Part shown: piece after piece, positions 1 through 64,000 of the stretch
Numbering within the stretch: position 1 is the stretch's first letter
Layout: each line of letters starts with the position of its first letter
Origin: Conyzicola lurida
GTDB lineage: Bacteria; Actinomycetota; Actinomycetes; Actinomycetales; Microbacteriaceae
Assembly: GCF_014204935.1 (NCBI RefSeq)
Contig: NZ_JACHMJ010000001.1
Span: forward strand, 1,798,001-1,862,000
Direction: 5' to 3'
Length of the DNA stretch: 64,000 nucleotides
Translations under genes and position numbers: made by a program
Notes under the pieces: model-generated
What the model was told of the DNA's origin: nothing
Databases searched by the model: none
What the model saw: only the letters and a program-made list of their open reading frames with translations

Positions 1-475
1 CGTACGACTTCTCGCGCTCGGGCACGCGCCGGAATCCCGCGCGCTCGTATAACCGCTGCGCGGAGTGGTTGAGGTCCCCGGTGTCGAGCACGACCGACGA
101 CGCACCCCAGCGCCGCGCCTCGTCGACGGTCGCGGTGACGAGCAGCTCCCCGACCCCGCGTCCGCGGGCCTCGGGTGCGACCGTGAGCAGACGCAGTTCG
201 GCCTCGTCACCGACCGCGAGGCGGGAGGCCGGGGTGCCCGAGCGCAGCAGGCTCGAGGTGCCGAGGAGAGCCCCGGTCGACGCGTCGACCGCGACCAGCA
301 GCGCGCCCGAGGCGGCGCGGCCCGCGGAGTCGCGCTGCAACGCCCGGCGCGCGGCGGTGACGGGGAGGTGTCCGTACGGCCCGGCCGTGAAGCCGGCGTC
401 GACGAGGTCGGCGACCGCGTCGAATTCGTCGGCCGTCGCGCTCCGCACGATGACGGGGGTCTGCTCTTCGCTCAC
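1..475 (-). CDS. GNAT-family N-acetyltransferase (3' end cut by window edge)
   Basis: About 158 codons are visible and the C-terminus lies beyond the left edge. The GTG start at 475 follows a good Shine-Dalgarno (AGGAGAGG). The acetyl-CoA-binding motif RGRGVG is at about residues 104-109, after the typical beta-4 strand (ELRLLTVAPEA). The last visible residues (HSAQRLYERAGFRRVPERE) are the usual GNAT C-terminal helix and strand, so little is missing. GNAT enzymes transfer an acetyl group from acetyl-CoA to an amine. Nothing in the sequence or its neighbours reveals the substrate. It is encoded downstream of uppS on the same strand, 80 bp away. Confidence 0.85.
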   Translation of the reverse strand, partial: MSEEQTPVIVRSATADEFDAVADLVDAGFTAGPYGHLPVTAARRALQRDSAGRAASGALLVAVDASTGALLGTSSLLRSGTPASRLAVGDEAELRLLTVAPEARGRGVGELLVTATVDEARRWGASSVVLDTGDLNHSAQRLYERAGFRRVPEREKSY

Positions 476-506
476 GTCGCTCCCTCTCCTATCGTCCGAC
501 CAGTCT

Positions 507-526
507 CGCCCCGCGGTCCCGGGGCG
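507..526 (-). terminator. GC-rich hairpin after uppS
   Basis: A 7-bp perfect stem (CGCCCCG / CGGGGCG) with a 6-nt loop lies between the uppS stop and the GNAT start. There is no U-tract, so it is at best a weak or factor-assisted terminator for the recO-uppS transcript. Confidence 0.35.
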
Positions 527-555
527 GCCGCCGCGTTATGTACTGCGACGTGCCC

Positions 556-1365
556 CTACGCGGTCGGCGCGTCGACGGCCCCGCCGAAGCGGCGGTTGCG
601 GCTCGCGTAGAGCGAGACCGCCTCCCAGAGCTGCTCGCGCCCGAAGTCGGGCCAGAGGGTATCGAGGAACACCATCTCTGCGTACGCGCTCTGCCAGAGC
701 ATGAAGTTGCTGGTGCGCTGCTCGCCCGAGCTGCGCACGAACAGGTCGACGTCGGGGAGGTCGGGGGTGTAGAGGTGTTTTTGGATCGACTTCTCGGTGA
801 TACCGCTCGGTTTCAGACGGCCGGCCGCGACATCCTCGGCTAACAGCCGCACCGCGTCGGTGATCTCCTGGCGTCCGCCGTAGTTGACGCACATGGTCAG
901 CGTGAGCACGTCGTTTCCCGCGGTCATCTTTTCGGCGAACTGCAGCTCTTTGATCACGGACGCCCACAGCCGCGGCTTGCGGCCGGCCCAGCGCACACGC
1001 ACACCCCAGTCGTTGAGCTGGTCCCGGCGGCGGTGCAGCACGTCGCGGTTGAACCCCATGAGGAACCGCACCTCGTCGGGGCTGCGCTTCCAGTTCTCGG
1101 TGGAGAAGGCGTACACGCTCAGATGCTTGATACCGAGTTGGATGGCGCCGGCGACGACGTCGAGCAGGCTGGCCTCGCCTGCCTTGTGCCCCTCGATGCG
1201 GGTGAGGCCTTTGCCATTGGCCCAGCGGCCGTTGCCGTCCATCACGATGGCGACGTGCTCGGGCACGGCTCGCTTGTCCATCACAGGCGGGTAGACGCCG
1301 GTCCAGTCCACCGGTTTGAAATCCACGGCGTCCGGATGCGTCATTCCGGGTTTGATGAATCTCAT
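556..1365 (-). CDS. uppS: Isoprenyl transferase (undecaprenyl diphosphate synthase family)
   Basis: This 269-residue cytosolic cis-prenyltransferase condenses isopentenyl diphosphate onto an allylic diphosphate to make the polyprenyl carrier for cell-wall synthesis. The signature [10 protein letters not shown] puts the catalytic Asp at about residue 43. It is followed by the GHKAG motif and the FSTENWKR motif (residues 88-94), and near the C-terminus by [11 protein letters not shown] (211-221), which binds the incoming IPP diphosphate. The length is normal. The start overlaps the recO stop by 4 nt (ATGA), so the two are translationally coupled. Actinomycetes often have two paralogues, one short-chain and one long-chain. 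Sequence inspection does not tell which this is. Confidence 0.96.
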
Positions 1366-2093
1366 GCGGTGGACCTATCGACGTGTTGGAGCGAACGCAG
1401 AGTGCGTTCGAGGTGGAACTGGGTGTACGCGGCGACCACGCCGCTCGCCTGGCTCCGATGGCGCTCGTCCGACGTCTCGACCGCCTCCCAGTCGCCGGTG
1501 AGCAGTGCCGACAGCAGCTCGAGGGTCTTGATCTCGAGACGGGGCGAGCCCGGAGGCGCCACCTCGTCGGCGACCACGCCGCCGAGTTGGGCGACGAAGA
1601 CGGTGTGCGGGCCGGGTGCGCCCGTGACGGCGCAGTCGAGGAAGCTCGGCGCCCAGCCGGCGATCGACAGCGAGCGGAGGAGGTAGCTGTCGAGAGTGAC
1701 GCTGGAGCCGTGTTCGCGGCGGGCGAGCGACCGCAGCGCGCCGACGAGCAGCAGGTACTGCTGCAGCGATCCGTCGTCGTCGGTGATCTTGTCGGCCGTC
1801 TCGACCATGACGCTCGCCGCGGTGTAACTGCCGTAGTCGGCGGTGATCTCGGCGCCGTACGAGCCGAGCGACTCCGCCTGCGTGATGATGTCGAGGGTGC
1901 GACCCTCGAACAGTTGCACATCGGCGACCATGAACGGTTCGAGACGCGCGCCGAACTTGCTCGCGGTGCGCCGGACGCCCTTGGCGACGGCCCGGATCTT
2001 GCCGTGCTGCCTGCTCAGCATCGTGACGATACGATCGGCCTCACCCAGCTTGTGGGTGCGCAGCACGACGGCTTCATCACGGTAAAGGGGCAC
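1362..2093 (-). CDS. recO: DNA repair protein RecO
   Basis: This 243-residue RecO helps RecR load RecA onto SSB-coated single strands during recombinational repair. The N-terminal OB fold ([39 protein letters not shown]) is canonical. The C-terminal helical domain normally holds a four-cysteine zinc site. Here only the first cysteine remains: the segment reads [10 protein letters not shown] and then [13 protein letters not shown], where relatives usually have CxxC pairs. The start is GTG, preceded by a GATAAT-like -10 about 7 nt upstream, which suggests a leaderless transcript. It is the first gene of the recO-uppS pair. Confidence 0.95.
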
Positions 2094-2164
2094 TTACCTA
2101 TTATCCGCTCTGCGACGACAATGGAGGCTGGACGACAGGCTGACGGACAAGGAACCTAGAACAC

Positions 2165-2890
2165 ATGGTCACTCTCGTTACCGGCGGAACCGGCACCCTC
2201 GGTCGTGAGCTCGTTCCGCTACTACGGTCGCGTGACGTCGAGACGGCCGTGCTGAGCCGGAGCGAGCACCCGGAGTTCCGCACCGGCGACCTCGCTGCCG
2301 GCTCCGGGATCTCCGCCGCGCTCGACGGCGTCGACACCGTCGTGCACCTCGCCGCGGGCAAGAACCAGGAGACAGAGGCCCGCACGCTTCTCGCGGCGTG
2401 CGAGGCGGCGGGGGTCGGGCACATCGTGTTCATCTCGATCGCAGGCATCGACGACATCCCCTTCCCGTACTACCGGGCGAAGCTGGCGGCGGAGAAGGCG
2501 CTGCTCGCGGGCTCGGTGCCGGTGTCCGTGCTGCGGACGACCCAGTTCCACTCCTTCGCCGCCGCACCGTTCCTCGCGCAGAAGCGTCTGCCCGTGCTGC
2601 TCTCGCCCCGGCTCAGTATCCAACCGATCGACACGCGCGTCGTCGCCGAGCAGCTCGCCGATCTCGCGGGCGGGGACCCGCGTGGCCGGGTGCCCGACCT
2701 CGGCGGGCCCGAGGTCCTGACCGGCGACGACCTCGCCCGTGCCGTGTCGACGAGATACGGATGGCGCAAGCCGATCCTCCCCGTCGCCATACCGGGGCGC
2801 ACGTGGGCGGCCTTCGCTGCCGGGCATCACCTCGTGCCGCAGAACCGGTCGGGCGGGCGTACCTTCGCCGAGTATCTCGCCGCGCAGTAG
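2165..2890 (+). CDS. NAD(P)-binding oxidoreductase, NmrA/atypical SDR type
   Basis: This 241-residue single-domain Rossmann protein starts with MVTLVTGGTGTLGRELVPLL, so the dinucleotide-binding TGGTGTLG motif is at residues 6-13. The second strand carries VLSRSE and a VVHLAAG segment follows at about residue 60. No clear YxxxK catalytic pair stands out, which fits the NmrA-like group of redox sensors and reductases better than classical dehydrogenases. An AAGGAAC Shine-Dalgarno precedes the ATG. It is divergent from recO and stands alone. The substrate is unknown. Confidence 0.8.
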   Translation: MVTLVTGGTGTLGRELVPLLRSRDVETAVLSRSEHPEFRTGDLAAGSGISAALDGVDTVVHLAAGKNQETEARTLLAACEAAGVGHIVFISIAGIDDIPFPYYRAKLAAEKALLAGSVPVSVLRTTQFHSFAAAPFLAQKRLPVLLSPRLSIQPIDTRVVAEQLADLAGGDPRGRVPDLGGPEVLTGDDLARAVSTRYGWRKPILPVAIPGRTWAAFAAGHHLVPQNRSGGRTFAEYLAAQ

Positions 2891-2967
2891 TCACGCGCTC
2901 GCCACGGCGTCGATATCTCGGCGTCCCTCAGCAAGCGGCCGCGCTCGGCACACGGGACAATGGACGA

Positions 2968-3660
2968 GTGAACACAGCCGCCTTCTTCATCCCCGCCTGG
3001 GCGGACATCCTCGCCATCGGCATCGGCAGCCTGCAGGGGGCGCTGTTCGCGGCACAGTTCCGCGACCGCCGGCTCGACCTGCTCGGTGTCGCGGTGATCG
3101 GTATCGCGACCGGCTTCGGCGGCGGAATCCTGCGCGACGTGCTGCTCAACCAGCTTCCCGCCGCGATGCAGAGCAACTGGTATCTGCCCACCGCGGTCAT
3201 CGCGGCACTCGTCGGCATGTTCCTCGAGCGCATCTTCAGCCGCCTGTCGAAGGTCATCACTGTGCTGGACGCGCTGACCATCGGACTGTTCGGGGCCATC
3301 GGAACCACGAAGGCGCTCGCGGTCGGCGTGCCTCCGGTGCCCGCCGTGTTCCTCGGCGCGGTCTCCGCGGTCGGAGGGTCGATCCTGCGCGACCTCCTGC
3401 TCAACCTGCCGATCGCGATCATGCAGGTCGGCTCGCTCTACGCGATCGCGGCGCTGGCCGGCACGTCGAGCATCGTGGTGAGCATCGCGTTCGGGGTCAA
3501 CGTGACGATCGCCGCGGTCGTCGGCGTCGTGGTCACGTTCGGCGTGCGCATCCTCGCCGTGCTGTTCAACTGGAGCCTGCCCGAGCAGCGCCGCCTCGAG
3601 AAGATCCCGACGCTGCGCCGGTTCCGCAACTTCCGCAACTTCCGTCCGGGTCGTCGCTGA
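2968..3660 (+). CDS. TRIC cation channel family protein (YadS/UPF0126)
   Basis: This 230-residue membrane protein is a tandem duplication of a three-helix unit. The repeated pore motif occurs twice, as GGGILRDVLLNQLP (about residues 52-65) and GGSILRDLLLNLPI (about 138-151). Bacterial and archaeal TRIC homologues form trimeric K+/cation channels; the physiological role here is not shown by context. I chose the GTG at 2968 because it begins just before the first helix (an upstream open frame continues but would be a soluble arginine-rich stretch). The C-terminus ends in a basic tail encoded by two exact 9-bp copies of TTCCGCAAC (3622-3639), giving RNFRNFR. Confidence 0.88.
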   Translation: MNTAAFFIPAWADILAIGIGSLQGALFAAQFRDRRLDLLGVAVIGIATGFGGGILRDVLLNQLPAAMQSNWYLPTAVIAALVGMFLERIFSRLSKVITVLDALTIGLFGAIGTTKALAVGVPPVPAVFLGAVSAVGGSILRDLLLNLPIAIMQVGSLYAIAALAGTSSIVVSIAFGVNVTIAAVVGVVVTFGVRILAVLFNWSLPEQRRLEKIPTLRRFRNFRNFRPGRR

Positions 3661-3791
3661 GCGCCGGCCGCCGCTGATCTCGCGTCGCCGCTGAGCTGTA
3701 GGCGGATACCCCGGTCGCGCCACCCGTGCGATCCGTGCGCGAACCCGGGCTCCGTCATCCCGCCACCCCTCTTCACCACCACCGCGCGATT

Positions 3792-3885
3792 CGGAAATTC
3801 AGGAAGTCTGCACACAAAAGCCCCGCGCCGCCCCGGGTTTTCGCGGGGGCAGCGTGGGGCGATTGCGTTTCTTCCTGAACTTCCG
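3792..3885. repeat. 94-bp REPIN-like palindromic element, copy 1
   Basis: The left arm is CGGAAATTCAGGAAG (3792-3806). The right arm (3871-3885) is its inverse with one mismatch (CTTCCTGAACTTCCG). The roughly 60-bp interior is unrelated to the other copies and can form its own GC hairpin (GCCCCGCG against CGCGGGGGC). It lies between the convergent ends of the TRIC gene and leuA. Total length is 94 bp, as in all six copies. Confidence 0.85.
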
Positions 3886-3919
3886 AAACTGCGCGGCGAG
3901 ACGCCGGGGAACGCGCTCG

Positions 3920-5710
<1,791 letters not shown>

Positions 5711-5734
5711 TTAGTGGTCAGCCGACAACAAACA

Positions 5735-5772
5735 CCGCGACGAGTGAGGCCTTGGGTTAGGACTCGTCGCGG
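5735..5772 (-). terminator. leuA leader attenuator hairpin
   Basis: On the minus strand an 11-bp perfect stem (CCGCGACGAGT at 5772-5762 pairing with ACTCGTCGCGG at 5745-5735) encloses a 16-nt loop and is followed by the U-rich stretch TGTTTGTTGT. The 5' arm is made of leader codons 12-15. A ribosome stalled on the leucine codons would cover that arm and prevent the hairpin. This is the expected logic for leucine-dependent attenuation. Confidence 0.75.
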
Positions 5773-5804
5773 CAGCTAAGGAGAAGCAGACCGAACAACA
5801 CCAT
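5757..5804 (-). CDS. leuA leader peptide, 15 aa with four consecutive Leu
   Basis: The minus strand reads ATG GTG TTG TTC GGT CTG CTT CTC CTT AGC TGC CGC GAC GAG TCC TAA, giving MVLFGLLLLSCRDES. Four leucine codons in a row (5789-5778), plus one more at codon 3, lie just upstream of a hairpin and 71 bp before leuA. Leucine-rich leaders upstream of leuA (LEU elements) are known in Actinobacteria. There is no clear Shine-Dalgarno; the predicted promoter puts the transcript start at or next to the ATG, so translation may be leaderless. Confidence 0.8.
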   Translation of the reverse strand: MVLFGLLLLSCRDES

Positions 5805-5807
5805 TTC

Positions 5808-5837
5808 AGGGTAACACCGTCGTGCGGCGCCTGTCGC
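5808..5837 (-). promoter_or_regulatory. Predicted leuA promoter
   Basis: On the minus strand GCGACA (-35, 5837-5832), an 18-bp spacer and TACCCT (-10, 5813-5808) place the start point at or next to the leader ATG at 5804. The same -35/spacer arrangement occurs before the gene at 22900. The 94-bp element at 5840-5933 abuts the -35 box, only 2 bp away. Confidence 0.5.
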
Positions 5838-5839
5838 CT

Positions 5840-5933
5840 CGGAAATTCAGGAAGTCTGCACGCCGGCCGCGGTACGGGCGCCGAGAACTCGCCGACCTGC
5901 GGGGCGATGGATGGCGGACTTCCTGAATTTCCG
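5840..5933. repeat. 94-bp REPIN-like palindromic element, copy 2
   Basis: Perfect 17-bp inverted arms (CGGAAATTCAGGAAGTC and its complement). The exact midpoint is the dyad CGAG-AA-CTCG (5882-5891). The interior differs from copy 3 at only about 6 of 60 positions and in the same orientation. It sits between the divergent leuA leader and drrA, so a transcription-terminator role is unlikely for this copy. Confidence 0.9.
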
Positions 5934-5952
5934 AAACGGGGGTGCGCGCCAG

Positions 5953-6009
5953 CGCGTGACAGTGCGTGACAGCGTCCCGACAGCGGTCCGCTCGCACACT
6001 GGTCGGGAC
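5953..6009 (+). promoter_or_regulatory. Repeats and inverted repeat upstream of the drrA-like gene
   Basis: A tandem GCGTGACAGT/GCGTGACAGC pair (5953-5972) is followed by an inverted repeat, GTCCCGAC (5974-5981) and GTCGGGAC (6002-6009), just ahead of the AAGGAG ribosome-binding site (6013-6018). Position and symmetry suggest an operator/promoter for the exporter operon. The cognate regulator is not known; the large regulator at 7753-10644 is a candidate by proximity only. Confidence 0.4.
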
Positions 6010-6023
6010 ACGAAGGAGAAGCC

Positions 6024-6986
6024 ATGACACTGGCGATCGAGGCCCACGGCCTCACCAAGCGGTACGGGTCCACCCAGGCTCTTGCCGGCATCGACCTCGA
6101 GGTGGAGGAGGGGCGCGTTCTCGGCGTTCTCGGGCCGAACGGCGCGGGAAAAACCACGGCGGTCCGCATCCTCGCCACCCTGCTCACCCCTGACTCGGGC
6201 ACGGCGCGGGTCGCCGGCCACGACATCGTCACGGATGCGTCCGCGGTGCGCCGTTCGATCGGACTCACCGGACAGTACGCGAGCGTCGACGAGGATCTCA
6301 CCGGCCTCGAGAACCTCGTGATGATCGGCCGGCTGCTCGACCTCTCCACCCGCGCCGCCAAGGCACGGGCCGACGAACTGCTCGCCGAATTCGACCTCAC
6401 CGACGCGTCCAAGCGTCTGGCGAAGACCTACTCGGGCGGCATGCGGCGCCGCCTCGACCTCGCCGCGTCGCTCATCGGCCGACCGAGCGTCGTCTACCTC
6501 GACGAACCGACCACGGGCCTCGACCCGGGCAAGCGCGACGACGTCTGGGACATGGTGCGCGCGCTCGTCGCCAAGGGCACGACGGTGCTGCTCACCACCC
6601 AGTACCTCGAAGAGGCCGACGCGCTAGCCAACGAGATCACCGTGATCGACCACGGACGCATCATCGCCCACGACACCCCGCAGGCGCTTAAACGCCAGCT
6701 CGGAGGCCAGACCCTCGAGGTGCGGCCGGTGGATCCGCACGACCTCCCCCGGGTGCGCACCCTGCTCGCCCGGGTCGGAACCCGCGAACCCGAGCAGCCG
6801 GCGCCCGACCTGCTGTCCGTCCCCGTGTCCGACGACACCGCCCTCGCCCGGGTCGTCGGCGAGCTCGCCGCGGACGGCATCGCCGTCAGCGAACTCTCGC
6901 TGCGCCTGCCCAGCCTCGACGAGGTCTTTTACTCGCTCACCGGCCAGACCCAGTCGGCCGACACTCTGGAAGGAGCTGCGCTCTGA
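6024..6986 (+). CDS. ABC transporter ATP-binding protein, DrrA type
   Basis: This 320-residue cytosolic ATPase has Walker A GPNGAGKT at residues 37-44, the signature SGGM at about 137-140, and Walker B VVYLDEPTTGLDP from about 156. The C-terminal extension of roughly 90 residues is typical of the daunorubicin-resistance (DrrA) family, which powers export of drugs or lipophilic metabolites. A strong AAGGAG site lies 5 nt upstream of the ATG. Its stop overlaps the permease start (TGATG), so the two form one operon. The exported substrate cannot be read from the sequence. Confidence 0.92.
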   Translation: MTLAIEAHGLTKRYGSTQALAGIDLEVEEGRVLGVLGPNGAGKTTAVRILATLLTPDSGTARVAGHDIVTDASAVRRSIGLTGQYASVDEDLTGLENLVMIGRLLDLSTRAAKARADELLAEFDLTDASKRLAKTYSGGMRRRLDLAASLIGRPSVVYLDEPTTGLDPGKRDDVWDMVRALVAKGTTVLLTTQYLEEADALANEITVIDHGRIIAHDTPQALKRQLGGQTLEVRPVDPHDLPRVRTLLARVGTREPEQPAPDLLSVPVSDDTALARVVGELAADGIAVSELSLRLPSLDEVFYSLTGQTQSADTLEGAAL

Positions 6987-7756
6987 TGATCCGCGACTCG
7001 CTCATCCTCGCCCAGCGCTCCATCACCAAGATGGTGCGCAACCCCGAACAGTTCATCGACGTGACGGTGCAGCCGATCATCATGACGGTGCTCTTCGTCT
7101 ACATCTTCGGCGGCGCCGTCGCCGGAGACACGGCCGACTACCTGCCGTTCGTCCTGCCCGGCATCATCGTGCAGACGATCATGTTCACCTCGCTGACGAT
7201 CGGCGTGAATCTCAACACCGACATCCAGAAGGGCGTGTTCGACCGATTCCGGTCGCTGCCGATCGCCCGCTCCGCTCCCCTGCTCGGCGCCGTGAGCGGC
7301 GACATCGTGCGGCACCTCATCGCCATCACGGTGACGCTCGCGTTCGGTGCGATCATCGGCTTCCGCTTCGGAACAGACGTCGGATCGGTCATCGCCGGCG
7401 TGCTGCTGATGATCCTGTTCGCCGTCAGCCTGTGCTGGGTCTCCGTGCTCATCGGCATGCTCGCCCGCAGCTCGGGAGCCGTGCAAGGACTCTCGTTCCT
7501 CATCGTGTTCCCGCTGACCTTCGGCTCGTCGACCTTCGTGCCCGCGTCGACCCTTCCGGACTGGCTGCAGGGCTGGGTCGCGATCAACCCGGTGACCCAC
7601 GTCATCGAGATGATGCGCGGTCTGCTCTCGGGGCCGACCTTTATGGCGGCCGGTACGACGATCGGCGGCGAGATCGTCTGGGTGCTGGCCTCGTGCGTGG
7701 TGCTGGTCGCGGTGTTCTTCCCGCTCGCCACGTGGGCGTACCGCAAGAAAATCTAG
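6986..7756 (+). CDS. ABC-2 type permease, DrrB type
   Basis: This 256-residue protein has six predicted membrane segments and the ABC-2 pattern, including the conserved region before helix five (SSTFVPASTLPDWLQGWVAINPVTHVIEMMRGLL). It begins with MIRDSLILAQRSITKMVRNPEQF, the usual cytosolic coupling helix of DrrB permeases. It is paired with the ATPase immediately upstream and probably forms a two-plus-two exporter. Its stop codon overlaps the stop of the convergent regulator gene by 4 bp (7753-7756), so neither transcript has room for a separate terminator. Confidence 0.9.
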   Translation: MIRDSLILAQRSITKMVRNPEQFIDVTVQPIIMTVLFVYIFGGAVAGDTADYLPFVLPGIIVQTIMFTSLTIGVNLNTDIQKGVFDRFRSLPIARSAPLLGAVSGDIVRHLIAITVTLAFGAIIGFRFGTDVGSVIAGVLLMILFAVSLCWVSVLIGMLARSSGAVQGLSFLIVFPLTFGSSTFVPASTLPDWLQGWVAINPVTHVIEMMRGLLSGPTFMAAGTTIGGEIVWVLASCVVLVAVFFPLATWAYRKKI

Positions 7757-10644
7757 ACGGTCAGTCGCGAGAGCGACTCCAGTGCGGCAGAGCGGGTCGG
7801 GGCGGATGCCGCGGCCCGCTCGATCCCGTGCGCCCGGGCCGCCGCCTCGATCGCGATCACCTGCGGGGCGGTCGCGTCGTGGATCCCCACGATCGCTGTC
7901 GCGAGGTCGAGAGCCCGCACCGCCCCGGGGATGTCCCCGCGACTCACGGCCAGCGTGCCGAATCCCAGCGCGACACTCGCGATGACGGGGTGGTCGTGCG
8001 TGGCGAGGGCGGCGTCGGCCGCGGCGCGAAGAGCGGTCGCCGCGGCATCCACATCGCCCTTCTGGCTTGCCGAGTCGCCACGGGCGACGCCGATCATCGC
8101 GACCAGCTGCCCGGGCATTCGCGGCCACGACGAGGCGAGCTCCTCGACCCGGTCGAGCCGGGCGTCCGCCGCGTCGACGTCGCCGACGTGGAGATCGACG
8201 GTCGCCGACATCATGAGCGCCTGCAGGATCGTGCGCGCGTTGCCGCCCGCCTCGGCCGAGGCCAGTAGTGCGGCGGTGCGGGAGCGGGCCTCGTCGTGCC
8301 GGCGCATCCGGAGCAGGAGCGAGACGGAGAGACTCATCTGCTGGGCGAGGTCCCACTCCGTCGTGATCGGGCGCATGTGGTCGGTCGACGACGTGGCGGT
8401 CGCGAGTGCCTCGTCGAGCCTGCCGTGCAGGGTCAGCCATTCCGAGCGCATCTGCTCGGCGAGGGCGAGTCCCCAGAGGTCGCCGATCTCGGTGAAGCGC
8501 GCGACGGCGAGCTCGGACTCGGTGCCGAGCGCCTCGACGTCTCCCCGGTTCTGAGCGATCGCGGCGGCGAGCACGTGGAGGAGCGCGCACGGCCAGGCGC
8601 CCAGACCGAGATCCTCGCCCCAGGGGACCCGGACGTCGGACATCGCGCGCGGATCGGCTCCCACCTCCGCAAACGCCGAGAGCAGAACCGGCAGCACCTG
8701 GAGCAGGTCGTTGTCGCCGTCCGTCGCCGGGCCGACCGCGTCGAGCATCTGTGCGACGAGGTCCGGGGACTCCGACCGCGGGTCGAAGTCGTCGGCGTCC
8801 GCGGTGCCGCCGCCACCGAAAGCACGGGCGACGGGTGCGAGCGCACGGAGGAGTCGCGCGTCGTCTCCGTCGAGCCCCTCGGCGAGAGGGATCGCCGCCG
8901 CGAACCAGAGTCGGGTGTCGTCCTGCCGGTCGCGGATCGTCCAGTACCACCCGCACGCGGCGCAGAGCGCGACGGCCTCCCCCGCCATACCGGTGCCCGT
9001 GGCGTAGCGCAGGGCCGCCGCGATGTTGTCGTCCTCGGAGTCGAACCAGCCGATGGCGTCGTAGATGCCCGGACCACGCAGCAGGCGGTCGGTCTCGCCG
9101 GCCCGCTCGACGAGGTAGAGCACCTGGTCGCGGCGCGCGTCGGCGAGTTCTCCCCGCTCGGCGAGCTTGTCGATGCCGAACTCGCGGATCGTCTCGAGTG
9201 CCCGGTACCGGCCGCGCGAACGCCCGAGCAACGATTTGTCGACGAGAGAGTCGAAGACGGATGCCGCGGGCAGGCCCATCGCCCGGGCAAGACGCCGCGC
9301 GTCCGCCACGTCGATCCCGGCCGGGAACACCGCGAGGTGAGCGAGCGCACGCTGCTCGTCGGGCGTCAGCAGGCTCCAGCTCCAGTCGATCATGGCGCGC
9401 AGTGTCTGGTGCCGCGGGAGGGCCGTGCGGAACCCGCCGGTCAGCAACGTGAACCGGTCGTCGAGTCCCTCGAGCACCTCGGCGACGGACATCGTGCGCA
9501 ACCGGGCCGCGGCGAGCTCGAGGGCGAGCGGGAGGCCGTCCAGGCGCGCGCAGACGCGCGCGACGGCCTCGAGGTCTGCGGGGTCGAGCGGCTCCCCGCT
9601 CGCCGCCGCCGCGCGCTGGCGGAAGAGCTCGATCGCCGGGAATAGCTCCAGCGGGCCCGCGCTGCCGGCCGAGAGCTCGGCCTCCGTCGGGTGGCCGAGC
9701 GAGCCGAGGTTCACGAACGCCTCGCCGGGCACGCCGAGCGGTTCGCGGCTCGTGGCGAGGATACGCAGCGACGGGAGCGCCGAGAGCAGGTCGCCGGCCG
9801 TGCGAGCGGCCGCGTCGATGACGTGCTCGCAGTTGTCGAGCACGAGCAGCACCTCCCGGCCCGCGAGGGCGGCGAGCACGCGCTCGCGCGCTCCCGTCGG
9901 TTCGGCGGGAGCGTCGGCCGTGCGGAGCTCGCGACCGGTCGCCCCGAGAATGGCCGAGAGCACTTCGTCGGACCCGACCGGTGCGAGCTCGACGAGAATC
10001 GCCCCGGGGTGCGACGCCGCCGCGGCCAGCGCGAGACGCGTCTTGCCCGCGCCGCCCGGACCGACGACGGTCACCAGACGGTTGGCCGAGAGCTGGGCGG
10101 CGACGGCCGCCAGCTCCCTCTCCCGGCCGACGAGCTCGGTGAGCGGAGTCGGAAGCCCGTTCCTGACCGGGGCGGCGGGAACGGTGTTTCCCCCGAGACT
10201 GAGCGCCGTCGCGCGGTCGGCGCGCAGGTCTCGCTCGAACCAGTCGAAGTTCGCGGACGGCACCCACGGTTCCCCCGCCCAGCCCGCAAGAGCCCGGGAT
10301 GCGAGTTCGCCGCTGCCGCTAGCCGCTGCCTCGGCGACCAGGTCGGAGAAGACGAGCGCGTCGACGTCCGTGCGCGCGATGGCGAGGCGGTAGCCGCCGA
10401 CCGTCGACTCGATGGTGCCCGGCGGGAGTTGCGACCGCAGCCGGGAGACGATCGACTGCAGTGCCGCGCGGGTGTTCTCCGGGGCATCCGACGACCAGAC
10501 ATCCTCGGCGATGGCGCGGTAGCTGACGGCGGTGCCGGCGTCGACCGCGAGGCGGAAGAGCACGGCGAGCTGCATCGACCCCGAGACGGCGATCGGCTCG
10601 TCGTCGTGCTCGATGCGGAGACCGCCCAGAAGACCTATGCGCAC
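7753..10644 (-). CDS. AfsR/SARP-like transcriptional regulator with NB-ARC ATPase domain
   Basis: This is a 963-residue STAND-type regulator. Residues 1 to about 95 form an OmpR-like winged helix (LLGGLRIEHDDEPIAVSG, then AIAEDVWSSDAPENTRAALQSIVSRLRSQL). A short segment follows to about 150, where SARP proteins normally have a full bacterial transcriptional-activator (BTAD) domain, so that domain looks largely missing. The ATPase has Walker A GPGGAGKT at about 195, EVLLVLDNCEHV as Walker B, and the ILATSREPLGVPGE sensor motif. Residues from about 490 onward are alpha-helical, TPR-like. It probably binds DNA in a nucleotide- or ligand-dependent way. Convergent with drrAB, whose regulation is the obvious guess. 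Confidence 0.85.
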   Translation of the reverse strand: MRIGLLGGLRIEHDDEPIAVSGSMQLAVLFRLAVDAGTAVSYRAIAEDVWSSDAPENTRAALQSIVSRLRSQLPPGTIESTVGGYRLAIARTDVDALVFSDLVAEAAASGSGELASRALAGWAGEPWVPSANFDWFERDLRADRATALSLGGNTVPAAPVRNGLPTPLTELVGRERELAAVAAQLSANRLVTVVGPGGAGKTRLALAAAASHPGAILVELAPVGSDEVLSAILGATGRELRTADAPAEPTGARERVLAALAGREVLLVLDNCEHVIDAAARTAGDLLSALPSLRILATSREPLGVPGEAFVNLGSLGHPTEAELSAGSAGPLELFPAIELFRQRAAAASGEPLDPADLEAVARVCARLDGLPLALELAAARLRTMSVAEVLEGLDDRFTLLTGGFRTALPRHQTLRAMIDWSWSLLTPDEQRALAHLAVFPAGIDVADARRLARAMGLPAASVFDSLVDKSLLGRSRGRYRALETIREFGIDKLAERGELADARRDQVLYLVERAGETDRLLRGPGIYDAIGWFDSEDDNIAAALRYATGTGMAGEAVALCAACGWYWTIRDRQDDTRLWFAAAIPLAEGLDGDDARLLRALAPVARAFGGGGTADADDFDPRSESPDLVAQMLDAVGPATDGDNDLLQVLPVLLSAFAEVGADPRAMSDVRVPWGEDLGLGAWPCALLHVLAAAIAQNRGDVEALGTESELAVARFTEIGDLWGLALAEQMRSEWLTLHGRLDEALATATSSTDHMRPITTEWDLAQQMSLSVSLLLRMRRHDEARSRTAALLASAEAGGNARTILQALMMSATVDLHVGDVDAADARLDRVEELASSWPRMPGQLVAMIGVARGDSASQKGDVDAAATALRAAADAALATHDHPVIASVALGFGTLAVSRGDIPGAVRALDLATAIVGIHDATAPQVIAIEAAARAHGIERAAASAPTRSAALESLSRLTV

Positions 10645-10742
10645 GCGTCAACTCTAAGCCGCGTCGCGGGCGGGGCTGCGCGGTCGCCGCGGTCGCCTCG
10701 GTCGCCACCGCCGTCGCCCCTGCCCCGTCGCCCCTGCCCCGT

Positions 10743-10836
10743 CGGAAATTCAGGAAGTCTGTACGGCAGCCGCGGTGCGGGTGCCGAGAACTCGCCGATC
10801 TGCGGGGCGATGGATGGCGGACTTCCTGAATTTCCG
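10743..10836. repeat. 94-bp REPIN-like palindromic element, copy 3
   Basis: Perfect 17-bp inverted arms with central dyad CGAG-AA-CTCG at the midpoint. The interior is nearly identical to copy 2, while the other four copies share essentially only the arms. It lies between the start of the AfsR-like regulator (10644) and the 3' end of the FtsX-like permease gene (10871), both on the minus strand. Confidence 0.9.
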
Positions 10837-10870
10837 AAACGGGGCGGCCGGGCGCGGCTCGGCCGCGCCC

Positions 10871-12274
10871 CTACTCCAGCGCCAGCGCGGCCACCGGCGT
10901 CACGCGGGTGGCGCGACGCGACGGCCCGACCGACGCCGCGACAGTGAGCACCGCGGCGAGCACGACTGTCCCGACGAGGAACGGCAGCGGCAGCCCGGGC
11001 ACGACGAATCCGGGGCTCCCGTTCACGCTGCCGAACATCGACTGCGCGCCCGCCCAGCCGTAGCAGAACCCGAGCACGAGGCCGACGAGGACCGAGGCTG
11101 CGGTGAGTTGGGCGCTCTCCGCGGTGATCATCCCCCGGACCTGCCGCCCGGTGAACCCGAGCGCGCGCAGCAGCCCGAGCTCGCGCGTGCGCTGCATGAC
11201 GCTGAGCGACAGGTTGTTCACCATGCCCACGGCCGCGATGACGGCGCTGAACCCCATCAGGATCGAGAACACGGCCAGCGTCACGGCGAACGCCTCGTCG
11301 ATGCCCTGGTAGTACTCCGGGTTCTCCCGCTGCGCGGCGGAGATGATGTTCTGGTACCCCTGCATCGCCACCGCGAACATCGTCACCAGCGTGATGCCGA
11401 TGACCAGACCGATCGTCGTACGCGAGGACCGTTCCGGGTACCGCACCGCGTTTTCCGCGGCGAGCCGGGCCGGCGCGCTGGAGCCGAGCAGACGACCGAC
11501 GAACCGCAGGGCGACGGGCATCACCAGGTGCGCGCCGACCACGAGCCCGGTGAACGAGAGCAGCCCGCCGACGATCCCGACGAGCACGGCGAGGGGTGTG
11601 ACCAGTCCGATCAGGACAGAGACGACGAGGATGACGGTGCCGGCGACGAACAGCCCGACAGCGACCGCGTTGCGGGCTTTCGACGCGGAGACCTCCGCCG
11701 CGCTCTGCTCGTGCGCCGCGCCCGTGGCCTGCATCGGCGAGACGACGAGCACCCGGCGCGACCCGACCCACGAGGCGATCCAGGTCGTGAGTACGACGGC
11801 GACGACGGGAAGCACGAGCACGGGCGACAGGTACGAGTAGGCGACGCCGGCGGGCATGAACCCCGTGGACGTGCCGACGGCGACGGTCGCGACGGTGACC
11901 GCGCTACCGACGAGGAACCCGGCCGCGGCACCGACCAGCCCGACGACGAGCCCCTCCCGCGCGACCGCGCGACGCTGCGTGCGCGCGCTCGAGCCGATCA
12001 GCCGCAGCAGCGCGATCGTGCGCGTGCGGCCCGCGATGATCGTCGAGAAGGTGTTCGCGGTGACGATCGCCCCGACGTAGACCGCGATCACGATGAAGAC
12101 GACCGCGACGATCCCGAGGAAGAACGCGACGGTGTCGCTCTCCCCCGTCACGCTGTCGGCGGCGAGGATCTGGCTGATCACGCCGACGAACTGCAGCACG
12201 GAGACACCGAACGCCGCGCTGAGGGCGGCGACGAGCACGCTCGGGCCGTGTTCCCCCGCGCTGAGCCGCATCAT
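10871..12274 (-). CDS. ABC transporter permease, FtsX/MacB-like
   Basis: This 467-residue membrane protein has two FtsX domains. The first half carries SVLVAALSAAFGVSVLQFVG and IVAVVFIVIAVYVGAIVTANTFSTIIAGRTRTIALLRLIGSS. The second has the matching set (FSAVIAAVGMVNNLSLSVMQRTRELGLLRALG). The repeated R-T-[RI]-x-[IL]-[AG]-L-L-R motif is the coupling helix of these exporters. The ATG at 12274 overlaps the stop of the ATPase gene by 4 nt, which fixes the start; an open frame continues further upstream but lies inside the ATPase gene. It likely acts in export of peptides or lipids, or in membrane stress response with the adjacent two-component system. Confidence 0.9.
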   Translation of the reverse strand: MMRLSAGEHGPSVLVAALSAAFGVSVLQFVGVISQILAADSVTGESDTVAFFLGIVAVVFIVIAVYVGAIVTANTFSTIIAGRTRTIALLRLIGSSARTQRRAVAREGLVVGLVGAAAGFLVGSAVTVATVAVGTSTGFMPAGVAYSYLSPVLVLPVVAVVLTTWIASWVGSRRVLVVSPMQATGAAHEQSAAEVSASKARNAVAVGLFVAGTVILVVSVLIGLVTPLAVLVGIVGGLLSFTGLVVGAHLVMPVALRFVGRLLGSSAPARLAAENAVRYPERSSRTTIGLVIGITLVTMFAVAMQGYQNIISAAQRENPEYYQGIDEAFAVTLAVFSILMGFSAVIAAVGMVNNLSLSVMQRTRELGLLRALGFTGRQVRGMITAESAQLTAASVLVGLVLGFCYGWAGAQSMFGSVNGSPGFVVPGLPLPFLVGTVVLAAVLTVAASVGPSRRATRVTPVAALALE

Positions 12275-13029
12275 GCCGCACGCTCCATGCCGAGCATCAG
12301 GCCCGAGATCTCCTCGGCGGTCGACTTTCCGAGGTCGCGCACGACCACGCCGTCGGCGAGGAACAGAATGCGGTCGGCATAGCTCGCCGCGATCGGGTCG
12401 TGCGTCACCATCGCGATGCTCTGTCCGTACTCGCGGCTCGCGGTCGCCAGCAGCGCGAGCACCTCGCGGCTGGTGCGCGAGTCGAGGTTGCCGGTCGGCT
12501 CGTCGGCGAACACCAGGTCGGGACGGGTGGCGAGCGCGCGGGCGATGGCGACGCGCTGCTGCTGCCCGCCTGAGAGCTCGTGCGGGCGGTGGCGCAGTCG
12601 CGCGCCGAGCCCGAGCGATTCGACGAGCTGGTCGATCCACTCGCGCTCCGCCGCCGACGGGCGTCGGCCGTCGAGTTCGAACGGGAGCACGATGTTGCCC
12701 TCGATGTCGAGCGTCGGGACGAGGTTGAACGACTGGAAGACGAACCCGACCCGACGCCGGCGCAGGGTGGTCAACGCGTCATCCGCCAGACTCGTGATCT
12801 CGGTGTCGCCGAGCCAGACGCGGCCCGTCGTGACGGAGTCGAGACCGGCCATGATGTGCATGAGGGTCGATTTGCCGGAGCCGCTCGGCCCCATGATCGC
12901 GGTGAATTCGCCGCGGCGGATCCCGATCGTGACGTCGCGCAGCGCGGCCACGCTGTTCGAGGCGGTTCCGTACGATTTGCCGAGCGATTCGACGCGGGCG
13001 ACGAGGTCGCTGTGTTCCTGAATTTCCAT
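12271..13029 (-). CDS. ABC transporter ATP-binding protein, MacB/LolD-like
   Basis: This 252-residue ATPase has Walker A GPSGSGKS at residues 47-54, a Q-loop [13 protein letters not shown], the signature [15 protein letters not shown] and Walker [17 protein letters not shown]. This is the MacB/LolD subgroup that partners FtsX-like permeases. The start codon region is unusual: the first five codons (ATG GAA ATT CAG GAA) coincide with an orphan copy of the arm of the 94-bp repeat family. No in-frame ATG or GTG lies between there and the first beta strand, so the start is probably correct. It precedes and overlaps its permease gene. Confidence 0.93.
13015..13027. repeat. Orphan arm of the 94-bp repeat family
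   Basis: TTCCTGAATTTCC (13 bp) matches the right arm of the 94-bp elements exactly. There is no left arm at the expected position near 12935. It overlaps codons 1-5 of the ABC ATPase gene. AT-rich 13-mers like this are unlikely to recur by chance in DNA this G+C-rich. Confidence 0.5.
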
Positions 13030-13200
13030 ACTCCAACGCTAGAAGCGGGGCGGATGACGCGAATCAGGCGCGGGGATGGAAGCCGTACATCGCGGGAATG
13101 ACGCTCACTACCTCGGTCGCAGGCTCCCTCGGCGCTGGGGTCGCGAAATCGCTGGCGCGATTTCCATTGCCCCACGCGCAAGCTCGACCCGCTGAGGCGC

Positions 13201-13240
13201 GGTCACCCCGCGGAGGGCTCGGTCACCCCGCGGAGGGCTC
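13201..13240. repeat. Two exact 20-bp tandem repeats
   Basis: GGTCACCCCGCGGAGGGCTC occurs twice in a row (13201-13220, 13221-13240) at the 3' end of the response-regulator gene, overlapping its stop codon. The rest of the gap to 13030 holds a short hairpin (GAAATCG/CGATTTC around 13143-13163) and no gene that I can support. Confidence 0.8.
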
Positions 13241-13910
13241 AGTCCGTCAGCCGGTTCTCGTAGGCGAACACCACGAGCTGCACGCGGTCGCGCAGCCCCA
13301 GCTTGCCCAGCACGCGCGAGATGTGCGTCTTGACCGTCGCCTCGCTGAGGAACTCCGTCGACGCGATCTCGGCGTTGCTCAGGCCGCGGGCGGCGAGAAC
13401 GAAGATGTCCTTCTCGCGGGCCGTGAGGGTGTCGAACTCCTCGGGCACGACGGTGTTCGACGGCGAGCTCGAGTCGAAGTTCTCGAATAGTTCCTTGGTG
13501 GCGGAGGCCGCGATCACCGAGGTGCCGGCGTGCACAGTGCGGATCGCCGCGAGGAGGAACTCGGGGTCGGTGTCCTTGAGCAGGAAGCCGCTCGCTCCCC
13601 CGCGGATGGCGCGCATCGCCGCCTCGTCCAGATCGAAGGTGGTGAGCACGATGATGCGCGGCGGGGTTCCGCCCCGGGCATCGGCGGCCGCGAGGATGGC
13701 CCGTGTCGATTCGATCCCGTCCATGACGGGCATGCGGATGTCCATGAGGATCACGTCGGGCAGCGTTTCCGCCGCCATCTCGATCCCCTCGACACCGTTG
13801 CCGGCCTGGCCGACGAACTCGAGGTCGGGCTGCGACGACACCAGCATGCGGATTCCGGTGCGGAACAGCGCCTGGTCGTCGACGAGGCCGACGCGGATGC
13901 GCGCGGTCAC
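13239..13910 (-). CDS. NarL/LuxR-family response regulator
   Basis: This 223-residue protein has an N-terminal receiver domain with acidic pocket DD at residues 11-12 and phospho-acceptor Asp57 (VILMDIRMPVMDG). The T/S switch (VLTTF) and Lys (FLLKD) are present. A C-terminal LuxR helix-turn-helix follows: LTAREKDIFVLAARGLSNAEIA, then SEATVKTHISRVLGKLGLRDRVQLVVFAY. It starts with GTG overlapping the kinase stop by 4 nt, so kinase and regulator are co-translated. The likely target is the neighbouring ABC pair, by analogy with many actinobacterial kinase/regulator/ABC clusters; this is inference from position. Confidence 0.95.
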   Translation of the reverse strand: MTARIRVGLVDDQALFRTGIRMLVSSQPDLEFVGQAGNGVEGIEMAAETLPDVILMDIRMPVMDGIESTRAILAAADARGGTPPRIIVLTTFDLDEAAMRAIRGGASGFLLKDTDPEFLLAAIRTVHAGTSVIAASATKELFENFDSSSPSNTVVPEEFDTLTAREKDIFVLAARGLSNAEIASTEFLSEATVKTHISRVLGKLGLRDRVQLVVFAYENRLTD

Positions 13911-15097
13911 CGGGCGCCCATCGAGATCGCGGTCGGCAGCGACAGCGACACGACGAAGCGGCCGTCGGCGGGTGCGGCCGTGAGGGTGCCGCCGACGAGG
14001 GAGGCGCGCTCGGTCATGCCGGCGAGTCCGTGGCCGATGTAGAGCTCTGCGGTGGTGGTGGGCACTGTGGTTCCGTTCGTGATGGAGATGTCGATGCTCG
14101 AGGGCATCCAGTCGAAACGGATCACGACGGTCGCCGTGCGGTCGCCGTGGCGGAGGGCGTTGGTGACGGCCTCCTGCACGATCCGGTAGATCGAGAGCTC
14201 CTGCGCCGTGCCGAGCGGGCGCGGCTGGCCGAACTGGATGAATTCGATGCCGAGCCCCGAGGCGCGGAACTGGTCGAGCAGGCGGTCGAGGTCGGCGAGC
14301 ACCGGCTGGGGGCCGTCGCCCTGGCTGTGCCGCAGCTGGCCGAGCAGCAGGCGCACGTCGCCGAGCGCGTCGCGGGCCGTGGTCGAGATCGCGAGCAGCG
14401 CCTCGTCGACGGCCTCGGGGTCGACCGCGCGGGCGTACCGGGCACCGTCTGCCTGCGCGATGACGACGGCGAGCGAGTGCGCCACCACGTCGTGCATGTC
14501 GCGGGCGATGCGGTTGCGTTCCTGCTCGACGATCACGTCGCGTTCTGCCCGCTCGCGGGCGATGCGGCTCTCCCGGGTGCGCAGCATCGAGCGCACGAGT
14601 AGGCCGGCGAGCCACGGCAGGCCCAGCACGAAGAGCATCGCGAAGAAGATGAGCGCGAACTGCAGGAAGACGCCGGGCAGGTCGCTGAACCCGAAGATCG
14701 ACTCGGAGACGCCCTGCGCTGCGCCGCGCAGGGCGAGGTACACCGCGACGACGAACGATCCCACGCCCACCGAGACCAGGCCGAGGGTGCGCACGACAGG
14801 CCCGCCGTAGGCCGACGTGGTGAACAGAACGAGGCAGGTGGCGACGTTGTAGACGCTGGGCTCGACCATGAGCACCATCTGCACGATGGAGAACAGCCAG
14901 GCGATTCCGAGGGCGATCCCCGGGCTGAACCGGCGTGCCGCCACGGCCACCGCGTAGCCGCCGACGACGATGACGAAACCCAGCCCGCCGAAGGCCAGAC
15001 CGTAGGTGTAGCCGAACAGCTCGAGCGAGATCACGAAGTACAGCGCGGCGAGACCGACGTCTACCGCGTACTGGTACTTCTGCAAGGAGCGGAACAT
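13907..15097 (-). CDS. Sensor histidine kinase, HisKA_3 (NarX/DesK-like) type
   Basis: This 396-residue membrane kinase has about five to six hydrophobic segments in residues 10-170 and then a dimerisation helix with ERNRIARDMHDVVAHSLAVV, where His202 is the phosphorylation site. The HATPase_c domain carries the N-box EAVTNALRHG and G-box GHGLAGMTERA. There is no large extracytoplasmic sensor loop, so it probably senses signals in or at the membrane, as intramembrane-sensing kinases tied to ABC transporters do. It is first in a two-gene unit with the response regulator. The 103-bp gap to era contains nothing I recognise. Confidence 0.94.
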   Translation of the reverse strand: MFRSLQKYQYAVDVGLAALYFVISLELFGYTYGLAFGGLGFVIVVGGYAVAVAARRFSPGIALGIAWLFSIVQMVLMVEPSVYNVATCLVLFTTSAYGGPVVRTLGLVSVGVGSFVVAVYLALRGAAQGVSESIFGFSDLPGVFLQFALIFFAMLFVLGLPWLAGLLVRSMLRTRESRIARERAERDVIVEQERNRIARDMHDVVAHSLAVVIAQADGARYARAVDPEAVDEALLAISTTARDALGDVRLLLGQLRHSQGDGPQPVLADLDRLLDQFRASGLGIEFIQFGQPRPLGTAQELSIYRIVQEAVTNALRHGDRTATVVIRFDWMPSSIDISITNGTTVPTTTAELYIGHGLAGMTERASLVGGTLTAAPADGRFVVSLSLPTAISMGAR

Positions 15098-15200
15098 GTT
15101 TACACGTTAAGCGGAATAGCCGGTGCCGACGAGCGAAACAGCGCGAGATCCCCCGCGAGCGACGTCAATATCATCCGCAAGGTTGACCCGGGAGCGGGGT

Positions 15201-16127
15201 CTAAAACCCGAGGCGTCCGAGCTGTTTGGCGTTGCGCTGCCAGTCCTTGGCGACCTTGACCCGCAGCGAGAGGTACACCTGCTTGCCCACGAGCTTCTCG
15301 ATCTCGTGCCGGGCGCGGGCTCCGACATCCTGAAGCCTTTCGCCCTGGTGGCCGATGATGATGCCCTTCTGGCTGTCACGCTCGACGAAGACGTTCGCGT
15401 AGATCTCGACGAGGTCTTTGTCGTCGCGCTCGACGATGTCGTCGACGGTGACCGCGATCGAGTGCGGCAGTTCGTCCATGACGCCCTCGAGGGTGGCCTC
15501 GCGGATGAGCTCCGAGATGCGCGATTCGAGCCCCTCGTCGGTGACGGTGCCGGCCGGGTACAGCGCGGACGACAGCGGCATGAGCTTGATCAGCTGTGTG
15601 GTGAGGGTGTCGAGCTGGATACGGCTGGTCGAGGAGATCGGGATGATCGCCTCCCAGTCGTCGCGCAGCTCGGAGATCGCGAGCAGCTGCTCGGCGACGG
15701 CGGGGCGGGAGGCGGCGTCGATCTTGGTGACGATCGCCACCTTCTTCGCGCGCGGGAAGGAGTCGAGCTGCTCGCTGATGAAGCGGTCGCCGGGGCCGAT
15801 CTTCTCGTTGGCCGGCAGGCAGAGGCCCACGACGTCGACGTCGCCGAGCGTGGTCTGCACGATCGAGTTGAGGCGTTCGCCGAGCAGGGTGCGCGGGCGG
15901 TGCATACCGGGGGTGTCGACGAGCACGAGCTGGCCGGTCTTCTGGTGCACGACGCCCCGGATGGCGCGGCGGGTGGTCTGCGGCTTGGAGCTGGTGATCG
16001 CGACCTTCTCGCCGACGAGCGCGTTGGTGAGCGTGGACTTGCCCACGTTGGGGCGGCCCACGAAGGAGACGAAGCCCGCGCGGAAGTCGGGGGCCTGGTC
16101 GAACTCTGAGCCTGAGGGGGTGTCCAC
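15201..16127 (-). CDS. era: GTPase Era
   Basis: This 308-residue GTPase is involved in 16S rRNA maturation and 30S assembly. The P-loop GRPNVGKS is at residues 24-31, with G2 TTR in SSKPQTTRRAI, G3 DTPG (LVLVDTPGMH), and G4 TKID (VTKIDAAS). The C-terminal KH domain carries the GxxG-type GHQGERLQDVGARARHEIEKL and ends in VKVAKDWQRN. Length is normal. It is the last gene of the hrcA-to-era run, one nucleotide after the stop of the CBS-domain gene, so it is surely co-transcribed. Confidence 0.97.
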   Translation of the reverse strand: MDTPSGSEFDQAPDFRAGFVSFVGRPNVGKSTLTNALVGEKVAITSSKPQTTRRAIRGVVHQKTGQLVLVDTPGMHRPRTLLGERLNSIVQTTLGDVDVVGLCLPANEKIGPGDRFISEQLDSFPRAKKVAIVTKIDAASRPAVAEQLLAISELRDDWEAIIPISSTSRIQLDTLTTQLIKLMPLSSALYPAGTVTDEGLESRISELIREATLEGVMDELPHSIAVTVDDIVERDDKDLVEIYANVFVERDSQKGIIIGHQGERLQDVGARARHEIEKLVGKQVYLSLRVKVAKDWQRNAKQLGRLGF

Positions 16128-16128
16128 G

Positions 16129-17424
16129 TTAATCGCTTTCTGTCGTGCTGTCGGCGGTGGCGGCCTCGAGGGCCGCCTGGTCGCGCTCGACCAGCACGGT
16201 GGAGACGCGGCGGCGTCGACCCTCGGTGCGGTCGGCGGTGAGGACGAGGCCGGACACGGTTGCGCTCGACCCCTTCACGGGAAGCCTACCGAGTGTCTTG
16301 GTGAGCAGGCCGCCGACGGAGTCGACGTCGTCGTCGTCGAGCTCCATGTCGAACAGGTCGCCGAGCTCGTCCGTGGGCAGGCGCGCGCTCACGCGGTAGA
16401 CGCCGTCGCCGAGGTCTTCGATCTCGGGCGCCTCGTGGTCGTACTCGTCGGAGATGTCGCCGACGAGTTCCTCGATGAGGTCCTCGAGCGTCACGAGCCC
16501 GGCGATTCCGCCGTACTCGTCGACGATCATCGCGAGGTGGTTGGCCTCGAGCTGCATGTTGCGCAGCAGGCTGTCGGCCTTCTGCGACTCGGGCGCGAAG
16601 AGCACGGGGCGGGCGAGCTCGAGCACGGTCATCGTCTCGGCGCCGACCGGCTGCTCGTAGTTGATGCGGGCGATGTCGCGCAGGTGCAGGATGCCGAGCA
16701 CGTCGTCGACGTTCTCGCCGATGACGGGCATCCGGGAGACGCCGCGGCTGAGGAAGATCGCCATCGCGGTGCCGATCGCCTCGTCGCCCTCGACGGTGAT
16801 CATGTCGGTGCGCGGGATCATCACCTCGCGCACGACGGTGTCGCTGAACTCGAAGATCGAGTGGATGAGCTCGCGGTCGACCTCCTCGAGCACGTCGAGC
16901 TCGGTGGCCTCGTCGACCATGCTGAGCAGCTGTTCTTCGCTCGAGAACGTGACGGACTTGGGCCGGCCCGGGGTCACCCGGTTGCCGATGGCCACGAGGG
17001 CGTTGGCGACGGGACCGAGAAAGAGACGGATGCCGCGGATGAGTCCCGCGCTGAACCGCAGGGTGCCGCGGGGGTGCGCCCGGCCCACGCTGCGGGGGCT
17101 CGAGCCCACGAGCACGAACGACACCGCGGTCATCAGCAGCGCCGACCAGAGCAGCGCGAGCCACCACTGCTCGATCGCGTAGGCGAACGACAGCGAGACG
17201 AGGACGGCCGCGGTCGTCTCGGCCACGACGCGCATGAAGTTGAGCGCGTTGGTGTGGGCCCCGATGTCGTCGGAGATCGCGAGCAACGCCTTGCGCCACC
17301 GGCTCGTCGACGCGATGTCGACGATGTCGGTGCGGCTGAGCACGCTGAGCGCCGCGTCGGCGGCCGCGAGCAGCCCGCCGAACAGCACGAGCAGCACCGC
17401 GACGCTGACGAAGATCGGGATCAT
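16129..17424 (-). CDS. Hemolysin/CorC-family CBS-domain membrane protein
   Basis: This 431-residue protein has an N-terminal CNNM/DUF21 membrane region (about residues 1-125), a pair of CBS domains (from [17 protein letters not shown] to [22 protein letters not shown]) and a C-terminal CorC_HlyC domain. The family is linked to magnesium or cobalt handling; the old hemolysin name is not a functional claim. I chose ATG 17424 ([10 protein letters not shown]) because the first helix starts there; an adjacent GTG at 17427 is equally possible. Its position between ybeY and era is the standard actinobacterial arrangement. Confidence 0.92.
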
Positions 17425-17432
17425 CACGGGCG

Positions 17433-17894
17433 TTACCGGCGGCGTTCGGCGAGCGAGAAGCCGACGAGGATGTCGCGCTGCAGGCCGAACATCTCCTTCT
17501 CCTCGTCGGGCTCCGCGTGGTCGAAGCCGAGCAGGTGGAGGAGGCCGTGCGTGGTGAGCATCAGCATCTCCTCGATCGGCGTGTGCCCGGCGGTCTCGGC
17601 CTGCTCGATCGCGACCTGGGGGCAGAGCACGATGTCGCCGAGGAGGCCCGCGGGGGTGATCGAGTCCTCGGTACCGGGGCGCAGCTCGTCCATCGGGAAG
17701 CTGAGCACGTCGGTGGGGCCCGGTTCGTCCATCCACTGCACGTGCAGCTGCTCCATGGCGGCCTCGTCCACGAGGATGATCGACAGTTCGGCGTCGCGGT
17801 GCACGTGCAGCTCGTCGAGCGCGTACGTGACGAGACGCTGCAGCACGGTTTCGTCGACGGCGATCGTCGACTCGTTGTTCACTTCGATAGACAT
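17433..17894 (-). CDS. ybeY: rRNA maturation endoribonuclease YbeY
   Basis: This 153-residue metalloenzyme acts in 16S rRNA 3'-end processing and ribosome quality control. The zinc-binding motif [11 protein letters not shown] supplies His116, His120 and His126. The upstream family motif [12 protein letters not shown] is also intact. The ATG start is 3 nt after the phoH stop, and length is normal. PhoH and YbeY are almost always adjacent in Actinobacteria and are thought to act in the same RNA-processing process. Confidence 0.97.
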
Positions 17895-17897
17895 GGC

Positions 17898-18947
17898 TCA
17901 GCGCTTTCGGTTCTGGCGTTCGTAGTCCGAGCGCTGGCGCTCGGCGTCGAACTTGGTATAGGCGTCGACGATCTGGCCGACGAGGTTGTGGCGCACGACG
18001 TCGGCGCTCGTGAGCTGGGCGAACACGATGTCGTCCATGTCGTCGAGCACGTGCGTGACGAGCTGCAGGCCGCTCGCGCCCATCGGCAGGTCGACCTGGG
18101 TGATGTCGCCCGTGACGACCATCTTCGAGCCGAAGCCGAGGCGGGTGAGGAACATCTTCATCTGCTCGGGCGTGGTGTTCTGCGCCTCGTCGAGGATGAT
18201 GAACGCGTTGTTGAGCGTGCGGCCGCGCATGTAGGCGAGCGGTGCCACCTCGATGGTGCCGGCGGCCAGCAGCTTCGGGACCAGTTCCGGGTCCATCATC
18301 TCGTTGAGCGCGTCGTAGAGCGGGCGGAGGTAGGGGTCGATCTTGTCGTTGAGGCTGCCCGGCAGGAAGCCGAGCCGCTCCCCCGCCTCGACCGCGGGAC
18401 GGGTCAGGATGATGCGCTCGACCTCTTTGCGCTGGAGCGCCTGCACGGCCTTGGCCATCGCGAGGTACGTCTTGCCGGTTCCCGCCGGGCCGATGCCGAA
18501 CACGATGGTGTTCTGGTCGATCGCGCTGACGTACTCTTTCTGGCCGCTCGTCTTGGGCCGCACGGTCGTGCCGCGGCTGGAGACGATCGGTTCGCTGAGC
18601 AGGGTGGACGGGCTGCCCGTCTTCTCGCGCAGAATACGGGCGGACTGGGTGACCTCTGTGTCGCCGAGATCGACGCCGTTGCGAATCATCTGGATGAGCT
18701 CCTCGACCAGCAGGAGTGCTGGGTGCAGTTGATCGGAACTGTCCTCGACGTCGGGGTCGACGGACAGGGTGATGCGGTTGCCGCGGACGTGCACGCTGAC
18801 GAGCGGGAACTGGCGCTCGATGGTGTGCAGAAGCCGGTCCTGCGGTCCGAGGAGCCGCACCATGGCGACCCCGTCGACCTCGAGATCGACCCGGTGGAAC
18901 GTGGGTTCCGGGACGGTGCTGGCGTTGATCGGCCTGTCGCTGCTCAT
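17898..18947 (-). CDS. phoH: PhoH-family ATPase/putative RNA helicase
   Basis: The PhoH domain has Walker A GPAGTGKT at residues 153-160 and Walker [10 protein letters not shown] at about 246-254. The N-terminal region ([42 protein letters not shown]) is the KH-like segment of the YlaK/PhoH-long type. I chose ATG 18947 (349 residues); the open frame extends further upstream but into the HIT gene, and there the sequence is not PhoH-like. Located between the HIT gene and ybeY. Confidence 0.94.
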
Positions 18948-18960
18948 CGGCCTGTTACTG

Positions 18961-19314
18961 CTAGTCGGCAAGGGTTCCTTCCGGGAGTTGCCCGCCCAGC
19001 ACGTGTGCGTGGACGTGGAATACGGTCTGGCCGGCGCTTTCGCCGGTGTTGAAGACGAGTCGGTACTCGCCGTCGGAGCGTTCGGCGGCGAGCTGGTCGG
19101 CAACCGCCACCATCTCGGCGAGGAGTGCCGGGTCCGCCTTCGCGAGTTCGCCGACGGAGCGGTACTCGCCCGTCTTCGGGATCACGAGCAGGTGCACGGG
19201 CGCCTGCGGGGCGATGTCGGTGATCGCGAACACGGATTCGCTCTCGTAGACGATGTCCGCGGGAATCTCGCGCGCGAGGATTCGGCTGAAGATCGACGGC
19301 TCGGAAGTAGACAT
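18961..19314 (-). CDS. HIT-family (HINT-like) nucleotide-binding hydrolase
   Basis: This 117-residue protein has the histidine triad HVHAHVLGG, with His100, 102 and 104 counted from the ATG at 19314. HINT-type enzymes hydrolyse adenosine 5'-phosphoramidates and related AMP conjugates. A GTG two codons upstream (19320) is an alternative start. The Shine-Dalgarno is weak for either, consistent with coupling to rsmE just upstream. Its place between rsmE and phoH is common in Actinobacteria. Confidence 0.93.
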   Translation of the reverse strand: MSTSEPSIFSRILAREIPADIVYESESVFAITDIAPQAPVHLLVIPKTGEYRSVGELAKADPALLAEMVAVADQLAAERSDGEYRLVFNTGESAGQTVFHVHAHVLGGQLPEGTLAD

Positions 19315-19338
19315 AGCCACCAGCTTAATCGCTGGCGG

Positions 19339-20067
19339 TCACCACCGGCCGAGTTTCGCGTTCAGCACAGCGATCGCCGCCGGGCCCGCGGTGGAGGTGC
19401 GCAGCACGGTGTCGCCGAGGCGCACCAGGGTGGCCCCCGCCGCGGTGAGCGCCTCGAGTTCGTGCGGCGCGATGCCGCCCTCCGGCCCGACGACGAGCAC
19501 GATGTCGCGGTCGTCGGGTTCGAGCGCGCTCAGGGCGAGCTCCGCCGTCGGCTCGAGCACGAGCATCCGCACCTCGGACGACAGCCGCACGAGCTGGTTC
19601 GTGCTGACCAGGTCGAGCACGTCGGGCAGCCAGGCACGGATCGACTGCTTGGTCGCCTCGCGCACGATCGCGGTCCAGCGGTCGTGGCCCTTGGCGACCT
19701 TCGCACCCTCCCAGCGGGAGATCGACCGGGCGGCCGTCCACGGGATGACGCCGTCGATGCCCAGCTCGGTGGCCGCCTGCACCGCGAGCTCGTCGCGGTC
19801 GCCCTTGGCCAGTGCCTGGGCGAGGAAGATCGCCGGCTCGGTGCGGGGCACGTCGGTGACCTCGACGGCCTCGATCGTGAGGTCGGTGTGCTCGGCGGTG
19901 ACCACGGTGCCGGTCACGACGAGCCCGCGGCCGTTGCCGATCGACACCGTCTCGCCGACCGCGAGACGGCTGACGGTGACCGCGTGCCGCGCTTCCGCAC
20001 CCTCGACCGACACCCGTGACCCGACCTCGGCGGTCGAGACGAGCTCGTTCAGGTAGAAGTGCGCCAT
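19339..20067 (-). CDS. rsmE: 16S rRNA (uracil1498-N3)-methyltransferase
   Basis: This 242-residue SPOUT methyltransferase transfers a methyl group from S-adenosylmethionine to U1498 of 16S rRNA. The N-terminal PUA-like domain starts MAHFYLNELVS and includes GAEARHAVTVSRLAVGE. The knotted catalytic domain carries LVVGPEGGIAPHELEAL and LGDTVLRTSTAGPAAIAVL, the two conserved SPOUT loops. It starts 5 nt after dnaJ, so it belongs to the same transcript. Confidence 0.96.
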   Translation of the reverse strand: MAHFYLNELVSTAEVGSRVSVEGAEARHAVTVSRLAVGETVSIGNGRGLVVTGTVVTAEHTDLTIEAVEVTDVPRTEPAIFLAQALAKGDRDELAVQAATELGIDGVIPWTAARSISRWEGAKVAKGHDRWTAIVREATKQSIRAWLPDVLDLVSTNQLVRLSSEVRMLVLEPTAELALSALEPDDRDIVLVVGPEGGIAPHELEALTAAGATLVRLGDTVLRTSTAGPAAIAVLNAKLGRW

Positions 20068-20072
20068 GGGTG

Positions 20073-21191
20073 TCAGACGTTCAGGAAGCGGTCGCGCAGC
20101 TTGGCGAACAGTCCCTGCTGGAACGACGCGAGGTGCGGCGCCTTGGCCTTGTGGCTGCCGGCGAACTGGCGGATGAGCTCCTGCTCCTTGCCGTTGAGCT
20201 TCGTCGGCGTCACGACCTGCACGCCGATCTTGAGGTCGCCACGGCCGCCGCCGCGGAGCTTGCTGACTCCGCGGTCTTTGATCGTGAGGATGTCGGCGCT
20301 CTGCGTTCCCGGCTTGAGGTCGAGCTCGAGCTCGCCGTCGAGGGCGTCGACGCGGACGCGGGTGCCGAGCACGGCATCCGCCATGCTCACCTCGAGGGTG
20401 GCCATCAGGTCGTCGCCGTTGCGGCTGTAGACCTCGTGGTGCTTGACCTTGATCTCGAGGTACAGGTCGCCGTTGGCCCCGCCGGCGGGACCGACCTCAC
20501 CCTGGTTCGGCAGCTGCAGGCGCAGTCCGGTGTCGACTCCCGCGGGGATGTCGACGGTCATCTTGCGCGTGGCGCGCACGCGGCCCTGGCCGGCGCAGGT
20601 GGGGCACGGGTTCGGGATGACGGTGCCGTAGCCGCGGCAGGTGCCACAGGGGCTCGACGTCATGATGTTGCCGAGCAGGCTGCGGACGGCGCGCTGGATC
20701 TGGCCGGACCCGTGGCAGATATCGCAGACGACGGCGCGGGTTCCGGGGGCGCAGCAGCTGCCCTCGCAGGTGTCGCAGAGGATCGCGGTGTTCACCTCGA
20801 GGTCGCGCTTGGTGCCGAAGATGACCTCGTCGAGGTCGACCTCCACGCGCAGGAGGGCGTCGCCGCCGCGTTCCTTGCGCGACCGGGGTGCCGCTCCGCT
20901 TCCGCCGCCGCCGGGGGCTCCGCCGCCGAAGAAGGTCTCGAAGATGTCGCTGAATCCGCCGAAACCCTGGGCGCCGCCGAACTGGCCGCTGCCCTGGTTG
21001 TCGTATTCCTGCCGCTGGCGCGCGTCGCTCAGCACGTCGTAGGCGTGCGTGACCTGCTTGAACCGGTCGGACGCGCTCGGCTCGGGGTTCACGTCGGGGT
21101 GGAACTCTCGGGCCAGCTTGCGGTAGGCCTTCTTGATCTCTTCGGGAGACGCCGACTTGTCGACGCCGAGTACTTCATAGTGGTCAGCCAC
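20073..21191 (-). CDS. dnaJ: Molecular chaperone DnaJ (HrcA-linked DnaJ2 type)
   Basis: This 372-residue Hsp40 delivers clients to DnaK. The J domain (residues 1 to about 65) has the HPD tripeptide (AREFHPDVNP). A Gly/Phe-rich segment follows (GSGQFGGAQGFGGFSDIF). Four CxxC repeats form the zinc region: CDTC, CDIC, CGTC and CPTC. The first unit reads CDTCEGSCC, with Cys replacing the usual final glycine of CxxCxGxG. The C-terminal substrate-binding domain is complete. It is separated from hrcA by 49 bp and lies far from any dnaK/grpE cluster in this window, typical of the second actinobacterial DnaJ. Confidence 0.97.
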   Translation of the reverse strand: MADHYEVLGVDKSASPEEIKKAYRKLAREFHPDVNPEPSASDRFKQVTHAYDVLSDARQRQEYDNQGSGQFGGAQGFGGFSDIFETFFGGGAPGGGGSGAAPRSRKERGGDALLRVEVDLDEVIFGTKRDLEVNTAILCDTCEGSCCAPGTRAVVCDICHGSGQIQRAVRSLLGNIMTSSPCGTCRGYGTVIPNPCPTCAGQGRVRATRKMTVDIPAGVDTGLRLQLPNQGEVGPAGGANGDLYLEIKVKHHEVYSRNGDDLMATLEVSMADAVLGTRVRVDALDGELELDLKPGTQSADILTIKDRGVSKLRGGGRGDLKIGVQVVTPTKLNGKEQELIRQFAGSHKAKAPHLASFQQGLFAKLRDRFLNV

Positions 21192-21240
21192 AGTTACTTG
21201 TCAATCCTCACGCTGGTGGTGGTCACGGCGGTGTCGATGG

Positions 21241-22272
21241 TCATCGGTCTCCATCGTCGCCGAGCAGTCTGGTCAGGTAGCGGGCGACTGCTCGCACCGC
21301 TGCCATGTTGTTGGAATAGTCCATGCGGGTCGGGCCGAGCACGCCTAGCCGGGCGAGTGCGCCACCCGAGGACGTGTAGCCGCTCGAAAGCACCGAGGTC
21401 TCGCCGAGTCCGAACTCGGCGTTCTCGCGCCCGATGGTGACGGCGACGCCGTGGTGGTCGCCGTCGACCTCGCCGAAGAGCTTGAGCAGGGTGACCTGTT
21501 CTTCGATCGCCTCGAGCACCGGGAAGATGCTGCCGTTGAAGTCCTCTTCCGTGCGCACGAGGTTCGCGGTGCCGGCCATCACCAGTCGTTCCTGGCGACG
21601 CTCGGTGGCCTGTTCGACGATCGAGGCGGCGATCTGCGTGACGAGGTCGCGGCGGTCGGCGGGATAGCTCGCGCCGATGTGGGCGAGCGAGCCGGCGACC
21701 TCGGCGAGAGCGAGTCCGCCGAGGCGCGCGTTGAGGGTGCTGCGGAGCTCGGCGAGGAAGAGTTCGTCGATGTCTCCGGCGGTGTCGACGAGGCGTTGCT
21801 CGACCCGGCCGGTGTCGGTGATGAACACGGTCATCAGGCGGCGCGGAGCGAGAGGCACGATCTCGACGTGACGGACGCGCGATCGGGAGAGAGTGGGGTA
21901 CTGCACGAGGGCGACCTGGTGGGTGAGCTGCGAGAGCAGGCGCACGGTGCGCGACAGCACGTCGTCGAGGTCGACCGATTGGCCGAGGAAGGTCTCGATG
22001 GCCTGACGCTGCGCCGAGCTGAGCGGTCTCAGGTCGGCCAACTGGTCGACGAAGACGCGGTAGCCCTTATCGGTCGGGACGCGGCCGGAGGAGGTGTGCG
22101 GTGCGACGATGAGCTCTTCTTCTTCGAGCAGGGCCATGTCGTTGCGGATGGTCGCCGCGGAGACCCCGAAGGAGTGCCGTTCGACGATCGACTTCGACCC
22201 CACCGGCTCACGGGAGGCCACGTAGTCCTGCACGATGACACGGAGGACCTCGAGACTGCGATCCGACACCAT
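21241..22272 (-). CDS. hrcA: Heat-inducible transcriptional repressor HrcA
   Basis: This 343-residue repressor binds CIRCE operators, with GroEL acting as co-regulator. The N-terminal winged helix (VLRVIVQDYVASREPVGSKSIVERHSFGVSAATIRNDMALLEEEELI) is diagnostic, followed by a GAF-like dimerisation domain. I chose ATG 22272, preceded by a strong GGGAGGG site; the upstream open frame is non-homologous. A CIRCE-like palindrome 22 bp upstream indicates autoregulation of the whole hrcA-dnaJ-rsmE transcript. Confidence 0.97.
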   Translation of the reverse strand: MVSDRSLEVLRVIVQDYVASREPVGSKSIVERHSFGVSAATIRNDMALLEEEELIVAPHTSSGRVPTDKGYRVFVDQLADLRPLSSAQRQAIETFLGQSVDLDDVLSRTVRLLSQLTHQVALVQYPTLSRSRVRHVEIVPLAPRRLMTVFITDTGRVEQRLVDTAGDIDELFLAELRSTLNARLGGLALAEVAGSLAHIGASYPADRRDLVTQIAASIVEQATERRQERLVMAGTANLVRTEEDFNGSIFPVLEAIEEQVTLLKLFGEVDGDHHGVAVTIGRENAEFGLGETSVLSSGYTSSGGALARLGVLGPTRMDYSNNMAAVRAVARYLTRLLGDDGDR

Positions 22273-22293
22273 GTCGCACCCTCCCTTCGCCCG

Positions 22294-22320
22294 TTGGCAC
22301 TCGAACTGCCTGACTGCCAA
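22294..22320 (-). promoter_or_regulatory. CIRCE operator overlapping the hrcA promoter
   Basis: TTGGCACTC-N9-GACTGCCAA matches the consensus TTAGCACTC-N9-GAGTGCTAA at 8/9 and 7/9 positions. On the minus strand a near-perfect -10 box TACAAT (22325-22320) shares its last base with the operator, so the transcription start lies inside CIRCE. HrcA bound here would block initiation directly. Confidence 0.88.
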
Positions 22321-22437
22321 TTGTACCGCGCTGCGCCGAGTGGGAGGGATTGCACGCACCGGACGGAGGCAGTACCGTGTGGAAGCACTTCGAGACCACC
22401 CCCGAACGGGGGTCAGGCGAAAGGCACACCCCCCGCA

Positions 22438-22827
22438 GTGACAGACTCCGTATCCTCCCGCGCCCGCGCGCTCCGCGACGACCGCGCGTGGGCGAGCCTC
22501 GCCCATCTCGGCGGTGTGCTCGGCCCGATTCCGGCCCTGATCGTCTTCGTCGTCACCCGGCAGCGCGCGGGGGTGGCGCGGAAGGAATCGAAGGAAGCCC
22601 TCAACTGGCAGATCACCGCGGCGATCGGATACGTCTCGCTGCTGGTCGTCGCGGGCGTGCTGTCGCTGGCGATGTCGCTCGTGTCGCTGGGTCCGGCCGC
22701 GTCGCTCACCCTGGTGCTCCCCGCCGCGCTGTACGCGCTGAACGTCGTGCTCTCGCTCACCGCGAGCTCGCGGGTCAACGCGGGCGGGGAGTACCGCTAT
22801 CCGGTGTCGGTGCGCTTCCTGCGCTGA
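22438..22827 (+). CDS. DUF4870 membrane protein
   Basis: This 129-residue protein has three predicted helices. The pattern is DUF4870: WASLAHLGGVLGPIPALIVFVV near the start, then KEALNWQITAAIGY, and the ending YRYPVSVRFLR. The GTG at 22438 was chosen because an open upstream frame is antisense to hrcA. Function of the family is unknown. The neighbour at 22900 is a paralogue of the same family, so the two may act together or derive from a duplication. Confidence 0.8.
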   Translation: MTDSVSSRARALRDDRAWASLAHLGGVLGPIPALIVFVVTRQRAGVARKESKEALNWQITAAIGYVSLLVVAGVLSLAMSLVSLGPAASLTLVLPAALYALNVVLSLTASSRVNAGGEYRYPVSVRFLR

Positions 22828-22863
22828 CGTCCTCGACGAAAAGTCAGCGCTGCGAAAATAATC

Positions 22864-22893
22864 GCGACAATCACTGAGCTTCCCTGCTTTAAT
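22864..22893 (+). promoter_or_regulatory. Predicted promoter for the second DUF4870 gene
   Basis: GCGACA (22864-22869), an 18-bp spacer and TTTAAT (22888-22893) place the start point at about the ATG at 22900, so the mRNA is probably leaderless. Box and spacing mirror the predicted leuA promoter. Confidence 0.55.
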
Positions 22894-22899
22894 GAGCGC

Positions 22900-23283
22900 A
22901 TGACAGACGCGCCCCCGCCCTCAGACAACTATCAGCCGACCACGCCGCAGCCGCTCAGCCCGAGCGACGAGCGACTGTGGGCCACCCTCATCCACGTGGG
23001 AGGGATCTTGTTCTACTTCGTCCCGGCCCTCGTCGGGTACCTCGTCCTCAAGGACCGCGGCCCCTTCATCCGGGCGCACACCCTCACCGCGCTCAACTTC
23101 CAGCTCTCGATGTTGATCTACTGGGTGGCAGCGACCGTGCTCGCCGCCATCACCCTCGGCATCCTGTCGATCCTCTACCTGGCGATCTTCGTCGTCGTCG
23201 TGGTTTTCAGCATCATCGCCGCCGTCGCCGCCAACAAGGGCGAGACCTACAAGTACCCGCTGACGATCCAGTTCATCAAGTAG
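22900..23283 (+). CDS. DUF4870 membrane protein (paralogue)
   Basis: This 127-residue protein has a proline-rich 20-residue N-terminus, then the DUF4870 core: ERLWATLIHVGGILFYFVPALVGYLVL, the conserved AHTLTALNFQLS, two more helices and the ending YKYPLTIQFIK. It shares the family pattern with the gene at 22438 but is clearly diverged. It ends 15 bp before the convergent hemW stop. No function is established for the family; a small integral membrane protein is all that can be said. Confidence 0.88.
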   Translation: MTDAPPPSDNYQPTTPQPLSPSDERLWATLIHVGGILFYFVPALVGYLVLKDRGPFIRAHTLTALNFQLSMLIYWVAATVLAAITLGILSILYLAIFVVVVVFSIIAAVAANKGETYKYPLTIQFIK

Positions 23284-23298
23284 CACCCGCTCCCGCGT

Positions 23299-24522
23299 TT
23301 ACTCCAGCAGGCGTCGTACGACGGCGTCGGCCAGCAGCCGCCCTCGCAGGGTCAGTTCCACTGATCCGCGCAGGGCGGCTGCCGCGTTAACGAGTTCGTC
23401 GGCGATCAGGCCGGCGACGGCGGTGCGGCCCGACGGCTCAAGTTCGTCGATGCGCAGGCCCTCACGGATGCGGGTGAGCAGCAGCACGCGCTCCACTCGT
23501 CGCGTCTCGGCGTCGAGCGTCTCACGCCCGGCCGCGGGCGAGAGGCCCGCGAGGATGCGGTCGGCGTACGCCGACGGGTGCTTCACGTTCCACCAGCGCA
23601 CTCCCCCGACATGGCTGTGCGAACCGGGGCCGATGCCCCACCAGTCGTGGCCCTGCCAGTACGACAGGTTGTGCCGCGAGCGGTGGGCGGAGTCGCGCGA
23701 CCAGTTGCTCACCTCGTACCAGTCGTACCCGGCAGCGGCGAGCTTGGCGTCGAGCAGCTCGTACATGTCGGCCTGCAGGTCGTCGTCGGGCCGCGCCACC
23801 TCGCCGCGGCGGATCTGCCGGGCGAGCTTCGTGCCGTCCTCGATGATGAGCGCGTAGGCGGAGATGTGGTCGGGATTCTCGGCGAGCACCGCGTCGATCG
23901 AGGCTTCCCAGTCGAGGAGCGACTCCCCCGGCGTGCCGTAGATGAGATCGAGGCTGACCTGCAGTCCGGCCTCTCGCGCCCAGGCGACGACGAGCGGGAT
24001 ACGCTTCGGGTCGTGGGTGCGCTCGAGGGTCGCGAGCACGTGCGGCACGGCCGACTGCATGCCGAACGAGACACGGGTGAAGCCGGCTGCCTTCAGCGCG
24101 AACAGATAGTCGCGGTCGACGGAGTCGGGGTTGGCCTCGGTGGTGACCTCGGCGCCGGGCTCGAGACCCCAGCCGTCGATGACCGAGGCGAGCATGGCGG
24201 CCAGGTCGGTGACCGGCAGCAGCGTGGGGGTTCCCCCGCCGAAGAAGACGGTCGAGACGCGGCGCTCGGGCAGCCCCGATTCGCGCAGCACCCGCCCGGC
24301 GAGGGCGACCTCTTCGATCGCCTGGCCCGCGTAGTCGCTGCGCTTGGCACCGCGCAGCTCTTCCGACGTGTAGGTGTTGAAGTCGCAGTACCCGCAGCGC
24401 ACCCGGCAGAACGGCACGTGCACGTAGATCCCCAGGTGACGGCTCGCCGCGGCATCCATCACGGAAGACGGCAGGAGGCCGTCGGCGGGTGCCGGGTCGG
24501 CGAGGGGAAGGGCGCTGGGCAT
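23299..24522 (-). CDS. hemW: Radical SAM heme chaperone HemW (formerly coproporphyrinogen III oxidase-like)
   Basis: This 407-residue protein has the radical-SAM cluster motif CRVRCGYC (Cys39, Cys43, Cys46), preceded by YVHVPFC and followed by DFNTY. The motif FFGGGTPTLL and the GMQSAVPHVLATLERTHDP region are conserved in HemW. HemW binds heme and is thought to deliver it to membrane targets; it lacks residues for true HemN activity. The neighbour lepA, encoded upstream on the same strand, is its classical partner in Actinobacteria. Confidence 0.94.
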   Translation of the reverse strand: MPSALPLADPAPADGLLPSSVMDAAASRHLGIYVHVPFCRVRCGYCDFNTYTSEELRGAKRSDYAGQAIEEVALAGRVLRESGLPERRVSTVFFGGGTPTLLPVTDLAAMLASVIDGWGLEPGAEVTTEANPDSVDRDYLFALKAAGFTRVSFGMQSAVPHVLATLERTHDPKRIPLVVAWAREAGLQVSLDLIYGTPGESLLDWEASIDAVLAENPDHISAYALIIEDGTKLARQIRRGEVARPDDDLQADMYELLDAKLAAAGYDWYEVSNWSRDSAHRSRHNLSYWQGHDWWGIGPGSHSHVGGVRWWNVKHPSAYADRILAGLSPAAGRETLDAETRRVERVLLLTRIREGLRIDELEPSGRTAVAGLIADELVNAAAALRGSVELTLRGRLLADAVVRRLLE

Positions 24523-24534
24523 TGTCTGATTCTC

Positions 24535-25026
24535 TCAGACCGGCCCGGGTGCCGCCTGACGTCGGTCGAGGGCGAAGATCCGGATGTCGCGGCGAGCCGT
24601 CTTCTCGTAGTCGCGGTATCGCGGCCACTGCCGCTCGAGCACCGGCCAGACGTCCTCGGCCTGCCGCGGGTCGAGCAGCGTGGCCCGCACCGGCACCGTC
24701 TCGCGCCGGTAGTGCACCTCGGCGAGCGGGTTCGCGATGAGGTTCGCGGTCCACGCGGGGTGCCGCGGCAGCCCGAAGTTGCTGCCGGCGACGTACCAGC
24801 CGCCGTCCGGGCGGGGGAAGCACATGAGCGGGGTCTCGCGCCGCAGCCCGGTCTTCGCCCCGGTCGTGAACAGCGTGAGCGACGGGATCATCGGGGCGCT
24901 GAGCTTGAGCCGCCCGCCCGAGACGCGGAACAGGAACCGGTCGAACGGGGTGATCAGCGGGCGCAGCACGTGCCGCACGGGGCTGCGCATGAGGGCGGCG
25001 GTGACGGCGCGGATGCTGCGGTGCAT
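24535..25026 (-). CDS. Nitroreductase/deazaflavin-dependent oxidoreductase (Ddn-like)
   Basis: This 163-residue protein has the split-barrel pattern of F420-dependent Ddn-type reductases: LFTTGAKTGLRRETPLMCFPRPDGGWYVAGSNFGLPRHPAWTANLIANPLAEV, then WPRYRDYEKTARRDIRIF. The GAKTG(L)RR and the SNFG..HPAW.NL motifs are family hallmarks. Substrate is unknown. I chose ATG 25026, which starts just before an amphipathic N-terminal helix; a longer frame reaches 25080 but the added residues look non-native. Sits 12 bp upstream of hemW. Confidence 0.85.
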   Translation of the reverse strand: MHRSIRAVTAALMRSPVRHVLRPLITPFDRFLFRVSGGRLKLSAPMIPSLTLFTTGAKTGLRRETPLMCFPRPDGGWYVAGSNFGLPRHPAWTANLIANPLAEVHYRRETVPVRATLLDPRQAEDVWPVLERQWPRYRDYEKTARRDIRIFALDRRQAAPGPV

Positions 25027-25054
25027 GCCCCGAGTGTGGCAGGCGGGGCGGGTG

Positions 25055-25708
25055 CTACTCGAGCGGCCCGCCGAGGGCACGCAGGTAGCGGCGCGTGTAG
25101 AACCACTGCGTGGCCCGCAGCACGGGCGCGACCAGCCACCAGTACCAGGCGGCGGGACGGGAGAACGCGCGGATGACCATCCAGACGGCGCCGTCCTCGG
25201 TCTGCTCGACGAGGAACGCCTCTTCGCCGTCTTCGGGGTGACCGGGCAGGGTGCCGTAGGCGAAGCCGCGGCGGCTCGGCTCGTCGACGACGTAGACGAC
25301 GCGGGCCGGCGCCTTCACCCAGACCGGCCAGAACCGGATCGAGAGCAGAACGGTGTCGCCCGGGGCGATGAGCGCGGTGCCGTCGGGGGCGAAGACCGTC
25401 TCGCCGGTCGCCGAGGTGTGCGAGGGCACGACCGGCTCCCCCGCGGCGTCGAACGTGACAGGCGTGTAGGTCAGTTCGCTGACGTAGTCGGGCGTGTGCC
25501 CGGTCTCGACGCGGAACCCGCTGTTCTTCTGCACCACCCAGCTGAGCACCGCGGCGGAGGCCCAGGCGAACCGCTCGTCGCCGTGCCCGATGCGGGCGCG
25601 GCGCTCGATCGGCCGGTATCCGGCGGGCGGGTACTGCAGCAGGTCGGGTGCCTGGGTGGCTCCCACGGCGCCGTAGCTGACCGGGCGGGCCCAGAGGTCG
25701 GCGTTCAC
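25055..25708 (-). CDS. DUF1990 domain-containing protein
   Basis: This 217-residue protein matches the DUF1990 pattern: an early SYGAVGATQ, then YPPAGYRPIERRARIGHGDERFAWASAAVLSWVVQKNSG, the central FAYGTLPGHPEDGEEAFLVEQ, and the ending AFSRPAAWYWWLVAPVLRATQWFYTRRYLRAL. The family is common in plants and Actinobacteria and has no established activity. It is 8 bp downstream of lepA on the same strand and followed closely by the Ddn-like gene. Confidence 0.85.
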   Translation of the reverse strand: MNADLWARPVSYGAVGATQAPDLLQYPPAGYRPIERRARIGHGDERFAWASAAVLSWVVQKNSGFRVETGHTPDYVSELTYTPVTFDAAGEPVVPSHTSATGETVFAPDGTALIAPGDTVLLSIRFWPVWVKAPARVVYVVDEPSRRGFAYGTLPGHPEDGEEAFLVEQTEDGAVWMVIRAFSRPAAWYWWLVAPVLRATQWFYTRRYLRALGGPLE

Positions 25709-25716
25709 GCCGGTCC

Positions 25717-27564
<1,848 letters not shown>

Positions 27565-27624
27565 TTGTGCCTATTCTCCCACGAGTCGCGCGCGGGGCGC
27601 GCGCTGACCGTCGTCAGCGCGGTG

Positions 27625-27915
27625 TCAGAAGAGTCCGACGAGCAGCCACGGTCCGGCGAACACGATGCCGACCACGGCCGTGACGAACCAGCCGAACGCC
27701 ATCACGGCGCCGAGTACGATGCCCCAGACCGCGAAGGCGTGGCCCTCGGGTTCGCGGCGGTAGGCGAGGACACCGACCACGATCGCGGCGATCGGGACGA
27801 GGAAGGTGAGCCCGAGCAGCACCGAGGCGATGCCGAGGATCAGGGCGACCACGCTGAGGTTGCGGGTCGCGGCGGGAGCGGTGGGAACCGCTGTGGTGGG
27901 AAGCGTCTGGGTCAT
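27625..27915 (-). CDS. DUF4190-type small membrane protein
   Basis: A 96-residue protein with a Thr/Pro/Ala-rich cytosolic N-terminus and two hydrophobic helices joined by AYRREPEGHAFAVWGIVLG. This is the DUF4190 pattern (conserved small polar turn, then AxxGIxLG). Function is unknown. It has its own start 60 bp ahead of lepA on the same strand; whether they are co-transcribed is unclear. Confidence 0.75.
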   Translation of the reverse strand: MTQTLPTTAVPTAPAATRNLSVVALILGIASVLLGLTFLVPIAAIVVGVLAYRREPEGHAFAVWGIVLGAVMAFGWFVTAVVGIVFAGPWLLVGLF

Positions 27916-27974
27916 GGTCCAAGGCTAGAAGCGACGAATCCCCGGTTCCATCGGGGTAACCCCCGGTTTGTGGC

Positions 27975-28904
27975 TCAGGGTACCCGCGGGGCCTCTGCCG
28001 CCGTGCCGGTGATGGCGCGCACGGCACCCTCGAGCTCGGGGTGCTCGAACTCGAAGCCCTCGGCCTCCAGCGTCGTCGGCAGCACCCATCGGCTCTTGAG
28101 CAGCAGCTCGGTCTCGGTGTGGATCGCGAACGAGCCGAGCTCGAGCATCCACCGGGTGAGCGGGAGCCCGAACGGCACGCCGAGCACGCGTCGCAGCGTG
28201 CCCATGAGTTCGCGGTTCGTGACCGGCCGCGGGGCCGCCACGTTGACGGGGCCGTCGATCGCGGCATCCGTCTGGATGAACCGGATCGCACGGTAGACGT
28301 CGTCGATGTGGACCCAGGAGAACATCTGGCGGGCGCCCGCTGTCTTGCCGCCGACGTGCGGCCCGCCGAGACCGATTCGGGTGAGGGAGAGCAGCGGTGA
28401 CAGGGCGGACCCGTCGCCGAGCACGATCGCCATGCGCAGCGCGACCTGACGCACACCGTCGCGGGAGTGGGCGAAGAACTCGCGCTCCCAGGCGGTGGCG
28501 ACGTTGACCGAGAAGCCGTTGCCGATCTGGCCGTCGGCGTCGGTCATCGGGCGGTCGTCGGCGTGCCGGTAGATCGTGGCGGTGCTGGAGTTGAGCCAGA
28601 GCGCGGGCGGGTTCGGCACGGTCTCGACGGCGCGGCCGAGCTCGCCCGTGGTGAGCAGGCGCGAGCTGAAGATCGCCGCGCGGTTCTTGTCGCTGTACCG
28701 CGTGTTCACGCTCTTGCCGGCGAGGTTGAGCAGCAGGTCGGCGCCGTCGATCGCCGCCTCGAGTGCGGCGGTATCGCCCCAGACGACGTCGGCGCCGCTG
28801 CGGCCGACCGTGACGACGGTGTCGCCGTCCTCCCGGAAGCGGCGGGCGAAGTACCGCCCCATAAACCCGCTCGCGCCGGCGATGACGATGCGCTGGCCGC
28901 TCAC
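27975..28904 (-). CDS. NAD-dependent epimerase, TIGR01777/SulA (YfcH) type
   Basis: This 309-residue Rossmann protein has GASGFMG at residues 9-15 and the family's NLAGKSVNTRYSDKNRAAIFSSRLLTT. LWLNSSTATIY is the position of the family's conserved active-site strand. A C-terminal DUF1731-like domain follows (FGLPLTRWMLELGSFAIHTETELLLKSRWVLPTTLEAEGFEFEHPELEGAV). The group is annotated as cell-division inhibitor SulA homologue in some genomes, which is not supported as a function. Its start overlaps the aminotransferase stop by 4 nt. Confidence 0.88.
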   Translation of the reverse strand: MSGQRIVIAGASGFMGRYFARRFREDGDTVVTVGRSGADVVWGDTAALEAAIDGADLLLNLAGKSVNTRYSDKNRAAIFSSRLLTTGELGRAVETVPNPPALWLNSSTATIYRHADDRPMTDADGQIGNGFSVNVATAWEREFFAHSRDGVRQVALRMAIVLGDGSALSPLLSLTRIGLGGPHVGGKTAGARQMFSWVHIDDVYRAIRFIQTDAAIDGPVNVAAPRPVTNRELMGTLRRVLGVPFGLPLTRWMLELGSFAIHTETELLLKSRWVLPTTLEAEGFEFEHPELEGAVRAITGTAAEAPRVP

Positions 28905-30058
28905 ACTCCTGCCGGGATCCGCGAGAGGCCGGCGATGAGGTTCTCCTCGGAGTTGGCGAGGCAGACGCGGATCCAGCCCTCGCCGGAGCGTCCGAACGCA
29001 CTGCCCGGGGCGACGGCCACGCGCTGCTCGAGCAGGAGGGTCTCGGCCCAGGCCGCGACATCCCCCGCACTGGCATGGCTCACGTCGATCCAGAGGTAGA
29101 AGGCCCCTGTCGGGGGCAGATAGCGGATGCCGCGGCTGTCGAGATACCCGGTGGCGGCGACCAGATTGGCCCGGTAGTGGGCCTTGGCGGCGGCGACGTG
29201 CTCGTGGTCTCCGGTGATCGCGGCGACGGCGGCGTACTGTGCCGGGCTGTTGACGCAGCTGATGGTCGCCTCCTGCACGGTGCGCATCGTGGCGGCGAGC
29301 CCGGGCGGCGTGACGAGGTAGCCGACCCGGATGCCGGTCATCGCGTAGGTCTTGGAGAGGGAGAAGGCGGAGAACACCCGACTGCGCTCGCCGTTTTCGG
29401 CGGTCTCGAGGCTGGCGATGCTCACGTGCTTCTCGCCGTAGGTGAAGTACTCGTAGACCTCGTCGCTGATGATCCAGAGGTCGTGGCGGCGGGCGAAGTC
29501 GAGCAGCTCCCGCAGCACCTCTTCGGGGAAGATCGCGCCCAGCGGGTTGGACGGCGAATTGACGATGAGTACGCGGGTGCGGTCGGTGACGAGGCGTTCG
29601 AGCTCGGCGATGTCGGGCAGGAACCCGCGTTCGGGCAGCAGCGAATAGGGCACGGGGTGGGCGTCGAGCATGCGCACGCCCATGGTGAAGGTCGTGTAGC
29701 CGGGATCGGGGATGAGCGCTTCGTCGCCGGCCGCGAGCGTCAGCGTCATGGCCTGGTAGAGCGCCTGCGTCGCGCCGACCGTCACCCAGACTCGTTCGAC
29801 GTCGACGTGCACGCCGTTCTCGCGGGCCAGTTTGTCGACGATCGCGGCGCGCAACGGGGCGATGCCGCCGTTCGGCGTGTAGTCGGTCTCGTCGGCGTCC
29901 CAGGCGCGCTTGGCTGCCTCGGCGATGTGCGGGGCGACCGGCACGTCGGGTTCGCCGATCACGAGGGAGATGACGTCGTCGAGCTTCGTCGAGATCTCGA
30001 AGATGTGGCGGATGCCGGATCCGGGGACCGACTCGATGTGCTGGGCAAGATGCGGCAT
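28901..30058 (-). CDS. PLP-dependent aminotransferase, class I/II
   Basis: This 385-residue fold-type I enzyme has the internal-aldimine Lys in FSLSKTYAMTGIRVGY (about residue 233). It also has the phosphate-binding GATQAL, the NSPSNPLG motif and the SDEVYEYFTY motif with the Asp/Tyr that contact PLP. The C-terminal Arg that binds the substrate carboxylate is in WIRVCLANSEENL. It belongs to the aspartate-aminotransferase-like group, and its amino-acid substrate is not evident. Divergent from the hydrolase at 30084; the 25-bp gap between the starts holds CCTCAG-N9-CTGAGG (30061-30081). Confidence 0.9.
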   Translation of the reverse strand: MPHLAQHIESVPGSGIRHIFEISTKLDDVISLVIGEPDVPVAPHIAEAAKRAWDADETDYTPNGGIAPLRAAIVDKLARENGVHVDVERVWVTVGATQALYQAMTLTLAAGDEALIPDPGYTTFTMGVRMLDAHPVPYSLLPERGFLPDIAELERLVTDRTRVLIVNSPSNPLGAIFPEEVLRELLDFARRHDLWIISDEVYEYFTYGEKHVSIASLETAENGERSRVFSAFSLSKTYAMTGIRVGYLVTPPGLAATMRTVQEATISCVNSPAQYAAVAAITGDHEHVAAAKAHYRANLVAATGYLDSRGIRYLPPTGAFYLWIDVSHASAGDVAAWAETLLLEQRVAVAPGSAFGRSGEGWIRVCLANSEENLIAGLSRIPAGV

Positions 30059-30083
30059 ACCCTCAGGCTATTACGCTGAGGCC

Positions 30084-30821
30084 ATGCCCGGTTCCGCCCC
30101 GATCTCGACAGTGGTGCTCGTCCACGGGCTGCGCACGTCGTCGTCGATGTGGCGGCACCAGGTCCTCGCCCTCTCCGCGCTGGGCTACACGGTGATCACG
30201 CCCGACCTGCCCGGGCACGGGTCGCGCATGCACGAGCGATTCACTCTCGCGGGCGGCGTCGAGACGATCGACCGCGCCGTGGCTGCGGCCCCCGGGCCGG
30301 TGTTCCTCTGCGGATTCTCGCTCGGCGGCTATCTCGCCGCGCACTGGGCTGCAGCGGAACCCCGCGACGTGACCGGCATCCTCGCGGCGAGCTGCGGCAC
30401 CCAGCCGTCGCGCGTCATCCTCGATGCCTGGCGGGTCGGGGCGGCGGCGATCCACCTGCTGCCCGACCGCGGGCTCGGGCTCAATAACGCCGTCGTGCGC
30501 GCCGTCATCCGCGACCCGGAATACGCCGACGATGTCATCGCCGGCGGCGTCGCCCTCGAGGTCATGCAGGACGTGCTGCGCGAACTCCGAGGCATCAGGA
30601 TGGCGCACTCGCTGTCGCGCATCGAGCAGCCGATCTGGCTGGTGAACGGCACTCTCGACCACATCCGGCTGCAGGAGCGCAGCTTCCTCGCCGCCACCCG
30701 ACACGGCACGCTCGTGCGGATCCCGGGCGCGAGCCACATGGTGAGCGTCGCCCGGCCTGTCGAATTCACCCGGGTGCTGGTCGACGCGATAAACTCGTCC
30801 CGCCCGGCCGACGGTCTCTGA
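30084..30821 (+). CDS. Alpha/beta hydrolase
   Basis: This 245-residue hydrolase has the oxyanion-hole HG at residues 14-15 (VVLVHGLRTSS) and the nucleophile elbow GFSLGG with Ser79. The acid is probably Asp in VNGTLDHIRL, and the catalytic His in GASHMVS. No signal peptide. The fold covers esterases, lipases and many other activities; substrate is unknown. The stop codon abuts the predicted rpsT promoter directly. Confidence 0.88.
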   Translation: MPGSAPISTVVLVHGLRTSSSMWRHQVLALSALGYTVITPDLPGHGSRMHERFTLAGGVETIDRAVAAAPGPVFLCGFSLGGYLAAHWAAAEPRDVTGILAASCGTQPSRVILDAWRVGAAAIHLLPDRGLGLNNAVVRAVIRDPEYADDVIAGGVALEVMQDVLRELRGIRMAHSLSRIEQPIWLVNGTLDHIRLQERSFLAATRHGTLVRIPGASHMVSVARPVEFTRVLVDAINSSRPADGL

Positions 30822-30851
30822 TTGCCGGAACGGGCTGGCAACTGGTAATGT
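30822..30851 (+). promoter_or_regulatory. Predicted rpsT promoter
   Basis: TTGCCG (30822-30827), an 18-bp spacer and TAATGT (30846-30851) fit a vegetative sigma-70-type promoter. It would give a roughly 140-nt 5' UTR for rpsT, containing a CGGCCG/CGGCCG hairpin around 30890-30927 that could serve in autoregulation. Confidence 0.6.
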
Positions 30852-30995
30852 TGCCTGTTGGCTTCCGTGCAACCCTCTATTGCATATTCGCGGCCGGGAA
30901 ATTCTTTTCCTCGGCCGCTTCGCGCGACGCGTCTCGCCAGACGGTCGTGCAGTGATTCTTACAAACGTCAGCTCTACAACAAGAAGGTAAATTCA

Positions 30996-31256
30996 GTGGC
31001 AAACATCAAGTCGCAGATCAAGCGCATCGGAACCAACAAGAAGTCGCAGGACCGCAACAAGGCCGTCAAGAGCGAGGTCAAGACCGCTATCCGCTCCGTG
31101 CGCGCAGCGATCACCGCGGGCGACAAGGAACTCGCCGTCGCGACCCTGCTCGTCGCAGCCAAGAAGCTCGACAAGGCAGCCAGCAAGGGCGTCATCCACA
31201 AGAACCAGGCCGCCAACAAGAAGTCGGCGATCGCCAAGCAGGTTGCAGCGCTCTAA
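30996..31256 (+). CDS. rpsT: 30S ribosomal protein S20
   Basis: This 86-residue basic protein binds 16S rRNA early in 30S assembly. Its first residues ([32 protein letters not shown]) and C-terminus ([22 protein letters not shown]) are canonical. GTG at 30996 follows an AGAAGG ribosome-binding site; a longer open frame upstream is not S20-like. Codon use is notably biased to Lys AAG and Ala GCC/GCA, as for highly expressed genes. A strong terminator follows directly. In many Microbacteriaceae it is next to holA, as here, though divergence of strands differs. Confidence 0.98.
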
Positions 31257-31272
31257 GCGTTACCACTCTTCG

Positions 31273-31305
31273 AAAGCCCCTCCCGCTCCGGCGGGAGGGG
31301 CTTTT
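31273..31305 (+). terminator. Intrinsic terminator of rpsT
   Basis: The 14-bp perfect stem AAAGCCCCTCCCGC / GCGGGAGGGGCTTT with a 4-nt loop is followed by a T run (CTTTTC). It lies 16 bp after the rpsT stop. Being symmetrical with A and T runs, it could also stop leftward transcripts. Confidence 0.95.
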
Positions 31306-31318
31306 CGCATGCCGAGGC

Positions 31319-31691
31319 GGATCGAGCCCGTCGAAATCGCTCCCGCCGGCGGATCGAGCCTGTCGAAATCCTGTTTCGCTGGGCGCACCTCGCCCGCTCA
31401 ACAGGACGAAACGCCCGGTTCGCGCGCTCGACAGGACGCATCGGCGCTTTCGGCAGGACGCGTCCTGTCGTTCGTGTGTGCCGGGGCGGATGACGCTGGG
31501 TGCGACAGGGTTTCGACGGCTCAAACCCGCGGTCGCGATTCGGGCAGATCGCGCCTGTCGAAGTCTCTGGTCGGCGAAGGGTTTCGACAGGCTCGACCAG
31601 CGGGGCGGCATCGTCCCGAGCCGCGAAGGGTTTCGACAGACTCAACCCGCTCGGACAGCCCGACCCGCGAGGGGTTTCGACAGGCTCGACC
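31319..31691. repeat. Cluster of GTTTCGACAGGCTC repeats filling the rpsT-holA gap
   Basis: At least seven copies of a motif close to GTTTCGACAGGCTCGACC occur in both orientations. They begin near 31319 and 31351 (reverse), 31508 (forward, one base short), 31551 (reverse), and 31579, 31628 and 31672 (forward). Between them are variants such as CTCGACAGGACGC and a 14-bp palindrome CAGGACGCGTCCTG (31454-31467). There is no credible gene in 31257-31699. Similar motifs are scattered between genes in many bacteria, including Microbacteriaceae. Confidence 0.8.
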
Positions 31692-31699
31692 CGCTCGGG

Positions 31700-32716
31700 C
31701 TAGCGGGCGCCGCGGCCCGCGACGATGCCGACCATGCGCTCGAGGGCGTAGACGGGGTCGCGGCCGCCGCCCTTGATCTGGGCGTCGGTGTCGGCGAGGA
31801 GCTCGATCGAGCGGCCGAGACCGTCGTCGCTCCAGCCCTGGAGGTCTTTGCGGGCGCGGTTCACCTGCCACGGGGCGAGCGAGAACTGCTGCGCGAGCTG
31901 CGCGTCGCTGCCCCGCACGTTGTAGAGCTTCGCCATGGTGCGCAGCTTGGACGCGAACGCTGCCAGCATCGGAACGGGGTCGGCTCCCGAGGCCAGGGCG
32001 TGCCGGAGGAGGATGAGTGCTTCGCCGTGGCGGCCCGCGATCGCGGCATCCGCCACTTTGAATGCCGTGGTCTCGACCCGGCCGGAGTAGTACTTCTCGA
32101 CCGTCACCTCGGTGATCTGCTCGCTCGCGTCGGCGAGCAGCTGCTGGCAGGCGCTGGCCAGCTCGGCGAGGTCGTCGGAGAACGCGGAGACGAGCGCGCG
32201 GAGGGCGCCGGGCGTGACGCGACGGCCCGCTGCCTGGAATTCGGCCGCGGCGAAGTCGAGCTTCTCGGTGTCCTTCTTGAGGTCGGCACAGACGATCTCG
32301 ATGCCGTTGCCGAGTCCGCCGCGGATCGCGTCGAGCATGCGCTTACCGCGCACCCCGCCCGCGTGCCGGAGGACGACGTAACAGTCGTCGGCCGGGTTCT
32401 CGAGGTAGCGCAGCACGTCTTCCATAAACGCGTCGGTGCACTTCTCGACGCCGGTGACGCGGATGAACCGGGGCTCGGCGAAGAGCGACGGGCTGGCCAG
32501 GGTGATGAGCTCGCCGGGTGCGTAGTGGTCGGCTTCGAGGTCGCCGAGCTCGAGGCTGGGGTCTTCGATGCGCAGGGTGTCGCGCAGCAGGCGGATCGCG
32601 CGGTCGGCGAGGAAACCCTCGGTACCCGACACCAGAACGACGCGTGCCGGTCGGACCTTGTCCCACGCCAGTTGCGGAATGGCGACCTTGGCCTTGCTGG
32701 CTGGCTTGGTTGCCAC
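31700..32716 (-). CDS. holA: DNA polymerase III subunit delta
   Basis: This 338-residue clamp-loader subunit opens the beta sliding clamp. The N-terminal AAA+-like fold carries RVVLVSGTEGFLADRAIRLLRDTL, followed by SPSLFAEPRFIRVTGVEKC and the VLRHAGGVRGKRMLDAI region. The C-terminal collar domain ends in WQVNRARKDLQGWSDDGLGRSIELLADTDAQIKGGGRDPVYALERMV. All positions match actinobacterial HolA. It follows comEC on the same strand with an 84-bp gap. Confidence 0.95.
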   Translation of the reverse strand: MATKPASKAKVAIPQLAWDKVRPARVVLVSGTEGFLADRAIRLLRDTLRIEDPSLELGDLEADHYAPGELITLASPSLFAEPRFIRVTGVEKCTDAFMEDVLRYLENPADDCYVVLRHAGGVRGKRMLDAIRGGLGNGIEIVCADLKKDTEKLDFAAAEFQAAGRRVTPGALRALVSAFSDDLAELASACQQLLADASEQITEVTVEKYYSGRVETTAFKVADAAIAGRHGEALILLRHALASGADPVPMLAAFASKLRTMAKLYNVRGSDAQLAQQFSLAPWQVNRARKDLQGWSDDGLGRSIELLADTDAQIKGGGRDPVYALERMVGIVAGRGAR

Positions 32717-32800
32717 GCTGTGCTCCCTCGATGCTTCGCCTCGTCGACCGACTCCGGCGGGTCAAGCCTAATCGCGACCGCCGACGCCGGGCGCCCGGCG

Positions 32801-35177
32801 TCACCGCTCGCTCCACACGCGAACGCCCTCGTCGGCCGCCGCGGGGCTGACCAGGATGAGCCCGTCGGTGTCGGTGCGCCACACGGTCGTGCCGACCCCG
32901 GCGAGCAGGTCGAGCAGCTCGTCGGTCGGGTGACCGTAGTCGTTGTCGGCGCCGACCCCGATCAGCCCGACGGTCGCCGACGCCCGCTCGTACAGCCGCG
33001 GCAGCTGGTCCGCGGACCCGTGATGGCTCACCTTGACGACGTCGACCGGTGAAACGGGACCCGCGGCGAGCATCAGCGCCTGCGACTGTTCGCCGAGATC
33101 GCCGAGGAACAGCGAGCCGAGGCAGCCGCTGGCGCAGTCCCCCGCCCCGGCGAACTCGAGCGCGACGCTCGCGTCGTTGCCCGGCTCCACCGTGCCGAGC
33201 CGGGCACGCGGCCAGAGCACGGTGAACCGCAGTTCGCCGAGCACTCCGCTGTCGCCCCGGCTGACCCGCTCGACCACCGCCCCGCCCGCGGCGAGGTCGG
33301 CGAGCAGCCGGTCGTCCGCGGCGTCGGAGGCCGGGCCGACGATGGCGCGGTCCACCCGGCCGATCACCGCCTCCGTGCCGCCGACGTGGTCCAGATCGAA
33401 GTGGCTGAGCACGAGCAGGTCGATGCGACCGATGCCGAGGGTGTCGAGACAGGCGCCGAGCGGTTCGGGCAGCGGACCGGTGTCGACGAGCGCCACCCGC
33501 CCCGCGCTGCGCACGAGCACGGCGTCGCCCTGGCCGATGTCGCACCGCGATCTGCCAATCGTCGGGCCGCGCGAGCTGCTGGGCGACCCGCCCGCCGACC
33601 GCGGAACCGGCACCGCAGGCGAGCGCGGTGAGGACGGCGCAGGCCGCGGCCAGGCGCGCCCGCCGCGGAACCCCGCCGAGCACCGCGACGAGGGCGGCGA
33701 CCGTGACCCCGGCGAGCAGCAGCACGCCCGGGATGCCCGGCGGCCACGGCAGCTGCGAACCGGGCAGCCCCGCGAAGAACCCGGCGACGGCGGCGATCCA
33801 ACTGGCGGGGAGCCAGGCGACGGCTGCGAGCAGGCCGCCGAGCCACGGGACGACGGGCAGCGTGACGCACGCCAGCAGTCCGACCACGGTCGCGAGCGGC
33901 GCCGCCGGCTCGGCCATGACGTTCGCGACGACCCCGTAGGTCGGGATCGACGGCTGGAGCATCAGCAGCACAGGCTGGCAGGCGAGTTGCGCCGCGACGG
34001 GGATCGCCAGCACCGCGGCGATGCCGCGCGGCAGCACGCGTGCGAACACCCGCGTGAGCGGCGTCGACAGAACGAGCAGGCCGCCGGTCGCGAGCACCGA
34101 CAGCGCGAACCCGTAGCTGCGGCTGAGCCACGGGTCGCTCGCCAACAGCACGAGCACCGCCAGCGAGAGCACGGGCACCCCGCGCACCGGTCGTCCGCCG
34201 AGCATGGCGAGCAGCACGATGAGCGCCATCGCCGCCGCACGCACGACGCTCGCCTGCGGCGTCACCAGCACGACGAAGGCGACGAGCAGGCAGACGGATG
34301 CCGCGATCCTGCCGCCACGACCCAACCCGGCAGCGCCCCCGAGCACCATGACCAGCGCGACCACGATCGCGCAGTTGGCACCCGACACGGCCGTCAGATG
34401 GCTCAGCGAGCTCGACTTCATGGCGGTGTCGAGGCGCTCGCTCACCGCCGCGGTGTCTCCGATCGCGAGGCCGGGCAGCAGGTCACCGCCGTCACCGGGC
34501 AGGGCGGTCGCCGAGGCCGCGAACCGGGCGCGCAGCGTGTTCGCCCAGTCGAGGTACCACGGCGGCTCGGCGACGACCCGCGCGGACCCGGAGGCGAACA
34601 CGAGGAACGCCGCGTCGTCGCCCGGCTCGGTCGCGGTCAGCGTACCGCTCAGGGCGAGTTCCGCTCCGACGCCCGTTCGCCCCGGCGGAGGCTCGCCGAA
34701 GACGAGCACCGGCACCGACAGTGCCGCCGCTCCCCCGTCGCCCACCGTCGCACTCGTGACGGTGGCGGCGAACGGTCCCGCCCGCGCTTCCGCCTCGTCG
34801 CGACCGATCCCAGAGTCGGCGCCGTCCGGTTCCGCAGGATCCGGCGAAGCCGCCCCCGGAAGCGCGCCGAGAGTCTCCCCCGTCACCACTGTCAGACTCA
34901 CGAACCGCCCGCCGTGCGCGGCATCCACGAGCACCGGCGGTCGCCGCGCACCGCCCTGCGCCGCCGCGGCCGAGGCGACCAGCGCGGCGGCGACGAGGCA
35001 CACCGCCCCGACCGCGATCACACCCCGGCGCAGCGCCAGCGCGACGGCGACCGCCACACCGCCGGCCGCCCACAGGACGAGCGCGACCGGGAGGGCTCCG
35101 TCGGGCAGCCCGACCACGACGAAGGCCGCCAGCCAGGCGCACGCGGCGGGAAGCGCGAGCCGCAGATCGACCCTCAC
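32801..35177 (-). pseudogene. comEC: ComEC competence DNA channel, frameshifted as given
   Basis: The reading frame has two parts. Frame A (35177 to about 33546) encodes the N-terminal domain and the membrane Competence domain: PGLAIGDTAAVSERLDTAMKSSSLSHLTAVSGANCAIVV and about ten helices, ending in RPDDWQIA. The metallo-beta-lactamase domain (CDIGQGDAVLVRSAGRVALVDTGP, then LSHFDLDHVGG and VSHHGSADQLPRL) continues in frame B from about 33544 to 32801. Joining them requires removal of one base (G on the minus strand, 33545), or insertion of two. Both halves keep all expected motifs, so the lesion is recent, a sequencing error, or a programmed shift. GTG 35177 overlaps the comEA stop. Confidence 0.85.
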
Positions 35178-35809
35178 GTGGTCACCAGGTCTTTCAGCCC
35201 CGCGAACGTCTTCTCGCCGATGCCGGTCACGCTCATCAGGTCTTCGACGGCGGTGAAACGCCCGTTCGTCTCTCGCCAGTCGATGATCCGCTCGGCCATC
35301 GCGGGGCCGACCCGGGGCAGGGTCTCGAGGGTCGCGGCATCCGCGGTGTTGAGATTGACCTTGCCCGGGACGACCGCGCCGCCGCCAGCCACACCCCCGC
35401 CCGCGGCCGGCGGCGCCTGCCCGATCTCGGGCACGACGATCTGCTCGCCGTCGGTGACGAAGCGCGCGAGGTTCAGTCCGGCCTGGTCGGCGTTCGGTCC
35501 GAACCCGCCGGCGGCCGCCACTGCGTCGACGGCGCGGTCGCCCTCGCGCAGTTCGTAGAGCCCCGGGGAGGCGACCTCGCCGAGGATATGCACGAAGATC
35601 GGGGCGCCCGAGCCCGCGTCGAGCGGGGTCCCGCTGTCGAGAGTCGCGGCCGGCGCCGACCCCGCCGTGACCGTGGCGCTCTGTCCCTTCGGCGCGAGGG
35701 CCGCGACCAGTACGGCGCAGCCGAGCGCCACGACGAGCAGCACGACAGCCGCCCCGAGACCGATGCGCAGGCGCGATCGTGGGGTCGCGGCATCCGCGGG
35801 TCTGGTCAT
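35174..35809 (-). CDS. comEA: ComEA-type DNA-binding protein
   Basis: This 211-residue protein has a short cytosolic N-terminus, one membrane helix (about residues 18-38: IGLGAAVVLLVVALGCAVLVAALA), an SLBB domain (IFVHILGEVASPGLYELREGDRAVDAVAAAGGF) and a C-terminal double helix-hairpin-helix (KVNLNTADAATLETLPRVGPAMAERIIDWRETNGRFTAVEDLMSVTGIGEKTFAGL). It faces outward and binds incoming DNA for the ComEC channel. Translationally coupled to comEC by a 4-nt GTGA overlap. Confidence 0.95.
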   Translation of the reverse strand: MTRPADAATPRSRLRIGLGAAVVLLVVALGCAVLVAALAPKGQSATVTAGSAPAATLDSGTPLDAGSGAPIFVHILGEVASPGLYELREGDRAVDAVAAAGGFGPNADQAGLNLARFVTDGEQIVVPEIGQAPPAAGGGVAGGGAVVPGKVNLNTADAATLETLPRVGPAMAERIIDWRETNGRFTAVEDLMSVTGIGEKTFAGLKDLVTT

Positions 35810-35949
35810 TGGTCGAGGCTACGAAGCCCGTCGCGCACCGTGGGCGACGTGGCCCCATCTGGGGAGGGACCGCCTCGGCCGCGCCGTGGGGAGGAATGCG
35901 GAAGGGCCCCGCCGACGTATCGACGAGGCCCTGCGCGAACGAGCGACTG

Positions 35950-38511
35950 CTACTTGGTGGCGATCGAGACCACGCGCGGGGCGCGCACGATCACGTTGAC
36001 GATCTCCTTGTCACCGAGCGAGCGGATGACGGCCTCCGAGGTGCGGGCGAGAGCCTCGAGCTCGTCGGCGCTGATCTTCGGCGAGACCTCGAACTTGTCA
36101 CGCACCTTGCCGTCGATCTGCACGACGGCCATCACGGCGTCCTCGACCAGCAGCGCGGGGTCGGCCTTGCGCCAGCGCGCGAGCGCGACGGTCGGCTCGT
36201 AGCCGAGCAGCTCCCACATCTCCTCGGCCGTGTACGGCGCGAAGAGGCTGAGCGCGATCGCGATGACCTCGGTGGCCTCGCGCACGGCGGGGTCGGCGGG
36301 GCCGGCTCCGGTGTCGATCGTCTTGCGGGTGACGTTGACGAGCTCCATCAGGCGCGCGACGACGACGTTGAACTTGAACGACTCGAGCAGGCCGGGGCCG
36401 TCCTGGAGGAAGCGGTGCGTCTGCTTGCGCAGCGCTGCATCGCCGGTCTTCCACTCGACCTCGGGGTCGCTCGTGACGTCCTTGGCGAGGCGCCAGGCGC
36501 GCTTGAGGAACTTGGCCGAACCGGCAGGCGAGACGTCTTCCCAGTTGATGTCGTCTTCGGGCGGGCCGGCGAACACCATCGTGAGGCGGATCGCGTCGAC
36601 GCCGAACTCGTCGATCACGTCGCCGAGGTTCACACCGCCCTTGCTCTTCGACATCTTGGATCCGCCGGAGAGCACCATGCCCTGGTTGAGCAGCGCGCTG
36701 AACGGCTCGGTGAACGAGACGTAGCCGAGGTCGAACAGCACCTTGGTGATGAAACGCGCGTAGAGCAGGTGAAGGATCGCGTGCTCGACACCGCCGACGT
36801 ACTGGTCGACGGGTGCCCACTTCTCGGCGAGCTTCGGGTCGAACGCCTGGGTGTCGTCGTTGGGCGACAGGAAGCGCAACGGGTACCAGGAGCTGTCGAC
36901 GAAGGTGTCCATCGTGTCGGCGTCGCGGAGCGCGGGGCTGCCGTCGCGCGGGTCGGGCACGTTGACCCAGTCCGTGGCGGCGGCGAGCGGCGACTGGCCC
37001 TTGGGCTGCAGGTCGAGTCCGTCGGTCGGGGGCAGCAGCACGGGCAGCTGGTCCTCGGGAACCGGGATCAGCTCGCCGTCGGCGCCGTGGATGATCGGGA
37101 TCGGCGTGCCCCAGAAGCGCTGGCGGCTGATCAGCCAGTCGCGCAGACGGTAGGTCTTCGCGGCACGGCCGGAACCGGTGCTCTCGAGCAGCTCGATGAC
37201 CTTCTTGATCGCGTTGCTCTTGCTCAGGCCGTCGAGCGGCCCGGAGTTGATCATGCGGCCCTCGCCGCCGAGTGCTGTGCCCGTTTCGGCGGGCGCGAGC
37301 GCGGGCGTGTCGTCGGGCAGGATCGCGACGCCGTTCTCGTCGAGGTCGAGCACGGGGATCGACGTCGTGACGGGCGCGTTCGTGTCGACGACGACCACGA
37401 CGGGCAGGTCGAACTTGAGGGCGAAGTCGAGGTCGCGCTGGTCGTGCGCGGGCACGCCCATGACGGCGCCGTGGCCGTAGTCGGCGAGTACGTAGTCGGC
37501 CGCCCAGATCGGAATGCGTTCCTGGGTCACCGGGTTGACGGCGAAACGACGAAGCGGGATGCCGGTCTTTTCACGCGTCGCATCCTGGCGCTCGATCTCG
37601 GTGCTCTTCTGGATCTGCTGCAGGTACGCGGCGAACTCGGCCTGGACCTCGGGGGTCGAGCCGGCGGCGAGTTCCGCGGCGAGGTCGGAGTCGGGCGCGA
37701 CCACCATGAACGTGGCACCGAACAGGGTGTCGGGGCGGGTGGTGAACACCGTGACCTTCTCGTCACGGCCGTCGATCGCGAAGTCGACGTCGGCGCCGAT
37801 GGAGCGGCCGATCCAGTTGCGCTGCATGGCGAGGACCTTGCTCGGCCAGTGGCCCTCGAGCTGGTTCAGGTCGTCGAGCAGGCGGTCGGCGTAGTCGGTG
37901 ATCTTGAAGTACCACTGCGTGAGCTTCTTCTTGACGACGACGGCGCCCGAGCGGTCGGACGTGCCGTCGGCGAGGACCTGCTCGTTCGCCAGGACGGTCT
38001 GGTCGATCGGGTCCCAGTTGACCCAGCTCTCCTTGCGGTAGGCGAGGCCCTTCTCGTGCAGCTTCAGGAACAGCCACTGGTTCCACTTGTAGTACTCGGG
38101 GTCGCTGGTGGCGAGCTCGCGGTCCCAGTCGACGCTGGTCGCGTAGCGGCGCATCGAGGCCTTCTGCTCGGCGATGTTGCCGTAGGTCCAGTCGCGCGGG
38201 TTGACGCCGCGCTTGATGGCCGCGTTCTCCGCGGGCAGGCCGAAGGAGTCCCAGCCGACGGGGTGCAGCACGTTGAAACCCTGCATGCGCCAGTAGCGTG
38301 CGACGACGTCGGCGAGGGCGTAGGCCTCGCCGTGGCCCATGTGCAGGTCGCCCGACGGGTAGGAGAACATGTCGAGGATGTACTTGCGCGGGCGCTTGTC
38401 GTCGACGCTGTCCGACGCGAACGGCTTGAGGTCGTCCCACACCGGGAGCCACTTCTCCTGAAGTGCTGCGATGTCGTACTCGGGAGCGTCGTCTGGGTAC
38501 TCGTGTGCCAC
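35950..38511 (-). CDS. leuS: Leucyl-tRNA synthetase
   Basis: This 853-residue class I synthetase has the HIGH-type motif HMGH at about residues 57-60 ([17 protein letters not shown]) and KMSKS at about 617-621 ([11 protein letters not shown]). The CP1 editing domain is complete, including [18 protein letters not shown]. The C-terminal anticodon-binding and tRNA-binding parts end in [15 protein letters not shown] start at 38511. No T-box or leader was found in the 172 bp upstream, which are shared with the divergent SRPBCC gene. Confidence 0.98.
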
Positions 38512-38602
38512 GTATTTCTCAATTCATTGCGGGGAGTGGCCGCGACAACTAGCGGGCGGCCCAACCAACAAGATTAGCTTGCCCTCACCTGCGCCGCGTC
38601 AC

Positions 38603-38620
38603 TGCAACCGATGGGTTGCA
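38603..38620. promoter_or_regulatory. Operator site 1, TGCAAC-N6-GTTGCA
   Basis: A perfect 6+6 inverted repeat around CGATGG. It is centred 33 bp (about three helical turns) from an identical half-site pair at 38636. The right half overlaps TTGCAC, a possible -35 for the SRPBCC-ArsR operon. Probable binding site of the ArsR-type regulator encoded at 39145. Confidence 0.7.
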
Positions 38621-38635
38621 CTGCCGACATCCATC

Positions 38636-38653
38636 TGCAACTCTTGTGTTGCA
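38636..38653. promoter_or_regulatory. Operator site 2, TGCAAC-N6-GTTGCA
   Basis: Same half-sites as site 1 with an unrelated N6 (TCTTGT). Identical half-sites with non-conserved spacers are what selection by a dimeric regulator leaves behind. It lies 30 bp upstream of the SRPBCC start. Confidence 0.7.
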
Positions 38654-38683
38654 CTGCAGTCGGAGCCGACGAAAGGACACACC

Positions 38684-39148
38684 ATGACCGACACCCCTCC
38701 CGCCGTCATCGACGAGGAGACCTGGAGCGTCACACGCACCGTGCGCATCGACGCGCCACGCTCGCGCGTCTGGGCGGCGATCACCGACCCCGCGCAGATC
38801 TCGCAGTGGTTCGGGCAGCGGACCGTCTTCGACCGCGTCGCCGTGGGCGGCAGCGGGCACTTCTTCTTCGACGGGTACGGCGAGAACCCCGTGGTCATCG
38901 TCGAATTCCAGCCCGAGAGCGCGTTCGGCTACCGGTGGGGCATCCGGGACGAGCCGATCCGCGACGACAACTCGACGCTCGTGCGGTTCACGCTCGACGA
39001 CGAGGGCGAAGGCACGGTGCTCTCGGTCGTGGAGACCGGCTTCGGCGAGCTGGCCGGGGACGACGACGCCCGGCGCGCGCACCTCGACGAGCACCGCGGC
39101 GGCTGGGATTCCGAGATCGACGAGCTCCTCGCGCTGGTGGGCGCGTGA
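38684..39148 (+). CDS. SRPBCC (AHSA1-like) domain protein
   Basis: This 154-residue START-like protein has VTRTVRIDAPRSRVWAAITDPAQISQWFGQ, the standard AHSA1 opening, and a C-terminal helix (LDEHRGGWDSEIDELLALV). A GAAAGGA site precedes ATG 38684. Such proteins bind hydrophobic ligands in a deep cavity and are often encoded with an ArsR regulator, as here. The true ligand is unknown. Overlaps the regulator gene by 4 nt (GTGA). Confidence 0.92.
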   Translation: MTDTPPAVIDEETWSVTRTVRIDAPRSRVWAAITDPAQISQWFGQRTVFDRVAVGGSGHFFFDGYGENPVVIVEFQPESAFGYRWGIRDEPIRDDNSTLVRFTLDDEGEGTVLSVVETGFGELAGDDDARRAHLDEHRGGWDSEIDELLALVGA

Positions 39149-39453
39149 GCCTGGTCCCCGTGTTCGCGGCGCTCGGCGACGAGACGCGCTGGGGCATCCT
39201 CACGGAACTCGGCAACGAGGAGCTGTCGGCGTCGGCGCTCGCCACCCGGCTGCCGGTGAGCCGGCAGGCGATCGCGAAACACCTCGCGTCCCTCGTCGCC
39301 GTCGGGCTCGTGGAGCCGGTGCCGGCCGGGCGGGAGATCCGCTACCGCGCCGTCGGAGCGCGCCTCGGCGAGCTCGCCGTGCAGCTCGAGCGCATCGGCG
39401 CCGCCTGGGACGGCCGGCTCGCCGCGCTGAAGCGCCTGGCGGAGGGGCGGTAG
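39145..39453 (+). CDS. ArsR-family transcriptional regulator
   Basis: This 102-residue winged-helix protein has VFAALGDETRWGILTELGNEELSASALATRLPVSRQAIAKHLASLVAVGLVEPVPAGREIRYRAV, the typical ArsR HTH and wing. It has no CxC or other metal-binding cysteine motif, so it is probably a non-metal regulator of the SRPBCC-linked group. GTG start is coupled to the upstream gene. It likely binds the twin TGCAAC-N6-GTTGCA sites ahead of the operon. Confidence 0.93.
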   Translation: MSLVPVFAALGDETRWGILTELGNEELSASALATRLPVSRQAIAKHLASLVAVGLVEPVPAGREIRYRAVGARLGELAVQLERIGAAWDGRLAALKRLAEGR

Positions 39454-39480
39454 ACATCACCCCTGCGTGTGCGCCGGGTT

Positions 39481-39574
39481 CGGAAATTCAGGAAGAGTGG
39501 GATGGCGCGGCCGGCACGCCCTCGGATCACCGGGGCACCGCCGGCGGGCGGGGGCCGCTCTTCCTGAATTTCCG
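39481..39574. repeat. 94-bp REPIN-like palindromic element, copy 4
   Basis: Arms CGGAAATTCAGGAAGAG and CTCTTCCTGAATTTCCG pair over 17 bp. The inner two bases of each arm differ from the other copies (AG/CT rather than TC/GA) but in a compensated way, so pairing is kept. The interior has GCCGGC/GCCGGC arms at symmetric positions. Located between the convergent arsR and pabB genes. Confidence 0.9.
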
Positions 39575-39614
39575 AAATGGGGCGGGGCGGGGCGGGAACC
39601 GCGGCGGGCGGTCG

Positions 39615-41027
39615 CTAGCCCGCGCCGAGCACCGTGAGCAGCGCCGCGGCCTTGAGCCGCGCCTCGGCGAGTTCCTCCTCCGGCACGGAGAGCGCGGTGA
39701 TGCCGCCGCCCGCACCCACGGTGGCGCCCGCGCCGTCGAGCACGATCGACCGGATCACCATCGCCAAGTCGACGCGCCCGTCGAGGCCGAAGTAGCCGAA
39801 GGCTCCCGCGTAGATCCCGCGCGGACGCGCCTCGAGCCCCTCGAGAATGAGGGTCGCCGCGCGCTTCGGCGCACCCGTCATCGATCCCGCGGGAAAACAC
39901 ACCTCGACCGCGTCCACTCCCGTGCGCCCGCGGAGCAGTCGTCCGCGGACCGTGCTGACCAGCTGGTGCACGTGCCGGTACGTCTCCACCGCGAAGAGGC
40001 TCGAAACGACGACCGTTCCGAGCTCGCTCACTCGCCCGATGTCGTTGCGCATCAGGTCGACGATCATCAGGTTCTCGGCGCGCTCCTTGTCGCTCGCGAG
40101 CAACTCGGCACAGAACGCGTCGTCGGCCTCCACCGTCTCGCCGCGCGGCCGCGTGCCCTTGATCGGCTTGGATTCGACGACGCCGTCGGGGCTCACGCCG
40201 AGGAACTGTTCCGGCGACGCGCTCAGCAGCGCCACCCCGCCGATGCGGATCAGCCCGCCGTGGTGCGCCGGGCTCGATTCGCGCAGCGCGAGGTAGGTGC
40301 GGAACGGGTCGAACTCCCCCGCGACCCTCGCCTCCGTGGTGAGGCACAGCTGGTACGCGTCGCCGGCGCGGATCGCGGCCTGGCACTCGGCGATCATCCC
40401 GAGGTATTCCGCGTCGCTGTACGCCCACTCGGCCAGGGCGGGGGCCGGATGCCGCGGCAGGACTTTCTCTGGGAAAAATTGCCGCGGCGAAACTAGCCCC
40501 GGCACTTTTTCCCGCGGGAAGGTTTCCCCCGTCAAGAATTCCCCCGGCACAACAACCCGCGACGCGAGCGCCGCGATCGTCGACGCGCGCCACTCCGCGA
40601 GGTCGCCGGTCCACTCGCGCCCGAGCGCCAGCAGCGTGACCTCCCCGGTCGCGTGGTCGAAGGCGAGGGCGCGGTCGACGTACATGAGTGCGGCGTCCGG
40701 GTAGCGCGACGAGCGCGCGACGGGAGTGCCGAGCGTGACGGACCGTAGCTCGTACCCCAGCCAGCCGACCCAACCGAGGGCGAAGCCCTGCCCCGCGACA
40801 TCCACCCGGTTCTCGGCCAGTTCTGACCGCAGGTCGTCGAAGACGCCGCTGCCGCCGATGACCCGGCCGCCCGCGCCGAGATAGCTGGTGCCCGCGCCCT
40901 GGCCGCTGTCGAGCCAGAAGCTGTTCGGCTCGTCCGCGAGCAGCGCGGCCCAGGCGTCGGCCGGGTCGATCCAGCGGCCGAGCGGGTGCCGCAGCACACG
41001 CGTGGGCGGAAGCTCGACCGGACACAT
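39615..41027 (-). CDS. pabB: Aminodeoxychorismate synthase component I (chorismate-binding)
   Basis: This 470-residue enzyme makes 4-amino-4-deoxychorismate from chorismate and ammonia for folate synthesis. Chorismate-binding motifs are intact: KPIKGTRPRG, ENLMIVDLMRNDIGRV, FPAGSMTGAPKRAATLILEGLE and the closing GAGGGITALS. Residues about 156-192 form an odd linker (V-P-G-E-F, K-V-P-G-L and K-V-L-P-R units), encoded by AT-richer repetitive DNA at 40455-40560. I chose ATG 41027, just before LPPTRVLRHPLGRW. The glutaminase partner PabA is not in the window. Divergent from pabC with 11 bp between start codons. Confidence 0.88.
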   Translation of the reverse strand: MCPVELPPTRVLRHPLGRWIDPADAWAALLADEPNSFWLDSGQGAGTSYLGAGGRVIGGSGVFDDLRSELAENRVDVAGQGFALGWVGWLGYELRSVTLGTPVARSSRYPDAALMYVDRALAFDHATGEVTLLALGREWTGDLAEWRASTIAALASRVVVPGEFLTGETFPREKVPGLVSPRQFFPEKVLPRHPAPALAEWAYSDAEYLGMIAECQAAIRAGDAYQLCLTTEARVAGEFDPFRTYLALRESSPAHHGGLIRIGGVALLSASPEQFLGVSPDGVVESKPIKGTRPRGETVEADDAFCAELLASDKERAENLMIVDLMRNDIGRVSELGTVVVSSLFAVETYRHVHQLVSTVRGRLLRGRTGVDAVEVCFPAGSMTGAPKRAATLILEGLEARPRGIYAGAFGYFGLDGRVDLAMVIRSIVLDGAGATVGAGGGITALSVPEEELAEARLKAAALLTVLGAG

Positions 41028-41038
41028 ACCCTGAGTGT

Positions 41039-41827
41039 ATGAGTTCACTTCCGGCCGCGACGTCGGCCGTCTACCGCTGGCACGACGGAGAGCTCGATCT
41101 GCTCGACTACTGCGACATGGCGGCCACGGTCGTCGAGGCCGCGGATTCCTGGCTGGTGAGCGACGGGCGCACGCTCGCGCTCGGACTGCACCGCGCGCGG
41201 TTCGACGACGCCGTCGACGGGCGCATCGGCACGGACGCGTTCTGGGACGCGGCGATCGCACTGATCCCGTCCGACGGCGACTGGTTCCCGCGCGTCGAGC
41301 TGCAGTCACGGTCCGGCGCGCTACTGCTGGTGTTCCGGCTGCGCAGCGCGCCGACGCGCACGCGGTCCGTCGTCGTGGCGACGCACACCGGCCCCGACCC
41401 GCGCACCCGCCCGCTGGTGAAGGGGCCCGACCTCGACGCCCTGTCGCGCGTGCGCACCGCGGTTCAGCCGCTCGGTGCCGAGGAAGCGGTCATCCTCTCC
41501 CCCGACGGCTACGTCGTCGAGGGCGCCTACAGCGCGCTCGTCTGGTGGCGCGGCAGCATCCTCTGCGCCCCGTCGCTCGACCTCGACCGCATCGACAGTG
41601 TCACCGCGCGTTCGCTCCTCGGGCTCGCGACCGCGCTCGGCACCGAGATCTACTTCGAATCGGTGACGCCGGCCGAACTGGACGGCACCGAACTCTGGTC
41701 CCTCAGTGCCCTGCACGGGCCGCGCATCGTCACTGGCTGGGTCGACGGACCGGGAACGGCCGAGTTGCCCGGACGCCTCGAGACCTGGCGCACCCGGCTC
41801 GGCGCGCTGCGCAAACCGATCCGGTAG
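41039..41827 (+). CDS. pabC: Aminodeoxychorismate lyase (class IV aminotransferase fold)
   Basis: This 262-residue PLP enzyme converts aminodeoxychorismate to 4-aminobenzoate and pyruvate. The N-terminal LVSDGRTLALGLHRARF and the later VKGPDLDALSRVRTAVQPLGAEEAVILSPDGYVVEGAYSALVWWRG (catalytic Lys in VKGPDL) match the actinobacterial PabC-like group. ELDGTELWSLSALHGPRIVTGW closes the active site. The short 11-bp spacing from pabB means both promoters lie in each other's coding DNA or are leaderless and overlapping. Joint role with pabB in folate precursor synthesis is clear from context. Confidence 0.88.
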   Translation: MSSLPAATSAVYRWHDGELDLLDYCDMAATVVEAADSWLVSDGRTLALGLHRARFDDAVDGRIGTDAFWDAAIALIPSDGDWFPRVELQSRSGALLLVFRLRSAPTRTRSVVVATHTGPDPRTRPLVKGPDLDALSRVRTAVQPLGAEEAVILSPDGYVVEGAYSALVWWRGSILCAPSLDLDRIDSVTARSLLGLATALGTEIYFESVTPAELDGTELWSLSALHGPRIVTGWVDGPGTAELPGRLETWRTRLGALRKPIR

Positions 41828-42010
41828 TCGGCCAGCTCGGTGCTCACGACCGGCGACCCGTTGTCGCCGCAGATGCGGCTGACGACCGAGATCGCCGCGG
41901 CGTAGCCGGGCGCCGCCGACCAGTCCGGCGGTCCGCCGAGACGCAGTGCGGTGGTCGCCGTGTCGCTCGTTCCGTCGGTGTTGCTCGGGGTGTTGCCTGC
42001 GGGCGGATGA
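41828..42010 (-). pseudogene. Possible gene relic downstream of pabC
   Basis: The minus strand stays open here and reads like protein (GGPPDWSAAPGYAAAISVVSRICGDNG, then SPVVSTELADYRIG), with no start codon or ribosome site and no recognised family. It ends against a 94-bp element (42038). It may be a fragment of a gene broken by repeat insertion, or chance open frame in high-G+C DNA. The rest of the gap to 42312 consists of copies 5 and 6 of the 94-bp family and 53 bp of GC-rich sequence between them. Confidence 0.2.
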
Positions 42011-42037
42011 CGCGGGTGCCCGTCGCGCGCCGGGTTA

Positions 42038-42131
42038 TGGAAATTCAGGAAGTCTGCCCCGTGCGCGATCGCAGGGCCGCGCGAAGTTGCGGGTGCGAGG
42101 CGGGGCGGGCGCGGGACTTCCTGAATTTCCG
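42038..42131. repeat. 94-bp REPIN-like palindromic element, copy 5
   Basis: Arms TGGAAATTCAGGAAGTC and GACTTCCTGAATTTCCG. The central dyad is weaker (CCGC/GCGG around the midpoint). It is separated by 53 bp from copy 6, the only close pair in the window. Lies between the convergent ends of pabC and cydC. Confidence 0.88.
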
Positions 42132-42184
42132 ACAGGGGCGGGGCGGGGGCGCAGGCGCAGGCCGCGGCATCCACGCCCCTGAAT

Positions 42185-42278
42185 TGGAAATTCAGGAAGT
42201 CTCGCCGCCGCAGCCGGGCACCGGCGCGATAAATCGCGGCGTGGCGACGGGCCGCAGCACAGACTTCCTGAATTTCCG
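42185..42278. repeat. 94-bp REPIN-like palindromic element, copy 6
   Basis: Arms TGGAAATTCAGGAAGTCT and AGACTTCCTGAATTTCCG. The centre is the strongest dyad of the family, CGCGAT-AA-ATCGCG (42225-42238), exactly at the midpoint between bases 47 and 48 of the element. The right end is 34 bp from the cydC stop. Confidence 0.9.
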
Positions 42279-42312
42279 AAGTGCGCTGGAAGCGGGAGGA
42301 CGGCGCGGCCCC

Positions 42313-43998
42313 CTACGCCAGCCGCAGGGTGCCGGTGACCAGCGCGCTGTCGATCGCGGTGTGCGAGATCACGATCACGGCCCGCTGCGCGGACGCGGCG
42401 CCGTGCAGCAGGTCCGCCATCAGGGCGTCCGCGCGGTCGACGTCGACGTTCGCGGTCGGCTCGTCGAGGATCAGGATGGGGAACTCGGCCAACAGCGCCC
42501 GCGCGAGGGCGATCCGCTGCGCCTGCCCGCCCGACACGAGCGAGCCGCGCTCCCCCACGGGCGAGTCGAGGCCGCCGCGTTCGGCGACCCAGTCGTCGAG
42601 GCCCACGGACGCGAGTGCCGCGTGCAGGTCGTCGTCCGTCGCCGTCTCGCGCGCGAACAGCAGGTTCTGCCGGATGCTGTCGTCGAACAGGTGCGGCGAC
42701 TGCTCGCAGAGTCCGACGACGGTGCGCACGGCGTCCGGGTCGAGGTCGTGCGCGTCGACACCGCCGAGCGTGTAGCCGCCCTCGTGGTCGAGGAAGCGCA
42801 CGAGCACGTGCGCGAGCGTCGTCTTTCCGGCACCGCTCTCGCCGGTGACCAGCAGGCAGTCGCCCGGGGAGACCGTCACCGAGACGTTGCGCAGGGCGGG
42901 AGTCAGGGCCCCGGGCCAGCGCGCGGACACGCGGTCGAGCGCCAGGGTCAGCGGGCCCGACGGCACGGCGACGGGCGACGGGTGCGCGACGGGGATCTCC
43001 GCGGGGACCGTCGACGGCACGACCGTCGCGATCCGCCGCGCGCTCACCCGCACCTGCCGCCAGGCGCCGACGGCGAGCGGCACCGTGCCGAACGCCTCGA
43101 ACACGGCGATCGGCACGAGCACGACGAGAGCGAGCGCGGGACCGGTCAGGTCGCCCGAGGCGTGGGCGGGACCGGCGACGAGCACCGCGCCGACCATCGC
43201 CGCGCCGCTCAGCACCGACATCGCGGCGGTGACGATTCCCGCGCCGAGTGCCTGCCGCAACTGGGCCCGGCGCAGCCGCGCGTCGGCGGCGGCGATGGCG
43301 GCCTCGCGCTGCTCCGTGACGCCGAAGGCGGTGAGCACGTCGAGCCGGGTGACGAAGTCGAGCACGAGCTGGGACAGTTCGGCGCGCAGTGGTGCGATGC
43401 TGCGGTCGGCGTTGCCGGTGATGGCGCTGTGTACGACCGTTCCGACGACCGCGGCGACGAGCAGTGCGATCAGCAGCGTGAGTCCGGCCCCCGGCAGGAT
43501 GATCGCGACGGTCACGACGCTGGCGACGGCCACGACGAGCGAGGTCGCCAGCGGTTGGATGACGCGGAGTGGCAGATCCTGCAGCTGGTCGACATCGCTC
43601 ACGAGCCGCGTCAGCAGGTCGCCGCGCCGCGTGCCGCCCAGGCCGTCGGGCGCGATGGGGATGAGCCGCCGGAAGATGCCGGTGCGCAGCGTCGCGAGCG
43701 ACCGGAATGCCGCGTCGTGCGTGACGAGGCGCTCGACGTAGCGGAAGAACGCCCGCCCGAGCGCGAACGCCCGCACGCCAACGATCGCGAAACCGAGGAA
43801 CAGGATCGGGGGCTGCTCGGAGGCGCGCGTGATCAGCCAGGCCGACGTGGCCAGCAGCGCGACGGCGCTGCCCGAGGCGAGGATGCCGAGGAGGAGTCCC
43901 GGGACGGATCGGCGCGCCGGCGGCTGGGCCAGACGCAGGATGTCGGCCGTGTCCGGGGCGTCCGTGCCGGTGACGGGGGTGGAGATGTCCGCGCTCAC
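42313..43998 (-). CDS. cydC: Thiol reductant ABC exporter subunit CydC
   Basis: This 561-residue fused permease-ATPase forms a heterodimer with CydD. It exports cysteine/glutathione or moves heme to the periplasmic side, as required for cytochrome bd assembly. The membrane domain begins PGLLLGILASGSAVALLATSAWLITRASEQPPILFLGFAIVGVRAFALGRAFFRYVERLVTHDAAFR, a CydC hallmark. The ATPase has GESGAGKTT, the signature LVSGGQAQRIALARALL and LILDEPTANVD. GTG 43998 overlaps the cydD stop by 4 nt; an open frame upstream lies inside cydD. Confidence 0.94.
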   Translation of the reverse strand: MSADISTPVTGTDAPDTADILRLAQPPARRSVPGLLLGILASGSAVALLATSAWLITRASEQPPILFLGFAIVGVRAFALGRAFFRYVERLVTHDAAFRSLATLRTGIFRRLIPIAPDGLGGTRRGDLLTRLVSDVDQLQDLPLRVIQPLATSLVVAVASVVTVAIILPGAGLTLLIALLVAAVVGTVVHSAITGNADRSIAPLRAELSQLVLDFVTRLDVLTAFGVTEQREAAIAAADARLRRAQLRQALGAGIVTAAMSVLSGAAMVGAVLVAGPAHASGDLTGPALALVVLVPIAVFEAFGTVPLAVGAWRQVRVSARRIATVVPSTVPAEIPVAHPSPVAVPSGPLTLALDRVSARWPGALTPALRNVSVTVSPGDCLLVTGESGAGKTTLAHVLVRFLDHEGGYTLGGVDAHDLDPDAVRTVVGLCEQSPHLFDDSIRQNLLFARETATDDDLHAALASVGLDDWVAERGGLDSPVGERGSLVSGGQAQRIALARALLAEFPILILDEPTANVDVDRADALMADLLHGAASAQRAVIVISHTAIDSALVTGTLRLA

Positions 43999-45644
43999 GA
44001 GGCCACCGCCACTCGCGGCCGCAATTCGATGACGCTGTCGGCGGCGTCGAGCAGCGCCGTGCGGTGGCTGACGACCACGACGGCGACGCCCCGCTCGACG
44101 AACTCGCGCAGTCCGTTGACCAGTTCGCCCTCGGTCGCCGCGTCGAGCGCCGAGCTGGGCTCGTCGAGGATCAGCACGGGGCACGACCGGTCGAGCGCGC
44201 GGTAGAAGGCGCGGGCGAGCGCGACGCGTTGCGCCTGTCCGCCCGACAGCCCGGCGCCGTTGACGCCGAGCACCTGGCGCGGGTCGATGAGTTCGGCGGC
44301 CGCGAGCCGCATGGCCGTGCGCAACGTCCGCTCGTCGGGCTCGGCCGCGCCGAGCGCGACGTTCTCGGCCACGGTCCCCGCCATGAGCCCCGGTCGCTGC
44401 CCGGCCCACGCCACGAGCGCGCGCGCGGCTCCCGGCTCGAGCACCCGGCCGCCGTAGGTAACGAGGCCGGTGGACGGAACGAAGCCGAGGACGGCGGCGA
44501 TGAGACTCGACTTTCCGGCACCGCTCGGGCCGGCGATCGCGGTGAGCACGCCCGGCTCGAACCCGACGCTGAGGTCGTCGATCACGGTGCGGTCGCCGTA
44601 CGCGACGCCGAGTCCGGCGACAGCGAGGGCGCCGCCCGCGCTGACAGGCATAGGAGCGTCGACGGATGCCGCCGGCCCGGCCCCGCCCGCCGCGTCGAGG
44701 ATCTCGAACACCTCGTCGGCCGCGGCCACACCGTCGGCGGCGGCGTGGAACTGCGCCCCCACCTGCCGCAGCGGAAGATACGCCTCGGGCGTGAGCAACA
44801 GCACGAAGAGCCCGACCGTGAGGCCGAGCGTGCCGTCGACGAGCCGCAGCCCGATCGACACCGCGACGATCGCCACCGAGAGGCTGCCCGCGAGCTCGAG
44901 CACAAAACCCGAGATGAAGGAGACACGCAGTACGGCGATGGTGCGGGCGCGGTAGTCCTCGGTGACGGCGTCGATGCGCTCCACTTGGCGGTGCTGGCGG
45001 CCGAAGATCGTGAGCGTCGACAGGCCGTCCACCACGTCGAGGAAGCTGGACGCGAGTTTGGTCAGGGCCGCCCACTGCTGCTTCTGCACGGCCTGGGTCG
45101 CCCAGCCGATGAGCACCATGAACAGCGGGATGAGCGGCAGGGTGATGATGATGACGACGCCGGTCGCGACATCCTGCGTCAGCAAGACCAGGAGCAACAG
45201 CGGCGTGGCGATCGCGGTCAGGATGAGCTGCGGCAGGTACTTGGCGAAGTAGCCGTCGAGGGCGTCGAGACCCTGCGAGACCACGGTCGTGATGCGGGCG
45301 GAATTACGCTCGGCGAGCCAGGCCGGTCCGAGCTTCGTCAGCGCGCCGACGACCCGCACGCGCAGCTGGCTCTTCACCCGGGCCGCGCCGCGCACAGCGA
45401 GCACGTCCAGCGCCCAGATCAACACCGCGCGTGCGAGGATCACGCCGACGAACGCCCACAGCTCGGGCATCAGCTCGGCGACCGAGCGCCCGTCGATCAG
45501 TCCGACGATGAGCGCCGTGGCGAACCAGGCCGACGCCACGATGCTCGCCGTCTGGAGGAACCCGACGGCCGCCCCGGCGACGAGGAACCACCGTGAGGCG
45601 GATGCGTACCGTAGCAACCGCGGATCGATGGGGCCCGCGCTCAT
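43995..45644 (-). CDS. cydD: Thiol reductant ABC exporter subunit CydD
   Basis: This 549-residue permease-ATPase is the partner of CydC. The membrane region has the CydD pattern: VRGAARVKSQLRVRVVGALTKLGPAWLAERNSARITTVVSQGLDALDGYFAKYLPQLILTAIATP. The ATPase has GPSGAGKSS, LSGGQAQRVALARAF and LILDEPSSALD. It follows cydB with 12 bp between, so cydABDC is one operon in the order A-B-D-C along the transcript. Confidence 0.95.
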   Translation of the reverse strand: MSAGPIDPRLLRYASASRWFLVAGAAVGFLQTASIVASAWFATALIVGLIDGRSVAELMPELWAFVGVILARAVLIWALDVLAVRGAARVKSQLRVRVVGALTKLGPAWLAERNSARITTVVSQGLDALDGYFAKYLPQLILTAIATPLLLLVLLTQDVATGVVIIITLPLIPLFMVLIGWATQAVQKQQWAALTKLASSFLDVVDGLSTLTIFGRQHRQVERIDAVTEDYRARTIAVLRVSFISGFVLELAGSLSVAIVAVSIGLRLVDGTLGLTVGLFVLLLTPEAYLPLRQVGAQFHAAADGVAAADEVFEILDAAGGAGPAASVDAPMPVSAGGALAVAGLGVAYGDRTVIDDLSVGFEPGVLTAIAGPSGAGKSSLIAAVLGFVPSTGLVTYGGRVLEPGAARALVAWAGQRPGLMAGTVAENVALGAAEPDERTLRTAMRLAAAELIDPRQVLGVNGAGLSGGQAQRVALARAFYRALDRSCPVLILDEPSSALDAATEGELVNGLREFVERGVAVVVVSHRTALLDAADSVIELRPRVAVAS

Positions 45645-45656
45645 TGTGACACCGTA

Positions 45657-46673
45657 TCAGTGGCTCGAGGCGGCGATCGTCGAGCGGGTGATGCGCTTGC
45701 GGAAGACCCAGTACGTCCACGCCTGGTAGGCGAGGATCAGCGGCAGGGCGATGGCTGCGAGCCAGGTCATCAGGTTCAGCGTGTACGGCGTGCTCGACGC
45801 GCTCTCGATGGTCAGGCCGTTCGCCGGGACGTTGCTGGCGGGCATGACGTTCGGGAACAGCGCGGCGAGGATCGTCGCGACCGCGAGCACGATGGTCACG
45901 GCCATGGCGGCGAACGCCTTGCCCTCGCGTCCGACGGCGTTGAACAGCCAGGCCGCGATCAGGCTGACCGCCGCCAGCACGGCGAGAGTCATGATGAGCC
46001 AGGCGTGCGCGACGTCGAGGTGCTGCAGCACCGTCCAACCGAGGAAGGATGCCGCGACGAGGATCGTCACCGCCCCCGCCCGACGGGCGAGCGCCTGAGC
46101 GCGCAGCCGCATGTCGTCGGTGGTCTTGAGCGACACGAAGATCACCCCGTGGGTGAAGAACAGCGTGAGCGTGGTGAGGCCGCCGAGCAGCGCGTACGGG
46201 TTGAGCAACGCGAAGAAGCCGCCGATGTAGTTGTGGTCGGCGTCCATCGCGACGCCCTGGATCAGGTTCGCGAACGCGACGCCCCAGAGGAACGCGGGCA
46301 CGGCGGAGCCGATGACGATCATCCAGTCGAACTTGTCGGTCCAGGCGAGCCCCTTGTTCTGGTGCCGGTACTCGAACGAGACGCCGCGCAGGATCAGGGT
46401 GATGAGGATCAGCAGCAGGATCAGGTAGAAGCCGCTGAACATGCTCGCGTACCACTCGGGGAAAGCCGCGAACATCGCGGCACCGGCCACGATCAGCCAG
46501 GTCTCGTTCATGTCCCAGACGGGCCCGATGGTGTTGATCAGCACCCGCCGGTCCGTGTTGTCCTTGCCGAGGAACGGCAGGCTCATTCCGACGCCGAAGT
46601 CGAAGCCGTCGAGCACGAAGTAGCCGATGAAGAAGAAACCGACGATCAGAAACCAGATGTAGGGAAGGTCCAT
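45657..46673 (-). CDS. cydB: Cytochrome bd ubiquinol/menaquinol oxidase subunit II
   Basis: This 338-residue integral membrane protein starts MDLPYIWFLIVGFFFIGYFVLDGFDFGVGM, the invariant CydB opening. It then carries GPVWDMNETWLIVAGAAMFAAFPEWYASMFSGFYLIL. About eight to nine membrane helices. With CydA it forms the high-affinity quinol oxidase for low oxygen. The ATG at 46673 lies 12 nt after the cydA stop. Longer reading frame upstream overlaps cydA and is not native. Confidence 0.97.
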   Translation of the reverse strand: MDLPYIWFLIVGFFFIGYFVLDGFDFGVGMSLPFLGKDNTDRRVLINTIGPVWDMNETWLIVAGAAMFAAFPEWYASMFSGFYLILLLILITLILRGVSFEYRHQNKGLAWTDKFDWMIVIGSAVPAFLWGVAFANLIQGVAMDADHNYIGGFFALLNPYALLGGLTTLTLFFTHGVIFVSLKTTDDMRLRAQALARRAGAVTILVAASFLGWTVLQHLDVAHAWLIMTLAVLAAVSLIAAWLFNAVGREGKAFAAMAVTIVLAVATILAALFPNVMPASNVPANGLTIESASSTPYTLNLMTWLAAIALPLILAYQAWTYWVFRKRITRSTIAASSH

Positions 46674-46684
46674 GTCAGCTCTCC

Positions 46685-48100
46685 TTAGTAGACGGTCGCG
46701 AGTTTGGCATGGTCGATGTTCTCGGGGTCGTCGTGGTTCTCCCACTCGTCGGGCCCGGTGATGGCGGCCTTCTTGATGAGCTTGAACTCGACCACCGCGA
46801 GGGCCCCGTAGACGATCGTGAAGGCGATGAGCGAGATCAGCACCGTGAGTCCCGTGACGTTCGGCGAGACGCCATCCTCGGTCTTCATCAACCCGAACAC
46901 GATCCAGGGCTGGCGGCCCATCTCGGTGAAGATCCAGCCGGCCAAGGATGCCGCGAGCGGCAGTGGCGCGGACCAGATGGCGATCTTCCACGCCCACGGC
47001 TTCGGCTCCTTGCCCTTGCGGGTGAGCCAGAGTCCGACCAGCGAGATGAGCGCCGCGATGCCGCCCAGACCGATCATGTAGCGGAAGCCCCAGTAGGTGA
47101 CCCAGATGATCGGCGAGTAGTCGCCGGGTCCGTACTCCTGCACGTACTGCGCCTGCAGGTCGTTGATGCCCTCGACCTCGCCGGTGAACGTGTGGGTGGA
47201 GAGGAACGACAGCAGATACGGGATGCGGATCGAGAAGATCTCGTGCGCTCCGTCGGGGGTACCCCAGGAGAAGATCGAGAAGCTCGCGGCCTCCGTGGTC
47301 TTGTACAGAGCCTCAGCGGCCGCCATTTTCATCGGCTGGGTCTCGACCATCACGAGGCCGAGCTGGTCGCCGCTGAGCGCGGCGCCGCCGAAGCCGAAGA
47401 CGCTGGCGAAGGAGCCGAACTTGAGCGCGGTCCGCATCGTGTCGACGTGCTGCTTGCGCGACAGGTGGTACGCCGCGGTTGCGACCATGACGGCGGCGGC
47501 GAACATGATCGATGCGAAGATCGTGTGCGGGAACTGCCAGACGGCCACCGGGTTGGTGAGCACGGCGACGATGTCGGTGAGCTCGGCGCGGCCCTTCTCG
47601 GCGTTGAGCTCGTAGCCCACGGGGTTCTGCATAAACGCGTTGGCGGCGAGGATGAAGTACGCCGAGAGCACGCTGCCGAGCGCCGTGGCCCAGATGGTGG
47701 CGAGGTGGATTTTCGGGGGCAGCTTGTCCCAGCCGAAGATCCAGAGCCCGATGAAGGTGGCCTCGAAGAAGAAGGCGAGCAGACCCTCCATGGCGAGCGG
47801 GGCGCCGAAGACGTCGCCGACGAAACGCGAGTAGTCCGACCAGTTCATACCGAACTGGAACTCCTGCACGATGCCGGTGACGACGCCCATCGCGAAGTTG
47901 ATGAGGAAGATCTTGCCGAACAGACGGGTCAGGTGCAGGTACTTGAGCTTGGCGGTGCGGACCCAGGCGGTCTGCAGGGTCGCGACGAGCAGCACCATAC
48001 CGATCGTCAGGGGAATAAAGAGGAAGTGGTAGAGGGTCGTGAGACCGAACTGCCACCGAGAAAGCAGAAGCGGGTCGAGAATCTCCCCCACGTCTATCAC
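46685..48100 (-). CDS. cydA: Cytochrome bd ubiquinol/menaquinol oxidase subunit I
   Basis: This subunit holds hemes b558, b595 and d. The opening LLLSRWQFGLTTLYHFLFIPLTIGM includes the heme d/b595 histidine, and KIFLINFAMGVVTGIVQEFQFGMNWSDYSRFVGDVFGAPLAMEGLLAFFFEATFIGLWIFGWDKLP is nearly invariant. The Q-loop is of the short type found in Actinobacteria. I chose GTG 48100 (471 residues) because homologues start just before EILDPLLLSRWQFG. GTG 48091 or a longer form from 48163 are alternatives; no clear Shine-Dalgarno decides among them. Confidence 0.95.
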   Translation of the reverse strand: MIDVGEILDPLLLSRWQFGLTTLYHFLFIPLTIGMVLLVATLQTAWVRTAKLKYLHLTRLFGKIFLINFAMGVVTGIVQEFQFGMNWSDYSRFVGDVFGAPLAMEGLLAFFFEATFIGLWIFGWDKLPPKIHLATIWATALGSVLSAYFILAANAFMQNPVGYELNAEKGRAELTDIVAVLTNPVAVWQFPHTIFASIMFAAAVMVATAAYHLSRKQHVDTMRTALKFGSFASVFGFGGAALSGDQLGLVMVETQPMKMAAAEALYKTTEAASFSIFSWGTPDGAHEIFSIRIPYLLSFLSTHTFTGEVEGINDLQAQYVQEYGPGDYSPIIWVTYWGFRYMIGLGGIAALISLVGLWLTRKGKEPKPWAWKIAIWSAPLPLAASLAGWIFTEMGRQPWIVFGLMKTEDGVSPNVTGLTVLISLIAFTIVYGALAVVEFKLIKKAAITGPDEWENHDDPENIDHAKLATVY

Positions 48101-48240
48101 CGCCCGATCACTAATGTTGCTAGAACTACTCACTACATTCTTGACGGCGCCGCTAAACAACACATGGGTCTAAAGTCCCGATCTCGGAATCAGGGTTTCC
48201 CCCGTTCCGACCACTCAGGGAGCACAACTAGTCTCGTGCT

Positions 48241-48915
48241 GTGAACGACATTCTGACGTGGATACTCGACGTTGTGCAGTCCGTCGATCCGGTCGTCCGC
48301 ACCCTGATCGCGGGGGTCGGGATCCTGTTCGAGACCAGCATCCTCATCGGCCTCATCGTGCCGGGCGACACCATCGTGATCGTCGCGGCCACGGGCGTCG
48401 AGACCCCGCTGCAGTTCGTCGCGCTCTTCGTCGCCGTGCTGCTGGGCGCGATAGCCGGCGAGAGCATCGGGTTCGCCCTCGGGCGCTACTTCGGCCCGCG
48501 CATCCGCGCGTCACGGCTCGGAGCGCGCATCGGCGAGCACAACTGGGTGCGGGCGGAGAACTACCTGCGCAAACGCGGCGGCATCGCCGTCTTCATCTCG
48601 CGGTTCCTGCCCGTGCTGCACTCCCTCATCCCCCTCACCGTCGGCATGAGCACCATGCCGTACCGCCGGTTTATGAAGTGGACGATCCCCGCCTGCGTCA
48701 TCTGGTCGCTGGCCTACATCTCGGTGGGCGCGCTGGCCGCCGGCAGCTACCGGGAACTCTCCGACCGGCTGCACTACGCCGGCTACGTCTTCGTCGGCAT
48801 CTTCGTCGTGTTCGCCCTGGTCGTGCTCGTGGTGAAGAAGGTGCTGGCCCGGGTCGAGGCGCGGCACATGGACCATCCCACCGAGCACGGGCGGATCGAA
48901 GACCCGCTGGCCTGA
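48241..48915 (+). CDS. DedA-family membrane protein
   Basis: This 224-residue protein has the DedA/SNARE-associated domain, with ETSILIGLIVPGDTIVIVAA, AGESIGFALGRYFGPRI and the reentrant-loop segment FISRFLPVLHSLIPLTVGMSTMPYRRFMKW. Relatives usually have a second Arg (RF.P..R) where this has His. DedA proteins are proposed lipid (undecaprenyl-phosphate or phospholipid) flippases needing proton motive force. The transcript is probably leaderless: TAGTCT at 48229-48234 puts the start near the GTG. Divergent from cydA. Confidence 0.88.
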   Translation: MNDILTWILDVVQSVDPVVRTLIAGVGILFETSILIGLIVPGDTIVIVAATGVETPLQFVALFVAVLLGAIAGESIGFALGRYFGPRIRASRLGARIGEHNWVRAENYLRKRGGIAVFISRFLPVLHSLIPLTVGMSTMPYRRFMKWTIPACVIWSLAYISVGALAAGSYRELSDRLHYAGYVFVGIFVVFALVVLVVKKVLARVEARHMDHPTEHGRIEDPLA

Positions 48916-48970
48916 GCCGACATCGCCGGACCCGTGGCGGGACCGGACGACAGAGCGAGCAATCGTCCGA

Positions 48971-49909
48971 TCAGTCGTCGAGCAGGTCGTTCTCGGTCAG
49001 CCAGGTCGCGGCGACGCGTTCGGGCGACGGGTTGTCTCCGCCCGCGGCCTTCTCGTTGAGGTCGCGCAGCTCGTCGGTGGTGATGAGCGCGGAGACGGGG
49101 TCGAGCAACCGCTGCACGTCGGCGCGGTAGGCCGTGTCGTTGACGAGCGGGATGATGTTCTGCACCGCGATGATGCTCTTCGGGTCGCGCAGCACGACGA
49201 GCTGGTTCAGCGCGATCGACGGCGACGTCGACGGGATGACGCCGACCTGCACGACGCCGGTGAGCAGGTCGCCGACGGTCGCCGTGCCTCCCCCGTCGTC
49301 GATCGCCTTGGTCTCGAAGCCGCTGATGCCGTAGACCGACAGCAGCCCGGCGCTGCCGTAGCGCTGGCTGTCGAAGTCGGCGTTGGCCCCGATCGTGATC
49401 GAGTCGGCGTGGTAGGCGAGGTCGCCGATGCTGGTGACCTGATGGTCGTCGGAGTATTCGGCCGTCACGACGAAGGCCTCGGCGTTGTCGGCGGGGGCCG
49501 CCGCGAGCACGTGAAGTCCGCTCTCCTCGAGAGCGTCGGGCAGGGCGTCGAGGATCTCTTTCTGGGACCGTTCGAACGCGTCGGGGTCGGCGCCGTAGAG
49601 CAGCGCACCCGAGCTGTCGGGGATGAGGTCGATGCTGCCGGACTGCAGCGCGGCGACAAACGACGCGCGGTCGCCCACGCCCTCGTTGTAGTCGACGGAG
49701 TAGCCGTGAGCCGCGAGTACCTGGCCGTAGATCTGGGCGAGGATGCGGTTCTCGGTGGTGGCCTGCGCGCCGATCGTGATCTCGGCGCCGTCGCCGGTGT
49801 CGAGCGGATCGGGATCCGTGGATCCGCAGCCCGAGAGCAGTGCGACCAGTCCGATTGCGAGGGCTCCGGCCAGAATCCGGGGTCTCGCTGTGACGTGCAT
49901 AGGGGTCAT
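48971..49909 (-). CDS. Glycine betaine/choline-type substrate-binding lipoprotein (second)
   Basis: This 312-residue protein has a lipoprotein signal ending in LVALLSGC and an OpuAC-like fold (ITIGAQATTENRILAQIYGQVLAAHGYSVDYNEGVGDRASFVAALQSGSIDLIPDSSGALLYG). A second ATG at 49900 is possible. It is anchored outside the membrane and probably serves the permeases encoded upstream in the operon as an alternative binding protein. It differs clearly from the other lipoprotein, so specificity may differ. A perfect 30-bp palindrome lies between the two lipoprotein genes. Confidence 0.88.
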   Translation of the reverse strand: MTPMHVTARPRILAGALAIGLVALLSGCGSTDPDPLDTGDGAEITIGAQATTENRILAQIYGQVLAAHGYSVDYNEGVGDRASFVAALQSGSIDLIPDSSGALLYGADPDAFERSQKEILDALPDALEESGLHVLAAAPADNAEAFVVTAEYSDDHQVTSIGDLAYHADSITIGANADFDSQRYGSAGLLSVYGISGFETKAIDDGGGTATVGDLLTGVVQVGVIPSTSPSIALNQLVVLRDPKSIIAVQNIIPLVNDTAYRADVQRLLDPVSALITTDELRDLNEKAAGGDNPSPERVAATWLTENDLLDD

Positions 49910-49983
49910 TCTTCCACGCCGACCTGTGACGAAACCCCAGATTGGCCGAGTGGCGGGGTGCCGTGGTAGGGGTAGGCAGCGAC

Positions 49984-50013
49984 GAGGGGCGGATGCCGCG
50001 GCATCCGCCCCTC
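49984..50013 (-). terminator. Perfect 30-bp palindrome between two solute-binding genes
   Basis: GAGGGGCGGATGC-CG and its exact complement form a 15-bp (13 + CG/CG) uninterrupted dyad. There is no U-tract downstream on the minus strand. It sits inside the probable opuC-type transcript, 17 bp after the first lipoprotein stop. It could cause partial termination, protect the upstream mRNA 3' end from decay, or both. Confidence 0.7.
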
Positions 50014-50030
50014 TAGTGCAACGGTGATCT

Positions 50031-50945
50031 CTAGAGGAGGTCGTTGTCCGTCAGCCACTTCTCGGCGATGACGTCCGACGACTCCTGGTCGACGGTGCTC
50101 TCGACGTTCAGAGCGACGAGTCCCTCGGGGGTGAGCTTGGCGCTGACCGCGTTGATGACGTCGGCGATCTCGTCGGCCACGTCGGCGCTCACGAGCGGCA
50201 CGACGTTGGACGCGAGGAACAGGCCCTCGGGGTCTTCGAGCGTGACGAGGTTGTCGGTCTGGATGCGCGGGTCGGCGCTGTAGACGTTCGCGATGTTGAC
50301 GGTACCGGCGAGGAGGTCTTCGACGGTGGTGTCGCCGGTCGCCGTGAACGAGACGTTCACGTTGTAGGTCGACGCGAGACCGGAGGGGCCGTAGGGGCGC
50401 TCCTCGAGCTCGGCGTTGCCGCCGAGGATCAGCGGGTCGGTGACGTTCGCGAGGTCGGCGATCGTGGTGAGGTCGTTGGCCTCGGCGAAGTCGCTCGTGA
50501 CGTTGTACGAGTCCTGGTCGGTGGCCGGCGACTGGTCGAGAACCGTGAGGCCCTCGGGCAGTGCGTCGGCGAGGGCCGCGTACACGTCGTCGGAGGCGGT
50601 GGCCTCGGTGTCGGGCACGTAGTACTGGAGGAGGTTTCCGGTGTACTCGGGGAATAGGTTGACGCTGCCGGCTTCGAGCTCGGGCAGGTAGGCGTCGCGC
50701 TGTCCGATGTTGAACTGGCGCTCGACGGTGAAGTCGGCGTTCTCGAGGGCCTGCGCGTAGATCTCGGCGATGATCTCGTTGGAGTAGTACGCCTGCGAGC
50801 CGATCACGATGGTGTCGGAATCGGCGGTGTCCGATCCGGTGTCCGTGTCCAGGGGATCACTCGATGCGCACCCTGAGAGGGCCAATGACGCCCCGACCAT
50901 GACTACGCCTGCGGCGAGCCAGCCCTTGTTCCTTGCTGTGAACAT
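50031..50945 (-). CDS. Glycine betaine/choline-type substrate-binding lipoprotein (first)
   Basis: This 304-residue protein has a signal with lipobox LALSGC (Cys at about 26), then a Ser/Asp/Thr-rich spacer and the OpuAC-like domain (IVIGSQAYYSNEIIAEIYAQALENADFTVERQFNIGQRDAYLPELEAGSVNLFPEYTGNLLQYY). It delivers quaternary amines to the ABC permeases. Directly downstream of the second permease gene (25 bp). Typical OpuC/ProX ligands are glycine betaine, choline or carnitine; residue-level specificity cannot be judged here. Confidence 0.9.
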   Translation of the reverse strand: MFTARNKGWLAAGVVMVGASLALSGCASSDPLDTDTGSDTADSDTIVIGSQAYYSNEIIAEIYAQALENADFTVERQFNIGQRDAYLPELEAGSVNLFPEYTGNLLQYYVPDTEATASDDVYAALADALPEGLTVLDQSPATDQDSYNVTSDFAEANDLTTIADLANVTDPLILGGNAELEERPYGPSGLASTYNVNVSFTATGDTTVEDLLAGTVNIANVYSADPRIQTDNLVTLEDPEGLFLASNVVPLVSADVADEIADVINAVSAKLTPEGLVALNVESTVDQESSDVIAEKWLTDNDLL

Positions 50946-50970
50946 TGTGTTCTCTTTTCACTCTGCTGTG

Positions 50971-51708
50971 TTACTGGTTCGCGGAGATTTCCGCTCCCGC
51001 TCGCGGCCGGGTTGACCGTGTGCGGGTGTCCGAGGTTCGGCCGGCGGCGACGCCGCGCGGCACGATGATGCGCTGGAGCAGCGCGAAGAGGCCGTCGATG
51101 ATCAGTGCGAGGGCGACGACCACGAGGGCCGCGCCGAGCATCTGGTCGAATTGGCGCAGTGCCAGGCCCTTGATGATGTAGAGCCCGAGTCCGCCGAGCC
51201 CGATGTAGGCGGCGAGGGTGACCGTGGCCACGATCTGCAGCGCCGCCGAGCGGATGCCGCCGATGAGGAGGGGAAGCCCGAGCGGGATCTCCACCTTCCA
51301 GAGGATCTGCCACTCGGTCATGCCGACCGCGCGGGCCGAGTCGATCACGCGTCGGTCGATCGCTTCGAGCCCGCTGTAGGCGCCGGCCAGGATGGACGGG
51401 ATACCGAGCAGGACGAACGCGATGAATGCGGCGAGCGGCTTCTGCGTCACACCGATGAGCAGCACGAGCAGCAGGATGAGTCCGAACGACGGGAGCGCGC
51501 GGGCTGCGCCCGAGATGCCGATGGCGATCTCCCGGCCCTTTCCCGTGTGCCCGATGAAGTAGCCGAGCGGGATGGCGATGACGGCCGCGATCAGCACCGA
51601 CAGGAACGTGTAGAAGAGGTGCTCGCCGATGCGGATCGGGATCGCGGACGGACCCGCGTACTGGTCGGGATCGGTGAGCCAGGCGATGGCTTCTGCGAAG
51701 AGGTTCAT
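50971..51708 (-). CDS. ABC transporter permease, OpuC/ProW type (second)
   Basis: This 245-residue protein has about five to six membrane helices and the EAA loop GAYSGLEAIDRRVIDSARAVGMTEWQILWKVEIPLGLPLLIGGIRSAALQIVATVTLAAYIGLGGLG, the site of contact with the ATPase. ATG 51708 overlaps the first permease stop by 4 nt (ATGA). The tail is basic and soluble. Co-functions with the first permease as a heterodimeric channel for betaine-like osmolytes. Confidence 0.92.
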   Translation of the reverse strand: MNLFAEAIAWLTDPDQYAGPSAIPIRIGEHLFYTFLSVLIAAVIAIPLGYFIGHTGKGREIAIGISGAARALPSFGLILLLVLLIGVTQKPLAAFIAFVLLGIPSILAGAYSGLEAIDRRVIDSARAVGMTEWQILWKVEIPLGLPLLIGGIRSAALQIVATVTLAAYIGLGGLGLYIIKGLALRQFDQMLGAALVVVALALIIDGLFALLQRIIVPRGVAAGRTSDTRTRSTRPRAGAEISANQ

Positions 51709-52403
51709 GCGACCGGTCCCCTCGTGACGTCCATCAGGGCGAGTCGTTCGAGAGGCGGGCGTACCGTCTTCTGCTTGCGCGTCCACGGCATCAACAGCCG
51801 GCCGAGCAGCACGAGCAGGTAGTCCACGACGAGCGCGATGACGACGACCATCACGACGCCGGCGAGGATCTCGACGATGATGCGGCGCTGGTACCCGTTG
51901 GTGAACAGGTAGCCGAGGCTCTCGATGCCGATGAGGATTCCCACGGTGACGAGGCTGATCGTACTGACGGCGGCGACGCGGAGGCCGGCGAGGATCACGG
52001 GGCCGGCGAGCGGGAACTCGACCGCCCAGAACCTGCGCCAGCTGCCGTAGCCGACCGCGGTCGCCGACTGGCGGATGGCCGGGTCGACCGAGCCGAGCGC
52101 GTCGGCCACCGAGCGTGCCATGATCGCCACCACGTAGATGGTGAGCGCGATCATCAGGTTGGTCTCGCTGATGAAGGGGATGCCGAGGAGCGGCGGGAGG
52201 ATGACGAAGAGCGCGAGCGACGGGATGGTGAAGAGCAACCCGGCGAGCGTGAGCAGCAGGCCGCGCGTGAGCTTGAACCGGTAGGCGACCCAGCCGATCG
52301 GGATCGAGACGACGAAGCCGATCAGGATCGGGAGGATGCTCAACCGCACGTGCTCGACGGAGAGCCTCCCGATGAGGTCGAGGTTGTTCCAGACCCAGTT
52401 CAT
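51705..52403 (-). CDS. ABC transporter permease, OpuC/ProW type (first)
   Basis: This 232-residue protein has five to six helices and an EAA loop (ADALGSVDPAIRQSATAVGYGSWRRFWAVEFPLAGPVILAGLRVAAVSTISLVTVGILIG). The N-terminus (WVWNNLDLIGRLSVEHVRLSILPILIGFVVSIPIGWVAYRF) is of the OpuC permease class. Its start is immediately after the ATPase stop and its stop overlaps the next permease start, so the four proteins are translationally linked. Confidence 0.92.
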   Translation of the reverse strand: MNWVWNNLDLIGRLSVEHVRLSILPILIGFVVSIPIGWVAYRFKLTRGLLLTLAGLLFTIPSLALFVILPPLLGIPFISETNLMIALTIYVVAIMARSVADALGSVDPAIRQSATAVGYGSWRRFWAVEFPLAGPVILAGLRVAAVSTISLVTVGILIGIESLGYLFTNGYQRRIIVEILAGVVMVVVIALVVDYLLVLLGRLLMPWTRKQKTVRPPLERLALMDVTRGPVA

Positions 52404-53243
52404 CTAGACGCCCGACTCGTCGCCCGCTGAGGAGGCGACGAGGACGCCGGCCGCGCGCCCGTCGCTGTCGACGAGGATGGAGCCGTTGGCGGTCTCGCGG
52501 ATACTCAGGGCGCGCTTGCCCTTGTCGGCGCCGATGAAGGTGGCGACGAAATCGCTCGCGGGGTTCGCCAGGATCTCGGTCGGGCTGCCGATCTGCGCGA
52601 TTCGGGCACCTTTTTCGAGGATGACGACCTGGTCGCCGAGCAGGAAGGCTTCGTCGATGTCGTGCGTGACGAAGACCACGGTCTTGTCGAGGTCTCGCTG
52701 CAGGCGGATGGTCTCCTGCTGCAGTTCGGCGCGCACGATCGGGTCGACGGCGCCGAAGGGCTCGTCCATGAGGAGGATGTTCGGGTTGGCCGCCAGCCCG
52801 CGGGCTACGCCGACGCGCTGCTGCTGGCCGCCGGAGAGCTGGCTGGGGTAGCGGTTCGCGAGGTCGCGGTTGAGGCCGACGGTGTCGAGCAGCTCGAGGG
52901 CCTGCGCACGGGCCTGCTTGCGGGGAACGCCGTTGAGTACGGGCACGGTCGCGACGTTGTCGATGACCTTGAAGTGCGGGAGCAATCCCGAGTTCTGCAT
53001 CACGTAGCCGATGCTGCGGCGGAGTTTGACCGGTTCGATACCGGAGATGTCGTCGCCGTCGATCGACACCGTGCCGTCGCTCGGGTCGACCATGCGGTTG
53101 ATCATGCGGAGCAGGGTGGTCTTTCCGCTGCCGGACGAGCCGACGAGGACCGTCGTCTTGCGCGACGGGATGACGAGGTTGAAGTCATCGACTGCGAGGG
53201 TACCATCGTCGAACCGCTTGGACACCGAACGGAATTCGATCAT
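52404..53243 (-). CDS. ABC transporter ATP-binding protein, OpuC/ProV type
   Basis: This 279-residue ATPase has Walker A GSSGSGKT at residues 35-42, Q-loop VMQNSGLLPHF, signature [14 protein letters not shown], Walker B ILLMDEPFGAVDP, and H-loop THDIDEAF. This is the quaternary-amine uptake subgroup. Relatives such as OpuCA carry tandem CBS domains at the C-terminus that sense ionic strength; here only about 40 residues follow the ATPase core, so that sensor is absent. First gene of the operon, downstream of a TetR gene on the same strand. Confidence 0.94.
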   Translation of the reverse strand: MIEFRSVSKRFDDGTLAVDDFNLVIPSRKTTVLVGSSGSGKTTLLRMINRMVDPSDGTVSIDGDDISGIEPVKLRRSIGYVMQNSGLLPHFKVIDNVATVPVLNGVPRKQARAQALELLDTVGLNRDLANRYPSQLSGGQQQRVGVARGLAANPNILLMDEPFGAVDPIVRAELQQETIRLQRDLDKTVVFVTHDIDEAFLLGDQVVILEKGARIAQIGSPTEILANPASDFVATFIGADKGKRALSIRETANGSILVDSDGRAAGVLVASSAGDESGV

Positions 53244-53273
53244 TCGCTAACACCCATGTTTTCGGCTCATTCC

Positions 53274-53288
53274 TCGTGATCATCACGA
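53274..53288. promoter_or_regulatory. Palindrome TCGTGAT-C-ATCACGA upstream of the osmolyte operon
   Basis: A 7+1+7 perfect inverted repeat lies 31 bp upstream of the ATPase start. A second, looser one (CGGAA-N9-TTCCG) lies near 53340-53360. The neighbouring TetR regulator is the natural candidate binder, but this is position-based inference only. Confidence 0.45.
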
Positions 53289-53412
53289 ATCGACACGCGC
53301 CAGACAACTGCCCAGTCCAGACACAAAGCTAAACATCATTCGGAACGTCTGTCATTCCGGATTGCCAAGGATTGCACTTTATGTCGGGCCACCGACATCC
53401 TCGGATACGGAA

Positions 53413-53441
53413 ATCCCCGGCGCCGTAGCGACGCCGGGGAT
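53413..53441 (-). terminator. Hairpin after the tetR gene
   Basis: ATCCCCGGCG / CGCCGGGGAT forms a 10-bp perfect stem with a 9-nt loop, 19 bp past the tetR stop. There is only a short T-containing tail. It would separate the tetR transcript from the osmolyte operon. Confidence 0.65.
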
Positions 53442-53459
53442 CGGGACGACCGGGTGGAG

Positions 53460-54119
53460 CTAGACGGTCTCGGGAGCGCCGAAGTGCGGGGCGAGGAGCG
53501 AACCGACGATGTCGCGGCCGGCCTCGAGGAACGTCATGTCGCCCTGCGGGTTGCGGGCGAATGCGCGGGCGGCGAGGGCGTCGGAGATCTCGATGGACGT
53601 CTCGAAGGCGAACCGAACCTCGTCGTTGTCGGGAACGCCGAAACGCGAGACGAGTCCGTCGAGCAGGGCGGCGGCGAGCACCGACTTGAAGGGCTGCTCG
53701 TTGGGGGCCGGACGCAGGTCGATGACGTCACCGACTCGCAGGGAGCGGAAACCGGGCTCGTCACGGAAGGACTCCACCAGGACACCCATCGACGCGGACA
53801 GCGCCGACATCCAGTCGATGTGCTTCTCGTCGACGATCTCGGCGGTGATCTTGGCCATGGCGCGTTCGAGGTTGCGCGCTCCGAGTGCCTGCAGAACCGC
53901 GATGCGGTCGGGGAAGTATCGGTACACGGTGCCGATGGATGCACCGGCACGCTCGGCGACCATGGCGGTGGTGAGTCGTTCGTAGCCGATCTCGTCGACG
54001 ACGGCGGCGGCAGCGTCCATCAGAGCGGCGAGACGGGCGGTACTCCGCGCCTGAACCGGCTCGTTTCGCAGTGAAACCTGTCCCGCGGTCGTGGCGTCAA
54101 TGACGGATGGTGTAGACAC
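53460..54119 (-). CDS. TetR-family transcriptional regulator
   Basis: This 219-residue repressor has an N-terminal HTH (RLAALMDAAAAVVDEIGYERLTTAMVAERAGASIGTVYRYFPDRIAVLQAL) and a ligand-binding C-terminal domain without recognisable ligand residues. GTG at 54119 is chosen because AGGAG lies 5-9 nt upstream. It is upstream of the osmolyte importer operon on the same strand, so a BetI-like role is possible but unproven. The 204-bp gap to the next gene is AT-richer (CTCAACTTTTCC to GAATTGAG) and probably holds promoters for both strands. Confidence 0.9.
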   Translation of the reverse strand: MSTPSVIDATTAGQVSLRNEPVQARSTARLAALMDAAAAVVDEIGYERLTTAMVAERAGASIGTVYRYFPDRIAVLQALGARNLERAMAKITAEIVDEKHIDWMSALSASMGVLVESFRDEPGFRSLRVGDVIDLRPAPNEQPFKSVLAAALLDGLVSRFGVPDNDEVRFAFETSIEISDALAARAFARNPQGDMTFLEAGRDIVGSLLAPHFGAPETV

Positions 54120-54323
54120 TGTGTCTCCTCGAATCAACTTAGACCGTTATCGTAACCCCGCCCCCATACCGGGGGTAGGAACGAAACTCAACTTTTCCGT
54201 AAAAATTTTCACGAATTGAGTAGCGGGCTGCTGCCTACCCTAGAGGGGCACACCTGAGCGATCTCCGATTGTTGGCTGGGTGTTGCGGGCGGCGGCTCGC
54301 CCGTGCCGTGCCAGACTTGGGGA

Positions 54324-55397
54324 ATGGCCCGCTCCCGAAAAGCCCTCGCCGACCTGAGCGACGCTTCCCAGAGTGCGAGCGCGCCCATTCTGCACTTCGC
54401 CGCGAGGCTCGAAGATTCGATGCACGCCTGGCGCGAGAAGCGTGGGCGCAAGCGCGGGCTCAAGACCACGATCATCCCCTACACCGGCTACGGCTCCCCC
54501 GGCTGGGTCCGCGTCCTCTGCCGCATCGTGCTCACCCGCGGCGACGTGGCGAGCCAGCGCGCCGCCAAGGTGCGCGGCTGGCGCAGCTTCTTCAGCATCC
54601 CCGTCGACGACGTCGAGGTGACGATCATCGCGGGCGGAGTCGAACAGAAGGTCCTCGCCGACCGCGGCGGCGTGGTCGACACCCGCATCGACGTGCAGCT
54701 CACTCCGGGGTGGCACACCATCACCATTAGAACGGATGACACGGAAGCGGTCTCCGCTCCGGTATTCATCATCGACCCGTCGGCCGAGTTCGGCATCGTG
54801 TCCGACGTCGACGACACGGTGATGGTCACCGCACTCCCCCGCCCCCTGCTCGCGGCGTGGAACACCTTCGTCCTCGACGAACACGCGCGCCGCCCCGTGC
54901 CCGGCATGGCGGTCATGTACGAGCGACTGCTGCGCGCGAACCCCAGCGCGCCCGTGATCTACCTCTCCACCGGGGCCTGGAACGTGGCCCCGACCCTCAC
55001 GCGTTTCTTCGAACGCAACCTCTACCCCGCCGGTCCGCTGCTGCTCACCGACTGGGGACCCACGCACGACCGCTGGTTCCGCAGCGGACGCCAGCACAAG
55101 GTGTCCAGCCTCGACCGGCTGGCCGAAGAGCTGCCCGGAATGAAGTGGCTCCTCGTCGGCGACGACGGACAGCACGACGAGGAGATCTACGCGGACTTCG
55201 CCGCGAGGCACCCGACCAATGTCGCCGCCGTCGCGATCCGTCAGCTCTCCCCGAGCGAGGCCGTGCTCGCCGGCGGCCGCAGCCGCGCCGTCGACCAGGG
55301 CGCCGCGGACATCCCGTGGGTGTTCGCCCCCGACGGAGCCGGCCTCATCGAACAGCTCGCCAGCGATACGGAGATCGTCACCGGCCCACGCCGTTGA
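54324..55397 (+). CDS. App1/DUF2183-family phosphatidate-phosphatase-like protein
   Basis: This 357-residue protein has a C-terminal HAD-like catalytic part. The nucleophile motif is DVDDTVMVT (at about residue 166), preceded by IIDPSAEFGIVS. Motif II is the YLSTGAWNVAPTLTRFFERN segment, and motif III the WLLVGDDGQHDEEIYADF. This matches App1/DUF2183 proteins (yeast App1 is a Mg2+-dependent phosphatidate phosphatase). No signal or membrane helix. Stands alone 52 bp before the GH15 gene. Confidence 0.88.
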   Translation: MARSRKALADLSDASQSASAPILHFAARLEDSMHAWREKRGRKRGLKTTIIPYTGYGSPGWVRVLCRIVLTRGDVASQRAAKVRGWRSFFSIPVDDVEVTIIAGGVEQKVLADRGGVVDTRIDVQLTPGWHTITIRTDDTEAVSAPVFIIDPSAEFGIVSDVDDTVMVTALPRPLLAAWNTFVLDEHARRPVPGMAVMYERLLRANPSAPVIYLSTGAWNVAPTLTRFFERNLYPAGPLLLTDWGPTHDRWFRSGRQHKVSSLDRLAEELPGMKWLLVGDDGQHDEEIYADFAARHPTNVAAVAIRQLSPSEAVLAGGRSRAVDQGAADIPWVFAPDGAGLIEQLASDTEIVTGPRR

Positions 55398-55448
55398 CCG
55401 CGCTGCCCGCATCCCGGCTTCCCAGCAACGGGATGTCATGATGTGAAA

Positions 55449-57251
55449 ATGGCTCTGCGCGTCGAAGATTATGCCCTCATCGGTGACTGTCACACCGGTG
55501 CTCTCGTGGGAACCGACGGCAGCATCGACTGGTTGTGCCTGCCGCGCTTCGATTCGGCCTCGACGTTCGGCGCCCTGCTCGGCACCGACGACCACGGCCG
55601 TTGGCTCGTCGCTCCCGCCGCGTCGGTCGCCGACGACGGTGCCGGAGTCTCGAGCAGCCGGCGCTACGTCGACGACACCTTCACGCTCGTCACCCGCTGG
55701 GTCACCCCCACCGGCGAGGTCGACGTCATCGACGTGATGCCGCACGGCGACCGCCGCGCCGACGTGATCCGCCGCGTCGTCGGCGTCTCGGGCTCGGTCG
55801 ACATGCTGCAGGAGTTGCGGATCCGCTTCGACTACGGCGCTGCCATGCCGTGGATCCGCCAGATGCCGGACGCCGGCGGCCACGCGATCGTCGCCGTGGC
55901 CGGCCCCGACGCCCTCGTCGTCCGCGGGCCCGAGCTGACCGCCTCCGACCACGCCCACGTCGGCGAGTTCACGGTGACGGCCGGCGAGACCGTCGACATC
56001 ACTCTGACCTGGTTCCCCGCCCACCGCGCGGCACCCGCTCCGCTCAACGTCGGCAGCCGCATCCGGGAGACGGAGAAATGGTGGAAATCGTGGGCCTCGG
56101 CGACCACGACCGCCGCGAAGTACTCCGACGCGGTACGCCGCTCGCTCCTCGTGCTCCGCGCTCTCAGCCACGAGGACACCGGCGGGATCGTCGCCGCCGC
56201 CACCACGAGCCTGCCCGAGGAATTCGGCGGATCGCGCAACTGGGACTACCGCTACGTCTGGCTGCGCGACGCGTCACTCACGCTGCACGTGCTGCTCGAC
56301 CACGGCTTCGAGGGCGAGGCCGACCCGTGGCGTCGCTGGCTGCTGCGGGCGATCGCGGGCGACCCGGGCGACGTACAGATCATGTACGGCCTCTCGGGCG
56401 AGCGTCGGCTCACCGAGACGGTCATCGAGGGCATGCCCGGCTACAACGGCGCGGCCCCGGTGCGCGTCGGCAACGCCGCGTTCACGCAGTACCAGGGCGA
56501 CGTCTTCGGCGAGGTCATGCTCGCGCTCGAGCGGGCCCGCGAGACCGGCGGCGAAGAGCGCGACTTCTCCTGGCCCCTGCAGCGTGCGCTCATGGGCTTC
56601 GTCGAGGAGAACTGGCAGCGCCCCGACAACGGCATCTGGGAGATCCGCGGCCCCCAGCGCCACTTCACCCACTCCCGCGTGATGCTCTGGGCGGCGTTCG
56701 ACTGCGCCATCCGCGCGGTGCGCGACTTCGGCCTCGACGGCCCGGTCGAGCGCTGGGAGGAGATGCGCGCCCTCGTCGCCGACGAGATCGAGACCCAGGG
56801 CTTCGACCCCGTGCGGGGAACCTACACGCAGTACTACGGCGGCACCAGCGTCGACGCCTCGCTGCTGCAGCTCGTGCAGACGGGCTACATCGCCGCGGAC
56901 GACCCCCGCATGCTCGGCACGGTCGCCGCGATCGAGGCGGACCTGCTCGAGGACGGCCTGCTGCTGCGCTACCGCACCGAGTCCGGCGTCGACGGGCTGC
57001 CCGAGGGCGAGAACCCTTTCCTCGCCTGCTCGTTCTGGCTGGTCGAGCAGTACGCGTCGAGCGGCCGGCTCGCCGACGCGACCGCGCTGATGGACCGCTT
57101 AGTCGGATTCTGCAACGACGTCGGCCTGCTCAGCGAGGAATACGACGTCGCGGGCGCCCGGCAGGCGGGCAACACCCCGCAGGCGTTCTCGCACCTCTCC
57201 CTGGTGCGGGCCGCCGACGCGATCTCGAAGGCCAGCGCGGCGGGCGAATAG
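55449..57251 (+). CDS. Glycoside hydrolase family 15 protein (trehalase/glucoamylase-like)
   Basis: This 600-residue protein has an N-terminal GH15 beta-sandwich (MALRVEDYALIGDCHTGALVGTDGSIDWLCLPRFDSASTFGALLG) and an (alpha/alpha)6 barrel. Catalytic motifs are RNWDYRYVWLRDASLTL, GIWEIRGPQRHFTHSRVMLW (first catalytic Glu) and LLSEEYDVAGARQAGNTPQAFSHLSLV (second Glu). The nearest biochemically known relatives of this type are actinobacterial trehalases; glucoamylase activity is also possible. Cytosolic (no signal). GTG at 55443 is an alternative start two codons upstream. Confidence 0.92.
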   Translation: MALRVEDYALIGDCHTGALVGTDGSIDWLCLPRFDSASTFGALLGTDDHGRWLVAPAASVADDGAGVSSSRRYVDDTFTLVTRWVTPTGEVDVIDVMPHGDRRADVIRRVVGVSGSVDMLQELRIRFDYGAAMPWIRQMPDAGGHAIVAVAGPDALVVRGPELTASDHAHVGEFTVTAGETVDITLTWFPAHRAAPAPLNVGSRIRETEKWWKSWASATTTAAKYSDAVRRSLLVLRALSHEDTGGIVAAATTSLPEEFGGSRNWDYRYVWLRDASLTLHVLLDHGFEGEADPWRRWLLRAIAGDPGDVQIMYGLSGERRLTETVIEGMPGYNGAAPVRVGNAAFTQYQGDVFGEVMLALERARETGGEERDFSWPLQRALMGFVEENWQRPDNGIWEIRGPQRHFTHSRVMLWAAFDCAIRAVRDFGLDGPVERWEEMRALVADEIETQGFDPVRGTYTQYYGGTSVDASLLQLVQTGYIAADDPRMLGTVAAIEADLLEDGLLLRYRTESGVDGLPEGENPFLACSFWLVEQYASSGRLADATALMDRLVGFCNDVGLLSEEYDVAGARQAGNTPQAFSHLSLVRAADAISKASAAGE

Positions 57252-57290
57252 GAGGCCCCCGATGTCGGCGGAAGGCGCGATACTGGCGTC

Positions 57291-58430
57291 ATGACGCGCA
57301 CGTACACCGCGAAACGCCGCGAGCTCGCGACACTGCGGCTCGGCGTGCAGCGGATCGCACCGTCGTCCGCCTCGTCGTCGTCTGCGTCTCTGTCTCCACA
57401 GACCGCTAGCGTCGCTGCCACCGTTCGGCACTCGCTCGCCATGCAGGCCCAGGACTTCGCCGGTGCCAAGTGGTCGGTCGGGCTTCGAACAGAGGGCAGT
57501 ACGGATGCCGCGATCGAGGCCGCCTTGGCGACCGGCGACATCGTGCGCTCGTGGCCGATGCGCGGAACCCTGCACTTCGTGGCGCCCGACGACCTCGGCT
57601 GGATGCTCGGCCTGACCGCCGCGCGCACGATCCGGAGTTCGGCCGGCCGGCACCGCCAGCTCGAGCTCACCGAGCAGGACTGCGCCACGGCCCGTGACGC
57701 CGCTGTCGCCGCGCTGACCGGCGGTCGGGCGCTGCCGCGCGACGAGCTGCTCGCGTGCTTCGAGGCGGCCGGCGTCTCGACCGCCGGCCAGCGCGGCATC
57801 CATCTCATCAACCGCCTGAGCCTGTGGGGCGTGCTCGTCTTCGGACCGCTGCAGCCCGGGGTCGACGGCAAGGCCAAGAAGCAGACCTTCGTGCTGCTCG
57901 ACGAGTGGGTGCCGGAACCGCGACGGCTCGACCGCGACGAGGCGCTCGGCGAGTTCGCGCTGCGCTACTTCCGCGGGCACGGCCCGGCCACGGTGCGCGA
58001 CTTCGCCTGGTGGTCCTCGCTCACGCTGACCGACGCGCGGGCGGGTCTCGCCATCGCGCGGCCACACCTCGACGAACTGGTGGTCGACGGCACGAGCTAC
58101 TTCCTCCCGGGCGACGCGGCGGCCGCGGCATCCGCTGTTTTCGCCCTTCCCGGCTTCGACGAGTACCTGCTCGGCTACCAGGACCGGTCGGCCGCCCTCG
58201 CGCCCGACCACTCCGAGCTCGTCGTGCCGGGCAAGAACGGGCTGTTCCTGCCGACCATCGTGGTGGACGGCGAGATCGTCGGCACCTGGCGGCGCACGAC
58301 CACCGTGAAAGGCGTCAGCGTCGAGCCGCAGCCCTTCGGCAGGCTCGCGGCGAAGGACGCCGCCGCGTTCGACCGGGCCGTCGAGCGCTACGCGGCGTTC
58401 CTCGGCACGCCGCTACTCCCCCGGGCGTAG
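57291..58430 (+). CDS. AlkZ-like DNA glycosylase (winged-helix, HTH_42)
   Basis: This 379-residue protein belongs to the HTH_42 superfamily of tandem winged helices. The catalytic motif QxQ appears as MQAQDF (Gln52, Gln54), the form found in AlkZ-type enzymes that excise bulky or crosslinked alkylated bases. Other marks are WPMRGTLHFVAPDDLGWML, RGHGPATVRDFAWWSSLTLTDA and PGFDEYLLGYQDRSAAL. It stands alone between GH15 and an ABC pair, so nothing in context supports a biosynthetic self-resistance role. Confidence 0.88.
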   Translation: MTRTYTAKRRELATLRLGVQRIAPSSASSSSASLSPQTASVAATVRHSLAMQAQDFAGAKWSVGLRTEGSTDAAIEAALATGDIVRSWPMRGTLHFVAPDDLGWMLGLTAARTIRSSAGRHRQLELTEQDCATARDAAVAALTGGRALPRDELLACFEAAGVSTAGQRGIHLINRLSLWGVLVFGPLQPGVDGKAKKQTFVLLDEWVPEPRRLDRDEALGEFALRYFRGHGPATVRDFAWWSSLTLTDARAGLAIARPHLDELVVDGTSYFLPGDAAAAASAVFALPGFDEYLLGYQDRSAALAPDHSELVVPGKNGLFLPTIVVDGEIVGTWRRTTTVKGVSVEPQPFGRLAAKDAAAFDRAVERYAAFLGTPLLPRA

Positions 58431-58487
58431 CCGGGAAGACACCGCGGAGAGGATTCGCGGCGGGAGCCGGGCTGCGAGTCTCGGAAC

Positions 58488-59210
58488 ATGCCCCAGACAG
58501 TCATCTCCGCGCGAGACCTCAGCAAGCACTACGGCAGCGGTTCCACCCGCTTCGATGCCCTCACGGGGGTGAATGTGGAGATCGTCGAGGGCGAGTCGGT
58601 GGCCATCGTCGGCAAGAGCGGATCCGGCAAGTCGACCCTGATGCACATCCTCGCCCTGCTCGACTCCCCGTCGAGCGGCGCGCTCGACATCGACGGCTCC
58701 GACGCGTCGAGCCTCAGCGGCTCGCAGCTCAACCGGCTGCGCAACCGCACGTTCGGGTTCGTCTTCCAGCAGTTCTTCCTCACCGCCGGCGCGAGCGTTC
58801 TGGAGAACGTCATGCTGCCGCTGAAGATCGCGCGCATCGGTTCGCGCGAGCGCAAGCGGCTCGCCCGCGAGGCCCTCGACCGCCTCGAACTCGGCGACAA
58901 GGCCGGCAACAAGGCCATGAACCTCTCCGGCGGACAGAAGCAGCGCGTCGTGATCGCGCGGGCTCTCGTCAACAACCCGCGGATCATCTTCGCCGACGAA
59001 CCCACCGGCAACCTCGACACGGCCACCGGCGCCGTCGTGGAGGACATGCTGTTCTCGCTCAACCGCGACCAGGGCATCACCATCGTCGTCGTCACCCACG
59101 ACGAAGACCTCGCCGCGCGTTGCGACCGACGCATCTACATCCGGGACGGGCGCATCGTCGAGTCGCTATCGTCCGAGCACACCCTCGACGGAAGCGAGGT
59201 CGCAGCATGA
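58488..59210 (+). CDS. ABC transporter ATP-binding protein, MacB/LolD-like
   Basis: This 240-residue ATPase has GKSGSGKST at residues 42-50, Q-loop [17 protein letters not shown], signature [16 protein letters not shown], and Walker [13 protein letters not shown]. It is the partner of the downstream FtsX-like permease, whose ATG overlaps its stop by 4 nt. The substrate could be a peptide, lipid or drug; there is no neighbouring regulator to suggest which. Confidence 0.93.
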
Positions 59211-60499
59211 AGGCCACCGACATCCTGAGCACGGCCATCGGCAACTCGTTCCGCAGCCGGCTGCGCACCACCCTGACCGTGATCGCGATCTTCATCGGCG
59301 CCTTCACGCTCACCATCACCAACGGCCTGGGAACGGGCATCAACAACTACATCGACACCCAGCTCGGCTCGGTCGGCGCGCAGGGCGTGATGACCGTCAC
59401 CAAGGCGTCGGCCGACACCGAGGTCACGACGGGACCCGCCGAGTACGACCCGGACGCGGCCTCCGAGATCGAGGCGAACGGACCTCCCGGCACCACGGTG
59501 CAGGCGCTCACCGAGACCGACCTCGAGGCGATCGGCGACGTCGACGGCATCACCGGGGTCGACCCCGTCGTGTCGGTGCGCCCCGACTTCGTCCGGTTCG
59601 ACGACGGCACCCCCTTCGAGGTGTCGGTCAGCGAGTTCGGCGCCGGCATGGAGATGGACCTCGCCGCGGGCGACGGCTTCACCGACTCGTCTTCCGAGCT
59701 GGAGATCGTGCTGCCGACGACGTACGTGGAGCCCCTCGGCTTCGACAGCGACGCGGCCGCCGTGGGCGAGACCGTGCAGATCGCGGTCACGGACGCCGCC
59801 GGCGAGCAGCACATCGTCGACGCCACCGTCGTCGGGATCCAGGAGCCGACGCTGCTCGGCAGCACGACGAACATCAACCCCGCGCTCACCACCGAGCTCT
59901 ACGACCTGCAGAGCACCGGCGTGCCCGCCAGCGCGAGCGGCCAGTACGCGAGCGCGTCGGTGTCGTTCGACCCGTCCGCCACGGACGACGAGATCGCCGA
60001 CCTGAAGACCGCGCTCTCCGCGGCCGGGTACTCGGGCATCACCGTCGCCGACCAGATCGGCGTGTTCCAGACGGTGGTCGACGGGATCATTCTGGTGCTC
60101 AACGCCTTCGCGATCATCGCCCTTCTCGCCGCCGGGTTCGGCATCATCAACACCCTGCTGATGAGCGTGCAGGAGCGCACCCGCGAGATCGGCCTGATGA
60201 AGGCCATGGGCATGAGCGGCGGACGCATCTTCGCGCTGTTCAGCACCGAGGCGGTCTTCATCGGATTCCTCGGCAGCGCGATCGGCGCGGGCGTCGGCAT
60301 CGTCACCGGTCTGGGAATCTCGAGCGTGCTGTCCAACGGCATCCTCGCCGACCTGGCCGGGCTGCAGATCCTCGCGTTCGACCCGCTCTCGGTCGCCGGT
60401 ACCCTGCTGCTCGTGATGGGGATCGCGCTCGTCGCCGCGGTGCTGCCCGCGTCACGGGCCGCCCGGCAGAGCCCGATCGAGTCGCTGCGCTACGAATAG
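59207..60499 (+). CDS. ABC transporter permease, MacB/FtsX-like
   Basis: This 430-residue protein begins with a coupling helix and one membrane helix (STAIGNSFRSRLRTTLTVIAIFIGAFTLTITNGLGTG). A large extracytoplasmic MacB_PCD domain follows (to about residue 290), then three helices with FtsX motifs (NTLLMSVQERTREIGLMKAMGMSGGRIFALFSTEAVFIGFLG). It is the classical single-FtsX MacB topology, unlike the double-FtsX permease at 10871. An Asp/Glu/Ala-rich insertion (about residues 60-90) precedes the periplasmic domain. Confidence 0.93.
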   Translation: MKATDILSTAIGNSFRSRLRTTLTVIAIFIGAFTLTITNGLGTGINNYIDTQLGSVGAQGVMTVTKASADTEVTTGPAEYDPDAASEIEANGPPGTTVQALTETDLEAIGDVDGITGVDPVVSVRPDFVRFDDGTPFEVSVSEFGAGMEMDLAAGDGFTDSSSELEIVLPTTYVEPLGFDSDAAAVGETVQIAVTDAAGEQHIVDATVVGIQEPTLLGSTTNINPALTTELYDLQSTGVPASASGQYASASVSFDPSATDDEIADLKTALSAAGYSGITVADQIGVFQTVVDGIILVLNAFAIIALLAAGFGIINTLLMSVQERTREIGLMKAMGMSGGRIFALFSTEAVFIGFLGSAIGAGVGIVTGLGISSVLSNGILADLAGLQILAFDPLSVAGTLLLVMGIALVAAVLPASRAARQSPIESLRYE

Positions 60500-60519
60500 G
60501 GTTCGTTAGGCTGGCGCGG

Positions 60520-61470
60520 ATGTCATCTCTCCGTGCCAGCCCGGCCCTGCCCTACGCCCCGTACGGTCTGTCGACGGATGACGCGGCTCTCGGTTTCTCG
60601 ACGACGACCGTGAGCGTGCCGGTCGCCGGCGGTTCGGTACTCGCCGTCGCCCGCCACCTCCCGTCGCGCACGTCCGACCGCGCGACGGTGTTCCTGCACG
60701 GCGCGGCCGGCTCGTGGACCACGTGGACTCCCATGCTCGAGGCGGCGTCCGACGCGGGCATCGCGATCGAGAACCCCGTGCTGCTCGACCTCCCCGGTTG
60801 GGGTGACGCCACCCCCGAGCCGCACCTGCCGCCGCTGACGGTCGACATCGTGAGCGAGCTGGTGCGCGAGGCCGTGCTCGAACTCGGCTACACCGAGTGG
60901 CGGCTGGTCGGGCACTCGCTCGGCGGGTTCGTCGCGCTGCACCTCGCCGCGCGCTGGCCGCGCGAGGTCGTCTCGGTCGGACTCGTCTCGGGCACGACGT
61001 GGTCGGTGATCGCGGCCGTCGACGATCCGCGGGGCGGACTCCGCGTCATCCCGGGCTTCGTTCTTCTGCTGTTCTTTATGCGTCTGATGGCGCCGGTGCA
61101 GCCCGCCGTCCTGGCGGCCCTGCGGGTGCTGCGCGCGGTGGGGATTCTGCGGCTCGCGTCGTTCCCGCTGTTCCGGCACCTGTCGCGGATCGACGGCAGC
61201 GTCATCCGCGCACTCGCGACCGAGCTGCGGCCGCGGTCGTTCGTCACGGCAGCCGAGGTCGCGCGCGACTACGACGCGGACTCGAGCTGGGCGCGCATCG
61301 AATGCGCGGTGCGGGCGACGAAGGGCGACCGGGACGTGTTCGTCGCGCAGGCCGACCTCGACGCCCTCGCGCGGGTCGTCCCGGGAGCCGTCACCACCGT
61401 TATCGCTGACTGCGGACACTTCGGCAACGTGGAGCGGCCGCTGGAGACGTTGCGGGCACTGGGGTACTGA
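60520..61470 (+). CDS. Alpha/beta hydrolase
   Basis: This 316-residue hydrolase has HG at 60-61 (TVFLHGAAGSWTTW), nucleophile elbow GHSLGG with Ser133, and a His in IADCGHFGNVERP near the C-terminus. The cap region (residues about 170-230) is hydrophobic (LRVIPGFVLLLFFMRLMAPVQPAVLAAL), possibly a membrane-associated lid. Substrate unknown. It ends 33 bp before the convergent siderophore ATPase gene. Confidence 0.87.
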   Translation: MSSLRASPALPYAPYGLSTDDAALGFSTTTVSVPVAGGSVLAVARHLPSRTSDRATVFLHGAAGSWTTWTPMLEAASDAGIAIENPVLLDLPGWGDATPEPHLPPLTVDIVSELVREAVLELGYTEWRLVGHSLGGFVALHLAARWPREVVSVGLVSGTTWSVIAAVDDPRGGLRVIPGFVLLLFFMRLMAPVQPAVLAALRVLRAVGILRLASFPLFRHLSRIDGSVIRALATELRPRSFVTAAEVARDYDADSSWARIECAVRATKGDRDVFVAQADLDALARVVPGAVTTVIADCGHFGNVERPLETLRALGY

Positions 61471-61503
61471 GCGCTCAAGCTCAGTCGCAGGCTCAGTCCA
61501 CTC

Positions 61504-62319
61504 CTACGTCCAGCGACCGCTTCTCGGAATCACCAGCGGCGTGCCCGACACCGGGTCGGGGATCACGAGGCAGGGAAGGCCGAAGACCTCTTCCACGAGC
61601 TCGGCGGTGACGATGTCGCCCGGGGCACCGTTGGCGACGACCCGGCCGTCCTTCATCGCGATCAGGTGCGTCGCGTAGCGCGCGGCGTGGTTGAGGTCGT
61701 GCAGCACGGCGACGAGGGTGTTGCCCGCGCGGTGCAGCTCGCCGAACAGGTCGAGCAGCTCGATCTGATGCGAGATGTCGAGGAAGGTCGTCGGCTCGTC
61801 GAGCAGCAGGATCGGCGTCTGCTGGGCGAGGGCCATCGCGACCCAGACCCGCTGGCGCTGTCCGCCGGAGAGCTCGTCGACGAGCCGCGGTGCGAGAGCG
61901 GTCACGTCGGTGAGACGCATCGCCTCGGTCACCGCTTGCTCGTCGGCGCCGCTCCACTGGCGGATGAGCCTCTGGTGCGGGTAGCGCCCGCGCGAGACCA
62001 GATCGGCGACCGTGATGCCGTCGGGTGCGATCGAAGTCTGCGGCAGCAGCCCCACGGTGCGCGCGAGCTCCTTCGCCTTGTAGTCGGCGATCGCCTTGCC
62101 GTCGAGCACGACGCTGCCCGCGGCCGGCTTGAGCAGCCGCGACAGCGCACGCAGCAGCGTCGACTTGCCGCACGCGTTGGGGCCGACGACGACCGTGAAC
62201 GACCCGTCGGGAATCGTGACGCTGAGGCCCTCGGCGATCACCCGCTGGTCGTAGGCGAGCGTGAGATCGGTGGTGGAGAGCCGGTCGGCGCTCATCGGGG
62301 TCCTTTCGGGGCTGGTCAT
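61504..62319 (-). CDS. Ferric-siderophore ABC transporter ATP-binding protein (FepC/FecE type)
   Basis: This 271-residue ATPase has GPNACGKSTLLRALSRLLKP (Walker A), VGLLPQTS as Q-loop, signature LSGGQRQRVWVAMALAQ, and LLLDEPTTFLD with HDLNHAARYA as H-loop, all features of iron-siderophore importers. ATG 62319 overlaps the permease stop by 4 nt (ATGA); ATG 62295 with an AAAGGA site is an alternative. It energises uptake by the two FecCD-type permeases upstream. The binding protein gene is beyond the right edge. Confidence 0.94.
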   Translation of the reverse strand: MTSPERTPMSADRLSTTDLTLAYDQRVIAEGLSVTIPDGSFTVVVGPNACGKSTLLRALSRLLKPAAGSVVLDGKAIADYKAKELARTVGLLPQTSIAPDGITVADLVSRGRYPHQRLIRQWSGADEQAVTEAMRLTDVTALAPRLVDELSGGQRQRVWVAMALAQQTPILLLDEPTTFLDISHQIELLDLFGELHRAGNTLVAVLHDLNHAARYATHLIAMKDGRVVANGAPGDIVTAELVEEVFGLPCLVIPDPVSGTPLVIPRSGRWT

Positions 62320-63386
62320 GCCGCTTTCCTCGCCTCGTGCACGAGCAGCGCGATCAGGTAGAGCCCGCCGAGCACGATCGTGACGATACCGACCGGCACC
62401 CCCACCGGCACGACGTGCTGGGCGATGAAGTCGGCGACGAGCAGAAGCACCCCGCCGGTGATCGCGGCGGGCAGGAGGGGCACCCCGGCGCTGCGGGTGA
62501 GACGCTTGGCGATCTGCGGCGCGGCGAGGGCGACGAACGCGATCGGTCCGGTGCTCGCGGTGACGATCGCGGTGAGCGCGACGCCCACGATCAGGATCGT
62601 GAGCCGTGCGGGCTCCACGCGCACCCCGTGCGCGCGGGCGGCGTCGTCGCCGAGTTCGAGCTGGCGCAGCGGGCCGCTCGCGATCGCGACCACGGGCGTC
62701 AGGACGGCGAGGGCGACGAACGCGGGGACCGCCTCGTCCCAGCCCACGAGCGAGAGCGAACCGGCGCCCCAGATCGACGCCGCCATCGCGACCTCGGTCT
62801 GCGCGCGCAGCAGGAGCCAGGTGTTCACGCCGTGCAGAGCGGCGGTGACGGCGATGCCGACGATGATGAGGCGGAAGCCCTGCATGCCGCCTCGGTAGGC
62901 CAGCAGGTAGACGACGAGCGCCGTGACCAGACCGCCGGCGAGGGCCCCGACGGCGGTCGAGACGAACGAGGTGCCGAGCACGGTGATGACGATGAGCGCG
63001 CCCGTGTACGACCCGGTGGCGAACCCGATGATGTCGGGCGAGCCGAGCGGGTTGCGGGTGAGCGACTGGAACACGGCACCGGAGGCGCCGAGCGCCGCCC
63101 CGAACGCGAGCGCGGCGAGCACGCGCGGCAGCCGCCACTCGAGCACGATCCTGGTGGCGAATCCGCCGTCGGTGGCGAACGCGGCACGGACGACCTCGGG
63201 CACGGTGAGCGGGTAGTCGCCGGTACCGAGGGCGACGAGCGCCACGAGGACCGCCAGCGCGATAAGGAGCCCCGAGACGACGACCGTGCGACGGTCGACG
63301 ACGATGGCGCCGCCCGGCAGCGGCAGCCGGATGGCGGCGCGGCCCGTGACGTGGTGCAGCGGCCTCTCGGCCGCGCGCACGCTCAC
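62316..63386 (-). CDS. Ferric-siderophore ABC transporter permease (FecD/FepG type)
   Basis: This 356-residue protein has about ten membrane helices. LEWRLPRVLAALAFGAALGASGAVFQSLTRNPLGSPDIIGFATGSYTGAL carries the FecCD signature RLPR and the GxxFQxxxRNPLxxPxxxG segment. The coupling loop contains GDDAARAHGVRVEPAR. A GTGA overlap with the upstream permease fixes the start at 63386. Forms a heterodimer with the product of the gene at 63383. Confidence 0.93.
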   Translation of the reverse strand: MSVRAAERPLHHVTGRAAIRLPLPGGAIVVDRRTVVVSGLLIALAVLVALVALGTGDYPLTVPEVVRAAFATDGGFATRIVLEWRLPRVLAALAFGAALGASGAVFQSLTRNPLGSPDIIGFATGSYTGALIVITVLGTSFVSTAVGALAGGLVTALVVYLLAYRGGMQGFRLIIVGIAVTAALHGVNTWLLLRAQTEVAMAASIWGAGSLSLVGWDEAVPAFVALAVLTPVVAIASGPLRQLELGDDAARAHGVRVEPARLTILIVGVALTAIVTASTGPIAFVALAAPQIAKRLTRSAGVPLLPAAITGGVLLLVADFIAQHVVPVGVPVGIVTIVLGGLYLIALLVHEARKAA

Positions 63387-64000
63387 AGTCCGCTCGCCCG
63401 CTGGCGGCGGACCAGCACTACGAGCACGGGTGCGCCGAGCACCGCCGTGACGATTCCGGCGGGAAGCTCGCCGGGGCGCAGGACGACGCGGCCGATCACG
63501 TCGGCGACGATGAGCAGGGTGGGCGCGAGGACGAGCGTGTAGGCGAGGATCCAGCGCTGGTCGGGCCCGACGATCCAGCGCGCGACGTGCGGCACCATGA
63601 GCCCGACGAATGCGATCGGTCCGGCGATCGCCGTGGCACCGCCGGCGAGCAGGGTGACGACGACGACGGCGAGCACCCGCGTGAGCACGACGTTGGCGCC
63701 GAGCGACGAGGCCAGGTCGTCGCCGAGGGCGATGGCGTTGAGCGCGCGGGCGATGACCGCGGCGAGGACGACGCCGAGCACGAGGAAGGGCAGGACGGGC
63801 AGGATGACGTCCCAGCCGCGGTCCTGCAGGGAGCCGGACTCCCAGGAGCGCATCGACTGGAAGGCGCGCGGATCGACGAGCACCATGGCCGACGTGATGC
63901 CGGCCAGCACCGCGCCGAGTGCGACGCCGGTGAGGGTGAGCCGCACCGGGCTCCCGCCGCCGCGTCCGGCAGAGCCGACGACGTAGACGACGGTCGCCGC
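63383..64000 (-). CDS. Ferric-siderophore ABC transporter permease (FecC/FepD type), 5' end beyond window
   Basis: About 205 C-terminal residues of a FecCD permease are visible, starting AATVVYVVGSAGRGGGSPVRLTLTGVALGAVLAGITSAMVLVD and including GDDLASSLGANVVLTRVLAVVVVTLLAGGATAIAGPIAFVGLMVPHVARWIVGPDQRWI. This is the classic C-terminal half, with the GPIxFVGLxxPHxxR motif. Gene order (permease, permease, ATPase) is the usual siderophore import operon. Start, promoter and binding protein lie off the right edge. Confidence 0.92.
   Translation of the reverse strand, partial: AATVVYVVGSAGRGGGSPVRLTLTGVALGAVLAGITSAMVLVDPRAFQSMRSWESGSLQDRGWDVILPVLPFLVLGVVLAAVIARALNAIALGDDLASSLGANVVLTRVLAVVVVTLLAGGATAIAGPIAFVGLMVPHVARWIVGPDQRWILAYTLVLAPTLLIVADVIGRVVLRPGELPAGIVTAVLGAPVLVVLVRRQRASGL

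Follow-up and report, generated by a model that had tools for sequence, protein, structure and literature searches.

Paired inverted half-sites flank a drrAB-afsR block in Conyzicola lurida and are linked to a gene for a predicted AbiEi/Vsr-type nuclease-like protein

Results

Genes and elements at the locus

The window, that is, the whole 64-kb stretch of DNA analyzed here, belongs to the genome of Conyzicola lurida (G000), and coordinates without a prefix are positions within it. Near its left end lies a three-gene block composed of drrA (6024..6986, plus strand), encoding an ABC ATPase with a DrrA1-3_C domain (PF00005, 3e-30; PF13732, 5e-7), drrB (6986..7756, plus strand), encoding an ABC-2 membrane protein (PF01061, 2e-29), and a gene for an AfsR-like regulator with Trans_reg_C, AAA/STAND and TPR regions (7753..10644, minus strand; PF13401, 1e-7; PF00486, 3e-4; PF13424, 4e-3). 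The conserved left neighbor is leuA (2-isopropylmalate synthase; 3920..5686, minus strand; named from sequence and position), orthologues of which were identified in each of the six genomes from this genus. A preliminary description of this DNA had placed the block between leuA and era; the leuA side holds, and the conserved right neighbor is an FtsX-type ABC permease and ATPase pair (10871..13029, minus strand; PF02687, PF00005 and synteny), not era.

Two 94-bp elements on the plus strand bracket drrA, drrB and the regulator gene, namely, copy 2 (5840..5933; inverted half-sites at 5840-5854 and 5919-5933) and copy 3 (10743..10836; inverted half-sites at 10743-10757 and 10822-10836). Both carry 15-bp inverted ends, CGGAAATTCAGGAAG at the start and CTTCCTGAATTTCCG at the end. 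They lie in the same (direct) orientation and are identical at 88/94 positions (6 differences), with homology extending no more than ~8-13 bp beyond either end of the core. More specifically, their 62-bp interiors share 90.3% identity, versus a mean of 44.3% (sd 5.4%, maximum 56.5%) for the remaining 90 pairs of the fourteen 94-bp copies in this genome. The preliminary description had reported two near-identical elements in direct orientation that flank these three genes and are about 90% alike inside, unlike all other pairs, and each of these observations was reproduced, including the gene positions, which were confirmed from the open reading frames. Its further suggestion that the elements were duplicated recently agrees with the interior identity, which supports the view that copies 2 and 3 are a pair produced by recent local duplication or conversion.

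The window holds six full copies in total (starting at 3792, 5840, 10743, 39481, 42038, and 42185). Copy 1 (3792..3885, unstranded, as are copies 4 to 6) lies in the TRIC/leuA intergenic region, where an element or pair is also found in G001, G002, G005, and G262; copy 4 (39481..39574) has a counterpart at the corresponding site of G002; and copies 5 (42038..42131) and 6 (42185..42278) form a pair 53 bp apart. Fifteen half-sites (≤3 mismatches) were counted in the window, as against 0.62 expected by shuffling (maximum of 5 in 100 shuffles), and an Rfam search of the window gave no match. The 3.64-Mb genome carries about 22 copies, most of them within 1574-1957 kb.

We considered whether these might be terminus-organizing (MatP/matS-like) sites and rejected this candidate, as the cluster sits on one flank of dif, at a distance of 0.2-0.6 Mb (dnaA at 3393 kb; dif-like site at 1364 kb). 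The coarse GC skew of the genome is too weak for use.

The block in relatives

None of the congeners other than C. lurida itself carries the block. G001 has at the leuA/ABC junction one 81-bp element (1215507-1215587) with an unrelated interior, G003 has neither block nor element at that junction, in G005 both the block and the greater part of the ABC genes are missing, and in G002 its place is taken by 14.3 kb of other genes. The same order, leuA-drrA-drrB-afsR-ABC, was found in five genomes of four other genera (G172, G262, G056, G282, and G269), with protein identities of 74-84% for DrrA and DrrB, 49-59% for AfsR, and 80-88% for LeuA, values that are compatible with vertical descent across these genera. 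Four of these genomes (G262, G056, G282, and G269) have no element at either block junction, and G172 has one on the afsR/ABC side only. Because the block occupies the same leuA/ABC position in other genera, mostly without elements, it is older than the elements that now flank it. We therefore regard the drrAB-afsR block as long established in the leuA/ABC interval and as probably lost from close relatives.

An alternative reading treats the block as a composite mobile cassette, in which the two elements carried drrAB-afsR into the leuA/ABC site and would allow its exit by site-specific or homologous recombination. The direct, near-identical flanks are what such a cassette would display, G001 presents an empty site with a single element, and the block is sporadic, the AfsR-like regulator occurring in 17 of 299 genomes of the family, spread over 10 genera. 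However, cargo of this kind should always travel with its repeats, and the four genomes of other genera have the block at the same locus without them; where the block is sited elsewhere (G178, G094, G249, G012, G156, and G062), no element of the detectable type flanks it; and no sampled donor stands out as closest to the regulator of C. lurida, identities being at most 60%. We thus consider a cassette improbable. The preliminary description had proposed that the block entered by recombination between the elements, a claim that is not supported, given the shared locus in five genomes, four of them element-free there. It had also counted the presence of the block in relatives devoid of flanking elements against its proposal, and these four genomes come close to that situation. 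The relative it had proposed to look for, lacking the block and retaining a single element at the junction, does exist in one congener, G001. Loss of the block by recombination between elements, as the description had also suggested, is possible and fits the state of G001.

The simplest account is that an ancestral block was lost in the congeners and that either copy 2 or copy 3 was recently duplicated or converted in the C. lurida lineage. Loss in several lineages must then be assumed, unless C. lurida regained the block from an unsampled donor, with leuA and the ABC genes providing the homology. A gene block between near-identical direct repeats, then, need not be mobile.

Among the congeners, we also looked at whether indel breakpoints are tied to elements. 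The association is suggestive at four places; we did not retain it, as many breakpoints have no element and the local element density is high.

Architecture of the element family

A scan for the element across 84,980 species listed at least 120 stretches. Among the matches listed, all but one come from Microbacteriaceae or from less precisely named actinobacterial bins, the exception being a 76-bp hit in a Eubacterium bin that is probably due to chance; no element was found in viral contigs. Each element consists of inverted half-sites of 12-16 bp (consensus ends TCGGAAATTCAGGA ... TCCTGAATTTCCGA) around unrelated interiors. The 98 distinct exact elements among the matches listed, leaving out the Eubacterium-bin hit, fall into three length classes of 79-81 bp (40 elements), 89-93 bp (46), and 100-103 bp (12), with none between, so that the lengths step by about 11 bp, approximately one turn of DNA. 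Hardly any variation is seen in the outer 12 bp, and 338 of 360 half-sites are paired. Moreover, the same intergenic regions hold elements across congeners (e.g., TRIC/leuA in G000, G001, G002, and G005), and at these shared sites the interiors are not recognizably related. Tight ends and spacing combined with a free interior would be the pattern of a bipartite protein-binding site. As there are few lone half-sites, nothing points to a long transposon bounded by such ends, and an autonomous transposon was rejected as a candidate on that account.

Bidirectional transcription terminators, or RNA hairpins that share sequence by chance, could also give inverted ends near genes, and the potential of the elements to form hairpins is indeed strong (z of about -6 to -7), many of them lying no more than about 50 bp from where a gene ends. 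Nonetheless, complementarity between the arms is at background level past about 20 bp, folding of the interior hardly exceeds that of shuffled sequence, a loop would give little reason for length steps of 11 nt, elements also occur inside coding sequences, the bias in gene orientation is weak, and the stems match the lineage of the nuclease-like gene described below. We regard this explanation as very unlikely, and a structured RNA element was rejected on the grounds that the interior has hardly any structure.

A nuclease-like gene linked to the elements

The gene at the center of the element cluster in G000, G001, and G002 is predicted to encode a protein with an AbiEi-type winged helix and a Vsr/EDxHD-fold nuclease-like domain. 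In C. lurida, it is located at about 1793.7-1794.7 kb of contig C1, outside the window at 3.3 kb from its left edge and 9 kb away from copy 2, beside DsbA-like and glycyl-tRNA synthetase-like genes (named from sequence). In all three genomes, one element precedes the start of the gene and a second overlaps its 3' end. Homologues were found at 11 further element loci, all 11 with an element 97-115 bp upstream and 10 with an element at the C-terminal end, the exception under strict detection being locus L122.

We then sampled 48 distinct loci of the protein family, which were drawn from many genera and reached as low as about 31% identity, and counted inverted repeats of 76-106 bp in their flanks. 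Such repeats were present on both sides in 30 loci, and 18 were without them at the threshold used. At these 30 loci, the upstream and downstream stems of the same gene matched each other in at least 9 of 12 bases at 30/30 and in at least 11 at 29/30, as compared with 12.2 of the loci on average (maximum 18) when stem partners were shuffled. Among 300 random control positions given the same test, the single hit was the actual G001 nuclease locus, which was present in the sequence drawn from. The stems are lineage-specific (GGAAATTCAGGA, CGGCAATTCAGGCC, CTCCACAATTCAGG, CATCATTCAGGAA, CAGAAATGCAGGAG, TCCGAAATGACGGA, and others), and their similarity tracks that of the proteins (Mantel r 0.29, p 0.0095).

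Elements besides the gene-flanking pair are likewise concentrated around the gene, with 33 of 61 lying ≤50 kb from it in nine genomes, versus 2.2 expected. The crowding is individually significant in G000, G001, and G002, and G026, which has two such genes, has an element cluster at each; none was seen around the gene in G084, G148, and G199, which have few elements each. In G114, G170, and G220 (genus g36), the detector used resolved no elements next to the nuclease homologues; related sites that carry additional TCAGGA motifs internally are numerous in this genus. The protein family is broad and multi-copy (187 of 299 genomes), and phage and plasmid collections yielded no copy of the nuclease.

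A Pfam search with the C. lurida protein alone returned no family above cut-offs. When 14 members were searched, PF18741 (REase_MTES_1575), which has been described as a Vsr-fold nuclease domain (PMC3710099), was detected in 10 and PF13338 (AbiEi_4) in 8 (best 1.5e-3). In an AlphaFold2 model of the protein (pLDDT 87), residues 1-187 align to AbiEi (6y8q, Z 7.3), and residues from about 190 to 288 match 3hrl (Z 8.3), the catalytic domain of I-Bth0305I (3r3p, Z 8.0), and Vsr (1cw0, Z 6.5). A Z near 8 is modest, yet several independent Vsr-like entries top the list and span the whole domain. Residues E195, D222, H239, and D246 are invariant in the 14 sequences and follow the order of the EDxHD motif, and we read them as that motif; the EDxHD family has been described elsewhere (PMC3943268). 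Thus, predicted structure and alignment together display a Vsr-like fold with conserved E, D, H, and D residues, and the PF13338 and 6y8q matches point to an AbiEi_4 winged helix with an AbiEi C-terminal-like fold, an assignment that for the C. lurida protein is drawn from its homologues and the model.

How the sites may arise

Several elements lie within host genes. In a uridine-kinase-like gene of C. lurida (3502 kb), the element is inside the reading frame, and its interior encodes a conserved APGFDREIEEAVPDA stretch also present in element-free homologues, with a length difference of a few residues at one end. In TlyA, the left half-site substitutes native residues gaplessly, the interior is native, and six extra residues occur at the right end only, and in xylulokinase the interior aligns to a solved enzyme with small gaps. 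That these interiors are native coding sequence speaks against a 94-bp unit having jumped into the three host genes. In MutM and SMC, the element lies in or near variable loops, where insertion is possible. Near-identical pairs are neighbors, namely, 5840/10743 and 1796594/1796721 in C. lurida, 1074679/1074835 in G002, and two in other genomes. Judging from these sequences, both local duplication and in-place formation of sites appear to occur.

These observations bear on whether the elements are mobile in the manner of REPINs or MITEs, such that the 94-bp unit transposes with the linked nuclease as a trans-acting transposase, its interior decaying while selection for mobility maintains its ends. 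The resemblance to REPIN/RAYT (PMC3116915) is considerable, in that inverted doublets of characteristic spacing and variable interior bracket a linked enzyme gene, and near-identical element pairs do exist. Against this reading, the recognizable near-copies that we noticed are neighbors, with no dispersed ones in C. lurida; the same intergenic sites are occupied across congeners; the interiors in three host genes are native, without a 94-bp insertion; the congener comparison yielded no clean empty site with target duplication; and a search for the Y1 (HUH) transposase (PF01797) was negative in all 26 genomes, including element-rich ones, as against 5 positives among 14 control genomes. We consider such mobility unlikely, if somewhat less so than a cassette.

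Discussion

The explanation that we favor, and hold to be likely, is that copies 2 and 3 are paired inverted half-sites serving as cognate sites of the linked AbiEi/Vsr-type protein, around an old gene block whose second flank was recently copied. The protein would bind the two half-sites from a single face of the helix, with the winged-helix halves of a dimer or higher oligomer contacting the two half-sites; because both contacts would be made on one face, only spacings differing by about one turn would be kept, and half-turn-off spacings would be lost. The upstream element copy may regulate the nuclease gene, and the nuclease domain, whose activity is predicted, would act at or near the sites. 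New sites would form mainly near the gene, either when half-sites are placed around DNA already there or when a short stretch is duplicated locally, so that jumping of a 94-bp unit would play no part in their main origin. In C. lurida, the second block-flanking element would have been made recently from the first, and recombination between direct copies would delete the block and leave a single element, as in G001.

A bolder version, which we advance tentatively and think rather doubtful, is that the elements are written, not inserted, the nuclease installing half-sites on either side of resident chromosomal DNA at a fixed helical phase, preferentially near its gene, by nicking and short-patch copying from sites already present. 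On this speculative route, nicking followed by short-patch copying would spread half-sites in the vicinity of the gene. If true, this would amount to homing by a kind of gene conversion, with the 12-16-bp ends alone spreading and the intervening DNA, coding or not, staying native.

If the cognate-site explanation is right, it would give a role to the widespread AbiEi-REase_MTES_1575 proteins of unknown function and would explain the in-frame peptides (EIQE/GNSG ... PEFP) in housekeeping proteins such as SMC, MutM, and TlyA. The quantized spacing makes the DNA-protein geometry directly testable. We found no description of this system in the open-access literature, which is weak evidence, as most subscription papers lay outside the search; apparently, the elements are an undescribed family of enzyme-linked paired repeats across Microbacteriaceae.

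Four known systems invite comparison. MITEs are similarly short and mostly intergenic, with terminal inverted repeats; here, however, ends and spacing are conserved around unrelated interiors (44% mean identity in C. lurida, one pair excepted), no parent transposon was found, and no target-site duplication was seen, so that on these comparisons the elements do not qualify as MITEs. With AbiEi antitoxins/regulators, the protein shares residues 1-187, which match 6y8q, and differs in its fusion to a nuclease domain, in having no AbiEii toxin neighbor in C. lurida, and in its supposed sites, which are many and genome-wide. I-Bth0305I, an EDxHD/Vsr-like homing endonuclease that dimerizes on an unusually long target of nearly 60 bp (PMC3943268), is alike in predicted catalytic fold and in the E-D-H-D residues. 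In contrast to it, the protein described here has an AbiEi-type N-terminal half, its gene is free-standing between two copies of the supposed site and outside introns, and its cleavage activity is only predicted.

The closest parallel is the REPIN/RAYT arrangement of enzyme-linked inverted doublets (PMC3116915). A pair of conserved ends, inverted and at a preferred distance around a variable, less conserved spacer, a lineage-specific sequence, and an enzyme gene bracketed by the repeats are all found here as well. We nevertheless do not file the elements under REPIN/RAYT, because the defining Y1 transposase is absent from the 26 genomes, and its place is taken by a protein with an AbiEi winged helix and a Vsr fold; the elements differ further in their three quantized lengths, their crowding at the enzyme gene, their sometimes native host interiors, and their number of about 20 copies per genome. 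If our reading is right, these elements and their enzyme would represent a second way, unrelated to the first, of achieving the REPIN/RAYT arrangement, in which a linked enzyme and a population of short paired sites stay matched as lineages diverge.

Elements within and around genes

Several species carry an in-frame element in the same housekeeping gene. At loci designated by L numbers, such elements were found in the genes for SMC (L109, L119, L150, and L182), MutM/Fpg (L109, L113, and L159), TlyA (L115 and L160), and xylulokinase (L111 and L141), as well as in a HrpA-like (L183), an ABC (L171), and a TilS-like gene (L176). At one end, the peptide encoded by the in-frame elements of housekeeping genes reads (S/T)EIQE or GNSG; the opposite end reads (S)PEFP. 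In G000, the genome holding the window, a uridine-kinase-like coding sequence (G000:C1:3502025-3502597) contains an element with a native interior (i.e., the gene's own coding sequence lies between the half-sites), and this element is kept in four genomes (L045, L120, L140, and L143 are listed with the G000 site).

A predicted AbiEi plus Vsr-fold nuclease gene, located 3.3 kb to the left of the window (G000:C1:1793608-1794714), has elements on both sides, as it also does at L039 and L229; in most species, its C-terminal frame enters the downstream element.

Gene content next to elements

Where G000 carries drrAB-afsR, the congener G002 has a 14.3-kb segment between leuA and three elements (G002:C1:1090780-1105085), which looks like a sugar-acid catabolism region (mandelate racemase-like enzymes, a tripartite transporter, and regulators). 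A 6.2-kb G000 segment starting 6 bp from an element (G000:C1:1786622-1792821) carries genes resembling those for a UDP-glucose dehydrogenase and a glycosyltransferase, and is absent from the congeners G001 and G002.

Other repeats and variant sites

In the window, the ABC ATPase gene has its start codon within a single half-site-like sequence, ATGGAAATTCAGGAAC (13014-13028), for which no partner half-site was seen. A GAAGGGTTTCGACAGGCTCGACC-type repeat (31566-31698; three tandem copies at 44-49 bp spacing) is unrelated to the elements.

Sites with at least three half-sites in a row (L157:7374-7554, L121:4095-4363, L149:2246-2360, and L132:6916-7018) are possibly nested or slipped copies. In genus g36 (L054 and L055; genomes G114, G170, G220, and G261), there are as many as 24 related sites, whose length is nearly constant at 91 bp. 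They have a CGTGCACG centre and contain several TCAGGA/TCCTGA motifs in their interior, and seem to represent a more complex variant.
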